Assembly: GCF_001536065.1 (NCBI RefSeq)
Contig: NZ_CZVW01000002.1
Span: 62,001 to 126,000 of the forward strand
DNA: 64,000 nt
Direction: 5' to 3'
From: Candidatus Chryseopegocella kryptomonas
Lineage (GTDB): Bacteria; Bacteroidota; Ignavibacteria; Kryptoniales; Kryptoniaceae
A program made the position numbers and the translations under genes. A model generated the notes under the pieces. The model was not told the DNA's origin and ran no database searches. It saw nothing but the letters and a program-made list of their open reading frames with translations. Of the stretch, positions 1 through 64,000 are shown one piece after another (position 1 is the stretch's first letter; each line of letters opens with the position of its first letter).

Positions 1-174
1 GAAAATTTTGATAAGTTTGCAAAAATTTGCGAAAAAAATCAGGTGCCATATTCGGTTATAGGCGTTGTGACAGCGCAGAAAAAATTTAAAATCAATGGAT
101 TGATTGAAGTTGATGTTGAAAAAATTGCTGATGTTTATTACAACACGATAAGGAGGATTATGGAAAGGATATAA
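1..174 (+). CDS. purL: Phosphoribosylformylglycinamidine synthase II (PurL), C-terminal fragment
   Basis: An open frame enters from the left edge and stops with TAA at 172-174, giving the last 57 residues of a protein. The tail has the pattern VPYSVIGVVT, then a short beta segment (FKINGLIEV), then a helix ending in RRIMERI. This matches the end of the large PurL subunit, where a GVP-x-IG-x-V strand is followed by a helix that closes the second ATP-grasp-like half. PurL makes formylglycinamidine ribonucleotide amidine in purine synthesis. Only the tail is visible, so the catalytic part cannot be checked; another AIR-synthase-related protein such as a fused PurL is possible. Confidence 0.65.
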   Translation, partial: ENFDKFAKICEKNQVPYSVIGVVTAQKKFKINGLIEVDVEKIADVYYNTIRRIMERI

Positions 175-181
175 AAGTTTG

Positions 182-255
182 TGGGCCCTGGAGGACTCGA
201 ACCTCCGACCCGCTGATTATGAGTCAGCTGCTCTGACCAACTGAGCTAAGGGCCC
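182..255 (-). tRNA. tRNA with CAU anticodon (Ile2-type favoured, or elongator Met)
   Basis: The minus strand folds as a full cloverleaf. The 7-bp acceptor stem is perfectly paired (GGGCCCT with AGGGCCC), the D stem is GCTC/GAGC, the anticodon stem GCTGA/TCAGC encloses the loop CTCATAA, and the T stem is GGAGG/CCTCC around TTCGAGT. The anticodon is CAU. The acceptor end (GGGCCCTTAGCTCAG) looks more like the lysidine-modified tRNA-Ile2 of other bacteria than like elongator tRNA-Met, but this cannot be settled without TilS identity analysis. No CCA is encoded, so a CCA-adding enzyme must finish it. Confidence 0.93.
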
Positions 256-267
256 AAATTCACTATA

Positions 268-296
268 AATTTAAAAAACGAGAACAAAAAAGTCAA
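268..296 (-). promoter_or_regulatory. Promoter of the tRNA(CAU) gene
   Basis: On the minus strand TTGACT (291-296) is followed after 17 bases by TAAATT (268-273). The predicted start of transcription lies only a few bases before the tRNA 5' end at 255. Confidence 0.6.
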
Positions 297-302
297 GAAT
301 AA

Positions 303-1364
303 ATGAATCAGCGGTTGCGTTCAATTGAATGGGTGGGGGATAAGGTTAAAATGATTGATCAGACGAAATTACCGCTTAAACTTGAATTTATTGAAACAGA
401 TGATTATCTGGTTATTGCTGATGCGATAAAGAAATTGAAAATTCGCGGTGCACCAGCTATCGGGATTGCAGCTGGGTTTGGGATTTATCTTGGTGTTAAA
501 AATTTTCAGGGTGATGATAAAGAAAAGTTTAAAAATCTTTTTGAAAATGTTTGCGAAGTTTTCGCTCAAACCAGACCAACCGCAGTTAATCTTTTCTGGG
601 CAATTGATAGGATGAAAAAAACATTTTACAGCAACATAAAGCTTGGAACAGATGAATTAAAAAAGAAATTACTTGAAGAGGCACTTGCAATTCAAAATGA
701 CGACATACAAATGTGTAAAACAATTGGACTTAATGGTTCAAAATTAATTCCGGACGAAGCAAATATCTTAACACATTGCAACACCGGATGGCTTGCCACG
801 GGTGATTATGGGACTGCTCTTGGGATAATTTACACTGCTTTTGAGCAAGGAAAAAAGGTTAGAGTTTATGTTGATGAGACGAGACCTCTTCTTCAAGGTG
901 CTCGTTTGACGACTTGGGAATTGATGCAAAGAGGAATTGAAACAATTTTAATAACCGACAATATGTCCGCTTATCTTATGAAACTTGGAAAAATTGATTG
1001 CGTGATTGTCGGTGCTGATAGAATTGCACTTAACGGAGACACTGCAAATAAAATTGGAACTTATAATCTTGCTATAATCTCAAAATTTCATAACATACCG
1101 TTTTATGTTGCTGCACCGACATCTTCAATTGATTTTAACATAAAGACAGGGGATGAGATACCGATTGAGGAAAGAGGTTCAGAGGAGATAGTTGAGATAA
1201 TGGGGAAGAGGATAGCGCCAGAAGGTGTTAAGACATTTTCACCTGCTTTTGATGTAACTCCAAATGAATTGATAACCGCAATTATAACCGAAGTCGGGGT
1301 GATTTATCCGCCATTTGAAGAAAATCTTCAAAAAATTAAAGAAAGCATAAAATCAAGAGATTAA
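303..1364 (+). CDS. mtnA: S-methyl-5-thioribose-1-phosphate isomerase
   Basis: 353-residue member of the eIF2B-alpha/MtnA family. MtnA converts methylthioribose-1-phosphate to methylthioribulose-1-phosphate in methionine salvage from methylthioadenosine. The substrate-binding RGAPAIG motif is at 48-54, the catalytic cysteine lies in THCNTG (Cys159), and the catalytic aspartate in VGADRI (Asp239), followed by NGDTANKIGTY, which is diagnostic. Length is normal for the family (about 350). The ATG at 303 lacks a Shine-Dalgarno sequence. recO starts immediately after its TAA, so the two are probably cotranscribed. Methylthioadenosine is the by-product of polyamine synthesis, and an arginine decarboxylase gene occurs 16 kb downstream. 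Ribulose-type isomerases acting on related sugars are a less likely alternative. Confidence 0.93.
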   Translation: MNQRLRSIEWVGDKVKMIDQTKLPLKLEFIETDDYLVIADAIKKLKIRGAPAIGIAAGFGIYLGVKNFQGDDKEKFKNLFENVCEVFAQTRPTAVNLFWAIDRMKKTFYSNIKLGTDELKKKLLEEALAIQNDDIQMCKTIGLNGSKLIPDEANILTHCNTGWLATGDYGTALGIIYTAFEQGKKVRVYVDETRPLLQGARLTTWELMQRGIETILITDNMSAYLMKLGKIDCVIVGADRIALNGDTANKIGTYNLAIISKFHNIPFYVAAPTSSIDFNIKTGDEIPIEERGSEEIVEIMGKRIAPEGVKTFSPAFDVTPNELITAIITEVGVIYPPFEENLQKIKESIKSRD

Positions 1365-2132
1365 ATGCTCACCAAAACCGAAGCGGTTGTTTTGAAGGCA
1401 ATGAAATATAGAGAGACGAGCAAAATCGTTACGCTTTACACCAAAAAATTTGGTAAATTGAATGTCGTTGCAAAAGGTGCAATGCTCACGACAAGCAAAT
1501 TCGGGGCATCGCTTGAGCCGATGTCATATATAACTGCTGTGCTTTACAAAAAAGAAACAAGGGAACTCCAATTTCTTTCGCAAGCAGACATTGTTAAGCC
1601 ATTTCTTCAAATTTATTCCGACTATACCAAAATGACAATTGGACTTTCAATTTGTGAGACGCTTTATAAGTTGATAAAGTTTGAAGAGGAAAATCAAAAA
1701 ATTTTCAATCTTCTTGTCAATGTGCTTGACAAGTTAAACGAGGCGGAGAGAAATGAGATCAATTTGCTGTGGTTCTTTCTCGTGCATTTGCTTGAAGAAA
1801 TTGGTTTTAAGATAAATTTTGAAAAGTGTGTTTTGTGCGGTGAGAAATTTACAGATAAAAATTTGTCTCAAAAGGTTGCTTTCTTAAATGATAAGGGGGG
1901 ATTTTTGTGTTCAAAATGTGAAGCGGGGGCGACGAATTTTGAAACTTACTCAATCGCAACTTTTAAAAGTTTATTTTGGATTGAGCGGGCAAAACTTGAT
2001 AATGTAACAAATTTGAAAATACCTCGTAATGTAAATCTTGAAATTCAGAATCTGTTATTTGGCTATATGAAGACGCACATTGAAGAAGCAGTTGATTTGA
2101 AATCGCTTGAAATTTATCATAAATTAAAGTGA
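1365..2132 (+). CDS. recO: DNA repair protein RecO
   Basis: 255 residues. RecO loads RecA on SSB-coated single-stranded DNA with RecR in the RecF pathway and also anneals complementary strands. The N-terminal OB-fold is recognisable (EAVVLKAMKYRETSKIVTLYT, a stretch whose TEAVVL and ETSKIV pieces are typical), followed by an all-helical middle. A zinc site is visible as Cys155-x2-Cys158 and Cys182-x2-Cys185, which many but not all RecO proteins have. The ATG directly abuts the stop codon of mtnA, so translation may be coupled. Length is typical. Confidence 0.92.
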   Translation: MLTKTEAVVLKAMKYRETSKIVTLYTKKFGKLNVVAKGAMLTTSKFGASLEPMSYITAVLYKKETRELQFLSQADIVKPFLQIYSDYTKMTIGLSICETLYKLIKFEEENQKIFNLLVNVLDKLNEAERNEINLLWFFLVHLLEEIGFKINFEKCVLCGEKFTDKNLSQKVAFLNDKGGFLCSKCEAGATNFETYSIATFKSLFWIERAKLDNVTNLKIPRNVNLEIQNLLFGYMKTHIEEAVDLKSLEIYHKLK

Positions 2133-2152
2133 AACAAAGTCAAGGCAAAACC

Positions 2153-2161
2153 TGTTATATT
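2153..2161 (+). promoter_or_regulatory. Possible extended -10 promoter for the HtrA gene
   Basis: TG-n-TATATT (TG at 2153-2154, hexamer 2156-2161) lies 52 bases before the htrA start. No TTG-like -35 sits at the right distance, so this would rely on the extended -10. Confidence 0.35.
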
Positions 2162-2213
2162 TTAATGAACTGATTGCAAGTAAAAACAAAACTTTTGTGG
2201 AGGAAAACTAACC

Positions 2214-3722
2214 ATGACAAAGAAGCAGATAATTGGAGCAATTGCACTTGTGCTTGCAGGAATGCTTTTTGGAATTATTCTTGTATCTGGATTAAATGCT
2301 GTAAAACCAACAGGGGCAATTGATGTTCCAGTAATTGGTTCGCAGGACAAACCGACAAACACAAAATTTGACATACTCTCAACACAAAATGCTTTCGTTC
2401 AGGTTGCAAAAGAAGTTGTCCCAACCGTCGTATCAATTAAAGTGGTCACAAAGAGCGAAAGTCAAAGTCGTCCTTTTGATTTCTTCCATTTCTTCGGACC
2501 TGATTTTGAATTTAAAATTCCCGAGCCAAGTCCTCAGGAGGGGATGGGTTCAGGTGTAATTATAACCAAAGATGGTTACATACTTACGAATAACCATGTC
2601 GTTGAGGGTGGAGAGAAGGGAAGCATAACCGTGACGCTCTGGGATGGGAGAGAATTTAAAGCGAAACTTATTGGGAGAGATAAACTTACAGACCTTGCTG
2701 TTTTAAAAATTGACGCAAATGACTTGCCTGTTGCAAGATTCGGTAATTCGGACGAGTTGCAGGTTGGACAATGGGTTCTTGCAGTTGGAAATCCACTTGG
2801 GTTGAATCTAACGGTGACTGCTGGAATTGTGAGCGCTTTGAGCAGGAACATCGGAATAATTAGGGAATCATATGGCGTTGAAAATTTCATTCAAACAGAC
2901 GCAGCGATAAATCCAGGTAATAGTGGTGGTCCTCTTGTGAATTTAAATGGTGAAGTTGTTGGTATAAACACGGCGATCGCTTCAAGGACAGGATATTATC
3001 AAGGTTATGGTTTTGCAATTCCGATAAATCTTGCAAGAAAAGTTGCTGAAGACATAATCAAGTATGGAAAAGTTCGCAGAGGTGTTCTTGGAGTTCAGAT
3101 TTCAAAGCTTGACGAGGCAACGGCAAAAGGTCTTGGGCTTGATAAGCCGAAAGGAATCATTGTTCAGGATGTCATCTCTGGGAGTGCAGCTGAGGAAGCA
3201 GGGGTAAAAGCAGGAGATGTTATACTTGAATGTGATGGTAAGGAAGTTAACACGCCTGGTGAATTGCAGGAGATAATCGCAAGGAAAAGACCTGGTGATA
3301 AAGTGAATTTGAAAATTTACCGTGATGGTAAAACTTTTGAATTGACGGCGACATTAAAGCCGAGAAAAGAAGATGAAGAAGTGGCAAAAGCAGAAGATAA
3401 CGAACCACCAGCAAAAGAGATTGAGCCCGGCGTTGTAAGTTTTGATAAACTTGGGATTACGGTTGCAAATCTTGATGAAGAAGCAAGAAACAAATACAAA
3501 GTCAAAAACGGCGTGATCATCACGAAAGTTGATGCATTTTCCGAGGCATACGATAAAGATATAAGAGAAAACGATATTATCATTGAAGCGGATAGAAAGC
3601 CGGTGAGAAATGTTGATGATTTGAAGAAGATTGTCCAAAGCCACAAGTCAGGAGATGTGATTCTGTTAAGAATTAAAGCACGTGATGGAAATAATAGATA
3701 TGTTGGTTTGAGGATACCGTAA
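2214..3722 (+). CDS. degP: HtrA/DegP-family periplasmic serine protease with two PDZ domains
   Basis: 502 residues. An N-terminal membrane segment or uncleaved signal (about 5-27) exports the protein. The trypsin-like domain (about 55-270) carries the triad His128 (TNNHVV), Asp160 (LTDLAVLKID) and Ser237 (NPGNSGGPL). Two PDZ domains follow (about 280-365 and 405-495), the arrangement of DegP/DegQ proteins that degrade or refold damaged envelope proteins. A charged linker rich in Glu and Lys (about 366-392) separates the PDZ domains. A good ribosome site (GGAGG) stands about ten bases before the ATG. The gene is transcribed alone, with its own promoter candidate and a strong terminator. It lies 2.4 kb from an ECF sigma gene, a class that often controls such proteases, but no direct link is shown. 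Confidence 0.95.
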   Translation: MTKKQIIGAIALVLAGMLFGIILVSGLNAVKPTGAIDVPVIGSQDKPTNTKFDILSTQNAFVQVAKEVVPTVVSIKVVTKSESQSRPFDFFHFFGPDFEFKIPEPSPQEGMGSGVIITKDGYILTNNHVVEGGEKGSITVTLWDGREFKAKLIGRDKLTDLAVLKIDANDLPVARFGNSDELQVGQWVLAVGNPLGLNLTVTAGIVSALSRNIGIIRESYGVENFIQTDAAINPGNSGGPLVNLNGEVVGINTAIASRTGYYQGYGFAIPINLARKVAEDIIKYGKVRRGVLGVQISKLDEATAKGLGLDKPKGIIVQDVISGSAAEEAGVKAGDVILECDGKEVNTPGELQEIIARKRPGDKVNLKIYRDGKTFELTATLKPRKEDEEVAKAEDNEPPAKEIEPGVVSFDKLGITVANLDEEARNKYKVKNGVIITKVDAFSEAYDKDIRENDIIIEADRKPVRNVDDLKKIVQSHKSGDVILLRIKARDGNNRYVGLRIP

Positions 3723-3728
3723 AAGGAA

Positions 3729-3758
3729 AAGGCGTGGCTTTTAGCCACGCCTTTTTTT
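3729..3758 (+). terminator. Rho-independent terminator after htrA
   Basis: Nine-base-pair stem GGCGTGGCT (3731-3739) with AGCCACGCC (3743-3751), three-base loop and seven T. Flanking AA/TT extends the stem. The reverse strand also reads hairpin then a T-rich run, so it may terminate rtcB from the other side as well. Confidence 0.92.
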
Positions 3759-3762
3759 ATTT

Positions 3763-5214
3763 TTAACCCTTGATATTTCCAATTGGTCTTAACGCAGCGA
3801 CTTTTCTTGAAATCCCAGCTCTATCAACTGCCTCAACTACATCGGATATGTTTTTATAGGCGACGCCAGCTTCTTCAACGAGTCCGGACTTTGAAGCAGC
3901 TCTTACATAAATCCCACGTTCTTCCATTTGCTTAACGAGTTGATTGTAATTTATCTCTTTTTTCGCTTTGTGTCTGCTCATTGTTCTACCGCTACCGTGG
4001 CAAGTTGAGCCGAATGTCTCTTCCATTGCTCTTTTTGTTCCGACAAGAAGATACGAGCCGGTCTCCATTGAGCCACCGATTATAACTGGTTGTCCCACAT
4101 CTCTGTAAATTTCAGCAAGTTCACTATGCCCTGGACCAAACGAGCGTGTTGAACCTTTTCTGTGGACGAGGACTTTTTTGATTTTGCCGTCAATTTCGTA
4201 TTCTTCAGCTTTTGCTATGTTATGTGCGACATCATAAACAAGGTGCATTCCAAGATCTTCAGCTGATTTTTTGAAAATTTTCTCAAATGCTTCTCTTACT
4301 CTGTGAAGAATTACCTGTCTATTTGCGAAAGCCATATTCGCAGCACATAGCATCGCAGAATAATAATCTCTTCCTTCTGGTGAATCAATCGGGGCACAGG
4401 CAAGCTCTTTATCAAGAAGTGGTATCCCATATTTTCTCATTGCATCAAGAAAAACTTTTAAATAATCAGTTGCAATTTGATGCCCAAAACCGCGCGAACC
4501 ACAATGTATCATAACAACGATTTGACCTTCCTGTTCAATTCCAAACGCATTTGCAACATTTTGGTCAAAAATTCTATCAACAACTTGAATTTCAAGATAG
4601 TGATTTCCTGAGCCAAGGGTTCCAAGTTGATCAATTCCTCTTTCTCTTGCTTTTTTGCTAACTTTTGAAGGGTCAGCTCCTTTAATTGCGCCGTGTTCTT
4701 CAATTCTTTCAAGGTCTTCTTTCCATCCATAACCATGTTCAACGCACCAACGTGCGCCCTTGACCATAACTTCATCAAATTGTGAATTTGATAACTTAAC
4801 AAAACCTGTTGCACCAACTCCTGTTGGAACAGTTTGAAAGAGTAGATCAACGAGCTCTTTCAATTTTGGTTTTACTTCTTCCAAGGTAAGATTTGTTCTT
4901 ACAAGGCGCATCCCACAATTTATATCAAAGCCAATGCCACCGGGTGAAATTACTCCATTTTCAAAATCAAAAGCGGCAACCCCACCAATTGGAAAGCCGT
5001 ATCCCCAGTGTCCGTCGGGCATGCAGAGAGCATATTTTTGAATTCCGGGAAGACAAGCAACGTTTGTTACCTGTTCAAATACGCCTTCATCCATCGCATC
5101 AAGAAGTTGTTTCGTTGCATATATTCTTGCTGGGACACGCATTCCTTTTTTATATGTCTCTGGAATTTCCCAGATAACTTCTGATATTCTTTTTATTTCC
5201 TTTGGTGCTGGCAT
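3763..5214 (-). CDS. rtcB: RNA-splicing ligase RtcB
   Basis: 483 residues. RtcB joins a 2',3'-cyclic phosphate or 3'-phosphate RNA end to a 5'-hydroxyl end using GTP and manganese. Metal and guanylylation residues can all be placed: Asp97 and Cys100 in GGIGFDINCGMRL, His205 in GSGNHYLE, His237 in MIHCGSRG, His331 in DVAHNI and the guanylylated His406 in CHGSGRTMSR. Numbering is within two residues of the archaeal (Pyrococcus) enzyme and the length is the archaeal/long-bacterial type. It is a single gene with no archease or RtcA gene beside it; it reads toward htrA. In bacteria it is an RNA repair enzyme rather than a tRNA splicing enzyme. Confidence 0.96.
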   Translation of the reverse strand: MPAPKEIKRISEVIWEIPETYKKGMRVPARIYATKQLLDAMDEGVFEQVTNVACLPGIQKYALCMPDGHWGYGFPIGGVAAFDFENGVISPGGIGFDINCGMRLVRTNLTLEEVKPKLKELVDLLFQTVPTGVGATGFVKLSNSQFDEVMVKGARWCVEHGYGWKEDLERIEEHGAIKGADPSKVSKKARERGIDQLGTLGSGNHYLEIQVVDRIFDQNVANAFGIEQEGQIVVMIHCGSRGFGHQIATDYLKVFLDAMRKYGIPLLDKELACAPIDSPEGRDYYSAMLCAANMAFANRQVILHRVREAFEKIFKKSAEDLGMHLVYDVAHNIAKAEEYEIDGKIKKVLVHRKGSTRSFGPGHSELAEIYRDVGQPVIIGGSMETGSYLLVGTKRAMEETFGSTCHGSGRTMSRHKAKKEINYNQLVKQMEERGIYVRAASKSGLVEEAGVAYKNISDVVEAVDRAGISRKVAALRPIGNIKG

Positions 5215-5300
5215 GGTTTCTCGTTGGACTTTATTTTTGAAGCGTTAATAATTTACTAAAAATTTTGAAGTGTTGCTAAATTTAGAAAGCGAGAAAATCT

Positions 5301-6095
5301 TTACATCTCTTTCGTCCCTTGGCTGTGGCAAACGATGCACGGCTTTTTCCAGTCAAAATTATTGAAGTCAAAAACAAGAGCATATGTCAAACCTTTATCA
5401 GTCCACGAAAGGATGTTGAATCCATTTTGATTATCAAGATAAAAATCAATTTCTTTAAACTTAACTTTTTTAGCGCCGTGTGGAGTTGCACTTTGCGATG
5501 GCGCCACAAGAAGTGTCATAGGATGATTGTCCATTTCATAGGAGACAAGCGCAGCGTAGTCGTTATTTAGTGCGACAAGCCGTGCACCCCTTATCTTGTA
5601 TGGCTGATTTGACGGGTCGGGATAACGTGGAAGGCGAAAGTTAAACCGAAGTTTCCCTTCAAACCATTTTGAAATCTCAGCCTCAGACGATGTCTCTACC
5701 TCAAGTGGAAGTTGTCCACGAACCTGTCTTATGTGGTTTTCAACCGCAATTTTCACTAAATCAACTCTTGATGCGTGAAAGTAAAAAATAGCAAACATTC
5801 CGAAAAGCAGGATAACTAACGCAGAAAGCAAAAGAGCATATTTTAATTTTCTCTCTTTCCCAATTTTGTATCTCTCAATTTGCTCAATGAGTCCTTCTTT
5901 GAAATCTTTAAAATCAACATTGACTTCATCTTTAAGCGATCTTATCGCATCAATAAAATCTCGTTGTTTTTTTAGCAATCTTGCGCATTCATCGCATTCT
6001 TTTATATGCTGTTTGAATTGTTCAAGTTCTTCGCCAGCAAGTTCTCCATCCAGATAAAGGTTTATCATTATTTTTATCGTTTTATGGTCTATCAT
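5301..6095 (-). CDS. Transmembrane anti-sigma factor with a C-terminal CXXCH haem motif
   Basis: 264 residues. The N-terminus has a zinc anti-sigma motif, His30-x3-Cys34-x2-Cys37 (HIKECDEC), as in zf-HC2/RseA-like anti-sigma factors. One membrane helix follows (about 86-106), then a 155-residue outer domain whose LPRYPDPS and GFNILSWTDKGLTYALV segments resemble the outer domain of other membrane anti-sigma factors. Unusually the protein ends with CIVCH at 253-257, seven residues before the stop, the signature for covalent c-type haem. With the predicted topology this lies in the periplasm, where cytochrome c maturation works. The start overlaps the sigma factor stop by 14 bases, so the pair is cotranscribed. 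That it inhibits the adjacent sigma factor is inferred from family and position; haem attachment is a hypothesis. Confidence 0.85.
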   Translation of the reverse strand: MIDHKTIKIMINLYLDGELAGEELEQFKQHIKECDECARLLKKQRDFIDAIRSLKDEVNVDFKDFKEGLIEQIERYKIGKERKLKYALLLSALVILLFGMFAIFYFHASRVDLVKIAVENHIRQVRGQLPLEVETSSEAEISKWFEGKLRFNFRLPRYPDPSNQPYKIRGARLVALNNDYAALVSYEMDNHPMTLLVAPSQSATPHGAKKVKFKEIDFYLDNQNGFNILSWTDKGLTYALVFDFNNFDWKKPCIVCHSQGTKEM

Positions 6096-6606
6096 CGGGA
6101 TTTTTCTCGTAAATTTTTGTGAAAATTTCTTTCAATTTTTCCTTTGCTCGGTTTAACCTTGACATAACTGTTCCAAGTGGACAGCCGAGAATTTTTGATA
6201 TTTCGCTGTATGAGAAATCCTCAAAATAACGCAGAATTAAAATTTCTCTATAGACATCTGGCAATTTATTCAACGCAGTCATAAGTGTGCGACGCATTTC
6301 ATTATTTATTAACAATTCCTCGGCGTTTATATTCCATTCGTCGCTTACATTTTCAAGCGTTTCTTCAAGTTGAACAGGGGAAATTTGACTTCTTTTTTTC
6401 TGGTTTATCCATATATTTCGCATAATTGTGAAAAGCCACGCCTTCACATTTGAATTTTCGTCAAGAAGGTGAATATTCTTTAAGGCTCTATAACATGTTT
6501 CCTGGGTCAGGTCTTTTGCATCCTCTTCATTTCCTGTCATAATGATTGCATATCGCAGAAGCAAATCAATTGCGTTGATTATTTCTTTTTTGATTTTTTC
6601 GGACAC
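6082..6606 (-). CDS. ECF-family RNA polymerase sigma factor
   Basis: 174 residues, the usual ECF length. Region 2 is seen in the first 90 residues (DLTQETCYRAL then AWLFTIMRNIWINQ), and region 4 as a helix-turn-helix near the end (LILRYFEDFSYSEISKILGCPLGT in pieces; then VMSRLNRAKEKL). Regions 3 and 1.1 are absent, as expected. It starts at GTG (6604-6606); the next in-frame ATG would remove much of region 2. The downstream overlapping gene is its likely anti-sigma factor. Such pairs usually autoregulate. Target genes are not visible, though the htrA protease nearby would be a typical type of target. Confidence 0.93.
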   Translation of the reverse strand: MSEKIKKEIINAIDLLLRYAIIMTGNEEDAKDLTQETCYRALKNIHLLDENSNVKAWLFTIMRNIWINQKKRSQISPVQLEETLENVSDEWNINAEELLINNEMRRTLMTALNKLPDVYREILILRYFEDFSYSEISKILGCPLGTVMSRLNRAKEKLKEIFTKIYEKNPDDRP

Positions 6607-6702
6607 AAAACAAGTTAGATTTTGTTTCTCAACCCGGTGGTTTTGCCATCACGGGCGAATTTCGGTTAAAAAATACGCAAAAAACGGAATTAGAAAAAAT
6701 TG

Positions 6703-6776
6703 TGGAGCCGACGGGATTTGAACCCGTGACCTCCAGAGTGCGATTCTGGCGCTCTCCCAATCTGAGCTACGGCCCC
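6703..6776 (-). tRNA. tRNA-Ala (CGC anticodon)
   Basis: Complete cloverleaf on the minus strand. The acceptor stem GGGGCCG pairs with CGGCTCC and contains the G3:U70 wobble pair that identifies alanine tRNA. The anticodon stem CCAGA/TCTGG encloses ATCGCAC, giving anticodon CGC for GCG codons; the T arm is ACGGG/CCCGT around TTCAAAT. CCA is not encoded. Confidence 0.95.
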
Positions 6777-6793
6777 ATTGGCAAGTCAAATAA

Positions 6794-6822
6794 AATATAA
6801 CCAACACAAATTGAAAAATCAA
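6794..6822 (-). promoter_or_regulatory. Promoter of tRNA-Ala
   Basis: Minus strand TTGATT (6817-6822), 17-base spacer, TATATT (6794-6799). The start site would fall about ten bases before the tRNA at 6776. Confidence 0.65.
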
Positions 6823-6937
6823 ATAACCACAAACTAATTTTTCGCTTGAAAAATCGCAACGGCAAGGAAATAATTTTTTATGCGGTTTCAAAAATTTGTG
6901 TTAACATTTTTAAACTTTTCAATTATTCAAAATGCAA

Positions 6938-6966
6938 TTGTTTTTTTCTGGCTAAATTTTTATATT
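6938..6966 (+). promoter_or_regulatory. Promoter of the transketolase genes
   Basis: TTGTTT (6938-6943), 17-base spacer and TATATT (6961-6966). A start near 6973 would leave a leader of about 35 bases before the ATG at 7009, which has no Shine-Dalgarno sequence. Confidence 0.55.
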
Positions 6967-7008
6967 TTTCGGTGCTGAAATCGTCACAAAAACAAATTAA
7001 CTTGACAG

Positions 7009-7866
7009 ATGGAAAACTCAATCCTTGATCTTAAGATCATCGCAACGAAGATACGAATTGACATAATAAAAATGTTAAATCTTGCTGGCTCAGGTCATCC
7101 TGGTGGTTCTCTCTCCTGCGTTGAAATTCTCGTTGCCCTTTTCTGGGAAAAGATCAAAAGAACCCCTGAAAACGCACTTGACCCTGATAGAGATCGTTTC
7201 ATACTTTCCAAAGGTCATGGTGTGCCAGCTCTTTACGCAGTTTTAGCACATCGTGGAGTTATTCCTTATGAAGAAATTTTCACACTGAGGAAAATAAATT
7301 CACGGCTTCAGGGACATCCATCCCGACTTGATCTGCCTTATGTTGAAGCTTCAACTGGCTCACTTGGACAGGGTCTTTCAATTGCCCAGGGTATCGCTCT
7401 TGCTGGGAAAATTGATAAGAAAAATTATCGTGTTTATTGTCTTCTCGGTGATGGTGAAATGCAAGAGGGACAGGTTTGGGAAGCGATAATGTCTGCTCCA
7501 AAATTTAAACTTGACAATTTGTGTGCAATCGTTGATTATAACAAAGGTCAAATTGATGGATATGTCAAAGATGTTATGAACATTGAACCACTGGTTGATA
7601 AACTTAGAGCTTTTAACTGGAATGTGATTGAAATTGATGGACATGATTTTGAGCAAATTCTTTCTGCTCTGGATGAAGCCGAACTTATTAAAGGCAAGCC
7701 AACATTTATAGTTGCGCACACAATTAAAGGCAAAGGAGTTTCATTTATGGAAGATAATCACGAATGGCACGGTAAAGCTCCAAATGATGAGGAGACGAAA
7801 ATTGCACTAAAAGAACTTGAAGAACAATTGAATGAACTTTTATCACAAAAGATGGAGGTAAAATAA
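7009..7866 (+). CDS. Transketolase, N-terminal (thiamine diphosphate-binding) subunit
   Basis: 285 residues, equal to the first half of a normal transketolase. The thiamine diphosphate region is clear: GSGHPGGSLS near the start, DRFILSKGHG, GSLGQGLS, then the GDG...N motif (GDGEMQEGQVWEA followed by DYNKGQIDG). It transfers two-carbon ketol units in the non-oxidative pentose phosphate pathway. The C-terminal half is a separate gene that begins inside this stop codon (TAATG), so the two halves are made together and assemble as a split enzyme. Split transketolases are common in archaea, Thermotogae and many thermophiles. Confidence 0.94.
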   Translation: MENSILDLKIIATKIRIDIIKMLNLAGSGHPGGSLSCVEILVALFWEKIKRTPENALDPDRDRFILSKGHGVPALYAVLAHRGVIPYEEIFTLRKINSRLQGHPSRLDLPYVEASTGSLGQGLSIAQGIALAGKIDKKNYRVYCLLGDGEMQEGQVWEAIMSAPKFKLDNLCAIVDYNKGQIDGYVKDVMNIEPLVDKLRAFNWNVIEIDGHDFEQILSALDEAELIKGKPTFIVAHTIKGKGVSFMEDNHEWHGKAPNDEETKIALKELEEQLNELLSQKMEVK

Positions 7867-8789
7867 TGCCAGCTAAAGCAACTCGTGTTTCATTCGGAGA
7901 AGCACTTGAAGAACTCGGCGAAAAAATTCCAGATATAGTTGTTCTTGATGCAGACCTTTCAAAATCAACAATGTCAATAAAATTTGCGAAGAAATTTCCC
8001 GAAAGATTTTTTGAAATGGGGATAGCTGAACAAAATATGATTGGAACAGCAGCTGGACTTGCTCTTGCTGGAAAAATTCCATTTGCTTGCAGTTTCGCAT
8101 GCTTCTTGATTGGAAGATACGAAACAATTAGAATGTCTGTTGCTTACACAAATGCAAATGTGAAACTTGTTGGAACACACGCAGGAATTGGAATTGGTGA
8201 AGATGGTTACAGCCAAATGGGGCTTGAAGATATTGCTCTTATGCGTGCTCTTCCAAATGTCTCGGTTGTTCAACCCTGCGATGATATTGAGACGAAGCAG
8301 GCGGTTGAATATATCGCAACGCACGAAGGTCCTGTATTTTTGAGATTAACTCGCCAAGCTCTTGAAGATGTCAATCCGCCTGATTATAAATTTAACTTCG
8401 GGAAAGGTGTTGTTTTAAAGGATGGTAAAGATGTAACAATCTTTGCAACGGGCGGGGTTGTCTTCAATTCTCTTCTTGCAGCTGAAGAACTTGAAAAAGA
8501 TGGCATAAGCGCAAGAGTTGTGAATATCCACACAATAAAACCAATTGATGAAGAACTTGTGATTAAATGTGCAATTGAAACTGGAAGGATCGTCACAGTT
8601 GAAGATCATAACATTGTTGGTGGTCTTGGCTCAGCTGTTATGGAAGTTTTATCTGAAAATTATCCTGTCAAAGTTAAAAGGATTGGTATAAAAAAGTTCG
8701 GTGAGTCGGGAAGCCCGAAAGCGTTGTACGAAAAATATGGGCTTGATGCCAAAAGCATAGCAAAAACAGTGCGAGAGTTTTTGAAGTAA
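7866..8789 (+). CDS. Transketolase, C-terminal (pyrimidine-binding and C-terminal domain) subunit
   Basis: 307 residues, corresponding to the pyrimidine-binding domain plus the C-terminal regulatory-like domain of transketolase. It contains FEMGIAEQNMIGTAAGLA, with the glutamate that activates thiamine diphosphate, the strand pattern THAGIGIGEDG, and the C-terminal domain (VTIFATGGVV, TVEDHNIVGGLG). ATG overlaps the upstream stop by one base (TAATG), implying coupled translation and 1:1 subunits. Nothing is missing relative to known split enzymes. The similar DXS enzyme is encoded elsewhere in this window at 49668-51626, so this is not the DXS C-terminal half. Confidence 0.94.
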   Translation: MPAKATRVSFGEALEELGEKIPDIVVLDADLSKSTMSIKFAKKFPERFFEMGIAEQNMIGTAAGLALAGKIPFACSFACFLIGRYETIRMSVAYTNANVKLVGTHAGIGIGEDGYSQMGLEDIALMRALPNVSVVQPCDDIETKQAVEYIATHEGPVFLRLTRQALEDVNPPDYKFNFGKGVVLKDGKDVTIFATGGVVFNSLLAAEELEKDGISARVVNIHTIKPIDEELVIKCAIETGRIVTVEDHNIVGGLGSAVMEVLSENYPVKVKRIGIKKFGESGSPKALYEKYGLDAKSIAKTVREFLK

Positions 8790-8806
8790 AATTTAAAGTT
8801 TTAAAA

Positions 8807-10942
8807 ATGAGGGATTTTTTGAAAGACCTTAACAAAGAGCAAAGGGAAGCTGTAAAGTGGATAAATGGACCTGTTTTAATTCTTGCTGGACCTGGAAGTG
8901 GTAAAACACGTGTTCTAACTTACAGAATTGCTTATCTTCTGTCGCTTGGTGTCAGACCTTATGAGATACTTGCTCTTACTTTCACGAATAAAGCAGCTAA
9001 CGAGATGAAAGAGCGAGCGGTCCAGCTTGTCGGAGATGTTGCTAAGAATGTGGTCATTGGGACTTTTCACTCTGTTTTTGCTAAAATTTTGAGACAGGAA
9101 GCTGAAAAACTTGGATACACGAAAAGTTTTACGATTTATGATCAGGATGATAGTTTGAGTTTGATAAAAAGTGTGATAAAAGAACTTAACTTTTCCGAAG
9201 ACAACATAAGCCCATCGCTTGCACAAGCAAAGATAAGTGCGATTAAAAATGCTCTCGTCAGCCCAGATGGATTTGCAAGTGTTGTTGAAAATCAATTTGA
9301 TCAAAAAATTGCACAGATTTATAAATTTTATCAGACAGCGCTCTTTCAGAGAAATGCGATGGATTTTGACGACCTTTTGATGAAAGCAGTTGAACTTTTT
9401 GAAAATCATCCAGATGTCCTTGAAAAATATCAAAATCGTTTCAAATACATTCTTGTTGATGAATATCAAGACACGAATCGTGTTCAATACATACTCTTGA
9501 AGATGCTTTCCGCAAAGCATAGAAATTTATGTGTGATCGGTGACGATGCTCAAAGCATTTACTCCTGGCGTGGTGCGGAGATAAGGAACATACTTGATTT
9601 TAAAAACGATTTTCCCGATTGCAAAATTTTTAAACTTGAACAGAATTATCGCTCAACAAAGAAAATCCTTCGTGCAGCTGACTCTGTTATAAAAAATAAC
9701 ACAGAGCAAATTTTAAAAAACCTATGGACTGAAAACAGCGAAGGTGAGCCGATCGTCGTCATTGAATGTAAAGATGATAGAGACGAAGCTGAAAAAGTAG
9801 TTCATTTTATAAAAGAGGAGATAAGAAAAAACAAATACAATCTTCGGGACTTTGTTATACTTTACAGGACAAATGCACAATCAAGATTGTTTGAAGATGC
9901 TCTTCGGCGTGAGGGTTTCCCGTATACGATAGTTGGAAGCGTCGCATTTTATAAGAGAAAAGAAGTCAAGGATTTACTCGCTTACTTAAAAGTCGTCGTA
10001 AATCCAAAAGATGATGAGAGCCTGTTAAGAATTGTAAATTTCCCAAATCGTGGTATTGGTGATACGACAATTGAACGCATAAGAGCTTTCGCAATTGCAA
10101 AAGGTTTGTCAATGTTTGAAGCAATGTGTAAATCTTATGCAGTTCCAGGTCTTACGGACAGAGCAAGAAGAAATGTTCTTTATTTTTGCAATCTTATTCA
10201 GAAATACATTGACTTGAAGGATAAAATAAGCGCTGGCGAACTTGCACGGGCACTTGTTGATGACATCGGGCTTATCAGATTTTACAAAGAAGAGGGAACG
10301 CCAGAGGCACAGCAGAGAATTGAAAACATAGAAGAACTTTTATCCGCTATAACCGAGTTTTCAAATGAAAATCCAGAAGATGGCGGTCTTGAAAAATTTC
10401 TTGAAGAGGTCTCTTTAATTGCTGATATTGACACTTGGGAAAACAAACGTGATGCTATAACTTTAATGACGCTTCACAGTGCGAAGGGACTTGAATTTCC
10501 AGTTGTGTTTATAACTGGACTTGAAGAAGGTCTTTTCCCGATTGCGAGTTCTTTTTATAATTTTAGAGAACTTGAAGAAGAAAGGCGTCTTTTCTATGTC
10601 GGGATAACAAGAGCGATGAAAAAACTTTATCTCACTTATGCGAACGAAAGAATGAGGGCGGGAAATATCTTCAATCAAAAAAGGTCAAGATTTCTTGATG
10701 AAATTCCATTTGATATCGTTGTATTTCATAAGTCAAAAGATGAAAAAAGAGAGCATAAAGTTAAAAAGACAAATGTTTTCGGCTTAAAAATTGGTTCGCT
10801 TGTTGAACATGAATTTTTCGGTCGTGGCGTTGTCGTTGATATTTCTGGAAACGGAGAAAATATGAGGGCAATGGTTGATTTTGAAAATCACGGACGAAAA
10901 CTTTTGCTTGTCAAATATGCAAATCTTAAACTTCTCTTTTAA
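8807..10942 (+). CDS. pcrA: UvrD/PcrA-family ATP-dependent DNA helicase
   Basis: 711 residues, typical for this SF1A 3'-5' helicase that acts in nucleotide excision repair, mismatch repair and removal of RecA or stalled polymerase. Motif Q/I: LNKEQREAV and AGPGSGKTR (Lys33). Motif Ia TFTNKAANEM; motif II DEYQDTN; motif III GDDAQSIYSWRGA; motif IV QNYRST; motif V LHSAKGLEF; motif VI YVGITRAMKKL. A short C-terminal Tudor-like segment (about 660-710: GSLVEHEFFGRGVVVDIS in pieces) resembles the RNA-polymerase-binding end of PcrA. It lies 17 bases after the transketolase gene and may share its transcript. Confidence 0.94.
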   Translation: MRDFLKDLNKEQREAVKWINGPVLILAGPGSGKTRVLTYRIAYLLSLGVRPYEILALTFTNKAANEMKERAVQLVGDVAKNVVIGTFHSVFAKILRQEAEKLGYTKSFTIYDQDDSLSLIKSVIKELNFSEDNISPSLAQAKISAIKNALVSPDGFASVVENQFDQKIAQIYKFYQTALFQRNAMDFDDLLMKAVELFENHPDVLEKYQNRFKYILVDEYQDTNRVQYILLKMLSAKHRNLCVIGDDAQSIYSWRGAEIRNILDFKNDFPDCKIFKLEQNYRSTKKILRAADSVIKNNTEQILKNLWTENSEGEPIVVIECKDDRDEAEKVVHFIKEEIRKNKYNLRDFVILYRTNAQSRLFEDALRREGFPYTIVGSVAFYKRKEVKDLLAYLKVVVNPKDDESLLRIVNFPNRGIGDTTIERIRAFAIAKGLSMFEAMCKSYAVPGLTDRARRNVLYFCNLIQKYIDLKDKISAGELARALVDDIGLIRFYKEEGTPEAQQRIENIEELLSAITEFSNENPEDGGLEKFLEEVSLIADIDTWENKRDAITLMTLHSAKGLEFPVVFITGLEEGLFPIASSFYNFRELEEERRLFYVGITRAMKKLYLTYANERMRAGNIFNQKRSRFLDEIPFDIVVFHKSKDEKREHKVKKTNVFGLKIGSLVEHEFFGRGVVVDISGNGENMRAMVDFENHGRKLLLVKYANLKLLF

Positions 10943-10944
10943 AG

Positions 10945-11667
10945 ATGAAATCCAAAACTGTTCAGAAATTGCCAACGCTTGGGGGAAGTAACTCAACAAA
11001 ACTTATCTGCTCAAAAGTTGAAATAAAAGATGGAATGAATGTTTTAATCGCAAGCGTTAATTTAAGAGAAAGCGTCGTTTATGTTGCGAAAAATTTTAAT
11101 TGCCATATCTACGGAATTTATGAAATACCACAGGTTGTTTTTGACGCAAAAAGTGAAATTGCTGAAGCAGGTCTTGATGATAAAGTCAAAGTTAAAATGA
11201 TGAGTCCTGTAAATCTTGATTTTGAAGATGAGATTTTTGATTTGATAATAAGCGAGGGAATTTTAAGTCAGTATAAAAAGAGCCGAATTTTGAAAGAGTT
11301 TCGCAGAGTTTTGAAAAAAGATTCTTTCATCGGAATTGCTGACTTTTACTGGAAGAAAACGCCTGTTCCAACTTATGTTAAAGATGCTTGGTATGTTGAA
11401 GGTGGAGAAATTGAAACGCTTGATGAGAAGATAAAAATTTTGAAGGATTATGGTTTTGAGCCGACCTTTGTTAAAGATATAAGCGATGAGTTGAGAGTTT
11501 ATTATTCAAGGTTTAAGAAGATAATTCAGAGTTCTCTTAAAGAGAGAAAATTTACGAAGAGCGAGTTTAAGGAAGTTAAGAAGTTTAAACACGAAGTGAG
11601 CGTCTATCTTGATCAAGGTGGTGATAAATGGATGGGCTATGTTGTGATAGTTGCGAAAAAGATTTAA
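10945..11667 (+). CDS. Class I methyltransferase-like protein with a degenerate SAM loop
   Basis: 240 residues. The opening GGSNSTKLICSKVEIKDGMNVL has the spacing of class I methyltransferases whose next residues are normally D-x-G-x-G-x-G, but here the sequence is VLIASVNLRES (33-43), with no glycine loop. Later elements are partly kept: an acidic residue ending strand 2 (YGIYE, Glu60), a FDLIISEGIL strand, and a RRVLKKDSFIGIADFYW segment typical of SmtA/UbiE-like proteins. It could be a non-catalytic relative, or bind a different ligand. It starts two bases after the helicase stop, so it is likely cotranscribed with it. Function is unknown. Confidence 0.6.
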   Translation: MKSKTVQKLPTLGGSNSTKLICSKVEIKDGMNVLIASVNLRESVVYVAKNFNCHIYGIYEIPQVVFDAKSEIAEAGLDDKVKVKMMSPVNLDFEDEIFDLIISEGILSQYKKSRILKEFRRVLKKDSFIGIADFYWKKTPVPTYVKDAWYVEGGEIETLDEKIKILKDYGFEPTFVKDISDELRVYYSRFKKIIQSSLKERKFTKSEFKEVKKFKHEVSVYLDQGGDKWMGYVVIVAKKI

Positions 11668-11671
11668 AACT

Positions 11672-11699
11672 TTGATTATTTTTTGCTTTTGGGTAAATT
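11672..11699 (+). promoter_or_regulatory. Promoter of the ferredoxin cluster
   Basis: TTGATT (11672-11677), 16-base spacer, TAAATT (11694-11699). The start would leave a leader of about 14 bases before the ATG at 11721. It separates the redox genes from the methyltransferase-like gene. Confidence 0.5.
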
Positions 11700-11720
11700 C
11701 AAATCAAAGGTCAAAAATTT

Positions 11721-12008
11721 ATGCCTGTAATTGATTTCGCACCGCTTGGAGTTAAAATTGAATGTGAAGAAGGGAAGACAATTTTTGAAGTCGCAAAAAG
11801 TAATTCAATCCCGATTGCGGAATCGTGTAATGGCGATAAAATCTGCGGTCATTGTCGTGTTCAAATAATTGAAGGAGCGGAAAATTTATCCGAGCCAGAT
11901 TTTGATGAAATGAAATTGATGAAGGAGAAAAATTTTTCGCAGGATGAACGGCTTGCGTGTGCGGTTAAAGTTTATGGCGATGTCAGAATAAAAACTTCTT
12001 ACTGGTAA
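11721..12008 (+). CDS. 2Fe-2S ferredoxin, adrenodoxin/plant type
   Basis: 95 residues. Four cysteines are placed as Cys36-x5-Cys42-x2-Cys45-x34-Cys80 (AESCNGDKICGHC and RLACAVKV), the ligand pattern of [2Fe-2S] beta-grasp ferredoxins. ISC-type adrenodoxin ferredoxins also use this spacing. It carries single electrons; the partner is not visible here. The next gene begins one base after its stop, encodes a possible second beta-grasp protein, and is followed by a thioredoxin-like ferredoxin, so three small proteins, two of them iron-sulfur, form one unit. No iscU or hscA lies nearby, which argues against a dedicated ISC role. Confidence 0.9.
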   Translation: MPVIDFAPLGVKIECEEGKTIFEVAKSNSIPIAESCNGDKICGHCRVQIIEGAENLSEPDFDEMKLMKEKNFSQDERLACAVKVYGDVRIKTSYW

Positions 12009-12009
12009 A

Positions 12010-12264
12010 ATGACAAAAATTACAATTGCGGTTGGAAAAGGACTCTCGGGAGAGATTTACAGATATGAAGTTGACGATGAAGTTAAAGTTGATGAACTTA
12101 TGAGTAGGATTATAAGCGAGATATATAATGGCGATGGAGTTGTTGAAGATTTTGTGCTTTTTAATTTGACGCAGGGATTTGAATATAGAAACGATGAGAC
12201 GCTTTCAAGCAGGGGAACGAGAAACGGTGATGTTGTTTTGATGATTGATTTGAGAAAAACTTAA
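12010..12264 (+). CDS. Small ubiquitin-like (beta-grasp) protein, unknown function
   Basis: 84 residues. I do not recognise a named family. The order of elements fits a ubiquitin fold: a beta hairpin (KITIAVGKG, IYRYEVDD), a helix (VDELMSRIISEIY), strand VEDFVLFNL, then the turn-rich end DETLSSRGTRNGDVVLMID. The last part, with hydroxy-rich loop, GTRNGD and a hydrophobic strand, is what ubiquitin-like proteins of the YukD/EsaB sort show (G-I-x-N-G-D). There is no C-terminal diglycine; it ends DLRKT, so conjugation or sulfur carriage by the usual chemistry is not expected. Its position between two ferredoxins suggests a role as an adaptor or partner, which is inference. Confidence 0.6.
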   Translation: MTKITIAVGKGLSGEIYRYEVDDEVKVDELMSRIISEIYNGDGVVEDFVLFNLTQGFEYRNDETLSSRGTRNGDVVLMIDLRKT

Positions 12265-12287
12265 CAAAAACAAAATTAAATTGAAAG

Positions 12288-12674
12288 GTGAGATACAAAA
12301 AACATATTTTCGTCTGCACAAATGTTCGCCCGCCCGAACATCCGAAAGGTTCGTGCGGTGGAAAAGGTTCGGAAAATTTTAGAGATAAATTTAAAAAGAA
12401 AATTGCTGAACTTGGCTTAAATAAATTTGTTCGTGTCAATTCCGCTGGTTGTCTTGATGCGTGCGAATATGGAATTAGTGTTGTAATTTATCCCGAAGGA
12501 ATATGGTATGGTGGGGTAAGCGAATCTGACATTGATAAAATCATAAACGAGCATCTTCTAAATGGAAAAGTTGTTGAAGAACTTCTTATAAAGGATGAAA
12601 AGTTTAAGCCCGAACTTATGCTTAATTCTAAAATTGAGCCATTGCAAAATGAACGAAAACAATTTCAGGAGTAA
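12288..12674 (+). CDS. Thioredoxin-like [2Fe-2S] ferredoxin
   Basis: 128 residues. Ligand cysteines Cys10-x12-Cys23 and Cys55-x3-Cys59 (FVCTN, GSCGGKG, AGCLDAC) are the pattern of thioredoxin-like [2Fe-2S] ferredoxins, the fold also found in the NuoE subunit of complex I and in Clostridium/Azotobacter shethna proteins. The region NSAGCLDACEYG and VIYPEGIWYGGV is characteristic. It starts at GTG (12288-12290); no in-frame ATG exists in a sensible place. A 45-residue tail follows the domain. It lies 23 bases after the ubiquitin-like gene and 2 bases before nth, which is itself an iron-sulfur protein. Confidence 0.9.
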   Translation: MRYKKHIFVCTNVRPPEHPKGSCGGKGSENFRDKFKKKIAELGLNKFVRVNSAGCLDACEYGISVVIYPEGIWYGGVSESDIDKIINEHLLNGKVVEELLIKDEKFKPELMLNSKIEPLQNERKQFQE

Positions 12675-12676
12675 AA

Positions 12677-13345
12677 ATGGTGAAGGGAAAATCCGCATTT
12701 GCCAAAGAGACATTGCAAGATAAGAAAAAAAGAGTTCGCAAGATAATTCAAATTTTGAAAAAACTTTATCCAGATGCAAAGACGCATTTAAACTTTTCAA
12801 ATCCGCTTGAACTTTTGGTTGCGACGATATTAGCAGCACAATGCACAGATGAAAGAGTTAACAGAGTCACCGAATATCTTTTTAAAAAATATCGCACTGC
12901 GGAAGATTACGCAAACGCTGATATTAAAACACTTGAACAGGAGATAAAGCCAACTGGTTTTTACCGAAACAAAGCAAAAGCAATAAAAAATTGCTGTAAA
13001 GTTCTTGTTGAAAAATACAACGGGCAAGTTCCAGATACGCTTGAAGAACTTGTTGAACTTCCTGGCGTTGGGCGAAAGACAGCAAACGCAGTTCTTGCAA
13101 ATGCCTTCGGCAAGCAAGGGATAATTGTTGATACGCATTTAAAGAGAGTCACTGCACGACTTGGACTTGTGAAGAGTAAAAATCCAGATAAAATTGAGTT
13201 TGAATTGATGGAAATAGTTCCGAAGGATAAATGGACGCTTTTCTCTCATTTGATAGGCGAGCACGGTAGATATGTTTGTGAAGCACGAAAACCAAAGTGT
13301 GGGATATGTAAAATTAGCAAATACTGTCCATCTGCGAAGGTGTGA
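12677..13345 (+). CDS. nth: Endonuclease III (DNA glycosylase/AP lyase)
   Basis: 222 residues. Removes oxidised pyrimidines from DNA and cuts the abasic site. The helix-hairpin-helix is LPGVGRKTA, with catalytic Lys134; Asp152 lies in VDTHLKR. The [4Fe-4S] ligands are Cys201-x6-Cys208-x2-Cys211-x5-Cys217 at the end. The early segment TILAAQCTDERVN is diagnostic for the family. Length is typical with a short N-terminal extension. The ATG is two bases after the stop of the thioredoxin-like ferredoxin gene, so the unit may run from the ferredoxin to nth. Confidence 0.96.
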   Translation: MVKGKSAFAKETLQDKKKRVRKIIQILKKLYPDAKTHLNFSNPLELLVATILAAQCTDERVNRVTEYLFKKYRTAEDYANADIKTLEQEIKPTGFYRNKAKAIKNCCKVLVEKYNGQVPDTLEELVELPGVGRKTANAVLANAFGKQGIIVDTHLKRVTARLGLVKSKNPDKIEFELMEIVPKDKWTLFSHLIGEHGRYVCEARKPKCGICKISKYCPSAKV

Positions 13346-13424
13346 ATATATGTGTTGTTTTTGTCTTTGTTTGATGTGAAACAAATTGGGGATTTTAAAA
13401 AGCAAATTTTTGCTCAATTGAAAA

Positions 13425-13453
13425 TTGACTTTATCGTCAAGAATAAGTAATTT
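13425..13453 (+). promoter_or_regulatory. Promoter of the enoyl-CoA hydratase gene
   Basis: TTGACT (13425-13430), 17-base spacer, TAATTT (13448-13453). It overlaps a possible upstream TTG start of the next gene and so favours the downstream start at 13488. Confidence 0.55.
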
Positions 13454-13487
13454 TAAAACTGCTGAAAACAAATTTAAATTTCAAAAA

Positions 13488-14267
13488 TTGTTCAACCAAA
13501 TCATCTACGAGGTCAACGAAAGAGTTGCAATCATTACGCTTAACAGACCGGAGAAAAGGAATGCTTTAAATCCGGAGTTAATCAGAGAACTTGGAGATGC
13601 TTTTGAAATTGCTCTTAAAGATGATTTAACAAGATGCGTCATCTTAACAGGAGCGGGGAACTCATTTTGTTCCGGAGCTGATCTTGAATACATACAAAAG
13701 ATTTCGGATTTGAACTCTTATGAAAATTACATTGACGCAGAAAAACTTTCCGATTTATATTTGAAAATTTACAGATTCCCCAAACCGACAATTGCGATGG
13801 TAAATGGTTTTGCTCTTGCGGGTGGATGTGGTCTCGCAAGCGTTTGTGATTTTATAATTGCGTCAAAAGAAAATGCAAAATTTGGATATACGGAACCAAG
13901 AATTGGGTTCATTCCGGCAATTGTGATGGTTTTCCTTTTGAGAAGAATTGCTCCTGGAAAAGCAAGAGAACTTTTGCTTCGTGGCAATATAATCAACGCT
14001 GATGAAGCAGTTGAGATCGGTTTTGCAAATTATTCTGTTCCAGATGTTGAATTAAAGAACTTTACACTTAAATTTGCAAATGATTTAATTTCCGAGGTTA
14101 GCCCTGAATCAGTTAAATTTGTAAAAGAGATGATTTCAAATGTATATTCTATGGGTCTTGAACAGGCGATTGAGTATGCGAAAAGTATGAATTCAATTTC
14201 CCGATTGACCGAAGATTGTAAAAAAGGCATAGAATCGTTCCTTAAAAAAGAAAAAATTAGGTGGTGA
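13488..14267 (+). CDS. Enoyl-CoA hydratase/isomerase (crotonase) family protein
   Basis: 260 residues from the TTG at 13488 (an in-frame TTG at 13425 would add 21 poorly fitting residues and lies on the promoter). The crotonase fold is clear: TLNRPEKRNALNPEL near the start, the oxyanion-hole segments CSGADLEYI and MVNGFALAGGCGLA, then YTEPRIGFIPA. In the third position where hydratases carry catalytic Glu144/Glu164 equivalents, the sequence GGCGLASVCDF and PRIGFI keeps no pair of glutamates that I can assign with certainty, so the precise reaction is open (hydratase, isomerase, or methylglutaconyl-CoA hydratase). No other fatty acid or leucine degradation gene is adjacent. apt follows after three bases. 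Confidence 0.85.
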   Translation: MFNQIIYEVNERVAIITLNRPEKRNALNPELIRELGDAFEIALKDDLTRCVILTGAGNSFCSGADLEYIQKISDLNSYENYIDAEKLSDLYLKIYRFPKPTIAMVNGFALAGGCGLASVCDFIIASKENAKFGYTEPRIGFIPAIVMVFLLRRIAPGKARELLLRGNIINADEAVEIGFANYSVPDVELKNFTLKFANDLISEVSPESVKFVKEMISNVYSMGLEQAIEYAKSMNSISRLTEDCKKGIESFLKKEKIRW

Positions 14268-14270
14268 AAG

Positions 14271-14831
14271 ATGAACGAGACGCAACTTCTGGAAGTGAGC
14301 CAGAAACTCAAAAGCATTATAAGAAGCGTTCCAAACTTTCCCAAAGAAGGCATCGTTTTTAGGGACATAACGACACTTTTAAAGGACAAAGAAGCATTTA
14401 AGCTTGCTGTTGACACTTTTTATCAAAAATACAAAGACATGAAAATTGATAAAGTTGTAAGTGTTGAATCACGTGGTTTTATTTTCGGCTCTGTGCTTGC
14501 TTATTTGCTTGGCGCTGGTTTTGTTCCAATTAGAAAACCCGGAAAATTGCCAGCTGAAAAAATTCGTCAAGAATATCAACTTGAATATGGAACGGATGCA
14601 ATGGAAGTTCATATTGACGCAATTCAGCCCGGAGATAAAGTCCTTGTCCATGATGACCTTCTTGCAACGGGTGGAACTGTGTCCGCAGCGTGTAAATTGA
14701 TTGAACGTTTGGGTGGTGAAGTTGTCGGAATTTGCTTTTTGATTGAGTTGAGCTTTTTAAATGGGAGAGAGCGTTTGAAGAATTATGATATATTTTCAAT
14801 CGTCAAATATAACAGCGAACAAGAATTGTAA
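14271..14831 (+). CDS. apt: Adenine phosphoribosyltransferase
   Basis: 186 residues. Converts adenine and PRPP to AMP. The N-terminal PNFPKEGIVFRDIT is the apt signature, the flexible loop contains RKPGKLP, and the PRPP-binding loop is VLVHDDLLATGGT. Length is typical (170-185), with about ten extra residues at the start. The ATG follows the upstream stop by three bases, with a GGTGG ribosome site just before. With mtnA in the same window, it could recycle the adenine released from methylthioadenosine, though no nucleosidase or phosphorylase gene is here. Confidence 0.96.
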   Translation: MNETQLLEVSQKLKSIIRSVPNFPKEGIVFRDITTLLKDKEAFKLAVDTFYQKYKDMKIDKVVSVESRGFIFGSVLAYLLGAGFVPIRKPGKLPAEKIRQEYQLEYGTDAMEVHIDAIQPGDKVLVHDDLLATGGTVSAACKLIERLGGEVVGICFLIELSFLNGRERLKNYDIFSIVKYNSEQEL

Positions 14832-15319
14832 TGGAGACGCAATTTACTTTGACTGTCACGCAAGCCATTCAGGCAATTTTATCCCCAGCTGTTATGATTT
14901 CGTCAAGTGCGTTCTTTTTATCTGGTTTGAACGCAAGGCATTCAACTTTAGTCAACAGAGTTAGATTGTTAAATGATGAAAGAAGGAGATTGGTGAGGGA
15001 GTTAATAAATCGTGGTGAGCTTGAATATACGGAAAATGTTCGGTTTTTAAGCATAAAGAATCAAATTGATATTCTCGTTAGAAGAATCTGGTATATAAGG
15101 AATGCAATGTTGTGTCATATAAGTGCAGCTATTTTCTTTGTTTTGACTTCATTTGCTATTGCTTTGAACATATTCTTTGCTGGTTCGTTTGTGCGTGAGA
15201 TTCCGCTTTATCTTTTCGTGGTTGGGCTTTTTCTGGTCTTGTGTGGTGTTTGCTTTCTTGGGATTGATGTTTTAATTTCATATCGTGTGATTTTGATTGA
15301 GGTTAAAAGTGAGGAATGA
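14831..15319 (+). CDS. DUF2721 family membrane protein
   Basis: 162 residues. The start overlaps the apt stop by one base (TAATG). A first membrane helix (about 12-33, ILSPAVMISSSAFFLSG), a charged helical stretch (LVNRVRLLNDERRRLVREL, 41-59, then to about 90), and two more membrane helices (about 95-120 and 125-150) give the layout of DUF2721 proteins, whose function is unknown. The basic central helix faces the cytoplasm if the N-terminus is outside. Nothing in the context points to a job. Confidence 0.8.
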   Translation: METQFTLTVTQAIQAILSPAVMISSSAFFLSGLNARHSTLVNRVRLLNDERRRLVRELINRGELEYTENVRFLSIKNQIDILVRRIWYIRNAMLCHISAAIFFVLTSFAIALNIFFAGSFVREIPLYLFVVGLFLVLCGVCFLGIDVLISYRVILIEVKSEE

Positions 15320-15323
15320 AAAA

Positions 15324-15352
15324 TTGATTTTGGAATTTGATTTTTTTAAAAT
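15324..15352 (+). promoter_or_regulatory. Promoter of smpB
   Basis: TTGATT (15324-15329), 17-base spacer, TAAAAT (15347-15352). The predicted start of transcription is only about nine bases from the ATG at 15368, so the mRNA would be almost leaderless. Confidence 0.6.
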
Positions 15353-15367
15353 TATTTCCGAATTCTG

Positions 15368-15832
15368 ATGGAAGACAAAATTAAAATTGTGACGACGAAC
15401 CGAAAGGCGCATCACGATTATGAAATTCTTGAAACAATTGAAGCAGGGATTGTTTTGAAAGGAACAGAGGTTAAATCTTTGCGACAGGGAAAGGTGAGCA
15501 TTCAAGATAGTTATGCGATAATTAAAAATGGAGAGGTTTGGCTTCTAAATATGCATATAAGCCCTTATGAATACGGAAACATTCACAATCACGACCCCTT
15601 GCGGGATAAAAAACTTCTTCTTCACAAGCATGAGATAATTCGCCTTGCGACAAAGGTGAAGGAAAGAGGTTTAACTTTGATACCTTTGAAAGTTTATTTT
15701 AAAAATGGGAAAGCGAAAGTTGAACTTGCACTTGTGCGTGGAAAGAGAAAGTATGAAAAGAAAGAGGACATTGCAGAAAGAGATCTTCAAAGAGAATTAA
15801 AACGAAAATATGCGGATAAATATCGTGAGTGA
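15368..15832 (+). CDS. smpB: SsrA-binding protein SmpB
   Basis: 154 residues. SmpB binds tmRNA and takes it to stalled ribosomes for trans-translation. Recognisable segments are ETIEAGIVLKGTEVKSLRQG, taken in pieces: GTEVKSLR, DSYA, LLNMHISPYEYGN, HDPLRDKKLLLHKHEI, and the basic C-terminal tail KKEDIAERDLQRELKRKY, which becomes helical in the mRNA channel. Length is normal. The gene has its own promoter candidate. The tmRNA gene (ssrA) is not in this window. Confidence 0.97.
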   Translation: MEDKIKIVTTNRKAHHDYEILETIEAGIVLKGTEVKSLRQGKVSIQDSYAIIKNGEVWLLNMHISPYEYGNIHNHDPLRDKKLLLHKHEIIRLATKVKERGLTLIPLKVYFKNGKAKVELALVRGKRKYEKKEDIAERDLQRELKRKYADKYRE

Positions 15833-15862
15833 GTTTTAAAAACAAAATTTGAACTTGATGAA

Positions 15863-17092
15863 TTGAAATTTCCCAGTTTGAACGAGCAAATGGATTTAAT
15901 TAAACACGGCGTTGTTGAGATAATTCCAGAAGATGAACTTGTTAAAAAAATTGAGAACTCAATCAAAACGGGGAAACCATTAAAAGTAAAATTAGGTTGC
16001 GACCCGACCAAACCAGATCTTCATCTCGGGCATTCTGTTGTGTTAAGAAAATTACGACATTTTCAGGAACTTGGACATATCGCCGTCTTGATCATCGGTG
16101 ATTTCACAGCTATGATTGGCGATCCATCGGGAAGAAGCAAAACGAGACCGCAACTTTCGTTTGAGGAAACACGAATCAATGGACAGACATATTTTGAACA
16201 GGCGAAGAAAATTTTACTTCCCGAAAGAGTTGAAATAAGATATAACTCCGAATGGCTTGGGAAAATGACTTTTGAAGATGTGATACGACTTGCGAGCAAA
16301 TACACGGTTGCACGTATGCTTGAACGAGATGATTTCAGCAAAAGATACAAATCAGGGGAACCCATTAGCATTCATGAACTTTTATATCCACTTGCACAGG
16401 CAATGGATTCTGTAGCAATTGAAGCAGATGTTGAACTTGGTGGAACGGATCAGAAATTTAATCTTCTCGTTGGAAGAGATATTCAAAGGGAATTCGGACA
16501 GGAACCACAAGTTATAATAACAATGCCACTTCTTGTTGGAACCGATGGCGTTGAAAAGATGAGCAAGTCACTTGATAATTACATAGCGCTTAACGATCCT
16601 CCATTTGAAATGTATGGGAAGACGATGTCAATCCCGGACGAACTTATTTACGATTATTTTCTTTTAACAACCGATCTTCCACCAGCAGAGATTCAAAAAA
16701 TAAAATTACAACTTCAAGATCCAAATGTTAATCCACGAGATCTGAAACGTAGGTTAGCGTGGGAACTTGTCCGTATGTATCACGGAGTTGATGAAGCAAA
16801 TAAAGCACAGGAAGAATTTGACAAAATTTTTGTCAGAAAAGAGATTCCGGAAGAAATTGATGAATTTGAAATTGATCTTGAAGAGCAAAAAATCAGAGTT
16901 GTTGAACTTCTCGTTATGACTGGGCTTGCAAGTTCAAAGAGTGAAGCAAAGAGATTGATTCAACTTGGTGGTGTAAGCATTGATGGGTCTAAAATAGGCG
17001 ATATTGATGCGCAGGTTGAGCTTGATAAATCTTTCGTCTTAAAAGTTGGAAAGAGAAAATTTTTGAAGATAAAACCAAAAATTAAAAATTAA
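15863..17092 (+). CDS. tyrS: Tyrosyl-tRNA synthetase
   Basis: 409 residues. Class I synthetase with the HIGH-like HLGH at 54-57 and KMSKS near 233, and a C-terminal S4 RNA-binding domain (about 345-405). The distinctive [12 protein letters not shown] and [15 protein letters not shown] segments place it in the TyrRS group typical of Thermotoga and many Gram-negative bacteria (sometimes called TyrZ-type). Start is TTG at 15863; the only earlier ATG (15858) is out of frame and the next ATG would remove residues 1-9 that are conserved in spacing. pdaD follows 21 bases downstream. Confidence 0.95.
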
Positions 17093-17097
17093 ATCAA

Positions 17098-17104
17098 AGG
17101 AGGG
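17098..17104 (+). promoter_or_regulatory. Strong ribosome binding site fixing the TTG start of pdaD
   Basis: AGGAGGG at 17098-17104, nine bases before TTG 17114. One of few canonical Shine-Dalgarno sequences in the window; it decides in favour of the TTG start over the internal ATG at residue 7. Confidence 0.75.
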
Positions 17105-17113
17105 AAAGCAAAA

Positions 17114-17659
17114 TTGTATGTCCCAACAAAAATGTTCCTGACGAAAGGAGTAGGGCGCCACAAGGAGAAGCTTACAAGCTTTGAGATGGCTTTAAGAGAT
17201 GCAGGGATCGCACAATTTAATCTTGTGCGTGTTTCAAGCATTTTTCCGCCCGGTTGCAAGATAATCCCCAAAAATAAGGGACTTGAATATCTTAAACCCG
17301 GTCAAATTGTGCATGTTGTGATAAGTCAGGAATCAAGCAATGAGCCGAATCGTTTAATCGCAGCTTCAATTGGTGTTGCAATCCCAGCTGATTCAGAACA
17401 ATTTGGATACTTATCCGAGCATCACGCTTTTGGTCAAACGGACGATAAAGCAGGTGAATATGCGGAAGACCTTGCAGCGACGATGCTCGCTACAACGCTT
17501 GGGCTTGAATTTGATCCAAACACAAGTTGGGATGAACGTGAGCAGGTATGGAAGATGAGCGGGAAAATTGTTAGGACATTTAATATAACTCAATCAGCGA
17601 TAGTTGATAAAACTGGTTTATGGACGACTGTTGTAGCAGCTGCTGTTTTGATTCCGTGA
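17114..17659 (+). CDS. pdaD: Pyruvoyl-dependent arginine decarboxylase
   Basis: 181 residues. Makes agmatine from arginine, the first step of polyamine synthesis by the agmatine route. These enzymes cut themselves between two serines to make a pyruvoyl group; here the site is Ser41-Ser42 in RVSSIFPPG. Other family marks are [28 protein letters not shown], and the end segment containing [18 protein letters not shown]. Common in archaea and in Bacteroidota and other thermophile bacteria. Length and start (TTG with a strong ribosome site) are normal. Polyamine synthesis releases methylthioadenosine, which fits the presence of mtnA. Other polyamine genes are not in the window. Confidence 0.93.
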
Positions 17660-17663
17660 AAAA

Positions 17664-17755
17664 GGTAAGAAGGAAAGGGCAGGCGGGGGGGAACCTGCCC
17701 TGCGGGGGAACCCAGGGCGGGGGATACCCTGGGTGAGGGAAACTCCTTCATTACC
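17664..17755 (+). other. GC-rich three-stem structured element (candidate RNA or dispersed palindrome)
   Basis: A 92-base block with far higher G+C than anything around it. An outer stem pairs GGTAAGAAGGA (17664-17674) with TCCTTC-A-TTACC (17744-17755; one bulged A at 17750). Inside are two hairpins: GGGCAGG (17677-17683) with CCTGCCC (17694-17700), and ACCCAGGG (17710-17717) with CCCTGGGT (17727-17734). Their loops and the joints carry related G-runs (CGGGGGGGAA, CGGGGGAA, CGGGGGATA, GAGGGAAA). It begins five bases after the pdaD stop and ends ten bases before a TATAAT box, 48 bases upstream of the xer gene. It has no T-run, so it is not a simple terminator. It could be a non-coding RNA, a leader element or a dispersed palindromic repeat. 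Confidence 0.75.
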
Positions 17756-17764
17756 TAACACAAA

Positions 17765-17770
17765 TATAAT
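17765..17770 (+). promoter_or_regulatory. Possible -10 box of the xer gene
   Basis: Perfect TATAAT, ten bases after the structured element and 32 bases before the xer start. No good -35; the -35 position falls inside the 3' arm of the outer stem of that element. Confidence 0.4.
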
Positions 17771-17802
17771 ATCTTTTTTGTTAAAAGTCAAGTGTTTTCA
17801 AA

Positions 17803-18702
17803 ATGCAAAACGAAATAAGAAAATTTCTTGAATACCTTGACATTGAAAAAAATTGCTCGCAAAGAACAATTGAAGCATATGAAGACGCACTCTACGAGTT
17901 TTACTCCTTCATCCTTAATCTTCGTGGAAAAGCTGATGTCCAAAAAATTGATAGATCGCTAATAAGAGATTATCTTGCTTATCTTCATTCAAAAGGTTTG
18001 AAGAAGACAAGTATTTCCGCCAAGTTATCCGCAGTTAAATCCTTTTTCAAGTTCCTTGTAAAATTTAAAATCATCCCTTCAAATCCAACCATAGGATTCT
18101 CGCTCAAAACCGAAAAGTCACTTCCTGTTTTTCTTGAAGAAGACAAAATTGAAAAGTTGATGAATCTTCCAGATTTAAAAACAGATGAAGGTGTGAGGGA
18201 TCGGGCTTTGCTTGAATTTCTTTACAGCACAGGCGTGAGGGTAAGCGAACTTTGTGGATTAAACATAGATGATGTTGATTTTTCAAATGAAACGGTCAAA
18301 GTTCTGGGTAAAGGTGGAAAGTTTAGGGTTGTTCCATTTGGAAGGAAAGCAAGAGAAGCATTGAGGGAATATCTTAAAATCAGGGACAATTTTACAACGA
18401 ATGAACAAAGTGAAGATGATAAAAAAGCCCTTTTTGTCTCAAAAAGCGGGAAAAGAATTACGAAATCCGAAGTTTATGAGATCGTGAGCAAGTATATTTC
18501 CGCAGTTGCTGACCTTGAAAGGAAAGGTCCACATGTGCTGAGACATTCATTTGCAACTCATCTTTTGAATCACGGCGCTGATATAATGGCTGTTAAGGAA
18601 CTCCTTGGGCATTCAAGTTTGTCAACAACTCAAAGATATACACATGTAACGGTTGAACATCTTAAAAAAGCGTATAAACTTGCTCATCCACGTTCTGAAT
18701 AA
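17803..18702 (+). CDS. xerC: Tyrosine recombinase XerC/XerD
   Basis: 299 residues. Tyrosine site-specific recombinase of the Xer type that resolves chromosome dimers at dif. An N-terminal SAM-like DNA-binding domain (about 1-100) is followed by the catalytic domain with Arg146 (TGVRVSEL), Lys170-173 region (GKGGK), His244-x2-Arg247 (HVLRHSFATH), His270 (LGHSSLSTTQ) and nucleophile Tyr279 (RYTHV). Length is typical. XerC or XerD cannot be told apart from sequence alone here. No integrase-associated genes or attachment repeats are near, so it is probably housekeeping. Its 3' end is one base from the convergent vWA gene. Confidence 0.92.
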   Translation: MQNEIRKFLEYLDIEKNCSQRTIEAYEDALYEFYSFILNLRGKADVQKIDRSLIRDYLAYLHSKGLKKTSISAKLSAVKSFFKFLVKFKIIPSNPTIGFSLKTEKSLPVFLEEDKIEKLMNLPDLKTDEGVRDRALLEFLYSTGVRVSELCGLNIDDVDFSNETVKVLGKGGKFRVVPFGRKAREALREYLKIRDNFTTNEQSEDDKKALFVSKSGKRITKSEVYEIVSKYISAVADLERKGPHVLRHSFATHLLNHGADIMAVKELLGHSSLSTTQRYTHVTVEHLKKAYKLAHPRSE

Positions 18703-18703
18703 T

Positions 18704-20857
18704 CTAAGCAAGCCCATATCTTTTCCTTAGATACCACTCAATTGAAAGCAAAATGATAATTGCAATTAACGGCTCAAACCTTGACCACAGGATAAATTCA
18801 TCTCTTTTCTCAACGATCTCTGGTTTGAAATTTGGTTGAGATGAAATTAACTCTGTTAAAATGTCAATTTTTTCACTCGTGATGAAAACTCCGCCAGTTC
18901 TCTGCGCAATTTCTCTGAGCAAACCCGCATCCATTTGCGTTTTTAAAAATTCAATTTCTGTTTCTCCAACTGTAAATCGCCCAGAGAAATTTTTAAGTAA
19001 TTTACCACGCCTTAAAATGCTGGCTTCATATCTGTAATCACCTTTTTGAATTTGGATACCTCCAGAATAAATCCCGCTTCCTATTTGTTCAAGATTTATC
19101 TCCCCAATCTGTTCCCCGTTTTCCTGATTTAAAATTTTAACTTTTATTTCAGCATCGTTTATCGGTGAATAATCCTCGCTATAAACTTGAGCAGAGAACT
19201 CAACTTTTTCATCTTCGCTGAAAAAATTTTTTGCAATTTTAAACTTAACAAATTCTTCTTCCGCAGGTGAAAGAAGCCATCTAATTGCATTGTTTATAAA
19301 AGTTTCAAAAACGCCAGAAAATTCTTCATTTTGAGCAGTTAAAAGTTTCCATCTCCATATCCCATAACATAAAATTGAAAGCATTTTTCTATTGTTAAGA
19401 TTGTTCGCAAGGATTAGCGGATCATCTGAGTCAAAATTTTGATATTTTGCTTTTGCTAAAACAATTGAGCCAGCAGATGGTGTAAAGAGACCACGAATTT
19501 TAAATATCGGTGGTAAAAGATTCCAAATATGATTTTTATCCCTTAGATCCATAACTGCATGATTTCGCCCGTCTTCGGTTATAGAGAGATTTATCACTTC
19601 TTCTTCTCCAAGAGTTCGTGAAAATCTGAACGGAAGAAATTCTGATAGAATTTTCAACCTTTCAAAATCAATGTTTCTGCTCATCACGAACAAAACTGGT
19701 TTATTTCGGGAAGCGATGATTTCTTTTATTTTGTTTATCACTTCAACATCTGATGTTTTCACGGGAAATCCGATTAAAACGATGGCGTCGCATTCCTCTG
19801 CTTTTTTAAAATCAAAATTTCCTTCAATGAAATCTTTACCCCTTTTCTCAATGTAAGAAATTATCTCATAGTTTTTGTTTTCTGCTATAACTCTTTTGAT
19901 GAATGCAAGATCAGGGCTTGGGGCACCGCTTAAAATTAAAATTTTATGTTTCCCTTTCAAAACTTTGACATAGAAAGATTTTTGATTGTTTTGATAGCTT
20001 ATCTCGTTTGGAAGTTGCTGGATTTTGACCGTAAATTTTTTCATTCCTTCTTCTTGCGGGACAAATTTGAAGTTAACAATTTGCTGATTTATTCCCGGAC
20101 TTAATGTTATCTTTTCTCTTGCGATTTCCTTTTTCTCATCATATAGAGAAACTTGGACATTTTGAACTTCAAATTGGGAGCTTTCAATTTTTACCATAAC
20201 AGGTGTTTCCATACCTGTGTATGCGACATCGTTTGCGATGACATCAACGATTTTCAAATCCTTTTGAACACTTGAATCGCCAACGCCAACCGTAAAAGTC
20301 GGGATTTGCATTTTATCGCTGAAATAAACCGGGTTTTCGCCCGAGTTATAAACACCATCTGAAACAAGTATAATTGACTTAACATTTTCTTTCTCGGATA
20401 TCTCTTTAACTTTTTTCAACGCTTTTGTTATGTCGGTCAATCCACCTGAAAATGTCAATGAATCTGGGATTATATTTTCTTTTTCGCTGACATCTGTTGC
20501 AAAAGTGAAAAATTTTTTATCCCCCGGGATGTTCATTTTTGTTAATTTTTCCACAATCTCACGCGTTATCTTTTTTCTATCCCCAAGTCCGTCTCTTATT
20601 CCCATACTTTTTGAATTGTCAATCAAAATCGCAACTGTTGGCGGTTTCTCAGATTTTATGATCAAGGTTAAAATCGGTTCGGCAATTAAGAGAAAAGTTA
20701 AGAAAACTGCGCTTGCTCTTATGAGAGTTAGCAGAGTTAATTTTTTCAATCTTTCGGCAATTGAAATTTTATAATATGAAAGCAGGGCAACTGATATTGA
20801 AAACAGAATCGCAATCAAAACCAAAAACAAATTTGCGCTAAAAGATAATGACTTCAT
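18704..20857 (-). CDS. Membrane-anchored von Willebrand factor A domain protein
   Basis: 717 residues. Two N-terminal membrane helices (about 8-28 and 41-68), then a VWA domain beginning TVAILIDNSKSMG with the metal-site DxSxS at 80-84 and LVSDGVYNSGENP further on. A long beta-rich and glutamine-amidotransferase-like middle follows (ILILSGAPSPDLAFIKRVI; then DAIVLIGFPV), and a last membrane helix close to the end (about 692-708). This resembles Bacteroidota proteins with a VWA domain plus a class I glutaminase-like fold found with MoxR/DUF58 systems, but no MoxR ATPase or DUF58 gene is beside it. Substrate and function are unknown. It diverges from lipA, so both need promoters in the 113-base gap, where I see none that is convincing. 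Confidence 0.8.
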   Translation of the reverse strand: MKSLSFSANLFLVLIAILFSISVALLSYYKISIAERLKKLTLLTLIRASAVFLTFLLIAEPILTLIIKSEKPPTVAILIDNSKSMGIRDGLGDRKKITREIVEKLTKMNIPGDKKFFTFATDVSEKENIIPDSLTFSGGLTDITKALKKVKEISEKENVKSIILVSDGVYNSGENPVYFSDKMQIPTFTVGVGDSSVQKDLKIVDVIANDVAYTGMETPVMVKIESSQFEVQNVQVSLYDEKKEIAREKITLSPGINQQIVNFKFVPQEEGMKKFTVKIQQLPNEISYQNNQKSFYVKVLKGKHKILILSGAPSPDLAFIKRVIAENKNYEIISYIEKRGKDFIEGNFDFKKAEECDAIVLIGFPVKTSDVEVINKIKEIIASRNKPVLFVMSRNIDFERLKILSEFLPFRFSRTLGEEEVINLSITEDGRNHAVMDLRDKNHIWNLLPPIFKIRGLFTPSAGSIVLAKAKYQNFDSDDPLILANNLNNRKMLSILCYGIWRWKLLTAQNEEFSGVFETFINNAIRWLLSPAEEEFVKFKIAKNFFSEDEKVEFSAQVYSEDYSPINDAEIKVKILNQENGEQIGEINLEQIGSGIYSGGIQIQKGDYRYEASILRRGKLLKNFSGRFTVGETEIEFLKTQMDAGLLREIAQRTGGVFITSEKIDILTELISSQPNFKPEIVEKRDEFILWSRFEPLIAIIILLSIEWYLRKRYGLA

Positions 20858-20970
20858 CTAAGCATGTTTTTTTATTTTGAATTTAAACCCTTGCGTTGAA
20901 AAACAAAAATTTCATTTCTCAACCAAAATTTCTTAACTTTATGTGAAGTTAAAACAAAGACACAAATCTT

Positions 20971-21822
20971 ATGCAAATAAAAGAGAAACGACCCGACTGG
21001 CTCAGGATAAAACTTCAGGTTAATGAATCATTTATGAATGTGAGAAAAATTGTTGACTCGCACAAACTTCACACTGTTTGCGAGGAAGCAAGATGTCCGA
21101 ATATGTCTGAATGCTGGTCAAGGGGAACTGCTACATTTATGATACTTGGAGATGTTTGCACGAGAAGTTGTGGATTTTGCGCTGTGAAGACGGGGAAGCC
21201 AACATGGTTTGATCTTGAAGAGCCGAAAAGAGTTGCGCAAGCGGTAAAACTTATGGGAATAAAACACGCAGTTATTACTTCCGTAAATAGAGATGATCTA
21301 AAAGATGGGGGAGCGTGGATTTTCGCTGAAACAATAAGAGAAATAAGAAAACTTGTTCCTGAATGTAGAGTTGAAGTTTTGATACCCGATTTTAAAGGTG
21401 ATGAATCTGCGCTTGATTTGGTTATTGAAGCCAAGCCAGATATTTTAAATCACAATGTTGAAACAGTCCCACGACTTTACAAAATTGTCCGACCGCAGGC
21501 AAAGTATGAACGAAGTTTAAAAGTTCTTGATTACTGTAAAAAGCACGGGCTTGTGACGAAAACTGGAATGATGCTTGGAATAGGTGAAAGGACAGATGAA
21601 GTCATTGAGGTGATGAGGGATTTAAGAGCAATTGATGTTGATATTTTGACGCTTGGACAGTATCTTCAACCGACGAAAGAGCATCTCCCCGTTGATAGAT
21701 ATGTTTCGCCAGAAGAGTTTGAAATGTTGAAAAGAATCGGGCTTGAGATGGGATTTAAATATGTTGAATCAGGTCCACTTGTGAGAAGTTCTTATCACGC
21801 TGAGTCCCACATTGTGTGGTAA
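20971..21822 (+). CDS. lipA: Lipoyl synthase
   Basis: 283 residues. Radical SAM enzyme inserting two sulfurs into octanoyl groups on lipoyl domains. Both clusters are visible: auxiliary Cys37-x4-Cys42-x5-Cys48 (CEEARCPNMSEC) and radical SAM Cys63-x3-Cys67-x2-Cys70 (CTRSCGFC). The serine ligand of the auxiliary cluster is in the C-terminal VRSSYHAE. Length is normal. lipB is not adjacent. The flippase gene follows 18 bases later on the same strand but has no known link to lipoate. Confidence 0.97.
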   Translation: MQIKEKRPDWLRIKLQVNESFMNVRKIVDSHKLHTVCEEARCPNMSECWSRGTATFMILGDVCTRSCGFCAVKTGKPTWFDLEEPKRVAQAVKLMGIKHAVITSVNRDDLKDGGAWIFAETIREIRKLVPECRVEVLIPDFKGDESALDLVIEAKPDILNHNVETVPRLYKIVRPQAKYERSLKVLDYCKKHGLVTKTGMMLGIGERTDEVIEVMRDLRAIDVDILTLGQYLQPTKEHLPVDRYVSPEEFEMLKRIGLEMGFKYVESGPLVRSSYHAESHIVW

Positions 21823-21840
21823 AAGTTAAAACTTTATTAA

Positions 21841-23265
21841 ATGTTTGCTCAGATAAAGCAATTAGGCAAGGAGACCGCTATTTACGGGATAAGTACGATC
21901 GTTGGGAGATTTTTAAATTTTATCCTTGTTCCATTTTACACGAATGTTCTTAAACCAGATGAATACGGTATTGTCACAACGATTTACGCATACATTGCTT
22001 TTTTGAATGTTATTTATTCCTACGGAATGGAATCTGCTTATTTGAGGTATGCTTCATCCCTTGAAATAGGCGATAAGAGGGAAAATTTCAGCACGCCGTT
22101 TATTTCGGTTTTATTCACATCTTTAATTTTTTCGTCGCTGATTCATCTTTTCTCAAATGAAGTCGCTAAAGTCATTGGAATATCTGAGAAATTTTCAATT
22201 TGCATAAAATACTCTGCGTGGATTTTGTTTTTTGATGCGATCTGTTTGATTCCGCTTGCATATTTGCGACTTGAGGGGAAAGCGCTGGCGTTCTCAACGA
22301 TTAAAGTAATTAACATACTTGTTAATGTCGCTTTAAATATCTTTTTGCTCTTAAAATTCAAACTCGGTGTTTATGGAATTTTCATAAGTGGGCTCGTTGC
22401 TTCTGCTACGACTTTTGTTCTTCTAATCCCGGTGATTTTGAGAAATTTTTCTATCTCATTTTTGAAAGATCTTTACATTGAACTTTTGAAATTTGGGCTT
22501 CCGTATATACCTTCTGGGCTTTCTGCGATGGTTATTCAGGTGATTGATCGTCCAATTTTGAAAGCATTGACCGATGAAGCAACCGTTGGAATTTATCAGG
22601 CGAATTATCGGCTTGGGATTTTTATGATGCTTTTTGTTTCAATGTTTGATTATGCTTGGAGACCTTTCTTTTTGAAAAACGCTGGGCGTGAAGATGCGAA
22701 ACTTATCTTCTCAAAAGTTATGACATATTTTGTTCTGTTTGCTTCGTTTCTATTTCTCTTTGTTTCTTTTTTCATTGATGATTTTGTCAGGATAAAAATT
22801 TTGGGAAGGCACATAATTCATCCCGATTACTGGGTCGGGCTTGGAATTGTCCCAATTGTTTTGCTTGGTTATCTTTTCAACGGAATCTATGTTAACTTAA
22901 TAGCAGGAATTTACATAAAAAAGAAAACGAAATATCTTCCATACATCACAGGTTTAGGGGCGATTGCAAATATAATCGGAAATTATGCTTTAATACCAAG
23001 TATTGGAATGTATGGGGCTGCTTGGGCAACTTTTGTAAGTTATTTTGTGATGGCTGTTTCGCTTTTTTTAATAGTTCAAAGAATTTATCCTGTCAAATAT
23101 GAATATGCTAAGTTATTAAAAATCGCATTTGTGACGGGACTTTGTTTCGTGCTTTTTAAATTTATTCCACACGGTTTGAGCTATATCACAACGCTCGGAA
23201 TAAAATTGATATTGTTGGTTTTGTTTTTTATATTTCTTTTGAGCTTTCAGCTCTTTTCACGGTGA
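21841..23265 (+). CDS. Polysaccharide flippase (MATE/MVF-type, Wzx-like)
   Basis: 474 residues, almost wholly hydrophobic, with 12-14 predicted membrane helices. The start (QIKQLGKETAIYGISTIVGRFLNFILVPFYT in pieces; VPFYTNVLKPDEYGIV) is the mark of oligosaccharide flippases of the polysaccharide-biosynthesis family that move lipid-linked glycans across the inner membrane. MurJ (lipid II flippase) is a related alternative, but the start pattern fits the Wzx/RfbX group better. No glycosyltransferase gene is nearby. Confidence 0.85.
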   Translation: MFAQIKQLGKETAIYGISTIVGRFLNFILVPFYTNVLKPDEYGIVTTIYAYIAFLNVIYSYGMESAYLRYASSLEIGDKRENFSTPFISVLFTSLIFSSLIHLFSNEVAKVIGISEKFSICIKYSAWILFFDAICLIPLAYLRLEGKALAFSTIKVINILVNVALNIFLLLKFKLGVYGIFISGLVASATTFVLLIPVILRNFSISFLKDLYIELLKFGLPYIPSGLSAMVIQVIDRPILKALTDEATVGIYQANYRLGIFMMLFVSMFDYAWRPFFLKNAGREDAKLIFSKVMTYFVLFASFLFLFVSFFIDDFVRIKILGRHIIHPDYWVGLGIVPIVLLGYLFNGIYVNLIAGIYIKKKTKYLPYITGLGAIANIIGNYALIPSIGMYGAAWATFVSYFVMAVSLFLIVQRIYPVKYEYAKLLKIAFVTGLCFVLFKFIPHGLSYITTLGIKLILLVLFFIFLLSFQLFSR

Positions 23266-23289
23266 TTTCAAAAAATTGAGACGGGCTTA

Positions 23290-23586
23290 ATGAGATTAAT
23301 TTTTATGACATTAATTTTCGTTTTTGGATGTTATGTTGCTGGCTCAATTGGGGAATCTTTCACTGTGAAAGGTAAAATTTATGTGTCGGGAAATGAGCCA
23401 TTTACTGAACTTGCAATTCAAAGTGAAAATGGAAAAGTTTATTTGATTTCAAAAAATTCTCCGGTTTATGGCGAGCTTTGGAAAAATCAAGGCAATGTCG
23501 TTGTGGTTGAAGTTACAAAAACCGAGACAGCTGGAATGGAGAAGGGGAAAATTTTTGTCAAGAGTTTTAAAGTCATATCAAAATAA
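23290..23586 (+). CDS. Small exported protein, possible lipoprotein
   Basis: 98 residues. A hydrophobic start (1-13) runs to VFGC (Cys14), a possible lipobox. The rest is a compact beta-rich domain (FTVKGKIYVSG, LAIQSENGKVYLIS, GNVVVVEVTKTE, GKIFVKSFKVI) that could be an OB-like barrel; I do not recognise the family. It lies 24 bases after the flippase gene and 15 before the large metalloprotease gene. Confidence 0.6.
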   Translation: MRLIFMTLIFVFGCYVAGSIGESFTVKGKIYVSGNEPFTELAIQSENGKVYLISKNSPVYGELWKNQGNVVVVEVTKTETAGMEKGKIFVKSFKVISK

Positions 23587-23601
23587 ACAAACGGAGGCAG
23601 G

Positions 23602-26600
23602 ATGAGGGTAAAATTTATTTTACTTGGTTTATTCTTATTGAATTTTGCTCTCGGGCAAAATTTAGAAAAGGTTGGGATAACAAAGATGGCGTTGGATAAT
23701 TTTGAATCTGAAATTGGGACTCCAATATGCGGGACAATCTTTTTGAACGATGAGGTTGGAAAGCGTGCGCTTGAAAACACAAGAATTTATAACCCCGAAC
23801 TTTATTCTTTGATGATAAAATCAACGATTGAAAAAACTACTCCTGTAAAAAGTGCTGACACTATCGGGACGAGAAGAAATTTTTATGTTTATAATCTTAC
23901 AACCGGGCAATTTGATTATATTGTTGCTGAGTTGAGGGCGATTGGAAATTTGACGCAGGTTTGGGTTGATACAACTGAATTAAGCAATGGTCATGTGAGC
24001 CAAGTTGAAGTTGATGCAATTTTAAATGCTCTTGAAAATCAAACTCCTTCAGCTTCAAGAGACCCAAACAAGGGAATTGTTTCGCTTGATCATCAATATT
24101 TTGGAAATCCGCCAAATAAAGATGGTGATGGTAAGACAGATTTTTTGATAACCGATATAAAAGATGGATGGCAACCGGGCGGAAGCTATGTCGCTGGATT
24201 TTTCTTTTCATGGGATCAAACTGATACCGCTGGGAGCAATAGAAGAGATATGCTTTACATTGTTTCATACCCGGGAATTTACTATAACAATACGAGAGAC
24301 CCACAAAGACCTCTAAGCACGCTTGCCCACGAATATCAGCATTTGATTCATTATAATTACGATAGAGATGAAGCAACATTTGTAAATGAAGGTTTATCCG
24401 AAGTTGCTGAGGTAATATGCGGTTATCCATTGAGAGTTCCTTTGAGATACTTTAATAACACAGATGTTCCGCTTTTTGATTGGAATAATATAAGTGGGAA
24501 TGTCCTTGCTGATTATGAAAGAGCTGCTTTATTTACGCTTTACTACACGGAGCAACTTGGGGACGATGTTTTGAAACAAATTGTTCAAGAGCCAGCTAAT
24601 GGTACCACGGGATATGACAATGTTTTTTCAAGAAAAGGAAAAAATTTTATACAAATTTTGACAAACTGGTTCGTTGCAAATTATCTCAAAGATAAAAATG
24701 TTGATCCAGCTTATGGTTATCTTTATCCAGTTCCTGGAACCCCGAAAGAAGCAAATTATCACAATGATCCGAATGTAAATGTGACAAATCAAAGCATTTG
24801 GGGATATGCGGTTGATTATATTGTCTTTGCTTTTGGTGAATCTTTGAAAGTTACATTTACCACAAGTTCATCGCTTGTTAAGATCAAGGCGATAAAACTT
24901 GGCTCATCTATAAAGCAAGTTGTTGATGTTCCGATTGGAACACAATTTCAAGTTCCGGAATTTGGAACGACAGTTAGCACTGTTGTTTTTGTTGTTATGA
25001 ACACTGGTCCGACAAATGCAACTTATTCATATACTTCTCAGGGAAGACAGGTTGCATTTTATGTTGAGACGGCTTATGATGATGGAACTCCGGACAGATT
25101 TGCAGGGCAGGCGAATTTTCTCGGATTTGGAAATAATAGTGTTGATTATGGTTGGGCTGTCAAGTTTATTCCGGAAGTTAGAACAAATCAACTTTTGTAT
25201 GCAAAGATACTTGCAGCGTTTGCACAGGAATTTTCCGGCTCAACTGTGCCAGCAAATGCTCCAAAAGATTTTTACTTCCATGTCTGGTCCGATAATGGAG
25301 GTCTTCCGGGGAATGACATAATCACGTTTTTGTTTTCAACTAATAGACCAGGTTATGATGGACAATTTTTGACAATTGATTTAACTCCTTACGCATCACA
25401 ACTTACGAATCTTGGGACAATTTACATTGGTTTCACTGAAAATGATACAATTGGAACTTATGTCGGAATGGACAGCACAACGAAGACAAATTACACTTAT
25501 GCTTTCTTTGGACCAACTCATCCAAACAATCCAAATCAATGGATTCCGATGGAGAATCTTCAAGTGCAAAGTGGTGGCACTTTGATACCGTTAAGGGGCT
25601 GGAATATGATGATGCGCGCTGTTTTTGCGTATATGGATACGACGAAGCCACAACTTATTGTTGGATTTTTCCAGAATCCAATTTTCAGCGAACAACTTGA
25701 TGTGTTTGTCGCAAGTCCGAGCAAATTGAACAAAAATAATTTATCAGGAACGCTGACGCAAGGTTCAAATGTGAAAACATTAAATTTCCAACCGGTTCCG
25801 AATTCAAATGAGAAAGTTTTCGTTGATAATAATGTAACACTGACATCAAGTGGAACGATTGAGATAAGGGTAAGAAGCACGACAAAATATGGATTTATTT
25901 ACTCCGACACGGCTTACACTTTCAATGTTCAGTTTCTGCAATCAGTATCGGGTGGTTATATAACTTCAACAGATGGAAAAATGGAAGCTGAATTTGGGCG
26001 TAATTCTTTGAAAGATAACATTTATGTAATTGCTTTTGCGGGCAATTCAGATGTTTTAAATGATGAAATTGAAAATTCCATAAGAACAAAGCTAAGTCAA
26101 ATTTACACATTAAGTCCCGTTGGATATGAATTGAATAAACCAGCGATCTTGAAGATTTATCTTGACCCAGCTAAAATTTCTTCAATTCCGCCCGAAGAAC
26201 TCGTGATTGCATATTGGGACGGGACGAAATGGGTTGGTTTGAATTCAACGGTTTCAAACTCGGGACAATTGATCAGTGCGGAGATCAACAAGCTTGGTCA
26301 TTTTATCGTGACCAGAAAAAGCGAGGTTACCTCGGTTGAAACCACGAGATCGGTTGAAATCCCGGATAAATTTGAACTCTATCAAAATTATCCAAATCCA
26401 TTTAATCCATCAACGAGCATAACTTTTGATCTTCCGAAAGATGAATTTGTCACTTTGAAAATTTACAATGTTATAGGGCAGGAAGTCAGAACACTTGTAA
26501 ATGAGTTCAGAAACGCTGGAAGATACACCGTCGTTTGGGATGGTAAGGATAATTTTGGAAAAGTTGTCCCGTCGGGAATTTACTTTTACAGGATGACCGC

Positions 26601-26643
26601 TGGGAGTTTTAATAAAACAATGAAAATGGTTTTGGCAAAATAA
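23602..26643 (+). CDS. Secreted zinc metalloprotease with T9SS sorting domain
   Basis: 1013 residues. A signal peptide (1-18, LLGLFLLNFALGQ) leads to a catalytic domain with the zinc motif His243-Glu-x-x-His247 (AHEYQHLIHY) and a downstream glutamate in FVNEGLSE (Glu263), a gluzincin-like layout. A Ca-binding-like GDGKTD is at 175-180. Beta-rich segments fill the middle. The last 85 residues are a type IX secretion sorting domain: ELYQNYPNPFNPS, then IYNVIGQEVRTLV, WDGKDNFGKVVPSGIYFYRM. The product should be secreted across the outer membrane and either anchored or released. Substrate is unknown. It follows a small exported protein and precedes an ASH-TPR lipoprotein with spacing of about 15 bases each, so the three are probably one transcript. 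Confidence 0.85.
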   Translation: MRVKFILLGLFLLNFALGQNLEKVGITKMALDNFESEIGTPICGTIFLNDEVGKRALENTRIYNPELYSLMIKSTIEKTTPVKSADTIGTRRNFYVYNLTTGQFDYIVAELRAIGNLTQVWVDTTELSNGHVSQVEVDAILNALENQTPSASRDPNKGIVSLDHQYFGNPPNKDGDGKTDFLITDIKDGWQPGGSYVAGFFFSWDQTDTAGSNRRDMLYIVSYPGIYYNNTRDPQRPLSTLAHEYQHLIHYNYDRDEATFVNEGLSEVAEVICGYPLRVPLRYFNNTDVPLFDWNNISGNVLADYERAALFTLYYTEQLGDDVLKQIVQEPANGTTGYDNVFSRKGKNFIQILTNWFVANYLKDKNVDPAYGYLYPVPGTPKEANYHNDPNVNVTNQSIWGYAVDYIVFAFGESLKVTFTTSSSLVKIKAIKLGSSIKQVVDVPIGTQFQVPEFGTTVSTVVFVVMNTGPTNATYSYTSQGRQVAFYVETAYDDGTPDRFAGQANFLGFGNNSVDYGWAVKFIPEVRTNQLLYAKILAAFAQEFSGSTVPANAPKDFYFHVWSDNGGLPGNDIITFLFSTNRPGYDGQFLTIDLTPYASQLTNLGTIYIGFTENDTIGTYVGMDSTTKTNYTYAFFGPTHPNNPNQWIPMENLQVQSGGTLIPLRGWNMMMRAVFAYMDTTKPQLIVGFFQNPIFSEQLDVFVASPSKLNKNNLSGTLTQGSNVKTLNFQPVPNSNEKVFVDNNVTLTSSGTIEIRVRSTTKYGFIYSDTAYTFNVQFLQSVSGGYITSTDGKMEAEFGRNSLKDNIYVIAFAGNSDVLNDEIENSIRTKLSQIYTLSPVGYELNKPAILKIYLDPAKISSIPPEELVIAYWDGTKWVGLNSTVSNSGQLISAEINKLGHFIVTRKSEVTSVETTRSVEIPDKFELYQNYPNPFNPSTSITFDLPKDEFVTLKIYNVIGQEVRTLVNEFRNAGRYTVVWDGKDNFGKVVPSGIYFYRMTAGSFNKTMKMVLAK

Positions 26644-26659
26644 AAATGGAGACAGAAAG

Positions 26660-27628
26660 ATGTTGAAAGTTTTCAAATCCCGAAATTTCGGCTTGTTAAG
26701 TTTTTTGCTTACTCTTTCTTTTCTCATTTTGTTTTCAAGTTGTAAGAAAGCAACGACAGGACCGAGCGAAACAATTTATATGAATGTTTCTCCAAGTGTA
26801 ATTGATTTTGGAGCTGTTGCTGTTAATTCTTTCAAAGAGATGAGGTTGATGATAAAAAATGAGAGAAATTCAAGTGGGAATTTGACCGGAAGTATAACCG
26901 TAAGCGGAGATGGTTTTTCTCTTATGAGTGGTTCTCAATTTAGTTTAGCGCCGGGCGAATCAATATATGTTTATGTGAGATTTTCTCCGACGGCGGGAGC
27001 AACATATAACGGGACGCTTTCAATAAGTCATAATGCGACGAATTTAAGTTCACCAAAGACAGTTCAATTAACAGGCGTTGGAGATGCGGTTATAAATCAA
27101 ATTATCTCGCTTATACAATCTGGATGGCAATCTTTCAGAAATAAAAATTACAACGATGCATTATCAAAATTTGATCAAGCTATTTCACTTGCCCGAACAA
27201 GTTCAAGATATGATAGTTTACAAGCTGAAGCTGAATGTGGTCGTGGATGGACGAGGGCATTTAATAGGGACTTTGCTCTTGCTAAAAACGATTTTTTGAA
27301 TTCACTTGCTCATCAAAGTGTTTCAACCAGTGTAAGTTTAAATTCAAAAGCTGGGCTTGCTTTTGTTCATCACGCGCTTAATGAATTCCCATCTGCTATA
27401 CAGAGAGCACTTGAAGTTTTGAATGTAAATCAGAATTATGTCTTTGAATATGATTCACGTATTTATTACAAACGACTTCGTCTTGTCCTTGCGCAGTCGT
27501 ATTATACACTTGGTGATTTTCAAAATTCCGCCCTTCAACTTGATATAATTGATCCCACAAACGCACCTCATTCAACAGATCCAACCGTGTTGCTTCGTCA
27601 GATTCAGGATTTATGGGGTAGAATATAA
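26660..27628 (+). CDS. Lipoprotein with ASH-type and TPR domains
   Basis: 322 residues. A lipoprotein signal ends at SSC (Cys28, LILFSSCKK). Residues about 40-135 form an immunoglobulin-like ASH/choice-of-anchor-D type domain (SPSVIDFGAVAVNS, FSLAPGESIYVYVRFSPT, SISHNATNLSSPKTVQLTGVG). Residues about 140-310 are helical TPR-like repeats (NYNDALSKFDQAIS, DFALAKNDFLNSL, YYTLGDFQNSALQL). No enzymatic residues are apparent. It is a likely surface or periplasmic scaffold, and the last gene of the run that starts with the flippase; a terminator follows. Confidence 0.75.
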   Translation: MLKVFKSRNFGLLSFLLTLSFLILFSSCKKATTGPSETIYMNVSPSVIDFGAVAVNSFKEMRLMIKNERNSSGNLTGSITVSGDGFSLMSGSQFSLAPGESIYVYVRFSPTAGATYNGTLSISHNATNLSSPKTVQLTGVGDAVINQIISLIQSGWQSFRNKNYNDALSKFDQAISLARTSSRYDSLQAEAECGRGWTRAFNRDFALAKNDFLNSLAHQSVSTSVSLNSKAGLAFVHHALNEFPSAIQRALEVLNVNQNYVFEYDSRIYYKRLRLVLAQSYYTLGDFQNSALQLDIIDPTNAPHSTDPTVLLRQIQDLWGRI

Positions 27629-27634
27629 AATGTT

Positions 27635-27662
27635 AAGGCGAGCTTCGGCTCGCCTTTATTTT
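27635..27662 (+). terminator. Rho-independent terminator with UUCG loop
   Basis: Stem AAGGCGAGC (27635-27643) with GCTCGCCTT (27648-27656), stable TTCG tetraloop, then a T-rich tail. It closes the transcript ending with the ASH-TPR lipoprotein gene. Confidence 0.93.
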
Positions 27663-27726
27663 TTGATTTGAGTTTATTAATTTATTCTTGGTTGTTCTTT
27701 TAAAAATTAACTGTGGAGAAAGTCCA

Positions 27727-27972
27727 ATGTGTCTTGGAGTGCCGGGAAAGATAATAGAAATTTTTGAAGAAAATGGGCTGAAAATGGGAAAAGTTGATTT
27801 TGGCGGTGTTGTCAAAACCGTCTGCCTTGAATATATCCCGGATGCGCAGATTGGAGATTACACGGTCGTGCATGTTGGATTTGGGATAAGCAAATTGAAT
27901 GAGGAGGAAGCAAAAGAGATGCTTTATTATCTTGAAAAAATGGGATTTTTGAAAAGTGAGCTTGGAGATTAA
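27727..27972 (+). CDS. hypC: Hydrogenase maturation chaperone HypC
   Basis: 81 residues from ATG 27727 (earlier in-frame starts add residues before the required N-terminus). HypC carries the iron with HypD and hands it to the large subunit of [NiFe] hydrogenase. The strict MCLGVPGKI start, with Cys2, is present, followed by an OB-like barrel ([26 protein letters not shown]). First of the run hypC-hypD-hypE. A weak GGAG ribosome site lies upstream. Confidence 0.95.
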
Positions 27973-27974
27973 AA

Positions 27975-29069
27975 ATGAGGTTCATTGATGAATACAGGGA
28001 TTTAAAACTTGTTCAAGCTTATGTTGAAAAAATTCATGAGATAACGACGCGTGAGTGGACGATTATGGAAATTTGCGGTGGTCAAACTCATACGATTATA
28101 AAGTATGGAATTGATGAAATGTTGCCTGATAAAATTAACATTGTTCATGGTCCAGGATGCCCCGTCTGTGTCACACCTCTTGAAATAATTGATAAGGCAA
28201 TTGAAATTGCTTCAACTCCTGGGGTTATATTCTGTTCGTTTGGAGATATGTTAAGAGTTCCGGGTTCAAAGAAAGATTTATTCACTGTTAAATCGGAAGG
28301 GGCAGATGTGAGGATTGTTTATTCTCCACTTGATGCAGTTAAAATTGCGATAAAAAATCCGGATAAAAAAGTTGTTTTCTTTGCAATTGGTTTTGAGACA
28401 ACTGCGCCAGCAAATGCGATGGCTGTTTGGAGAGCAAAGGAGCTTGGATTAAAAAATTTCTTCGTCCTTGTTTCTCATGTCCGTGTTCCACCAGCTATGA
28501 TTACAATTCTTGAATCGCCCTGGAATATGATAAATGGTTTCATCGCCGCAGGTCATGTCTGCACTGTGATGGGATACGAAGAATATGAGCCAATAGCGAA
28601 AAAATATAAAGTTCCGATTGTCGTAACTGGATTTGAGCCGGTTGATATTTTGCAGGGGATTTTTATGCTGATTAAACAACTTGAAGAAGGTCGTTATGAG
28701 GTTGAAAATCAATATACTCGTTCCGTAAGGCGCGAGGGCAACATCCCGGCGAAGCAGTTGATATTTAAAGTTTTTGAAATTGCTGATATGAAATGGCGTG
28801 GGATAGGTTTAATTCCGCAAAGTGGGTTTAAATTGAAAAAAGAATTTGAAGAGTTTGACGCAGAAAAAGTTTTTTCAACGGTTGCAGATATTAACACAGA
28901 AGAATCGCAAATTTGTATAAGTGGCTATGTTCTTCAAGGTGTGAAAAAGCCAAGTGATTGTCCAGCTTTTGGAACTCTTTGCACGCCTTTAAATCCGCTT
29001 GGTGCACCAATGGTTTCTTCCGAAGGAGCATGCGCAGCTTATTACAATTATGGAAGATTAAAAACTTAA
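27975..29069 (+). CDS. hypD: Hydrogenase maturation protein HypD
   Basis: 364 residues. HypD holds a [4Fe-4S] cluster and, with HypC, builds the Fe(CN)2CO unit. Active cysteines in MEICGGQTH (Cys34) and [11 protein letters not shown] (Cys62 and Cys65) are present, and the cluster-binding cysteines lie in the C-terminal third ([26 protein letters not shown]). Starts two bases after hypC and precedes hypE by 13 bases. Length is typical. Confidence 0.97.
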
Positions 29070-29082
29070 CAAAAATTTTCAT

Positions 29083-30132
29083 ATGGCTTCGGAGTTTAAT
29101 TTAAATTGCCCAGCGCCACTTTCAAATTATGATAAAGTTCTTCTCGGACACGGAAGCGGTGGCAAATTAACTGCTGAACTTATAAAAAATATTTTTCTCC
29201 CCGCTTTTCAAAATCCATATCTTGCTGAACTCGGCGATCAAGCGATTGTAAATGTAAATGGAGTTAAAATCGCTTTTACAACCGATTCCTATGTTGTTAA
29301 CCCAATTTTCTTCCCGGGCGGGAATATCGGAGAACTTGCGGTGAATGGAACTGTTAATGATCTTGCTGTGGGCGGAGCAAGACCGCTTTTTATAAGTGCT
29401 GGATTTATACTTGAAGAAGGTTTCTCTTTATCTGAACTTTGTGCAGTTGTTGAGAGCATGAAAAAAGCCTGTGAAAGAGCCGGTGTGATTTTGGTTACCG
29501 GAGATACCAAAGTCGTTGAAAAAGGCAAAGGAGATAAAATTTTTATAAATACATCTGGCATCGGGGTAATTGAACACGATGTTGAAATTTCACCTCGTAA
29601 GGTCAAACCCGGAGATAAAATTTTGATAAACGGTCCAATTGGACTTCATGGCATTGCGATTTTATCAAGGCGTGAAGGGATAGAATTTGAAATAGAAATT
29701 GAAAGCGATACCGCACCGTTAAATTTTCTCGTTCAGGATATTTTATCTGTGAGTAAAAACATTCACTGGATGCGTGATCCAACTCGCGGTGGTGTTTCAA
29801 GCTCGCTCAATGAACTTGCTCAATCTTCAAATCTTGGAGTTGAGATATGGGAAACTGAAATCCCCGTCCCTGAGCCAGTAAAAGCAGCGTGTGAAATGCT
29901 TGGGCTTGATCCACTTTATGTTGCAAATGAAGGCAAATTAATCGCTGTCGTTGCCCCTGAAGATGCAGAAAAAGTTCTTGAAGCAATGCGAAATAATCCA
30001 CTTGGCAGGGAAGCAAAAATAATCGGTGAAATAACTGAAGAACATCCGGGAGTTGTCCTTATGAAAACCGCAATTGGTGGTAAAAGAGTTGTTGATATGC
30101 TTGCTGGAGAACAACTCCCGAGAATTTGCTAA
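29083..30132 (+). CDS. hypE: Hydrogenase maturation protein HypE
   Basis: 349 residues. HypE uses ATP to dehydrate a thiocarboxamide on its last cysteine to the thiocyanate that supplies CN to the hydrogenase iron. The C-terminal PRIC ends exactly at Cys349, as required. The PurM-like ATP fold shows GHGSGGKLT, NGTVNDLAVGGARP and DPTRGGVSSSLNE. hypF, hypA and hypB are not in the window, nor is any hydrogenase subunit, so these must be encoded elsewhere. It ends one base from a convergent gene. Confidence 0.97.
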   Translation: MASEFNLNCPAPLSNYDKVLLGHGSGGKLTAELIKNIFLPAFQNPYLAELGDQAIVNVNGVKIAFTTDSYVVNPIFFPGGNIGELAVNGTVNDLAVGGARPLFISAGFILEEGFSLSELCAVVESMKKACERAGVILVTGDTKVVEKGKGDKIFINTSGIGVIEHDVEISPRKVKPGDKILINGPIGLHGIAILSRREGIEFEIEIESDTAPLNFLVQDILSVSKNIHWMRDPTRGGVSSSLNELAQSSNLGVEIWETEIPVPEPVKAACEMLGLDPLYVANEGKLIAVVAPEDAEKVLEAMRNNPLGREAKIIGEITEEHPGVVLMKTAIGGKRVVDMLAGEQLPRIC

Positions 30133-30133
30133 T

Positions 30134-31612
30134 TCACTTAATCAAAATCATCTTTCTTGCGCTGGAAAAGTCCCCCGCTTGAATTCTGTAAATATAAACT
30201 CCGCTGGGCAATCCATTTGCTTTGAATTTTATCGTGTGAGTTCCTGCTTCAAAGACATCATCAACAACTGTGTTAATCTTCTTACCAGATAAATCAAAAA
30301 TTTCAATCTTGGCATTTGTTTTGAACGGCACTGAAAAAGTTATGTTCGTTTCTGGGTTAAATGGATTTGGATAATTTTGCGAAAGATCAAATTTAAATGC
30401 TTTTTCATCGTGAATCACAACACTTGTAATTGGCGAAATTGTCCTACCATAGACATTGCCATTTATCGGGTAAAATTCGCTATCTGGCGTAAAAGCAAAC
30501 TCAACTCTTGTCGTGAAAACAATATATTTATCATTTGCGTGAACTATAAAATTGCCCATCGGTGTTTTTCCATTGCTTGGTTCAAATATAACAAATTCAT
30601 CACTTTTTGGATTTAAAGATAGATCAAAAAAGCGACCTATAACGCCAGGATTATTTCCAAAACTTGTGCAAGCAAAAAGAATCTCGTCGTTATTGACAAA
30701 TGCGAAAGGTAAGACCCAGGCGTTTGATGTCACAAGCTGTTTTGGATTTGGAACTGTTCCATTTGGATTTACAAATCTGGCATAAATTTTCCATCCCGTC
30801 GCTTCTTCATCCGGAAATAAACAAATAAATTTCGTTCCATCGTAAACCACAAACAAAGGATTATCACTTGGTGCGGAAGTCCCATCAATCAGAAAACTCG
30901 GACCAATTGCTGAACCATTTTCACTTAATATCTGCCCCCAAACTTCAAAGTCATTATCATCGTTTGTAAAGCAAACAAGATACTTAGAATTACCATAAGC
31001 GACGGAAAATTCCTTTCTTGATGGGATATTTGAAATTTGGAATGAATTTTCCATAAATCCATCAGGTCGTATAAAGACACCTGTTAAGTAATTTGCTCTG
31101 CTTGAGGTTTTAATTATTGACACGAGAAAGTATTTGTTAAGATTCGGATTGAAATGAAGTGTTGAAACTCCGCCAAGATAGCAAGGGTAAGTTGAATCTG
31201 AATATAAATTGCTCAATTCAAATGTTTGAGCGTTGATGAAACGATATTTAATTCCTCCGTTTTCTCCATCTGTCCATACGACGAGAAAACGATCACCATC
31301 AAATGCGCATTGCGGTATCCCGTAGTCAAAGTTTTGTTTTGTTATTTTTGTTCTTCCTAAAACGATAGGATTGCGGATCAAAGAGTTGTCAATTTTTGAG
31401 TGGAATTGTGCAATTATCTCTGCTTCGCCAGTTGATAGTTCCTTGCGAAGCACGATAAGATATTTTTGTGAGTCATATGCTCCGGAAAGAGCAATTGTTG
31501 AATCAGAACTTGTTTCAATTGGGAATTCATTTCCAAGTGTTGGAACTTGTGAAAATGAAAAGTTGAAAATGAGCGCTAATGCTGTTAAAAATGAAAAAAT
31601 TTTTTCCTTCAT
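30134..31612 (-). CDS. Secreted repeat protein with T9SS sorting domain
   Basis: 492 residues. A signal peptide (about 1-21) is followed by repeated units with the pattern D-x-x-x-[FY]-[IL]-V (for example YDSQKYLIVLRKE, FDGDRFLVVWTDG, YGNSKYLVCFTND, YDGTKFICLF), suggesting a beta-propeller-like domain of about 370 residues. The last 90 residues are a T9SS sorting domain (LSQNYPNPFNPETN, IFDLSGKKINTVV, LPSGVYIYRIQ). No catalytic residues are recognised. It is a likely cell-surface adhesin or binding protein. It stands alone; the ccmF terminator lies upstream of it on the same strand. Confidence 0.75.
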   Translation of the reverse strand: MKEKIFSFLTALALIFNFSFSQVPTLGNEFPIETSSDSTIALSGAYDSQKYLIVLRKELSTGEAEIIAQFHSKIDNSLIRNPIVLGRTKITKQNFDYGIPQCAFDGDRFLVVWTDGENGGIKYRFINAQTFELSNLYSDSTYPCYLGGVSTLHFNPNLNKYFLVSIIKTSSRANYLTGVFIRPDGFMENSFQISNIPSRKEFSVAYGNSKYLVCFTNDDNDFEVWGQILSENGSAIGPSFLIDGTSAPSDNPLFVVYDGTKFICLFPDEEATGWKIYARFVNPNGTVPNPKQLVTSNAWVLPFAFVNNDEILFACTSFGNNPGVIGRFFDLSLNPKSDEFVIFEPSNGKTPMGNFIVHANDKYIVFTTRVEFAFTPDSEFYPINGNVYGRTISPITSVVIHDEKAFKFDLSQNYPNPFNPETNITFSVPFKTNAKIEIFDLSGKKINTVVDDVFEAGTHTIKFKANGLPSGVYIYRIQAGDFSSARKMILIK

Positions 31613-31754
31613 TATTTTTCCATCCTGAAAAATTTTAATTTGTTAAATTTCAATCTTGGGCTCAAGTTGAAGAACCCTTTTCACGCCCCGGACATAGCAC
31701 CTGAGATCAAGGTAGGATTTAAAAATGAGAAAAGCAAATTATGTGTGAGAATTG

Positions 31755-31785
31755 AAATAAAAAGGGGTGCATCAAAGCACCCCTT
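31755..31785 (-). terminator. Rho-independent terminator after ccmF
   Basis: Minus strand stem AAGGGGTGC (plus 31777-31785) with GCACCCCTT (31762-31770), six-base loop, then TTTTTATTT. It ends the ccm operon seven bases past the ccmF stop. Confidence 0.92.
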
Positions 31786-31791
31786 AAACTG

Positions 31792-34110
31792 TTAAACCTT
31801 TGATGGTTTTTTAACTTCTGATATTCTTCTTATCATTGAGATTATAAATCCGGCAAGAACGATTATGACGCCGAACCAAACAAGATTTATAAACGGCTTA
31901 ACGCTTGCTTCAATCACAAGAACTTCAACTGGCTCGCTTTCACTTAAATTAATTCCACCATCTCCGAATGAAACTGCAATTTGATTGCCTTCAACATTTA
32001 AATTAACAAATGTTAATTGCTTATCACCAACTTTTACGGGTTCTGGCATCGGGTTATTATTGCGATAATGAATTTTGGGAATTACTTGTTGAGTTTTGCC
32101 TTTGTATTTAACTTCAATCACTGCACCAATTGCGAAATCTTGCCCTCCCATCATTTTTGCCATATCATCCGGAGTCATATCAAAGCGTATGAATTTAAGC
32201 GTATAATCTCCGATGGTTTTTTCTTTGCCTTTGTCAAGTATGATTAATTCGCCAGTTGAGTGCGGATTGAATCCACCGCTTTTTTCCAAGCTCATTGGAG
32301 AAAGATATAAATCATTCATCAACATATTTTTCACAAGGAAAGCAGGAAGTTTAGGGTTGCTGAAAATATCATAATTAAGCAAACTGAAAATGTAAGGATG
32401 TCTCATCACGCCTTGATTATATTCACTGAAATACATTTGCAACGGAGCGATGAAAGAGTCCTCACCCTTTTCAACTCTGACATTGTATGCGACTCTTTCT
32501 TTGTCAATTTTTTGGTTGCCAACATAAGTTAGTTTATATCCGTAAACATTTACGGGTTGGTCTTTCGGAAGCGAGACAACTTGTGTTTTATCATATTTTG
32601 TTGATGCTATAACACCAAGCAAAAACAATGCAACACCGACATGCGTCAATGAAGCACCGATAAATTTCGGATTTCCACGGGCAATTTTATACGCAATTCT
32701 CAAATTGACAAAAAACGCAAATGAAGAAGTGAGAACAAAAAGCGCCATTAAAATTTCTCTTACTCCAACGATAATCAAAATTGATGTGAAAATTGTTGAA
32801 GCTGCTGTTGGAAACATAAGAGTTTTCATCAATGCTTCTGGCTTTGTCTTTCTCCACCACATAACTTGAGCAAGACCGATAAGCAAAGCCATTATTATTC
32901 CAAGTGGAAGCGTTGTTTTGTTGTAATACGATGTGTCAACGGCGCTCGCTTTGCCTTGAAAAATTTTTGTTATAATTGGTGATGAAGTTCCAGCGATGAC
33001 AAATCCAGCAATTATCACAAGTATAACTGACGCAAGGAAAAGATTATATTCACGAGATAAAAGGTCAGATTCAACTTTTACTTTTGGAATTTCTTTTCTA
33101 CGTGCAAATAAAAGACCAAATCCAATTGCGGTGAAAATAACTATCAACGAAATTAGAAGTGAATAAACCCACATTCCGGGATCAACGAATGAGTGCACCG
33201 ATGTATCACCGAGGACTCCGCTTCTTGTCAGGAATGTGCTATAAAGAACAAGTATGAAAGCAAGTATTGACATACCGAGGTTCCATCTTACAAATGCGCC
33301 TGTTCTTTTTTGAACAAGCATTGTATGAATTGTTCCAACAGCGATAAGCCACGGCACAAGCGATGAATTCTCAACCGGGTCCCATCCCCAGAATCCGCCC
33401 CATCCAAGCGTCTCATAAGCCCAGAAACCGCCAATTGCAAGCCCAGCTCCAAGCGTCAAAGCAGAGAAAATCGTCCACGGCATTGCAGGTTTAACCCAAG
33501 TAAGATATTCTCTTCTTAAAAGCGCAGTTATAGCGTGTGAGTAAGGTATAGCCATTGAAGCAAAACCGATGAAAATAATCGGTGGATGAATTACCATCCA
33601 GAAATTTTGAAGCAGGGGATTTAAGCCTCTCCCGTCAGGCGGAACAAAACCTTCGTGCACCTGACCTGGCCATGTCTCCCAAATATATTCAAATGGACTT
33701 TTAACGATTAAAATCAAAAGCAAAAAAACTTTAACAAGCGAATAAACGCTCATAACTTCCGGTTCATATCCATTCCTTCGGGCATAACTCATCAAAAACA
33801 AACCAAGGATTGCGGTGTAAAATGTCCATAACATAAAACTTCCTTCTTGACCAGCATAAAATGTTGAAATGAGAAGCGGGGTTGATAAATCTCTGGAACT
33901 GTAACTCCAGACATATGTGTATTGAAATTGATGTGTGAGGATCAAATAAAGCAGAAAAGCAGAGGCAAGAACAACGCTTAAAGCTGAAATGTGATAACTT
34001 ATCCTCGCTTTATTTATCAAATTTTTTCTTCCTCTGAATCCGAGGTAATATCCAATCGTTGCAAACAGCGCAGTTGTGAAAGCGATGTATATTAAAATTC
34101 TTCCAAGCAT
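31792..34110 (-). CDS. ccmF: Cytochrome c haem lyase subunit CcmF
   Basis: 772 residues, about 15 membrane helices. CcmF takes haem from holo-CcmE and joins it to CXXCH apocytochromes. The WWD domain is at about 237-255 (WGGFWGWDPVENSSLVPW), split here only for description; conserved histidines stand at about 175 (VIHPPIIFIG) and 302-320 (GDTSVHSFVDPG). A long C-terminal domain (about 530-740) extends to the outside. Length is somewhat longer than in gammaproteobacteria. It is the last gene of the run ccmA-B-C-D-E-F. ccmH and ccmG are not adjacent, as expected of the variant Ccm system described for CcmE below. Confidence 0.96.
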   Translation of the reverse strand: MLGRILIYIAFTTALFATIGYYLGFRGRKNLINKARISYHISALSVVLASAFLLYLILTHQFQYTYVWSYSSRDLSTPLLISTFYAGQEGSFMLWTFYTAILGLFLMSYARRNGYEPEVMSVYSLVKVFLLLILIVKSPFEYIWETWPGQVHEGFVPPDGRGLNPLLQNFWMVIHPPIIFIGFASMAIPYSHAITALLRREYLTWVKPAMPWTIFSALTLGAGLAIGGFWAYETLGWGGFWGWDPVENSSLVPWLIAVGTIHTMLVQKRTGAFVRWNLGMSILAFILVLYSTFLTRSGVLGDTSVHSFVDPGMWVYSLLISLIVIFTAIGFGLLFARRKEIPKVKVESDLLSREYNLFLASVILVIIAGFVIAGTSSPIITKIFQGKASAVDTSYYNKTTLPLGIIMALLIGLAQVMWWRKTKPEALMKTLMFPTAASTIFTSILIIVGVREILMALFVLTSSFAFFVNLRIAYKIARGNPKFIGASLTHVGVALFLLGVIASTKYDKTQVVSLPKDQPVNVYGYKLTYVGNQKIDKERVAYNVRVEKGEDSFIAPLQMYFSEYNQGVMRHPYIFSLLNYDIFSNPKLPAFLVKNMLMNDLYLSPMSLEKSGGFNPHSTGELIILDKGKEKTIGDYTLKFIRFDMTPDDMAKMMGGQDFAIGAVIEVKYKGKTQQVIPKIHYRNNNPMPEPVKVGDKQLTFVNLNVEGNQIAVSFGDGGINLSESEPVEVLVIEASVKPFINLVWFGVIIVLAGFIISMIRRISEVKKPSKV

Positions 34111-34132
34111 CTTCTATCTCCAGAGTTTAATT

Positions 34133-34523
34133 TTAGTTTTGATATTGTTTCAATGCATCTGCGGATTGATACTTTGACGGACATTTGGTTAAAATTTCCT
34201 GCGATTCAAAAATTCCATTTACATAATGTCCCTTCACAACAACATGTGATGCGATTTCAAAATTATTTGGCTTCGCTCCGTGATGGATTACTTTGACAAT
34301 GTCTCCGTTATCATCTTTAAGATAGAAGACAAATTGATTTGTTCTTGCGTCGTAATAACTTTCTTTTTCTTTGACCCATTCTCCGACGATCTGGACTTTC
34401 TTCGTCGTTTTTTTTCGCTTCCTCTATAGTTACATACTTAACATTGCTTTCCATAAATGAATATGCTCCGAAAATTATGAATCCAGCGATTAAAATTGAT
34501 CCGACCACAATTTTAAGTTTCAT
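34133..34523 (-). CDS. ccmE: Cytochrome c maturation protein CcmE, frameshifted, CX3Y type
   Basis: The reading frame for CcmE is split. The first part begins at ATG 34523 (KLKIVVGSILIAG membrane helix) and continues in frame to a run of eight A (minus strand; T8 at 34408-34415). Removing one A restores a 129-residue protein ending TAA at 34133-34135, with VQIVGEWVKEKESYYDART, VKVIHHGAKPNNFEIASHVVVKGHYV in pieces, and ILTKCPSKYQ near the end. CcmE holds haem covalently for CcmF. The haem ligand here is Cys in CPSKY (CX3Y) rather than His (HX3Y), the variant known from archaea and Desulfovibrio. Unless one A is misread or slippage occurs, translation gives only a 68-residue chimaera. Homopolymer error, real mutation and programmed slippage are all possible. 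Confidence 0.88.
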
Positions 34524-34687
34524 CCTTCATTCCCTCCTTTATTTTCCAATTTTGACAGTTCATTTTCAATTTTTTTCAATTTTGAATCAATTCTCAAAAG
34601 ATATCCGAAGACCGAAAGCCACACGATTAAAGCGATTATCAAAACGAGATAAATTGAATTTTTTTCAAGAAATTCATACACGCTCAA
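34520..34687 (-). CDS. ccmD: CcmD-like small membrane protein
   Basis: 55 residues, starting TTG at 34687 with AGGAGG seven bases upstream. One hydrophobic helix (about 12-30, YLVLIIALIVWLSVFGYLL) is followed by a charged, helical tail (DSKLKKIENELSKLENK). Size and position between ccmC and ccmE match CcmD, which helps release holo-CcmE from CcmABC. It overlaps the ccmC stop by four bases (TTGA) and the ccmE start by four (ATGA), so all three are translated together. Confidence 0.82.
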   Translation of the reverse strand: MSVYEFLEKNSIYLVLIIALIVWLSVFGYLLRIDSKLKKIENELSKLENKGGNEG

Positions 34688-35370
34688 TTTTGAACCTCCT
34701 GATAAATTTTGTTTTCAATTTTGAGTTTTAAAATCTCCGATTTTGAACGGAGGTTAAAAATCCAGAGATAAACAAGTGTAAAGCCAAGCAAAGAAGCGAA
34801 GAAAAGTATGCGCATATTTGGATCCATCTTAAATGTCACAACTGGACCGGCACCTTCTGGGTCACCTTTTGACCCAGGGTGAAGTCCCGGCATTATCCTC
34901 GGCATTATAAATATAAAAAATGGAACCGTAACGAACGCAATTACTGAATAAACAGCTGAAAGCGTTGCTTTCCTTTCTTCAACTTCAATAGCTGACCTTA
35001 ACACGAAATATGCTCCATATATCAAGAGAAGCACAAAAATTGATGTCTCCCTTGGATCCCAATTCCAGAATGAGCCCCAATTGAACTTAGCCCATATTGA
35101 ACCTGTGACTGTTGTTATAAAGCAAAATAAAAAGCCAATCTCAGCCGATGAAACTGATTTTATATCATCGTATATGTTTTTTGAGCGAAGATATCTTATG
35201 CCGTACAACATTGAAACAAAGAAAGCAATTACGCTTAACCACGCTGATGGAACATGAAGAAAAATTATTCTTGCTCTTTCACCAAGCCCAGGTATGAAGC
35301 CAATGGGAATTACGAACGCAAGCGCAGTTATAATTGCGATATACAAGCCAAGCAAAATTTTCCAAAGCAT
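34684..35370 (-). CDS. ccmC: Haem exporter/handling protein CcmC
   Basis: 228 residues, six membrane helices. CcmC presents haem to CcmE. The WWD domain is at 98-110 (WGSFWNWDPRETS), with His39 (FLHVPSAW) and a second conserved histidine in PGLHPG (about 173) as axial ligands. Length is normal. The ATG at 35370 follows a 151-base gap after ccmB, in which no gene is visible. Despite the gap the order A-B-C-D-E-F fits one operon. Confidence 0.95.
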   Translation of the reverse strand: MLWKILLGLYIAIITALAFVIPIGFIPGLGERARIIFLHVPSAWLSVIAFFVSMLYGIRYLRSKNIYDDIKSVSSAEIGFLFCFITTVTGSIWAKFNWGSFWNWDPRETSIFVLLLIYGAYFVLRSAIEVEERKATLSAVYSVIAFVTVPFFIFIMPRIMPGLHPGSKGDPEGAGPVVTFKMDPNMRILFFASLLGFTLVYLWIFNLRSKSEILKLKIENKIYQEVQN

Positions 35371-35521
35371 GCGAAATTTTTATTTTGTTTTGCAAAAATT
35401 TTAAACAAATCTTATGCCAGCCGAATTTAACTAAATTTTATTCATTTTATCCACAAAATCCGACATCAACTGTCCAAATTTTCAACACTTTCCATTTTTA
35501 AAAACAAAGACGACACAAAAA

Positions 35522-36187
35522 CTATTCCTTCCAAATGTAATCAAACAAAAGATACGACGCTATAATTACAACAGCGGAATACGAGATCAAAATTCTCAAA
35601 TGTCCAATTGTTTCAGAAAAGGTTGCGCCCTCAATTGAAAGTTGCGTCATATTAATAGTTGTCATCAAAAGAGGAAGAAGCACGGGAAAAGAAAGCACTG
35701 GGTAAAGCGTTCCCTTTGTGTTTGCTTTTGCAATTATCGCTGCTATAATCGTTGAAGCAGATGCAAGCCCAATTCCACCTAAAATCAATCCAACAAGAAA
35801 TACATCAAAACTTTTAACCTTGAAATTTTCCATCGTTAAAAGATAAGCAATGACAATGAAAAGGTTCAGCCCGAATATCAAAGCAAAGTTGAAAAGCAAC
35901 TTTCCAAAATACACAACGCTTGGTCTCGTTGCAAGTTGAAGAAATATGACAGTTCCTCTGTCTTCTTCACTTACAAATGTCCTTGAAAGTCCTGACATAG
36001 CGGAGAAAAATATAACAACCCACAAAAGTCCTGAAAGAAGTGTCCCGCTTACAACTTCACCAGCGGTTGAAAATAAAATCATTGAGATCGTAACTACGAC
36101 GAACATAAAAAGTGCGTTCAAAGCGTATCTTGTTCTCAATTCTGATTTCAAATCCTTCAAAAAAATTGCCCAGATGCTACTTAACAA
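35522..36187 (-). CDS. ccmB: Haem ABC exporter permease CcmB
   Basis: 221 residues, six hydrophobic helices. CcmB is the membrane partner of the ATPase CcmA; the complex uses ATP to release holo-CcmE from CcmC/D. The first helix begins IWAIFLKDLKSELRTRYAL (typical CcmB start: FLKDLKSELR), and FVSEEDRGT and FGKLLFNF follow. Start overlaps the ccmA stop by 11 bases. Length is normal. Confidence 0.95.
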   Translation of the reverse strand: MLSSIWAIFLKDLKSELRTRYALNALFMFVVVTISMILFSTAGEVVSGTLLSGLLWVVIFFSAMSGLSRTFVSEEDRGTVIFLQLATRPSVVYFGKLLFNFALIFGLNLFIVIAYLLTMENFKVKSFDVFLVGLILGGIGLASASTIIAAIIAKANTKGTLYPVLSFPVLLPLLMTTINMTQLSIEGATFSETIGHLRILISYSAVVIIASYLLFDYIWKE

Positions 36188-36842
36188 TTTGCTCCCTTGA
36201 TTTTAGTTTTAGTTCGTCAAGATTTATGACTTCTTCGCACATTTGAAGTTCTTCCGCTTCGTTTGTTGCAACTATGAGAATTCCTTTTTTCTTTTGTTCT
36301 TGTGCAATTTTCCAGACCATTTCAACTCCTTCAGCATCAAGATTTGAAGTTGGTTCGTCAAGTATAAGAACAATTGGCTCGTGTAAAAGAGCGCATGCGT
36401 ATTTTAATCTTTGTTTCATTCCAGATGAATAACCACGAACTAAATCATCACGGCGAGCATAGAGATTGACTCGTTTTAAAACTTCTTCAATTTTATTTTT
36501 GTAATTTTTCAAGCCCCGAATTCGTGCAAGAATTTCAAGATTTTCATATCCAGTGAATTCGTCATAAAGTTGAAGATACGGTGCAACAAACCCAATGTAT
36601 TTGAACCAGTCAAGTTTATCAATTTTCTTCCCATCAATTTGATAAATTACTTCGCCAGCGGATGGGCTTAAAAGTCCTGCTATTATCTTCACAAGTGTTG
36701 ATTTCCCCGAGCCATTTTTCCCTGCGATTGCAAGCGATGAACCAATCGTTAATTCAAAATTTACAGAATCAAAAACAAGAAGACGAGAGAAATTTTTTCG
36801 CACATTTTTAAGCGTGATCTTAAAATCCATAAACAAAATCAT
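36177..36842 (-). CDS. ccmA: Haem ABC exporter ATPase CcmA
   Basis: 221 residues. Walker A GKNGSGKST, signature YSSGMKQR, Walker B LILDEPTSN, and switch region TNEAEE. In the Ccm system CcmA powers CcmB-mediated release of holo-CcmE. The gene could start at ATG 36842 or at the internal ATG four codons later; the first follows the upstream stop by one base. The five genes that follow on the strand (B-C-D-E-F) are its partners. Confidence 0.93.
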   Translation of the reverse strand: MILFMDFKITLKNVRKNFSRLLVFDSVNFELTIGSSLAIAGKNGSGKSTLVKIIAGLLSPSAGEVIYQIDGKKIDKLDWFKYIGFVAPYLQLYDEFTGYENLEILARIRGLKNYKNKIEEVLKRVNLYARRDDLVRGYSSGMKQRLKYACALLHEPIVLILDEPTSNLDAEGVEMVWKIAQEQKKKGILIVATNEAEELQMCEEVINLDELKLKSREQIVK

Positions 36843-36843
36843 T

Positions 36844-38505
36844 TTACTTTCTGATCAAAACAAACTTCCCAAGTTTTTCCTTTCCACCAGCGGAGACAAA
36901 GTATATATAAACGCCACTTTTTGCTATCTCTCCTGAATTATTTCTTCCATTCCAACTTACAAAATAATTTCCAAAGTTAAATTCAGGTTTAACCTTTGCT
37001 GAATAGACAAGGTCAAGTCCAGCAGTGAAAATTTTCAATTCAACTTCTTGAAATGCCGATTCAACAGGGATCAAAAGTTTTTCAAATCCATCAGCATAAA
37101 AAGGATTCGGGAAGACATTGTCATTTTTAACAATTGCAACTTGTGAATTTAAGATATTCAAATTCCCCCAATTATCAAAATCGGGAACATTTAACTTTGA
37201 CTTCAAACCGTTTCCAATCGGAGTGTAATCTGCGTAAGCGCCAGTGGTTATGTGATATTCAAAATTGAATTCATCAACAGAGCGATTGAATGCATAAGAA
37301 AGATTTACATTTGAAATTATCGCAATGATGGTATCGCTTCGCCAGATGAACATATAATACTGTGTTGAAAGTGCGCCTGCGGAGTTTCTGATAAATGCTT
37401 CGTTTGATGTGATTGCTATCGGTTGCGTTTCAAATCTTATTTCGGGGTAGTTCATCGCTTCTTTGTAATAACCATATTTTGCTCTTTTCCCAGTGTAAAG
37501 ATTCCACAGCGCAAACTCAACGAATTCATACTTTAAACTGCTGTTAAATTTATTCAGGGCAAGTTCAAGCGAAGATAGTGGCGGATAATTTTTTATAAAT
37601 TCCCAAGCATTAACAATCAATTTGTGTGTGAATCTTTCTTGCAGAAAAATTCCAAAAACAACAAGGTCATATCCATCGTGCTGATAAATTGGCGTGCTTG
37701 TATATTTAAAAAATCTCGGAATGTAAGCGTAATAATCATTTACATCGTCAAAAACAAATTCCTCAAGCCATGTTGATGTCATCTCATAAAACCATAAATC
37801 TTGCTCCCACAATCCGTATGATAAAAGTTGAATTGCATGACCAAATTCGTGAGCAAGCGTGACTTTCAATGCGTTAATTCCCTGTGTGTAATATGAACTT
37901 TCGGAATAGGAGTTATCAATTCGCATATAACTTAAAAATCTTTGTGCATTCCCAGTGCGTGGAAGAGGGTTTAACGGATCAAAAACTGTCTCCCCGTATA
38001 AACCTTCGCTCAAATTTTGAATGTAAATGTCATATTCATTCCCTCCACCAAGTGTGTCATCGTTGAAGTTAAATTCAAAACCAAGATAATTTACTTCAAC
38101 ATTATAAACTGAATCAATATATTTCGCAATTGAATCAACATACATTCTCCAAGAGTTCGGAATTCTGTTTCCAAACTCATCAATCAAGAAAGGCGTATTT
38201 ACGCCAGTTGTATCAAAGTGAATTCTAAATTTTCCGCTTGGCGTTACGATGCTTGTTTGTAAAGCAGGTCTTTCAAGCGATTTTTGAATGTTTGTTTTTT
38301 GGATTAAATCAAACTTATCCCAATTTTTCAATGCTTCAACATAAAGACCGAAACCGCATTTGCCCGAGTCAAATGGTTTGAAATTAAGAGGTTTATCAAC
38401 ATTTATTCCAGCCCTGTCGCAAATTGTCAGGTAAATTTGTTCAATTTTTTTGTCCTGTGAAAAGACGGAAGCGAAAAATAAAATTGAAATCAAAAGCACT
38501 CTCAT
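36844..38505 (-). CDS. Secreted metalloprotease-like protein with T9SS sorting domain
   Basis: 553 residues. Signal peptide (1-16, LLISILFFASVFS). The zinc motif HExxH is at His219-Glu-x-x-His223 (LAHEFGHAIQ), and the next glutamate in WFYEMTSTWLEEF (about 241) fits the third ligand. The pattern resembles the MXAN_6640-type putative metalloproteases. The C-terminal 85 residues form a T9SS sorting domain (VFPNPFYADG, VELKIFTAGLDLVY, SWNGRNNSGEIAKSGVYIYFVS); here the usual YPNPFNP is altered to FPNPFYA. The start overlaps the stop of the FG-GAP gene by four bases (ATGA), so both are made from one message. Confidence 0.82.
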   Translation of the reverse strand: MRVLLISILFFASVFSQDKKIEQIYLTICDRAGINVDKPLNFKPFDSGKCGFGLYVEALKNWDKFDLIQKTNIQKSLERPALQTSIVTPSGKFRIHFDTTGVNTPFLIDEFGNRIPNSWRMYVDSIAKYIDSVYNVEVNYLGFEFNFNDDTLGGGNEYDIYIQNLSEGLYGETVFDPLNPLPRTGNAQRFLSYMRIDNSYSESSYYTQGINALKVTLAHEFGHAIQLLSYGLWEQDLWFYEMTSTWLEEFVFDDVNDYYAYIPRFFKYTSTPIYQHDGYDLVVFGIFLQERFTHKLIVNAWEFIKNYPPLSSLELALNKFNSSLKYEFVEFALWNLYTGKRAKYGYYKEAMNYPEIRFETQPIAITSNEAFIRNSAGALSTQYYMFIWRSDTIIAIISNVNLSYAFNRSVDEFNFEYHITTGAYADYTPIGNGLKSKLNVPDFDNWGNLNILNSQVAIVKNDNVFPNPFYADGFEKLLIPVESAFQEVELKIFTAGLDLVYSAKVKPEFNFGNYFVSWNGRNNSGEIAKSGVYIYFVSAGGKEKLGKFVLIRK

Positions 38506-40643
38506 TTGAAAACGCCATTTTTGTTAATCAAGATATTAACAGTTCCATTTGTCCCGTTCAAAAACAACAAATCAAGGAAACCATCATGGTCAATGTCCGC
38601 AACTCCGATGCTGTTAATTTTATCCTTTGAAGTTCCAATTTTCAATTTTTCAAACATCTCGTCTTTATTTACATAAAGATAAAATCCATTTCTCAATTTA
38701 TCAAAGATTACGAAGTCCTTTTTGAAATCACCTGTGAAATCCGCTATCTTCAAAAGTTTTTGATTTGAAAGATGAACATGCGTGTCAACTCTTTTTCTAA
38801 CTTTAAATTTCCCAGAGCCATCGTTTGTGAAAAGATTAATTTCGCCATCTGAAATTTTTGAAGTTGAATAATCATAATAAGCGAGAATATCTGTAAAGCC
38901 ATCGTTGTTGAAGTCACCAGCAAACAAAAATGCACGCTTTATCAATTTGTTTAAATTCACAGAATAATTTCTGGCATATTCATTTTCTTTCGTTCTCAAA
39001 AAAATGCTCAATTGAACTTTGTTCCCATCTGAATTGATAAAAGCGATATCAAAAAATCCATCATTGTTAAAATCCGACACGAGCGATGCAATAACCTTTG
39101 TGCTGTCAATTTCTTTAATTGTGAATCCATTGAAGTTTGTCTCACCTTCGGGCTTAAGAATTATGAAGTTTGAATCCGAAATCGTAAGAAATAATCTGAC
39201 GGAGTTGTCGTTTGACAATCCGATGAAGGAAGGTTTTGGTTGGTCAAATTTGTATCTGAAAACTTCTTTCATATCTCCATTGGTTCGGAAACGAAAGAGG
39301 GAAACATCGCCAGTTGCGTAGTTTGTGCAGAAGAAATAATTTAAGTCCGAGGTTGAAAGAAATTTTATGTCTGTGAAAAATTTTCCAGTTTTATTTGAAA
39401 TTGTGTTGAAAGAATTTTCTTTGTGGTAAATTAAAAGAAAGTCCAAGTTTTCTCCGACGAATGCCATATCAACGAAACCATCTCTGTCAAAATCCCCCGT
39501 TGCAAAATCTGACACATTTGAGCCAACAGCAATCGCCAGATTATTTGAAATTTCAAAATTATCAGTTGAATAATAAATTCGCAGTTCGTTATTTAATGTG
39601 TCAAGGACGATGATCTCATCTTTGCCATCTCCATCAATGTCAAAGCAATTTATTTGATTGAAACCGCTTGATAAAAATTCATATTGTTCAAAGTTTGTCT
39701 TCTGGTTTGTAAGAAGCAAAAATTTTTCTCCGTTTCCGACGATAACATCTTTCAATCCATCACCATTGACATCGCCTGTAAAGACAAGCGTTGGCTTTGG
39801 AATTTTGAACTTGAATCTTGGAATTATGCCTGTTTCTGTCGTGTAATAAAATTGAACTTCGTCAAGGTAGTAAAATGCTATGACATAGTCAAAGAAACCA
39901 TTGTTGTTGAGGTCTGAAACGACAAAGTCAGTTGGTTCTTCTGGAAGTTGATAAGTGTATGTGCGTCCAAATTTTCCATCGCCTCTCCCGTAAGAGATTA
40001 GAAGCAAATTATTGAGCCAGTCAATTCCAGCAACATCTGGGACATCGTCATAGTTTAGGTCAACGATTTGAATTTTTTTGAGAGGTGTTTTTGGGAATAA
40101 ATTGTTTGGCGTTGAAAATTTCAAGGTGTCTGTTTGATAATTTATCGTTATGCCGAGCATTATTTTTCCAGTTGTTATGATGTCGTTTAAGCCATTCAAG
40201 TCAAGATCTGCACAGGTTAGCATTTCTGGATAGATTCCCGTTTCAAATGATTTAAATTTTTTAAAGCCAAGTGTATCTGCTTTAAATATCTCAACAGTTG
40301 AATTTGATTTGTAAATTGCGATTATTTCCGCTTCCCCATTTTTTTCAAGATCGCAAATTTGTAAATCTGATGGAGTTTCTCTGACGGGAATTGTGAAATA
40401 AAAATTGAAATTGCCATTTCCTTCATTTTTGAGCCAAGTGATCGCTCTTTTTGATGCGACGACGATATCACAGAGTCCATCATTATTAAAATCTCCAAGT
40501 GCAAACTTTGAAGCGCCTGCTGGGAGAGGAAATTCCTTTACTAAAAAAAGTGGAAATTTATTTTGAGCAGTCAAAATTTCAATGTAAAATGCAAAGGCAA
40601 AAAAGAATAATTTATGGATTATTAACTCTCTGTTTGCGGACAT
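38502..40643 (-). CDS. Secreted FG-GAP/VCBS repeat protein
   Basis: 713 residues. A signal peptide (about 8-26, KLFFFAFAFYIEILTAQ) leads into many copies of the integrin-like FG-GAP motif D-x-[ND]-x-D-G-x-x-D (for example DFNNDGLCDIVV, DVNGDGLKDVIV, DIDGDGKDEIIV, DFDRDGFVDMAF, DFNNDGFFDIAF, DFNNDGFTDILA, DIDHDGFLDLLF), which bind Ca and build a beta-propeller. No T9SS domain is seen at its end; the last blade runs to the stop. It overlaps the metalloprotease gene by four bases, so the pair may act together. Start overlaps the thioesterase gene by 32 bases. Confidence 0.82.
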   Translation of the reverse strand: MSANRELIIHKLFFFAFAFYIEILTAQNKFPLFLVKEFPLPAGASKFALGDFNNDGLCDIVVASKRAITWLKNEGNGNFNFYFTIPVRETPSDLQICDLEKNGEAEIIAIYKSNSTVEIFKADTLGFKKFKSFETGIYPEMLTCADLDLNGLNDIITTGKIMLGITINYQTDTLKFSTPNNLFPKTPLKKIQIVDLNYDDVPDVAGIDWLNNLLLISYGRGDGKFGRTYTYQLPEEPTDFVVSDLNNNGFFDYVIAFYYLDEVQFYYTTETGIIPRFKFKIPKPTLVFTGDVNGDGLKDVIVGNGEKFLLLTNQKTNFEQYEFLSSGFNQINCFDIDGDGKDEIIVLDTLNNELRIYYSTDNFEISNNLAIAVGSNVSDFATGDFDRDGFVDMAFVGENLDFLLIYHKENSFNTISNKTGKFFTDIKFLSTSDLNYFFCTNYATGDVSLFRFRTNGDMKEVFRYKFDQPKPSFIGLSNDNSVRLFLTISDSNFIILKPEGETNFNGFTIKEIDSTKVIASLVSDFNNDGFFDIAFINSDGNKVQLSIFLRTKENEYARNYSVNLNKLIKRAFLFAGDFNNDGFTDILAYYDYSTSKISDGEINLFTNDGSGKFKVRKRVDTHVHLSNQKLLKIADFTGDFKKDFVIFDKLRNGFYLYVNKDEMFEKLKIGTSKDKINSIGVADIDHDGFLDLLFLNGTNGTVNILINKNGVFK

Positions 40644-41118
40644 TTTTAATTTCTTCCTTATGCTTCAATCTCTGTTGTCGTCTTAACAGGGCTTCTTCGT
40701 ATCTTCTTTTTTCTTCATCCGTTTCTGGAACTATTGGTGGCACAGGAACAGGTTTGCCGTTTTCATCTATCGCAACAAAAGTTAAATAAGCAGAATTTGC
40801 ATGTCTAATTTCGCCCGTCAATGGGTTCATTGCGAAAACTTTTACACCAACTTCCATTGAAGTTCTAAAAACACGATTAACAGATGCTTTTAAAATCACA
40901 ACTTCACCAATTTTTATCGGGCATAAAAAATTAAGTTCATCAACGCTTGCTGTGACGACCACTTTTCCAGAATGTTTCATTGCGGACATAGCAGCGCATA
41001 TATCAATCCAGTGCATCAATCTTCCACCAAGCAAAAATCCAAGTGGATTTGCATCGCTTGGGAGGATTAATTCCGTCATTTCAACCTGTGAATCTTTAAC
41101 ATATTTCACAGTGTTCAT
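40612..41118 (-). CDS. Acyl-CoA thioesterase, hotdog fold (YciA/BFIT-like)
   Basis: 168 residues from ATG 41118 (an ATG at 41151 would overlap bamD by 32 bases and add a poorly conserved start). The hotdog core is seen: PSDANPLGFLLGGRLMHWIDICAAMSA in pieces (catalytic Asp in WIDICAA), SVDELNFLCPIKIGEVV, NRVFRTSMEVGV. Cleaves acyl-CoA to free acid and CoA. The last 40 residues are a charged helical tail (RRQQRLKHKEEIKN). ATG follows the bamD stop by one base, so it is cotranscribed with it. Confidence 0.9.
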   Translation of the reverse strand: MNTVKYVKDSQVEMTELILPSDANPLGFLLGGRLMHWIDICAAMSAMKHSGKVVVTASVDELNFLCPIKIGEVVILKASVNRVFRTSMEVGVKVFAMNPLTGEIRHANSAYLTFVAIDENGKPVPVPPIVPETDEEKRRYEEALLRRQQRLKHKEEIKNVRKQRVNNP

Positions 41119-41119
41119 T

Positions 41120-41905
41120 TTATCGTCCCGTTCGCAATTCTTTTCCGACATATGAGAGGGCTTCTTCTTTTATTTTTCTTACCTTTTCAACAAGTCCGCT
41201 TGATGGAAATTTTCTCTCAAATTCCTCCGCAATTCTTATCGCTTCTTTATAATCTTCTCTTTTCATAAGGCATTCAATTTTTCCAGCGTAAGCCAATTCA
41301 AGATAATCCGAATCAGGGTATCGCTCAATTACAGAATCAAAATAAATCATTGCTGCTTTGTAAAATTCCCGTCTCATGTAGAACAATCCCGTTTCATAAT
41401 CTCTTTTTGCAAGTTTATTGATCAATTCGTGGATTTTTTTCTCTGCATCGGGGACAAGCTCGTTTGTGGGGTGATATTCAATGAAAGCTTGAAGCGCATC
41501 TATCGCTTTTAATGTGTAAGTTTGGTCAAGTTGAGATTTTGGAGAAAGATTGTAATAACAAAGACCGAGTTTATATCTTGACACAGGGACATATTCGCTT
41601 GATGGATAATTTCGTATCAAGTTTTCGTATTCCGATGATGCCAGAAGATATTCTCCACGATTGTAATAGCATTCAGCAAGATAAAATTGTGCATCGTCTG
41701 CAACTCCGCTTCCGGGGTATTGAAGCAAGATGAATTTAAAATCTTCAATTGCATCAAGATATTTCTTTTTGTCAAATTTGTCCTTTCCAATTTCAAATCT
41801 GTCTTCCGCAGACAAGTTCGCCACTTCTTTTGAAGATGAACAACCCCAAAGAACAAAAATCAATGGGATTAATGCAGTTAAAAGAACTTTAAATTTTGAT
41901 GTCAT
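41120..41905 (-). CDS. bamD: Outer membrane assembly lipoprotein BamD
   Basis: 261 residues from ATG 41905 (a TTG two codons upstream is possible). The lipoprotein signal ends in LWGC (Cys22). Five TPR-like helical pairs follow: YLDAIEDFKFILLQYP, DAQFYLAECYYNRGEY, VPVSRYKLGLCYYN, AIDALQAFIEYHPTNE, YKAAMIYFDSVIERYPDSDY. BamD helps BamA insert beta-barrel proteins in the outer membrane. This confirms a double-membrane envelope. bamA is not in this window. Confidence 0.9.
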   Translation of the reverse strand: MTSKFKVLLTALIPLIFVLWGCSSSKEVANLSAEDRFEIGKDKFDKKKYLDAIEDFKFILLQYPGSGVADDAQFYLAECYYNRGEYLLASSEYENLIRNYPSSEYVPVSRYKLGLCYYNLSPKSQLDQTYTLKAIDALQAFIEYHPTNELVPDAEKKIHELINKLAKRDYETGLFYMRREFYKAAMIYFDSVIERYPDSDYLELAYAGKIECLMKREDYKEAIRIAEEFERKFPSSGLVEKVRKIKEEALSYVGKELRTGR

Positions 41906-41973
41906 TGGCAATTTTTAAATTTATTTTCGGACGACGAACAAAAGATAAATTGCAATTCCAATTGAAGAAGCAA

Positions 41974-42507
41974 CTAAAAAAGTTCGGTGATTTTTTGCAA
42001 GTTAAATTTTCGCACAATGATTTCACCTTTTGTAAAATCAAATGCTCTATCTTCAATTTTTGCGATTTCATCAAAGTTTATGTAATCGTGAAATTCACGC
42101 TTCAAATCACCGCTGAATTTGACACTTCCATTTTCAATCAAAGAATAAAAAAGATTGACTTCAACAACTCTTTTCAATTTTGAAGTTTTCAAAAATCCGC
42201 TCTTTTCCTCAACATAGGAAATTTTGCTTTTGAAGGCGTCAAATCTTAACAAATTTTTCGTTTCATCATCTGTATCAAGATAGACGGAAAAATTTTTAAG
42301 CAAGGCGTTTAAAATTCTGTTTTCAATGAGCTTGTCTTGTAGATTTGATTGAACTTTTATTTTATTGGTTTTTATTTCCTGCGAAATTTCGGAGATGATT
42401 GAGTTAATCAAGCTGTCAATAATTTCAAAGTTTGTCACAGTTTGAGAAAATAGAAAGTTTAAAGGTATAACGGCAATGAGAATTAATTTTGGAAATAAAT
42501 CAACCAT
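41974..42507 (-). CDS. Hypothetical exported protein
   Basis: 177 residues from ATG 42507 (a GTG nine bases earlier is possible). A signal peptide (about 1-22, FPKLILIAVIPLNFLFSQ) precedes a domain mixing helices (IIDSLINSIISEISQEI) with a beta segment (RVVEVNLFYSLIENGSVKFSGDLKREF). I do not recognise the family. The start overlaps the stop of gdhA by eight bases and the gene ends 68 bases before bamD, so it could be part of the bam-linked group. No catalytic residues are apparent. Confidence 0.55.
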   Translation of the reverse strand: MVDLFPKLILIAVIPLNFLFSQTVTNFEIIDSLINSIISEISQEIKTNKIKVQSNLQDKLIENRILNALLKNFSVYLDTDDETKNLLRFDAFKSKISYVEEKSGFLKTSKLKRVVEVNLFYSLIENGSVKFSGDLKREFHDYINFDEIAKIEDRAFDFTKGEIIVRKFNLQKITELF

Positions 42508-43780
42508 AAATTCCACGCAATTTCAAAGTTTTGGCAACTTTATCAACCGCAAGTATATAAGCACCAAGTCGCAGGGATACATTATATGCTTTTGCAATGT
42601 TGTAAACATTTTCAAACGCCGACAGCATCATTCTTTCAAGTCGTTCATTCACCATTTCAGTTGTCCAGTAAAATCCCATTCTATCCTGAACCCATTCAAA
42701 GTATGAAACAGTTACACCACCGGCATTTGCAACGATGTCTGGGACGACGAGAATTCCTTTTTCTTCAAGTATCGGGTCTGCGCTTGCAGTTGTTGGACCA
42801 TTTGCGCCTTCAACGATGAGTTTGGCTTTTATTCTTGGAGCGTTATGTTTTGTGATTTGATCTTCGCGCGCAGCAGGGATTAAAACATCGCATTCAAGTT
42901 CAAGCAGTTCTTCGTTTGTAATTTTATCACCACCGTCAAAACCTTCAAGAGTTTTTTCAGGATTGTTTTGAACATATTTTATTGCTTTTTCAACATCAAT
43001 TCCTTTTTTGTTATAATATCCACCTGTTATATCGCTTATGGCAATTATTTTTAAACCTCGCTCTGCGAGTAATTTCGCAGAGATAGAGCCAACATTTCCA
43101 AAACCTTGAACTACGACGGTTGATTTCTTCGGTTTTAATCCCAATCTTTCCATCGCAGCTAGTGTTACAATCATAACACCACGTCCAGTTGCTTCTCTTC
43201 TTCCGGGTGAACCACCAAGAATTAATGGTTTCCCAGTGACGACAGCGCGTTCTGTTCTTCTCACATGCATGCTGTATGTATCCATTATCCACGCCATTAT
43301 CTGTTCATCTGTGTTTAAATCAGGTGCTGGAATATCTTTATCAGGTCCGATTATATCAAGTAAATTTGCGGTATATCTTCTTGTTATTTTTTCAAGTTCA
43401 ACGCGAGTTAATTTTTTGGGGTCACATTTGACCGCACCTTTTGCTCCACCAAATGGTATATCCATAACTGCACATTTCCAAGTCATCCACGCTGCAAGTG
43501 CTTTAACTTCGTCAAGCGTCACATCAGGTGCGTATCTAATCCCACCTTTCGCAGGTCCGAGGGCGTAATTGTGGATGACGCGATAACCTTCAAAAACTTT
43601 TATACTTCCATCGTCCATTTGAATTGGAATTGAAACGATAACTTGCATAGCTGGTGTTTTGAGAAATTCATAAACGCCAGGTTCAAGTTGGAGTATCTCC
43701 GCTGCTTTGTCAAATCTTTTCATCATTGATTCAAACGGATTCTCCTTGTCCGGAATTGGCGCAGGTTCTTGATATGACAT
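42500..43780 (-). CDS. gdhA: Glutamate dehydrogenase
   Basis: 426 residues from ATG 43780 (a TTG 11 codons upstream exists but adds an unconserved start). Interconverts glutamate and 2-oxoglutarate plus ammonia with NAD(P). The substrate site is seen in GGIRYAPDVTLDEVKALAAWMTWKCAVMDIPFGGAKGAV (in pieces: AAWMTWKCA, PFGGAKG), with the proton donor in PDLNTD (Asp); the dinucleotide motif is VVQGFGNVGS. Length is typical of hexameric enzymes of thermophiles. Coenzyme preference cannot be read with confidence. Confidence 0.95.
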   Translation of the reverse strand: MSYQEPAPIPDKENPFESMMKRFDKAAEILQLEPGVYEFLKTPAMQVIVSIPIQMDDGSIKVFEGYRVIHNYALGPAKGGIRYAPDVTLDEVKALAAWMTWKCAVMDIPFGGAKGAVKCDPKKLTRVELEKITRRYTANLLDIIGPDKDIPAPDLNTDEQIMAWIMDTYSMHVRRTERAVVTGKPLILGGSPGRREATGRGVMIVTLAAMERLGLKPKKSTVVVQGFGNVGSISAKLLAERGLKIIAISDITGGYYNKKGIDVEKAIKYVQNNPEKTLEGFDGGDKITNEELLELECDVLIPAAREDQITKHNAPRIKAKLIVEGANGPTTASADPILEEKGILVVPDIVANAGGVTVSYFEWVQDRMGFYWTTEMVNERLERMMLSAFENVYNIAKAYNVSLRLGAYILAVDKVAKTLKLRGIYG

Positions 43781-43805
43781 TGATTTTCCCAAGTTTATTT
43801 TGTTT

Positions 43806-44828
43806 TTAATCAAGTTCGTAAGACCAGAAATATCTTATGCCTTTATTTTGAAGGTATTCCTCAACTTTTGGATGAAAATCGGAAGCAACGAAAACAAGAA
43901 ATGTTTGCGGATTTCCTTCTTTTTTCTGAATCTCTTTTGCAATTTTTAGGAATTTATCCACTTCTTTCTTTGAAGCCCTCATTTTGACTTCGCCAAGGAT
44001 TAAAATTTTTTCTCCGTTTTTCTTTCCCCAGCCAAATATGTTAATTTGATTGTAATCGTCACCAATCCAGTAATATCTTCGTATAAGTTTATCCTTGACT
44101 TCAATTCCTTCTTTCTTCAAAAGCTCGGGGAGAACACGAAGTGATTTATCTTCAACAGCAAAACCAATTGAATGAAAAACCCAATCCATTCTCTCTTCAA
44201 CGGTTTTCATCCTACCAAGCAAAGTTGCGAGAACCTCTTCAACTCTTTTCTGCGCATTTGCAAGCTCTTTTAATTGCTCCTCGGTTTTTATCTGTGCCTC
44301 GGCAAGTTGATCCATTCGTTGCGTGAGTTGATCAACTCTTTGCGTAAGTTGGTCCATTCGTTGCGTTAATTGGTCAACTCGTTGCGTAAGCTGATCCATT
44401 CGTTGTGTGAGTTGATCAACCCTTTGCGTAAGCTGATCCATTCGTTGCGTTAATTGATCAACTCTTTGTGTAAGTTGTCCTATCGCATTCCAAACTCTAT
44501 TGAAGTTTTCGGTTGTTTCTCTCTTAAATGTTTCCAGAGATACTTCAGTTCTTTTCTGTGCTTCCGCAAGTTGATCAACCCTTTGCGTAAGTTGTCCTAT
44601 AGCGTTCCAGACCCTATTGAAGTTTTCGGTTGTTTCTCTTTTAAATGTTTCCAGAGATTCCTCGGTTCTTTTCTGTGCCTCAGCAAGTTCTTTTATCACA
44701 TTCTTAACCTCGGTTAAATCCATCGCCTTAAGCACTTGCTCATAAACTAATGCTACGATCTCAAGCAAAACATTTGCCTGTTTCTCGTCAAAAACTTGCG
44801 ATATTTTGTCTTTTAGCTCCGATATCAT
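43806..44828 (-). CDS. Coiled-coil protein with C-terminal PD-(D/E)XK-like nuclease fold (DUF3782-like)
   Basis: 340 residues. Residues about 1-47 are helical, 48-125 contain a 39-residue unit present twice (ETTENFNRVWNAIGQ), and 119-174 are eight heptads LTQR[VM]DQ. After a last coiled-coil stretch (to about 215) comes a globular end: IGFAVEDKSL, LIRRYYWIGDDYNQINIFG, LILGEVKMRASKKEVD, FLVFVASDFHP. The order of acidic residues and GEVK (Glu280-x-Lys282) fits a PD-(D/E)XK nuclease-like core, as in DUF3782/DUF3782-like proteins of thermophiles; the first motif residue is unclear. Function unknown. It is not next to other nuclease or defence genes. Confidence 0.78.
   Translation of the reverse strand: MISELKDKISQVFDEKQANVLLEIVALVYEQVLKAMDLTEVKNVIKELAEAQKRTEESLETFKRETTENFNRVWNAIGQLTQRVDQLAEAQKRTEVSLETFKRETTENFNRVWNAIGQLTQRVDQLTQRMDQLTQRVDQLTQRMDQLTQRVDQLTQRMDQLTQRVDQLTQRMDQLAEAQIKTEEQLKELANAQKRVEEVLATLLGRMKTVEERMDWVFHSIGFAVEDKSLRVLPELLKKEGIEVKDKLIRRYYWIGDDYNQINIFGWGKKNGEKILILGEVKMRASKKEVDKFLKIAKEIQKKEGNPQTFLVFVASDFHPKVEEYLQNKGIRYFWSYELD
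44307..44474 (-). repeat. In-frame heptad repeat, eight copies (42-bp period)
   Basis: Eight units of 21 bases encode LTQR[VM]DQ, alternating V and M so the period at higher fidelity is 42 bases. It lies inside the coiled-coil protein gene. Confidence 0.9.
44454..44687 (-). repeat. Tandem 117-bp duplication in the coiled-coil gene
   Basis: Residues 48-86 and 87-125 are the same 39-residue unit with one change (Glu56 in the first copy, Val95 in the second). At DNA level this is two adjacent 117-base copies (44571-44687 and 44454-44570). Confidence 0.9.
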
Positions 44829-44844
44829 GAATTGCTAAAAAATT

Positions 44845-45708
44845 TTAGTAGTAAACTCCCATTTGGCGAGCTAATTTTTCAAGCCGTTCAATTCTTTCTT
44901 TTATAGGTGGATGTGTTGAAAAAAGTTTCATAATTCCATCGCCACGCAGAGGATTTACGATAAACATATGTGCTGTTTCAGGTCTTGCTTCCATTGGTAT
45001 GGCTTCAACCCCTCGTTCAAGCTTTCTCAAAGCACTTGCAAGTGCAAGTGGCTTACCTGATATTTTTGCTCCACCTTCATCTGCTGCGAATTCACGAGCC
45101 CTTGAAATGGCAAGTTGAATTAAAACCGCAGCAATTGGTGCAACAATAATTAAGACAAGTTCGGCTATCCAGCTTGTGTTGTTTTCTCTATCCCTTGAAC
45201 CACCAAAAAAGAAAAGAGACCATTGTGCCATACGAGCAAGAAATGTAATTGCTCCAACCATTGTTGCAACTATGGTTGCAGTTAAAATATCTCTATGCTT
45301 GACATGGGCAAGCTCGTGCCCAAGAACTCCTTCAAGTTCATCTTCGTCAAGGAGACGCAAGATTCCCTCTGTAACTGCAACGGCTGCGTTTTGTGGATTT
45401 CTTCCTGTTGCAAATGCGTTTGGAGTTAAGCTCGGTATGATATAAACTTTCGGCATCGGAAGACCAGCACGTGTTGCAAGTCGTCTTACTATTGCGTGCA
45501 ATTTCGGGGCTTCGGCTTCTGTTACCTGTTTTGCACCATACATTGCAAGCACAATTTTATCTGAAAACCAATATGCAAAAAAGTTCATCAAAAGCGAGAA
45601 CACAAATGCTATAACAAGTCCTGATCTTCCGCCAATTGCGCTTCCTACTGCAAGCAGAAGAACCATCATTAATGTCATTAAAAATACAGTTTTCAATGTG
45701 TTGCTCAT
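44845..45708 (-). CDS. htpX: Membrane zinc protease HtpX
   Basis: 287 residues. M48-family integral membrane protease that helps remove damaged membrane proteins. The zinc motif is [10 protein letters not shown] (about 140-149) with the third ligand in [16 protein letters not shown]. Two N-terminal helices and two more around 155-180 and 190-210 fit the known topology. A GGGGTGAT ribosome site precedes the ATG at 45708. Confidence 0.95.
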
Positions 45709-45768
45709 AATCTATCACCCCTTATTTTGTTTTTGCCAGTTTTAATTTGCTTAAAAACATCGCTTTTA

Positions 45769-45797
45769 AATTTAGCCAAAAAAGCAAATTTTTACAA
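45769..45797 (-). promoter_or_regulatory. Promoter of htpX
   Basis: Minus strand TTGTAA (45792-45797), 17-base spacer, TAAATT (45769-45774). The leader to the ATG at 45708 is about 55 bases. Confidence 0.5.
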
Positions 45798-45823
45798 ATT
45801 TGCGATTTATAGGCGAGAATTTT

Positions 45824-46720
45824 TTACACAGAACCACCACTTACGACATCAATGAAAATTGAATGCAAAGATGGTTCTTTTATTTCAAATTTTTTAATGT
45901 CAATTTTTTCAGCGATCAATTTCAAAATTTCACTCGGGCTGATGTCATCTTCAAGAGTTATTTCAGCATAATTTGGATAAAGGTCAATTTTCTTGACTTT
46001 TTCAAGATTTTTGAGTTTTTCACCATCGCCTTCAAATTCTATATGTATCGTGTTTCTTCCAAATTTTCTTTTCACTTCTGAAAGAGGACCTGAAAGCACA
46101 GGTTTGCCTTTGTTGATGAGGCAAATTTCATCACAAAGTTTTTCAACTTGATCCATTTGATGCGTTGAAAAGATTATCGCTTTATTTTGCTCTTTCAACT
46201 CAAGCAATATCTCTTTTAAAAGTTCTTGATTCACGGGGTCAAGCCCTGCAAATGGCTCATCAAGTATGATTAGCTCTGGATCGTGAAGAATTGAAATTAT
46301 TATTTGAACTTTTTGCTGATTTCCTTTTGAGAGTTCCTCAATTTTGCTATTTGCTCTGTTTTCAAGTTCAAATTTTTTGAGCCATAATTTAGCTCGTTCA
46401 GTTGCAATTTTTCTATCCATGCCCTTTAACTCTGCAAAATAAAGTATCGTTTCAAGTACGCGAGTTTTTCTGTAAAGTCCACGTTCTTCTGGAAGATAAC
46501 CAATTTTGCTTTTGATTTCATCGTTAATTTCTTTTCCATCAAATTTAATTGTCCCAGAATCTGGTTTGATTATGTCAAGTATCATTCTGATTGTCGTAGT
46601 TTTTCCAGCGCCGTTTGGACCAAGAAGTCCAAAAATTTGCCCTTGTTTTACCTCAAATGAAATTCCATCTACCGCAACAACATTTGAGAATGTCTTTTTA
46701 AGATTTTGAACTTGAAGCAT
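45824..46720 (-). CDS. ABC-2-type transporter ATPase subunit
   Basis: 298 residues. Walker A GPNGAGKTT, signature ELSKGNQQKV (LSGGQ variant), Walker B LIILDEPFAGLD, H-loop FSTHQMDQVE. The C-terminal 80 residues (after about 215) form the extra domain seen in NatA/CcmA-like exporter ATPases of the ABC-2 group. A permease gene (NatB-like) is not adjacent, so the partner must be elsewhere. It begins six bases after the asnS stop and its own stop is 26 bases before the htpX promoter. Confidence 0.9.
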   Translation of the reverse strand: MLQVQNLKKTFSNVVAVDGISFEVKQGQIFGLLGPNGAGKTTTIRMILDIIKPDSGTIKFDGKEINDEIKSKIGYLPEERGLYRKTRVLETILYFAELKGMDRKIATERAKLWLKKFELENRANSKIEELSKGNQQKVQIIISILHDPELIILDEPFAGLDPVNQELLKEILLELKEQNKAIIFSTHQMDQVEKLCDEICLINKGKPVLSGPLSEVKRKFGRNTIHIEFEGDGEKLKNLEKVKKIDLYPNYAEITLEDDISPSEILKLIAEKIDIKKFEIKEPSLHSIFIDVVSGGSV

Positions 46721-46726
46721 TTTTCT

Positions 46727-48025
46727 TTACGGTTTTATTCTATAAATCATTCTTGGGAATGGAATTGTTTCTCTCACGTGGTCAAGTCCGCAAATCCAAG
46801 CAAGCGTTCTCTCAACGCCTAAACCAAATCCAGAGTGCGGAACACTTCCATATTTTCTCAAATCAAGATACCAGTCAAATGCTTCAACAGGGAGATTATG
46901 TTCTTTTATTCTTTTGAGCAGTGTGTCATAATCATCTTCCCTTTGGCTTCCGCCGATAATTTCACCATATCCTTCCGGAGCGAGCATATCAAAAGCAAGA
47001 GCATAAGTTTCATCGTTTGGATCTCGTTTCATATAAAATGCTTTAACAGCGGCTGGGTAATGATGGACCATGACAGGTTTTTCAAACTGTTGAGAAATTA
47101 TCGTTTCATCTGTATTTCCAAAATCGTTTCCCCATTGGAAATCAACGCCATTCTTTCTTAAAATTTCAACCGCTTCGTTATATGAAATTCTCGGGAAAGG
47201 TCTTTTTATTTTTTCAAGTGGCTCGGTGTTTCGTTCAAGAACTTCAAATTCTTTTTTGCTCGTTTCAAGAACTCTTGCAACAATGTATTCAACAAATTCC
47301 TCTGCAAGATTCATTATATCTTCAAGTTCATAAAAAGCAACTTCTGGTTCAACCATCCAGAATTCGGTTAAGTGTCTTCTTGTTTTTGATTTTTCAGCTC
47401 TAAATGTAGGACCAAAGCAATAAACTTTTCCAAACGCCATTGCTGCTGCTTCAACATAGAGCTGACCAGATTGCGACAGATACGCTTTCCCGAGGTCAAA
47501 ATAATCCGTCTCAAAAAGTGTTGTAGTTCCTTCGCACGCTGCTGGTGTTAGAATTGGGGCATCAATTAGGACAAATCCTTTTGAGTCAAAGAAATCGCGA
47601 ATTGCTTTCACAAGCCGATGTCTTATCCTTAAAATTGCATTTGGTCTTCTTGAACGAAGCCAAAGGTGACGATGATCCATCAAAAAGTCAATCCCATGTT
47701 CTTTCGGAGTTATCGGGTAATCCTGTGCGATGTGAATTATTTGAATATCTTTTATGTGAAGTTCGTAACCGCCGGGTGCTCTTTTATCCTCATTTACAAT
47801 TCCAGTTACAATCAAAGATGTCTCCTGCGTGAGAAGATCGTATTTATCAAAAACTTCATCTGGGGTTTCTCCTTTTACCATCACGCATTGTAAAATTCCT
47901 GTTCCATCGCGGACAAGCACAAAACGAATTTTACCACTTGATCTTTTGTTATAAACCCAGCCATAGATTTTGACTTCCTTTCCTACATGCTCGGAAAGAT
48001 TTTCAATATAAACATCCGGTGCCAT
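46727..48025 (-). CDS. asnS: Asparaginyl-tRNA synthetase
   Basis: 432 residues. Class II synthetase with an N-terminal OB-fold anticodon domain ([25 protein letters not shown] in pieces: [12 protein letters not shown]) and catalytic core: motif 2 [21 protein letters not shown] (FRAEKS...EFWMVEPE), motif 3 [15 protein letters not shown]. Aspartyl enzymes differ in the substrate-pocket segment, and the [16 protein letters not shown]-type loop here ([10 protein letters not shown]) is that of AsnRS. Length is typical. Confidence 0.96.
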
Positions 48026-48088
48026 ATCTTTTTAAAATTTTGTTTTTAACTTTGCCAGAAGAATTTACGCAACCTCTGGTGTTGAGAA

Positions 48089-48117
48089 AAATTAAAAAAA
48101 GCAAGCTGAAAAAACAA
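48089..48117 (-). promoter_or_regulatory. Promoter of asnS
   Basis: Minus strand TTGTTT (48112-48117), 17-base spacer, TAATTT (48089-48094). The leader to the start at 48025 would be about 57 bases. The divergent xseA gene shares this gap but I see no good promoter for it. Confidence 0.5.
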
Positions 48118-48177
48118 TTTTTTTAGTTCTGATTTTTTCTTTAAATTTTTTCAAAAACCAGAGCAAAACCTCGGGCT

Positions 48178-49407
48178 ATGTATAACTTTTATCCGCTGAT
48201 ATCAAAGGAAAAAATTTTGACGGTTTCAGAGCTAACTTATGAGATTAAAAAATTTGTTGAGCCGAATTTTCAGGATATATGGCTTCAGGGCGAGATTTCA
48301 AATTACAAAATTCATACATCAGGACATGTTTATTTTACGCTTAAAGATGAATATGCTTCAATAAACGCAGCAATCTGGAAAAGATATGCCGATGTCCTTT
48401 TGAAAAATTACACTTATAAAGATGGGGATAAAGTCCTCGTCCACGGAAAAATTGAAATTTACGAACCGCGCGGTGAATACAAAATAATAGTTGATTTCAT
48501 TGAACCGCTCGGGATAGGGGAATTGCAGATAAAGTTTGAGATGTTAAAGCAAAAACTCGCAGCCGAAGGTTTATTTGATGCAAAATATAAAAAGCCAATC
48601 CCTGAATATCCAACAAGAATTGGAATCGTGACAAGTCCGACGGGAGCAGCGATAAGAGATATGATCAACATTATTTCGCGTCGTTTTCCAGCGGTTGAGC
48701 TTATACTTTATCCTGTCAAAGTTCAAGGCGAAGGAGCAGCGGAGGAAATCGCACAAGCAATTCGTGATTTCAATTTTTATGGAAAAGTTGATGTTATAAT
48801 CGTTGGAAGAGGTGGTGGTTCAATTGAAGACCTTTGGGCTTTTAATGAGGAAATTGTCGCAAGGGCTATATTTGAATCAAAAATTCCGATAATAAGCGCA
48901 GTTGGACACGAGATTGATTATAGCATAAGTGATTTCGTTGCGGATTTGAGAGCGCCAACTCCATCAGCTGCTGCTGAACTTGTAGTAAAAAATCGCGATG
49001 ATGTGCTTGAAAATATCCAGAATATTTGGTATACTATTCATCAACTTGTGGTTGATAAAATAAAAAACAGCAAAAAAGAAGTTCAACATCTTGTGAAAAG
49101 TTATTCTTTTAATAGACCGCTTGATTGGCTCAGGCAATATACGATGAGAGTTGATGAGTTAACACGAGCTCTTGATGTGGCGATGTATCATAGATTTGAA
49201 CTTATAAAAAGTAATTTTGAGCAGTGGTTGAAGCGTTTTGAGTCAGTAAATCCAGAACTTGCTTTGAAACGAGGTTATGCCATAGTTTATAAAAATGGAA
49301 AAATAATCCATAGCAAAGACGAACTTCAATTAAACGATGAATTTAAAATAAAACTTGCAGATGGAACAATAAAAGGGGTGGTAAAAGGATATGGCGAAGA
49401 AAAATGA
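48178..49407 (+). CDS. xseA: Exodeoxyribonuclease VII large subunit
   Basis: 409 residues. Exonuclease VII degrades single-stranded DNA to oligonucleotides. The N-terminal OB domain (QDIWLQGEISNYKIHTSGHVYFTLKD in pieces: GEISNYK, GHVYFTLKD) is followed by the catalytic domain: TRIGIVTSPTGAAIRDM, VIIVGRGGGSIEDLWAFNE, ISAVGHEIDYSI, DLRAPTPSAAAEL. Long helices end the protein. The stop overlaps the xseB start region by 17 bases. Confidence 0.96.
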   Translation: MYNFYPLISKEKILTVSELTYEIKKFVEPNFQDIWLQGEISNYKIHTSGHVYFTLKDEYASINAAIWKRYADVLLKNYTYKDGDKVLVHGKIEIYEPRGEYKIIVDFIEPLGIGELQIKFEMLKQKLAAEGLFDAKYKKPIPEYPTRIGIVTSPTGAAIRDMINIISRRFPAVELILYPVKVQGEGAAEEIAQAIRDFNFYGKVDVIIVGRGGGSIEDLWAFNEEIVARAIFESKIPIISAVGHEIDYSISDFVADLRAPTPSAAAELVVKNRDDVLENIQNIWYTIHQLVVDKIKNSKKEVQHLVKSYSFNRPLDWLRQYTMRVDELTRALDVAMYHRFELIKSNFEQWLKRFESVNPELALKRGYAIVYKNGKIIHSKDELQLNDEFKIKLADGTIKGVVKGYGEEK

Positions 49408-49654
49408 AACAACAGAAATTCAGGAACTCACATTTGAACAGGCACTTCGCGAGCTTCAAAACATAGTTGATAAACTTGAAACAGGTCAAGTGACGCTTGA
49501 AGAGGCAATTGAAATGTATGAGCGCGGTGTGAAACTCTCAAAATACTGTATTGAAAAATTAACACAGGCGGAGTTGAGAATAAAGAAAATAGTAAAGGAC
49601 GAAAATCAGGGCTTTACATTGCTTGATTTTGATGACTTTAACAACAAAATTTAA
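49391..49654 (+). CDS. xseB: Exodeoxyribonuclease VII small subunit
   Basis: 87 residues, a helical hairpin. FEQALRELQNIVDKLETGQVTLEEAIEMYERG, given in pieces (LRELQNIVDKLETG, LEEAIEMYERGVKLSKYC), is the family pattern. Several copies bind the coiled-coil end of XseA. It overlaps xseA by 17 bases and precedes dxs by 13. Confidence 0.94.
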   Translation: MAKKNETTEIQELTFEQALRELQNIVDKLETGQVTLEEAIEMYERGVKLSKYCIEKLTQAELRIKKIVKDENQGFTLLDFDDFNNKI

Positions 49655-49667
49655 AGGTGGTGAAGTT

Positions 49668-51626
49668 ATGGAAATAAAAAATTCCCAACCCGAGTTAAAA
49701 CTTCAAATCTTGCCGAAAGTAAATTCTCCCGATGATTTAAAGCAATTAAGTGTTCAGGAGCTTGAAGTTCTCGCCGGTGAGATAAGAGAATTCATCATAG
49801 ATGTTATTTCAAAGGTTGGTGGACATCTTGGGGCAAGTTTAGGTGTCGTTGAGTTAACGCTTGCAGTTCATTATGTCTTTAACGCTCCAAGAGACAAAAT
49901 TATATGGGACACAGGTCATCAAGGTTATGTGCATAAGATAATAACTGGACGAAGAGATGTTTTCCATACGATAAGACAATTTCGCGGTATAAGTGGATTT
50001 CTAAAAAGAAGCGAAAGCATTTACGATGTTTTCGGTGCAGGGCATGCCTCAACTTCAATTTCAGCTGCTTTAGGAATAGCAACTGCTCGCGATTTTGACG
50101 GTGAAGATTATAAAGTTGTCGCAATAATCGGCGATGGTGCGATGACTGCGGGGCTTGCTTATGAAGCAATGAACAATGCAGGAATGTTAAGAAAAAATTT
50201 GATTGTGATTTTAAACGATAACAATATGTCAATTTCTCCAAATGTTTGGGCGGTTTCAAAGTATTTTACAGAGTTAATTGCAAGCGAGCAATATAACAAG
50301 TTGAAATCTTTTATCTGGGATTTAACTGGACAGCTTGATGGGATGGGGGATAGAATTAGAAAACTTGCAGCTCGTGTTGAAGGTGGTGTGAAAGCGATAA
50401 TAACTCCGGGGATGCTTTTTGAGGCGCTTGGATTTAGATATTTTGGTCCTGTAAATGGACACAATATCGCAAAACTTATCAAAATTTTGAGCGAGATAAA
50501 GAATCTCAACGGTCCAATTTTGCTTCATGTTATAACTCAAAAAGGCAAAGGTTATAAACCTGCAGAAGAAGACGAACAGAAATATCACGGTGTGACTCCT
50601 TTTGATAAAGTCACAGGTAAAATGTATAAGAGCGATAAACCACAACCACCAAGTTATACAAAAGTTTTCGGAGAGACAGTTGTTCAACTTGCGAAACAAA
50701 ATAAAAGAATAGTCGGGATAACCGCAGCGATGCCAGAAGGCACGGGACTTAACATTTTACAGAGGGAAATTCCAGAGAGATTTTTTGATGTTGGAATAGC
50801 AGAGCAACACGCTGTGACATTTGCAGCTGGGCTTGCGACACAGGGATACATTCCAATCTGTGCAATTTATTCAACATTTTTGCAAAGAGCTTTTGATCAG
50901 ATAATTCACGATGTTGCGCTTCAGCATTTGCATGTTGTGTTTGCAATTGACAGAGCTGGTCTTGTTGGAGCGGATGGACCAACGCATCATGGCGCATTTG
51001 ATTTAAGTTATTTGCGACTTATACCTGGAATGGTGATAATGGCTCCAAAAGATGAAAGCGAATTAAGGGATATGCTTTACACAGCAACGATTTATAATAA
51101 AGGACCAGTTGCCATAAGGTATCCGCGTGGAAGTGGGGTTGGTGTTCCGCTTAAAGATGACTTTGATTATATTGAAATTGGAAAAGCAGAAATTTTGAAA
51201 GAAGGGAAAGATCTTGCGATACTTGCAATTGGAAATATGGTTTATCCAAGTTTAAAGGCATCTGAAAAACTTGCTGAATACGGGATTGATGCAATGGTTG
51301 TGAATATGAGATTTGTTAAACCACTTGATGAAAACTTACTTGATCAAATTTTCCAAAGGTTTGATAAAGTTGTAACAGTTGAAGAGAATACAATTCGTGG
51401 CGGATTTGGAAGTGCTGTTGTTGAATATGCGGTTTCAAAAGGTGTGAAGAATGTTGAATTTTTAATTCACGGTTTGCCCGATGAATTCATTGAGCACGGG
51501 ACACAGCCAGAACTTTGGCGAATGCTTAAACTTGATGCTGATGGGATTGCTCAAAAGATTCTTGAAACATTTAGATTTGAAAAATTAACATTTGAAAGGG
51601 TGGCAATAGATAAAAATCAAAAATAA
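49668..51626 (+). CDS. dxs: 1-deoxy-D-xylulose-5-phosphate synthase
   Basis: 652 residues from ATG 49668, which has AGGTGG eight bases upstream; earlier in-frame starts add an unconserved stretch inside xseB. First enzyme of the MEP isoprenoid pathway; condenses pyruvate and glyceraldehyde-3-phosphate using thiamine diphosphate. Marks: GHLGASLGVVELT, WDTGHQGYVHKI, IGDGAMTAGLAYEAMNNAG (thiamine site), YFGPVNGHN, then the activating glutamate in FDVGIAEQHAVTFAAGLA, and DRAGLVGADGPTHHG. xseA-xseB-(ispA)-dxs order is common; ispA is absent here. Confidence 0.97.
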   Translation: MEIKNSQPELKLQILPKVNSPDDLKQLSVQELEVLAGEIREFIIDVISKVGGHLGASLGVVELTLAVHYVFNAPRDKIIWDTGHQGYVHKIITGRRDVFHTIRQFRGISGFLKRSESIYDVFGAGHASTSISAALGIATARDFDGEDYKVVAIIGDGAMTAGLAYEAMNNAGMLRKNLIVILNDNNMSISPNVWAVSKYFTELIASEQYNKLKSFIWDLTGQLDGMGDRIRKLAARVEGGVKAIITPGMLFEALGFRYFGPVNGHNIAKLIKILSEIKNLNGPILLHVITQKGKGYKPAEEDEQKYHGVTPFDKVTGKMYKSDKPQPPSYTKVFGETVVQLAKQNKRIVGITAAMPEGTGLNILQREIPERFFDVGIAEQHAVTFAAGLATQGYIPICAIYSTFLQRAFDQIIHDVALQHLHVVFAIDRAGLVGADGPTHHGAFDLSYLRLIPGMVIMAPKDESELRDMLYTATIYNKGPVAIRYPRGSGVGVPLKDDFDYIEIGKAEILKEGKDLAILAIGNMVYPSLKASEKLAEYGIDAMVVNMRFVKPLDENLLDQIFQRFDKVVTVEENTIRGGFGSAVVEYAVSKGVKNVEFLIHGLPDEFIEHGTQPELWRMLKLDADGIAQKILETFRFEKLTFERVAIDKNQK

Positions 51627-51635
51627 ATCTGCAAA

Positions 51636-52640
51636 ATGGAGAAAGTTAAACTTGGGATAATTGGACTTGGTGGAATTGCGCAGGGAGTTCATCTTCCAAT
51701 TCTGTCAAAACTTGAAAATGTTCAAATTCTTGCGGTATGCGATACGGATAAGACAAAGGCGAAAATGCTCGCTGAAAAATACAATGTCCCTTACTTTTAC
51801 ACCGATTATGAAAAAATGCTTTATGAAGTTGATGAAATTGAAGCTGTTGAAGTGTTAACACCGACAAATTTGCACGCTGAGATGGTTATCGCTGGCGTCT
51901 CATCAGGAAAAGATGTCTTCGTTGAAAGACCTTTGGCACGGAGTTATAAAGAAGCTGAAAGTGTGGTTAAAGTTATTGAAGAGAAACAACGCAAGGTTAT
52001 GGTTGGAATGAATTTAAGATTTAGACCTGATTGTATGCTGATGAAGGGTTTTATTGAACAGGGAGAACTTGGCTCTGTTTTTTATGTGAAAGCTGGATGG
52101 TTTAAAAGACCCAATGACAAAAAATGGGTTTTGATGAAGGATAAAGCAGGCGGTGGGGTTATGCTTGACCTCGGGATAAGCATCCTTGATCTTGCTCTGT
52201 GGATGGCTGGTTATCCAGAAGTAAGAAGCGTAAACGCAATTTGCTATAAACATCAGACCAAACAAGTTGAAGATAGCGCAATTGTTTTTGTGAAGTTCAA
52301 GAATGATTCAACTCTTTTCATCGATGTAAGCTGGTCTTATGAATTTGAAAACCCAATTTTTTATCTTCACATCTTTGGAACAGAAGGAACGGGCGAATTA
52401 AATCCGTTTAGAATTTACAAAGATATACAGGGGAAACTTATAAATCTTGCACCTGAAAAAATGGACAAGCCAGAAGTTCTTTACTGGAAGTCATATGAGA
52501 ATGAACTTAAACATTTCATCGGAGCTGTGAAAGGTCTTCATCCTCTTATTTCAAGCGCAAAAGATGCACTTTACAGAAACAAAATCGTTGATGCAATTTA
52601 TAAGTCAGCCGAGAAGCGTAAAGAAATTGTTTTGAAGTAA
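51636..52640 (+). CDS. Gfo/Idh/MocA-family oxidoreductase
   Basis: 334 residues. NAD(P)-binding Rossmann start GIIGLGGIAQGVHLP and a C-terminal alpha/beta domain (GMNLRFRPDC, GGGVMLDLGISILDLALWMAG). The family motif EKP, whose lysine is catalytic in many members, reads VERPLA here. In other positions the sequence is normal, so activity may be changed or rely on another residue. Substrate is not deducible. It lies 10 bases after dxs and 21 before tmk. Confidence 0.9.
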   Translation: MEKVKLGIIGLGGIAQGVHLPILSKLENVQILAVCDTDKTKAKMLAEKYNVPYFYTDYEKMLYEVDEIEAVEVLTPTNLHAEMVIAGVSSGKDVFVERPLARSYKEAESVVKVIEEKQRKVMVGMNLRFRPDCMLMKGFIEQGELGSVFYVKAGWFKRPNDKKWVLMKDKAGGGVMLDLGISILDLALWMAGYPEVRSVNAICYKHQTKQVEDSAIVFVKFKNDSTLFIDVSWSYEFENPIFYLHIFGTEGTGELNPFRIYKDIQGKLINLAPEKMDKPEVLYWKSYENELKHFIGAVKGLHPLISSAKDALYRNKIVDAIYKSAEKRKEIVLK

Positions 52641-52660
52641 AATTTAGAAATCAATTTAAA

Positions 52661-53302
52661 ATGCTCATAACTTTTGAAGGTGTTGATCTCTGCGGAAAAA
52701 CGACGCAGGCAGAGATTTTGATCAAAAGATTGAAAGACCTTGGTTATGATGTCGTTTTTGTAAGAGAGCCGGGCGGAACAAAAATATCTGAGATGATAAG
52801 AGATATTTTGCTTGATCTGAGAAATCTTGAAATGGATTCAATCACGGAATTGTTTCTCTTCTCCGCAAGCCGAGCGCAACTTGTAAAAGAAATCATATTG
52901 CCAGCTCTTAACAGTGGAAAAATCGTCATCTGCGATAGATTTTATGATTCAACGCTTGCTTATCAAGGTTATGGGCGGGGAATTGATATTGAAAAAATCA
53001 AGGTTATAAATGAGCTTGCTTCGTCGGGGCTTGTCCCAGATGTCACTTTTTTGATTGATATACCTGTTGATGAAATTTACAGGAGAAAAAGCAAGGTGAT
53101 TGAAACAGGTGGTGTTAAGAACAGCACAGATAGAATGGAAAGCTCCGGAGTTGAATTTTATGAGAGAGTAAGACGAGGTTATCTTGAAATTGCAAAGATG
53201 AGCGAAAGATTTGTCGTCATAGATGGGACGATGGGAATTGATGAGATAAGCGAAAAAATTTGGTCAATCGTTTTTGAAAAATTAAAATTGCAGGTGAGAT
53301 GA
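52661..53302 (+). CDS. tmk: Thymidylate kinase
   Basis: 213 residues. Phosphorylates dTMP to dTDP. P-loop FEGVDLCGKTTQ (the usual form is GxDGxGKTT; here Leu-Cys replaces Gly-x), REPGGTKISEMIRD, the DRF/DRY motif CDRFYDSTLAYQGYGRG, and lid segment RRKSKVIETGG. Stop overlaps the ctpA start by four bases (ATGA). Confidence 0.95.
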   Translation: MLITFEGVDLCGKTTQAEILIKRLKDLGYDVVFVREPGGTKISEMIRDILLDLRNLEMDSITELFLFSASRAQLVKEIILPALNSGKIVICDRFYDSTLAYQGYGRGIDIEKIKVINELASSGLVPDVTFLIDIPVDEIYRRKSKVIETGGVKNSTDRMESSGVEFYERVRRGYLEIAKMSERFVVIDGTMGIDEISEKIWSIVFEKLKLQVR

Positions 53303-54954
53303 AAAGAAAAATTTTATTTTTCAGCTTTGCATTTTTTGTCATTCTTGCGTTTTTTAGAATTGAATTTTTCCAGAGTCGTGGCGATGATCTGTTTTTCAAG
53401 ATGAACAAAAGTTTTGAGATTCTGGGGAAAATTTATAAAGAGGTGATCTTGAATTATGTTGATGAGGTTGACCCTGAAAAATTTATGAGAGCAGGGATAA
53501 AGGGAATGTTAAGCGAGCTTGACCCATACACTGTTTTCATAGATGAAAAGCACAGCGAAGAGGTTGACGCATTAACTACTGGAAAATATGGAGGAATTGG
53601 GGTTTCAATCTCAAAATTTGACACAGCGATATTTGTTATTAAAGTTTCAAAGAGTTATCCTGCTGATAAAGCCGGAATAAAAGTCGGAGATGTTATAGTT
53701 CAAATTGACAGTGTGCAGGTGAAAGATAAATCACTTGATGAGGTAAGAACTTTGATGGTTGGGAAACCGGGAACGACGATCAAACTTAAAATTTTAAGGG
53801 AAGGGGTTGGACATCCACTTGTTTTTGAACTTAACAGGGAAGAAGTTGAAGTCAAAAATATAACTTATTACGATTTCATTGAGGATGGGATTGCTTATGT
53901 GAAACTTGAGAGATTTTCAAGAAATGCGGGTGAAGAACTTAGAAAAGCGATAAAAAATCTTCAATCAAAAGGTCAGATAAATGGCTTCATACTTGATTTG
54001 CGGGATAATCCGGGTGGATTACTTGATGCAGCTGTTGATGTAGTTGAAAAATTCATTCCCGAGGGAAGTTTGGTTGTTTCAACAAAAGGACGAAAACCGG
54101 ATGCTGTGAGAAATTATTATTCAACGGAAAAACCATTACTTCCAGATGTTCCACTTTGTGTAATTGTGAATAATTCAAGCGCAAGTGCAAGTGAAATTGT
54201 TGCTGGCGCAATTCAAGACCTTGATCGTGGGATTATACTCGGGACGAGAACTTTTGGAAAAGGACTTGTCCAAACGATAAGTTATCTTTCATACAACACT
54301 TTTCTTAAAATGACGACTGCAAAGTATTACACACCGAGCGGTCGCTGTATACAGGAGATTGATTATTTCCACAAGCCAGATGGTGTATTTATCTCAAAGC
54401 CGGATTCTGAGAAAAAAGTTTTTAAAACAAAACTTGGGCGAACGGTTTATGCGGAAGGTGGAATAACTCCGGACACAGTTGTTGAGAGTGAAAAAAGAAG
54501 CGATTTCGTTGAAGCGCTCGTAAGAAACAGAATGTTTTTTAAATTTGCAAATCTTTTCTCTGCGAAAAATCAAACTCTGTCAGATGATTTTAAAATCACG
54601 GATCAGATTTTTAGCGAGTTCAAAGAATTTGTTATGAAAAATAATTTTGTTTTCAAGGATAGTTTTGAGATAAATCTTGAAAAAGCAATTGAATACGCAA
54701 AGAAGCAAAAGTATAGCAACGGCTTTGTTTATGATGTTGAATTAACACTTAACAGAATCAAAAATCAAAAGATTGACTACTTCAAACTTTATCGTGATGA
54801 AATTGAGAAGGAACTTATGCGTGAGATTCTTTCAAGATACAAATATGAGGATGAAGTTATAGCGTGGGCGATAAAATACGATGAACAGGTCAAAAGTGCT
54901 GTCTCAATTTTGAAGGAGAAAAAAATTTATAACTCACTTCTTGGATTGAAATGA
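53299..54954 (+). CDS. ctpA: C-terminal processing peptidase (S41, CtpA/Prc)
   Basis: 551 residues. N-terminal hydrophobic segment (6-24) exports or anchors it in the periplasm. A PDZ domain (about 95-170, GGIGVSI, AGIKVGDVIVQID) precedes the S41 core with nucleophile Ser296 (NNSSASASEIVAGA) and Lys321 (RTFGKGLVQ). The family trims periplasmic or lipoprotein C-termini. A C-terminal helical extension of about 140 residues follows the protease core. The next gene starts within its stop codon region (ATGA). Confidence 0.95.
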   Translation: MKRKILFFSFAFFVILAFFRIEFFQSRGDDLFFKMNKSFEILGKIYKEVILNYVDEVDPEKFMRAGIKGMLSELDPYTVFIDEKHSEEVDALTTGKYGGIGVSISKFDTAIFVIKVSKSYPADKAGIKVGDVIVQIDSVQVKDKSLDEVRTLMVGKPGTTIKLKILREGVGHPLVFELNREEVEVKNITYYDFIEDGIAYVKLERFSRNAGEELRKAIKNLQSKGQINGFILDLRDNPGGLLDAAVDVVEKFIPEGSLVVSTKGRKPDAVRNYYSTEKPLLPDVPLCVIVNNSSASASEIVAGAIQDLDRGIILGTRTFGKGLVQTISYLSYNTFLKMTTAKYYTPSGRCIQEIDYFHKPDGVFISKPDSEKKVFKTKLGRTVYAEGGITPDTVVESEKRSDFVEALVRNRMFFKFANLFSAKNQTLSDDFKITDQIFSEFKEFVMKNNFVFKDSFEINLEKAIEYAKKQKYSNGFVYDVELTLNRIKNQKIDYFKLYRDEIEKELMREILSRYKYEDEVIAWAIKYDEQVKSAVSILKEKKIYNSLLGLK

Positions 54955-55772
54955 TAATCTGGAAAATTTTACTTTTATTCGTCTCTGGACTTTTTGCTGG
55001 TTTTTTAGCAGGTTTTTTTGGAATCGGTGGGGGAATAATCCTTGTGTTAATTTTGATGTATTATTACGATGGAATTGGAATCTCACCAGATTTGATACCA
55101 AAAATTGCAGTTGCAACAAGTTTATTCACAATTGTTTTCACATCAATATCAAGCACATTGAAACAGTATGAGAACAAAAATGTTGAATGGAAACTTACAA
55201 TTACGATGGGAACTGCTTCGGTTATATCGGCTCTTTTCGGGAGCAAAATTGCTTCTTCTGTGTCTGGAAGTTTTATAAAGATATTTATAGTCGTTGTTAT
55301 AATTCTTGCGGGTTTGAGAATGCTTTTTCTTGGAAATTCGGAAATAGATGTTGATGACTTAACAGATTACAAAAGCAATGTGAATCCAGTTTCTGCATTT
55401 TTCTGGGGATTTATCGCTGGGATAATCTCAATTTTTGCAGGCGTTGGCGGTGGAATTTTGCTCGTTCCAGTGATGAATAACTTAATGAAAATTCCGATAA
55501 AAAGGGCAATTGGGACATCAAGCTCAATAATTGTCTTGACTTCGTTGTTTGGGACACTTGGCTATATAATCAACGGTCTTGGAAAACCTGAACTTAGCGA
55601 GCTTGGAACAATCGGATTTGTTGATTATACCGCTGGAATTCCAATTTTACTTGGTTCAGTGATAACAAGCAGATTTGGTGCACACGCATCTTATAGAACA
55701 AAATCCAAAATTTTGAAAAAACTTTTTGCTTTGCTCTTGATAACCGTTGCGATTGTGACATTTTTTAAATAA
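54951..55772 (+). CDS. TauE/SafE-family sulfite/anion exporter
   Basis: 273 residues, eight predicted membrane helices in two homologous halves, each with a glycine-rich motif (AGFFGIGGGI at about 20-29 and FAGVGGGILLVP at about 163-174). The family moves sulfonates, sulfite or related anions out of the cell. No sulfur-metabolism gene is adjacent. It overlaps ctpA by four bases. Confidence 0.9.
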   Translation: MIIWKILLLFVSGLFAGFLAGFFGIGGGIILVLILMYYYDGIGISPDLIPKIAVATSLFTIVFTSISSTLKQYENKNVEWKLTITMGTASVISALFGSKIASSVSGSFIKIFIVVVIILAGLRMLFLGNSEIDVDDLTDYKSNVNPVSAFFWGFIAGIISIFAGVGGGILLVPVMNNLMKIPIKRAIGTSSSIIVLTSLFGTLGYIINGLGKPELSELGTIGFVDYTAGIPILLGSVITSRFGAHASYRTKSKILKKLFALLLITVAIVTFFK

Positions 55773-55786
55773 AATTCCACAAAGTT

Positions 55787-56803
55787 ATGCTACTTAAATA
55801 CCGCACATTTGAGCTGAAATTGAAACATCCATTTAAAATAACACGTGGAGTTAGAACATCAAATTGGGTTGTTTTGATTGAAATTGAACACGATGGAATC
55901 GTTGGCTATGGTGAAGCTTCGCCTTCACCAAGATATGGTGAAAGCATTGAGACGGTGCAAAATTTTTTAAAAAGCGTTGACCTTTCAAAGTTTGATGATC
56001 CGTTTCAAATTGAAGATATCTTGAATTATGTTGATTCAATTCAGCCAGGGAATACATCCGCAAAAGCAGGGATTGACATCGCATTGCACGATCTCATTGG
56101 AAAAATTTTGAATGTTCCACTTTACAAAATTTTTGGGTTGAATAAAGAGAAAACGCCTGTGACTTCATTTACAATTGGAATTGATGAGCCAGAAGTTATT
56201 GAAAGAAAAGTTGAAGAAGCCGAAGAATATCCGATTTTAAAAGTTAAGCTTGGTCTTGAAAATGATGAAGAAATCATTAAAACGATACGAAAGATGACGG
56301 ATAAAAAAATTCGTGTTGATGCGAACGAAGGGTGGAAGACAAAAGAGATTGCGCTTGAGAAGATAAAGTGGCTTCAAGATCAAGGGGTTGAATTTGTTGA
56401 ACAGCCGATGCCAGCTGATGACCTTGACTCTGTCGCATGGGTTAGAGATAAAGTTGATATTCCGATAATTGCTGATGAGAACTGTGTTCGTCTTTGGGAT
56501 GTTCCAAATTTAGGAAAGGCGTATGATGGAATTAACATAAAACTTATGAAATGCACTGGGATAAGAGAGGCGATAAAGATGATAAACACAGCAAGGGCGA
56601 TGAATATGAAAGTTATGCTTGGCTGTATGATTGAATCGTCAGTTGGAATTACAGCGGGAGCTCAGATTTCACCGCTTGTTGATTACGCTGACCTTGATGG
56701 AAATCTTTTGATAACAAATGATCCTTTTGAAGGTGTTAAAGTTAAAAATGGAAAATTAATTCTCCCGGATGAACCGGGGCTTGGAGTAAAAAAATTATTT
56801 TAA
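55787..56803 (+). CDS. Dipeptide epimerase (L-Ala-D/L-Glu epimerase type, enolase superfamily)
   Basis: 338 residues. Catalytic bases are Lys152-x-Lys154 (LKVKLG) and Lys252 (NIKLMK); metal ligands Asp178 (VDANEGW), Glu205 (FVEQPM) and Asp230 (IIADENC). The N-terminal cap and RTSNWVVLIEIE start are typical. The pattern KVK...D...E...D...K is the muconate-lactonising subgroup, to which L-Ala-D/L-Glu epimerases of peptidoglycan peptide recycling belong. Exact substrate cannot be read. Confidence 0.88.
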   Translation: MLLKYRTFELKLKHPFKITRGVRTSNWVVLIEIEHDGIVGYGEASPSPRYGESIETVQNFLKSVDLSKFDDPFQIEDILNYVDSIQPGNTSAKAGIDIALHDLIGKILNVPLYKIFGLNKEKTPVTSFTIGIDEPEVIERKVEEAEEYPILKVKLGLENDEEIIKTIRKMTDKKIRVDANEGWKTKEIALEKIKWLQDQGVEFVEQPMPADDLDSVAWVRDKVDIPIIADENCVRLWDVPNLGKAYDGINIKLMKCTGIREAIKMINTARAMNMKVMLGCMIESSVGITAGAQISPLVDYADLDGNLLITNDPFEGVKVKNGKLILPDEPGLGVKKLF

Positions 56804-56807
56804 TGCC

Positions 56808-57026
56808 ATGTTTTTCAAAAAATCACAACATCTTCGCTTTGAATACATCCCGCGCTATTATGACCCGAGCAAGGATGAAGAATTGAAAAGAAGAGAAAGG
56901 ATCAGGCATAGGTTGAAAATTGAAAGAGTCGGGATTTCGGAGAGAAAGAAAAGGTCTTTGATTTTGTGGTTGATTGCTATTGCAATTGTTTTTTATCTTT
57001 ATCTTGTGCTAGCTGGTGTTTTGTAA
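56808..57026 (+). CDS. Small basic membrane protein, unknown
   Basis: 72 residues. The first 48 residues are rich in Arg, Lys and Glu (KKSQHLRFEYIPRYYDPS, ELKRRERIRHRLKIE) and end in a single membrane helix (about 49-71, LILWLIAIAIVFYLYLVLAGVL in pieces: LWLIAIAIVFYLYLVL). I do not recognise the family. It starts four bases after the epimerase stop. Confidence 0.5.
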   Translation: MFFKKSQHLRFEYIPRYYDPSKDEELKRRERIRHRLKIERVGISERKKRSLILWLIAIAIVFYLYLVLAGVL

Positions 57027-57083
57027 TTTTGGAGTTTTTAAGGTCGTGATGAAATTTGAGTGAAAAATTTAAAATTTCTGAAA

Positions 57084-58907
57084 ATGGGAAGGATAAAAAT
57101 TTTACCCGAGGAGATAGCAAGCAAAATTGCAGCTGGGGAAGTAATTCAACGACCTGAATCCGTCGTTAAAGAGTTAGTTGAAAATTCAATTGATGCGGGC
57201 GCAAAAAACATAACAGTAATTTTGAAAGATGCTGGGAAAACATTAATTCAGGTGATTGACGATGGATGTGGGATGAGCGAAGATGACGCTGTTATTGCAT
57301 TTGAAAGACACGCAACGAGCAAAATTCAAACGTATGAAGACCTTGAAAATATAAAGACGCTTGGTTTCAGAGGAGAAGCACTTGCATCAATCGCAGCAGT
57401 TTCACAAGTTGAGATGAAGACGAGAACGGCAGATGAAGAACTTGCAACACTTGTTAAGATTGAGGGTGGCAAATTAATTGAAGTTTCAAAAACTTCACAT
57501 CCGCCCGGGACATCAATTTCTGTCAAAAATCTTTTCTTCAACACTCCAGCAAGGCGAAATTTTCTCAAAAGCAATCACACGGAATTCAAACATGCTTATG
57601 AAGCATTTATTAGATTTGCGCTTGCATATCCGGAGATATCGTTTGAATTTATAAGCGATGACGAGCAAATAGCAAAATTTGAAGCTTGTGATTTTGAAAC
57701 AAGGATAAAACAAGTTTTCGGAGAAAAATTTTTTGAAACTCTCATACCTGTAAAGGAAAAAACTGAATATATAAGCATATACGGATACACAAGCAAGCCA
57801 GAATTTTCACGAAAGACAAAATCAGATCAATTTATTTTCCTCAACCGTCGTTATATCGTCAATCGTTCAATAAATCACGCTGTGTATAACGCTTATGAGC
57901 ATTTGATTGATAAAGGAAGTTTCCCATCATTTATTCTTATGCTTGAAATTGACCCGAGACATGTTGATGTAAATGTTCATCCGTCAAAGCTTGAAGTTAA
58001 GTTTGAAGATGAATCCGGAGTTTACAATTTCGTTCGTGCAGTTGTAAAGCATTCGCTTTCGCAATTTAATCTCATCCCTGAACTTACGCTTGAGTCAACG
58101 GGAGAGATAAAAATTCAACCGTCAACGAATCTTTCCGAGATAAAGCACAGATTGATTACTCTAACCGAGCCGATGAAAGAAAAAATTCAAAAAGAGCAAC
58201 AGTATTCGCTTGAACTAATAACTTCATCATTTCCTGAAGCGAAGACAGGGACAGAACTTGATGTGAAGAAAGTTGAAAAAATTTCAAGAGAGATTGAAAG
58301 TGCGATCATCACGGCACAGGAGGAGAAATCCGATGAAAGCATCACATTTATGCAGGTTCACAATAAATACATAATAGCGCAGATAAAGACGGGTTTGATG
58401 ATAATTGATCAACATGTCGCACACGAGCGAATTCTTTACGAGAGAGCGCTTGATAGTTTAAATTCAAACTCTCCATTCACACAGCAATTGTTGTTTCCGC
58501 AGACCATTGAGCTTACGCCCGCAGATATGGCTATCGTTAAGGAGTTAAAAGATTATCTTGAAAACCTTGGATTTGATTTAAGGATTTTTGGAAAAAATAC
58601 AGTTATACTCTACGGAGTTCCACCAGAGGTTAAGCAGGGAGCTGAAAAGAAAATTTTGCAGGAGATAATTGACCTTTACAAAGAAAATTCAAACACTGAT
58701 CCAGAATTAACACCACGGGAAAATCTCGCAAAGGCGTTTGCCTGTAAAACAGCAATTAAAGCGGGGGATAAATTAACGCCTGAAGAAATTCAAGTTTTGA
58801 TTGATCAACTCTTCCTCACACGCAATCCTTATGTTTGCCCGCATGGAAGACCGATCATCATAAAAATTTCAATTGAAGAACTTGACAAAAGATTCGGTAG
58901 GACTTAA
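57084..58907 (+). CDS. mutL: DNA mismatch repair protein MutL
   Basis: 607 residues from ATG 57084; a GTG eight codons upstream is possible but its residues do not fit. The GHKL ATPase domain shows IAAGEVIQRPESVVKELVENSIDAGA in pieces (Glu in VVKELVENS, DDGCGM, LGFRGEALASIAAV). The dimer domain carries the endonuclease motif DQHVAHERILYE (usual form DQHA-x2-E-x4-E) and CKTAIKAGD plus CPHGRP, so it should nick DNA itself, as expected without MutH. Confidence 0.95.
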   Translation: MGRIKILPEEIASKIAAGEVIQRPESVVKELVENSIDAGAKNITVILKDAGKTLIQVIDDGCGMSEDDAVIAFERHATSKIQTYEDLENIKTLGFRGEALASIAAVSQVEMKTRTADEELATLVKIEGGKLIEVSKTSHPPGTSISVKNLFFNTPARRNFLKSNHTEFKHAYEAFIRFALAYPEISFEFISDDEQIAKFEACDFETRIKQVFGEKFFETLIPVKEKTEYISIYGYTSKPEFSRKTKSDQFIFLNRRYIVNRSINHAVYNAYEHLIDKGSFPSFILMLEIDPRHVDVNVHPSKLEVKFEDESGVYNFVRAVVKHSLSQFNLIPELTLESTGEIKIQPSTNLSEIKHRLITLTEPMKEKIQKEQQYSLELITSSFPEAKTGTELDVKKVEKISREIESAIITAQEEKSDESITFMQVHNKYIIAQIKTGLMIIDQHVAHERILYERALDSLNSNSPFTQQLLFPQTIELTPADMAIVKELKDYLENLGFDLRIFGKNTVILYGVPPEVKQGAEKKILQEIIDLYKENSNTDPELTPRENLAKAFACKTAIKAGDKLTPEEIQVLIDQLFLTRNPYVCPHGRPIIIKISIEELDKRFGRT

Positions 58908-58911
58908 TCTT

Positions 58912-59724
58912 TTACTTTCTTGCGGTTATAATTAAACCAGTTCCGATTTCGTTTCTAACTTTTTTATCAAGCCACATTAGAAAAATTCCGGGGATTGAAA
59001 CAAGAAGATAGTAAAGTGGAAGAAGCATCGCAAATGCGAAACTTTTGCCAAGCATCATAACTGGAAATTTCATCATCAACTTCCAAGACAATTGCCCCCA
59101 TCTACCGTAGGTATATCTCACATTTACATTTTTGAAGCCAGAATTTTCAAGTTTTAATTTTATCTCTTCAACGCTGTATCCTGTTCTCACATGTTCTTCA
59201 ATAAAACTTTCATCTTCATCTGAATGGACATCCGAGCCACCTAAATTTGAAGGCGTGCTTATGATTAAAAAACCACCTCGTTTCAATGCTTTAAAAAAGT
59301 TTTCAAAAACTTTCACATCATCTTCAATGTGTTCCATAACATCAATTGCAAGTATGAGATCAAATTTTTCGGTTTGTTCTAATTTTGTTAAGTCAGCAAG
59401 TTCAAATTTTAAATTTTCAATTTTCTTTCTTCTCGCAAATTTTTCACAGTCGTTGATTCTTTGCTCGTTTATATCAATTCCGAGAACCTCCGAATTTTTG
59501 AATTTTTTTGCGATAAAATATGAGTATTGTCCGAAACCGCAACCAGCGTCAAGAACTTTTATTTTTTCGTTTTCATTTTTTGATTTAAAAAAGTTTTTGA
59601 CCTCGTCTTTAACATACCATGCTCTCAAAAGAAGCAAGTTCAAACCAGCATATAAAAGTCGCCTCAAAAAATCTCGTTCGGAAATTATCTCATCAATTTT
59701 TGATTTTATCTTTTCGTATTTCAT
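58912..59724 (-). CDS. Class I SAM-dependent methyltransferase, membrane-associated
   Basis: 270 residues. Motif I is intact: VLDAGCGFGQYSYF (about 75-88), followed by VLGIDINEQRI, LILAIDVMEHIEDD and GGFLIISTPSNLGG. The C-terminal 45 residues have a hydrophobic stretch (FAFAMLLPLYYLLVSIPGIFL in pieces: LLPLYYLLVSIPGIF) that could bind the membrane. Similar to UbiG/UbiE-type enzymes acting on lipids or sugars. It overlaps the sensor kinase stop by four bases, so it is translated with it. mutL converges within four bases on the other side. Confidence 0.85.
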   Translation of the reverse strand: MKYEKIKSKIDEIISERDFLRRLLYAGLNLLLLRAWYVKDEVKNFFKSKNENEKIKVLDAGCGFGQYSYFIAKKFKNSEVLGIDINEQRINDCEKFARRKKIENLKFELADLTKLEQTEKFDLILAIDVMEHIEDDVKVFENFFKALKRGGFLIISTPSNLGGSDVHSDEDESFIEEHVRTGYSVEEIKLKLENSGFKNVNVRYTYGRWGQLSWKLMMKFPVMMLGKSFAFAMLLPLYYLLVSIPGIFLMWLDKKVRNEIGTGLIITARK

Positions 59725-60899
59725 ACTTTTTTCCTCAAGACGATTCTGAAAGTTGAACCTTTGCCGATTTTACTTTCTTTTAGGAAGAGTTTGCCTTTGT
59801 GATAAACCTCAATAATTCTTTTTGACAAACTTAAACCAAGTCCCCAACCTCGTTTTTTCGTCGTGTAGCCAGGTCTAAAAATGTCCTTGCGATATTTCAT
59901 ATTTATTCCTTTGCCTGTGTCAATTACATCAACGATGACTTGATCTTTTTTCTGTTGGATTTTGAATTCAATTTTACCTTCGCTGTTTTCAATCGCATCA
60001 AGTGCATTTTTAAGTAGGTTTTCAATCACCCATTCAAAAAGTTCGGGATTTACAAATGCTTTCGCTTCCGTGTCGCCTTTTATTGTTATGGTTATCTTTT
60101 TTCCAGTTTGAGGAATTCGTTTTTCAAAATATCTGACGACGGAATTTATGATATTTGCAACTTTTTCTTCAACGAATTCAGGTTTTGAGCCGATCTTTGA
60201 AAATCTCTGCGTTATTTTGTTAAGTTTATTCAGGTCGTTCTCAATTTCGTGAATTACATCTGTGATGTCTTCACCGTTGTCAATTCTTGCTCTTAAAATC
60301 TCAAGCCATCCGAACATACTTGAAAGCGGTGTCCCGAGCTGATGCGCTGTTTCACGAGCAAGCCCAACCCATATGTTGCTTTGCTCTGTCTTTTTTATGT
60401 AGCTAAAACTTAAATAACCAATCAAAATGAAAAGCCCACCTGCAAAGAGAATAACATACGGCAAAATTTTCAACTGCTCAACAAGCTTTGAATTGCCGTA
60501 AAAAACATAATTTAAAATCAATGTGTCAGCATAGGTTATCTTTATCGGCTCAAATGTCTTTTCCATCTTCTCTATTTCCTTCCGCAAAATTTTCTCCCTT
60601 TGCTTTTGAGGTAATGTCGTGTCAATTTCAATGTTTCTGTAAAATAACGGATTTCTATCTCTGTCCGTTACGACCACTGGGAAATCAATTGCGAGGATGA
60701 TTTGGTCAAATATAAATGTAAATTCCGAAGTCCCCGGAGAAGTTGCGATGTATTCAATTGATTTAGCATAAAGATTTGCAATTTGCCTTTCTCTTAATTC
60801 AAGATTTTTGACTATGACATTTGTGTAATACAAAATTGAAAGGGCGCTTGCAATGGCGATGAGGATCAGAAATCTTTTTATATTCGTTGCTTTAAGCAT
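59721..60899 (-). CDS. Sensor histidine kinase
   Basis: 392 residues. Two membrane helices (about 9-29 and 147-168) flank a 117-residue periplasmic sensor domain with no recognised fold. The H-box is ETAHQLGTPLS (His186), the N-box ENLLKNALDAI, then DTGKGINM and GWGLGLSLSKR, giving a full HATPase_c domain. No HAMP domain is evident. No response regulator gene is nearby, so it is an orphan. It overlaps the methyltransferase gene by four bases. Confidence 0.92.
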   Translation of the reverse strand: MLKATNIKRFLILIAIASALSILYYTNVIVKNLELRERQIANLYAKSIEYIATSPGTSEFTFIFDQIILAIDFPVVVTDRDRNPLFYRNIEIDTTLPQKQREKILRKEIEKMEKTFEPIKITYADTLILNYVFYGNSKLVEQLKILPYVILFAGGLFILIGYLSFSYIKKTEQSNIWVGLARETAHQLGTPLSSMFGWLEILRARIDNGEDITDVIHEIENDLNKLNKITQRFSKIGSKPEFVEEKVANIINSVVRYFEKRIPQTGKKITITIKGDTEAKAFVNPELFEWVIENLLKNALDAIENSEGKIEFKIQQKKDQVIVDVIDTGKGINMKYRKDIFRPGYTTKKRGWGLGLSLSKRIIEVYHKGKLFLKESKIGKGSTFRIVLRKKV

Positions 60900-60911
60900 T
60901 TGAGGTGAGCT

Positions 60912-62569
<1,658 letters not shown>

Positions 62570-62594
62570 TTAAATTTTCTCCTTGATTTAGTTT

Positions 62595-62620
62595 AAAAAG
62601 CCCCGCTTTATTTGCGGGGC
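62595..62620 (-). terminator. Rho-independent terminator after secF
   Basis: Minus strand stem GCCCCGC with GCGGGGC (plus 62614-62620 and 62600-62606), seven-base loop, then a T-run. It lies six bases past the secF stop. Confidence 0.92.
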
Positions 62621-62625
62621 AAATT

Positions 62626-63579
62626 TTATTTAACTGATACGGGTTGCTTCTTCAAAAGTTTCTCTTTCTCGGCTTTTCGCTGTCTTGCAAGCATAAAATC
62701 AACAACGATTGAGCTTGCAACATAAATTGATGAGTAAGTTCCGGTTATCATTCCAATTGTTAAAGCAAATGCAAATCCACGGGTTACTTCACTCCCAACA
62801 AATAGCAAAATGACAAGAACTGCGATGACCGTCCCGCTTGTGATTATTGTTCTGCTTAATGTTTCGTTTATGCTCTTGTTGACTATTGATATGAAATCCA
62901 TTGCTTTGTGAAGTTTCAAATTCTCTCTTATTCTGTCAAAGACGACGACCGTATCGTTTACCGAAAGACCGACGAGTGTAAGAAGCGCAGCCAGAAGAGT
63001 TTGATTCATTTCAATGTTTAAATAGGGAACCGCACTAAATATAGAGCAGAATCCAAGAGTGACTAAAACATCGTGAAACAGGGCTACAACTGCGCCAACT
63101 CCATAAATTGGTTTAAATCTTAAACCAATGTAAGCAAGCATAACTATCAAAGATAAAACAACAGTGTAAAATGCCTTTCTTCTTAATTCAGCGCCGATTC
63201 TTGGACCGACTTTTTCTTCGTTTAAAATTGTTATCTTGTTGTCTTTAAACTTCTCCTGTAAAGCTGCAAGTATCATCTCACCCATCTTTGTCCCTTCCAT
63301 CTGCTCTGATGTTCGGATCAAAATTTCATTGTGCGTTCCATAGGTTTTAATTTCACTTTTAGCAAGACCAATTTGAGCAATTGCGCTTCTTACATCTCCA
63401 ATTTGAACTGGCTTTTCAAAGCGAACTATAACTTCCGTTCCGCCGAGGAAATCAATCCCAAGCGGAATTCCACGGAAAATTAAAGAAATCAATCCAATAA
63501 GTATGATGGTTGCTGAAACAGCATACCAAATTTTCCTTTTCTCAATGAACTTTATATTTGTTTTCCCAATAAATCTCAT
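62626..63579 (-). CDS. secF: Protein translocase subunit SecF
   Basis: 317 residues from ATG 63579, chosen because GAGG lies eight bases before it; an in-frame TTG five codons upstream is less likely. With SecD it uses the proton gradient to pull proteins through SecYEG. GIPLGIDFLGGTEV near the start, six membrane helices, and the later VVFDRIRENL and VGSEVTRGFAFALTIGMITGTYSS patterns are typical. It follows secD by 29 bases. Confidence 0.96.
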   Translation of the reverse strand: MRFIGKTNIKFIEKRKIWYAVSATIILIGLISLIFRGIPLGIDFLGGTEVIVRFEKPVQIGDVRSAIAQIGLAKSEIKTYGTHNEILIRTSEQMEGTKMGEMILAALQEKFKDNKITILNEEKVGPRIGAELRRKAFYTVVLSLIVMLAYIGLRFKPIYGVGAVVALFHDVLVTLGFCSIFSAVPYLNIEMNQTLLAALLTLVGLSVNDTVVVFDRIRENLKLHKAMDFISIVNKSINETLSRTIITSGTVIAVLVILLFVGSEVTRGFAFALTIGMITGTYSSIYVASSIVVDFMLARQRKAEKEKLLKKQPVSVK

Positions 63580-63608
63580 CTTTAAACCTCGCAAAATTGT
63601 TTTTGAAA

Positions 63609-64000
63609 TTAACCAAATTTGACAACAGCTGGATATTTTTCAGCGACGATGTCGTAAACCACTTTCGTGATGAAAACTGCGCTGAAAAGGTTTGCAATTA
63701 TACCAATCATAAGCGTGAGAGCGAAACCTTGAATCGGACCCGAACCAAAATTGTAAAGTATAAGTCCTGTCAAAAATGTTGTTATATTTGAGTCAAAAAT
63801 TGCGCTAAACGCCTTTGAATAACCTTCATCAATTGCTGATCTTAAAGTTCTTCCAATCGCAAGTTCCTCACGAATTCTTTCGTAAATAAGAACGTTCGCG
63901 TCAACCGCAACGCCGATTGTTAAAATTATTCCAGCTATGCCCGGCAATGTAAGAGTTGCGTTAAATCCCGCAAGCACTGCAAGGATGAAAGCAATGTTAA
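63609..64000 (-). CDS. secD: Protein translocase subunit SecD, C-terminal fragment
   Basis: The reading frame is open to the right edge of the window, so only the last 130 residues are visible. [28 protein letters not shown] is given in pieces: [28 protein letters not shown] and [19 protein letters not shown], all conserved in SecD. Membrane helices follow. Partner of SecF. The N-terminal part, including the periplasmic domain, is outside the window. Confidence 0.95.

Follow-up and report, generated by a model that had tools for sequence, protein, structure and literature searches.

The GC-rich patch between pdaD and a xer-type recombinase gene of Candidatus Chryseopegocella kryptomonas very probably encodes, on its minus strand, a small regulatory RNA. 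The gene is conserved and syntenic among its relatives, carries its own promoter, has a distinct architecture and possesses a paralogue at a second locus. We consider it probable that the product is a lineage-specific small RNA (sRNA) acting in trans, delimited by promoter and terminator, whose C-rich loops would act on G-rich mRNA sites independently of Hfq. All positions given below refer to the window, i.e. the whole stretch of 64,000 nucleotides analysed here. The source genome comprises 2.07 Mb and is 78.5% complete; Candidatus Kryptonium thompsonii and a further Kryptonia MAG are among its relatives.

Fold, strand and signals of the element

The element is a structured, GC-rich stretch of 92 nt (17664-17755) in an AT-rich setting. 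GC content reaches 63% in the 100-bp bin 17650-17749 compared with 23-50% in the neighbouring bins, and the fold is far better than that of dinucleotide shuffles, with a z of -6.15 on the minus strand versus -3.24 on the plus strand. Both results bear out the initial annotation, which had described a GC-rich structured element unlike its surroundings. The two GC hairpins with repeated G-rich loops that it had noted are likewise present; their G5-7 loops read as C5-7 on the minus strand. In addition, the closing U-G pair of each hairpin forms on the minus strand only and becomes a C-A mismatch on the plus strand. Both hairpins are predicted to persist at 70 C. Read on the minus strand, the element consists of a C-rich 5' end, hairpin 1, a C-rich linker, the terminator hairpin 2 and a U/C tail, and in the inferred RNA C accounts for 41-55% of the unpaired positions and G for 0-2%. 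The features of the locus are as follows.

17786-17791, minus strand: -35 hexamer TTGACT of the putative sRNA promoter, within the invariant 10-mer 17784-17793 plus TTGACTTT, invariant in seven genomes
17763-17768, minus strand: -10 hexamer TATATT, inside TATTATATTT, with a 17-bp spacer, invariant in seven genomes
17659-17756, minus strand: predicted small RNA of about 98 nt, placed from promoter and terminator (start about 7 nt past the -10 hexamer, 3' terminus on the final U of the tail)
17662-17745, minus strand: conserved RNA core (type A) of 82-84 nt, in 7/7 family genomes
17735-17745, minus strand: C-rich 5' single-stranded segment GAGUUUCCCUC, invariant except for one missing U in genome G004
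17710-17734, minus strand: hairpin 1, ACCCAGGGU-AUCCCCC-GCCCUGGGU, which folds with 9 pairs, the last being U-G
17702-17709, minus strand: C-rich linker UCCCCCGC, invariant in type A; the linker of the paralogue is C-rich too
17676-17701, minus strand: hairpin 2, terminator-like, AGGGCAGGU-UCCCCCCC-GCCUGCCCU, the sole terminator-like site in 17500-18000
17659-17675, minus strand: U/C-rich 3' tail UUCCUUCUUACCUUUUU, reaching the pdaD stop codon and invariant through 17662
17114-17659, plus strand: pdaD, pyruvoyl-dependent arginine decarboxylase (Pfam PF01862, E 1e-64), convergent with the sRNA
17803-18702, plus strand: xer-type tyrosine recombinase (Pfam PF00589, PF02899), divergent from the sRNA

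The strand is indicated by two invariant 10-mers, 17762-17771 (TATTATATTT) and 17784-17793 (ACTTGACTTT), which together read TTGACT-17-TATATT on the minus strand. Across the seven genomes both hexamers are invariant and the 17-bp spacing is constant while the sequence of the spacer varies, and both hexamers are aimed at the element. The perfect TATAAT that had been noticed ten bases beyond the element turns out to be the reverse side of TATTATATTT, the -10 of this minus-strand promoter, with TTGACT 17 bp away. The distance from the -10 to the element varies among the genomes from 13 to 27 nt, so that the plus strand has no promoter of fixed geometry. When up to three mismatches were allowed, the other minus-strand matches to the promoter in the 64 kb lay only just upstream of two tRNA genes, and this resemblance calibrates the sRNA promoter as a housekeeping one. 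The promoters in question, at 267-296 and 6793-6822 on the minus strand, belong to the tRNA-Met and tRNA-Ala genes; their consensus, TTGA(C/T)TTT-N-TATATTT/TAAATTT, may represent the housekeeping promoter of the Kryptonia lineage.

A terminator scan of 17500-18000 returned hairpin 2 on the minus strand, with the tail TTCCTTCTTA, as the sole terminator-like site. The tail of type A is just moderately U-rich, and its final U-run is shorter in G004. The earlier statement that the element lacks a T-run is correct for the plus strand only; on the minus strand hairpin 2 leads into TTCCTTCTTACCTTTTT. The non-coding RNA that had been proposed is well supported as a class, on the strand opposite to the one assumed. 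A role as leader or regulator of the recombinase gene, which had also been suggested, finds no support, since promoter and terminator sit on the strand opposite xer, the conserved promoter faces away from that gene and the RNA would have its 3' end at the pdaD stop codon. A coding function is disfavoured: the C-run, which has 6 or 7 letters depending on the genome, disrupts the minus-strand frame, whose ATG is not conserved either.

The outer stem of 11 pairs in the first description did not hold up. Its arm 17744-17755 is not conserved. When leader-tail pairing was compared with shuffled leaders, 0.2% of the shuffles were as good in the source species and 7-99% in six relatives, so that pairing in the relatives is no better, or marginally better, than in shuffles and the outer stem falls outside the conserved structure.

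Conservation in the family and a paralogue after gatB

The type A element occurs as a single copy directly after pdaD in all seven genomes of the Candidatus Kryptonia family examined. Over its 82-84 nt the seven species are alike except for the length of a C-run (6 or 7) and one missing T. Against every relative, no other 80 bp of the syntenic region are as well conserved: identity is 97.5-98.8%, compared with a median of 75-80% in 80-bp windows of the syntenic alignments and about 76% in the flanks of the element. The two longest stretches without any change across the aligned genomes span 17686-17739 (54 bp) and 17662-17684 (23 bp). Flanks and spacers diverge, which makes a recent transfer of the element unlikely; the near-identity of type A in this sample of seven genomes, which includes two incomplete assemblies and shows little variation within type A, is most naturally read as purifying selection.

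Beyond the family, BLAST returned no match to type A in 54 other genomes of the class, and the type A covariance model, run on 294 genomes of the class, found generic terminators only. The covariance model of the paralogue, run on 396 genomes of the phylum, did not find the element beyond the family either, and the weak matches of both models outside the genus represent generic terminators or C-rich chance. Phages, plasmids and viral contigs contained no match to the element. The dispersed palindromic element or mobile repeat that had been considered is contradicted by the copy search, which found a single copy in each genome at a constant site (7/7) and, at another fixed site, one diverged paralogue, and not the many copies of REP- or BIME-like repeats.

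Because of this paralogue, termed type B, the element is not isolated, contrary to the first description. Besides type A, a covariance model (R1) built from its minus strand detected one further locus, present in five genomes with E 8e-10 to 7e-6, and the reverse search with the type B model recovered type A in 7/7 genomes (E 1e-10 to 1e-11); these E-values are rough because of a short calibration. In all five genomes the sequence just upstream of type B reads as the final part of gatB, encoded on the same strand. Three of the five have a gatB gene that was recognized over its whole length; in the two remaining assemblies of the family, which are incomplete, gatB was not found. Type B starts with UUUCCCCACA, followed by the hairpin CCCUGGG-loop UUAUCCCC-CCCAGGG, a C-rich linker, the hairpin GCGGUGAG...CUCACCGC with a C-rich loop, and UUUUUAUUUUU. 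In the place of hairpin 2 of type A it carries an unambiguous, canonical terminator with a U-tract. In genome G001 type B starts about 12 nt past the gatB stop, suggesting that it may derive from the gatB 3' UTR; type A, in contrast, is preceded by a promoter of its own. A motif like CGACTAAAAAGAAAAAGTCG (L085 1609-1632) recurs among the loci behind gatB, 3' of the type B terminator and before an amidohydrolase gene.

The single-stranded parts are C-rich in both types, and the stems are altered. Stem covariation, which had been put forward as a check on the fold, gave a divided result: the stems are invariant within type A, and between types A and B five pairs are changed on both sides with 97.9% of cells still paired, the central pair of hairpin 1 being A-U in type A and U-A in type B. 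This supports covariation but does not prove it, as the alignment was fitted to the model and contains essentially one A-versus-B split.

Proposed action and alternative explanations

In the proposed mechanism, RNA polymerase would start at the TTGACT-17-TATATT promoter (17763-17791) on the minus strand and make an RNA of about 98 nt that stops at hairpin 2 and the U/C tail, at the end of the convergent pdaD. The parts left unpaired, namely the 5' segment UUUCCCUC, the loop AUCCCCC, the linker UCCCCCGC and the terminator loop UCCCCCC, are C-rich and nearly free of G. These parts would most probably pair in trans with G-rich stretches of several mRNAs, typically their Shine-Dalgarno regions, and translation would thereby be blocked in an Hfq-independent way. 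In related genomes the locus behind gatB would yield a second RNA built on this plan. The promoter, the architecture, the paralogy and the conserved, syntenic position are results of computation, while transcription, termination and target pairing are predicted steps. We infer a trans-acting translational repressor from the C-rich-loop plan of described sRNAs together with the search for Hfq, which was not detected in the seven family genomes while positive controls did match. As in C-rich-loop sRNAs, UCCC is exposed in loops and single strands and in the terminator hairpin, and the same holds for the paralogue.

Within the 64-kb window no convincing conserved target was found. The apparent G-rich start sites 331-351 and 55027-55044 were rejected because they are internal coding sequence of mtnA and of a TauE gene, and a match at the pdaD ribosome-binding site (GAGGGAAA) was rejected because it is not fully conserved. 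The mtnA gene (S-methyl-5-thioribose-1-phosphate isomerase, IF-2B family, 303-1364, plus strand) has its probable start near 303, ahead of the ATG at 351, since the region before that ATG reads as a usual N-terminus (IEWVGDKVKMIDQTKLP). In two species, the coding sequence of EF-G (GKKER codons) contains a perfect 18-nt complementarity to the type A 3' tail (L115, G001 C8:65255-65272, and G002 C16:34230-34247; E about 0.02), which may be due to chance.

The near-total invariance of type A exceeds the needs of C-rich pairing alone, and this counts against our preferred reading. An extended version of it, about which we are doubtful, is that the near-invariant pair of C-rich RNAs serves as chief mRNA-pairing regulator in a phylum of (hyper)thermophiles where Hfq went undetected, with heat-stable hairpins and anti-Shine-Dalgarno loops. 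If this were true, the invariance of type A in species whose flanks diverge by about 25% would reflect a large conserved target set or a dedicated protein partner. The invariance also suggests an RNA-protein complex, and a minus-strand RNA might accordingly act not by pairing with mRNAs but by titrating a protein, e.g. Rho or a cold-shock-domain protein, through its several C-rich, G-poor single-stranded stretches; the lack of a detectable Hfq in the seven genomes fits such a role. Rho prefers C-rich unstructured RNA, and its binding sequences are normally long and weakly structured. The C-tracts found here comprise 5-7 nt and are partly held in hairpin loops, unlike usual Rho sites, and we regard titration as unlikely.

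The remaining explanations give the RNA no role or place the function on the other strand. Both copies lie directly 3' of a gene, a perfect intrinsic terminator closes the gatB copy and terminators are the usual chance matches of both covariance models, all of which would fit a mere transcription terminator for pdaD and, in the second copy, for gatB. However, the terminator near pdaD is oriented against pdaD, whose own strand lacks a U-tract, and hairpin 1, the invariant loops and a separate promoter would all be superfluous, making this explanation quite improbable. We give even less credence to a plus-strand RNA, formed by the pdaD 3' UTR, that would sequester CsrA by GGA in its loops and linkers in the manner of CsrB/RsmY. 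CsrA is indeed encoded in 7/7 family genomes (G000 C7:74656-74808 and six others), and on the plus strand GGA is found in each loop, within the linker and at both hairpin flanks. Yet no conserved promoter serves this strand, the invariant promoter faces the opposite way, the closing U-G pairs turn into C-A mismatches and the U-tract terminator of the paralogue fixes the other strand; with its minus-strand promoter and practically G-free unpaired positions (0-2%), the inferred RNA does not present the GGA loops on the transcribed strand that characterize CsrB/RsmY. Finally, a function at the DNA level, as a plus-strand G-quadruplex, which the initial annotation had allowed from the number and spacing of the G-tracts, or as a site for Xer or replication, could be read from the adjacent xer gene and from the four G-tracts of at least three that are kept on the G-rich strand in both copies. 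It would account neither for the promoter and terminator nor for the two-sided stem changes between the copies, and it would leave the U-G pairs specific to one strand and the presence of the paralogue beside gatB at another locus unexplained; we consider it very unlikely.

Relation to known C-rich-loop RNAs

In Rfam 15 no family matched the element at its gathering threshold, and nothing meaningful appeared at E <= 10. The 6C family (RF01066) gave no match at E <= 10 in the seven genomes, a cut-off that the control genomes missed too. The preferred reading, a C-rich-loop sRNA, nevertheless has several described counterparts which the element may resemble in mode of action. The B11/6C sRNA of mycobacteria has C-rich loops, one of which is the loop of a Rho-independent terminator, and pairs through them with G-tracts adjoining ribosome-binding sites (PMC12395582). 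Where 6C RNAs have two stem-loops with about six or more C each, the loops of the element carry 5 (hairpin 1) and 6-7 C; it also differs in belonging to another phylum, in forming a paralogous pair and in having its own sequence. LhrC of Listeria is a multicopy sRNA that acts on lapB without Hfq and, similarly, has C-rich (UCCC) motifs in a stem-loop, a single-stranded stretch and the terminator loop (PMC4132741), but the element has longer C-tracts, stems from a high-temperature lineage and showed no Rfam relation at all. In sX13 of Xanthomonas, which is Hfq-independent and acts on G-rich motifs near starts, stable stems bear apical CCCC/CCCCC loops (PMC3771888); sX13 has three stem-loops, the element two, and lineage and sequence are unrelated. 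A C-rich 5' loop with six tandem C, the most conserved part of the molecule, is used for target pairing by GsrN of Caulobacter (PMC5869019), which differs from the element in being a general-stress sRNA of Alphaproteobacteria with a single C-rich loop. Convergence with these sRNAs is likelier than common descent.

A limited literature search turned up no small RNA reported from Candidatus Kryptonia. The two loci and the covariance models can be checked directly in existing hot-spring metatranscriptomes. If the element is transcribed, regulation by C-rich-loop RNAs, known from Firmicutes, Actinobacteria and Proteobacteria, would extend to a hot-spring lineage of the FCB group without detectable Hfq.
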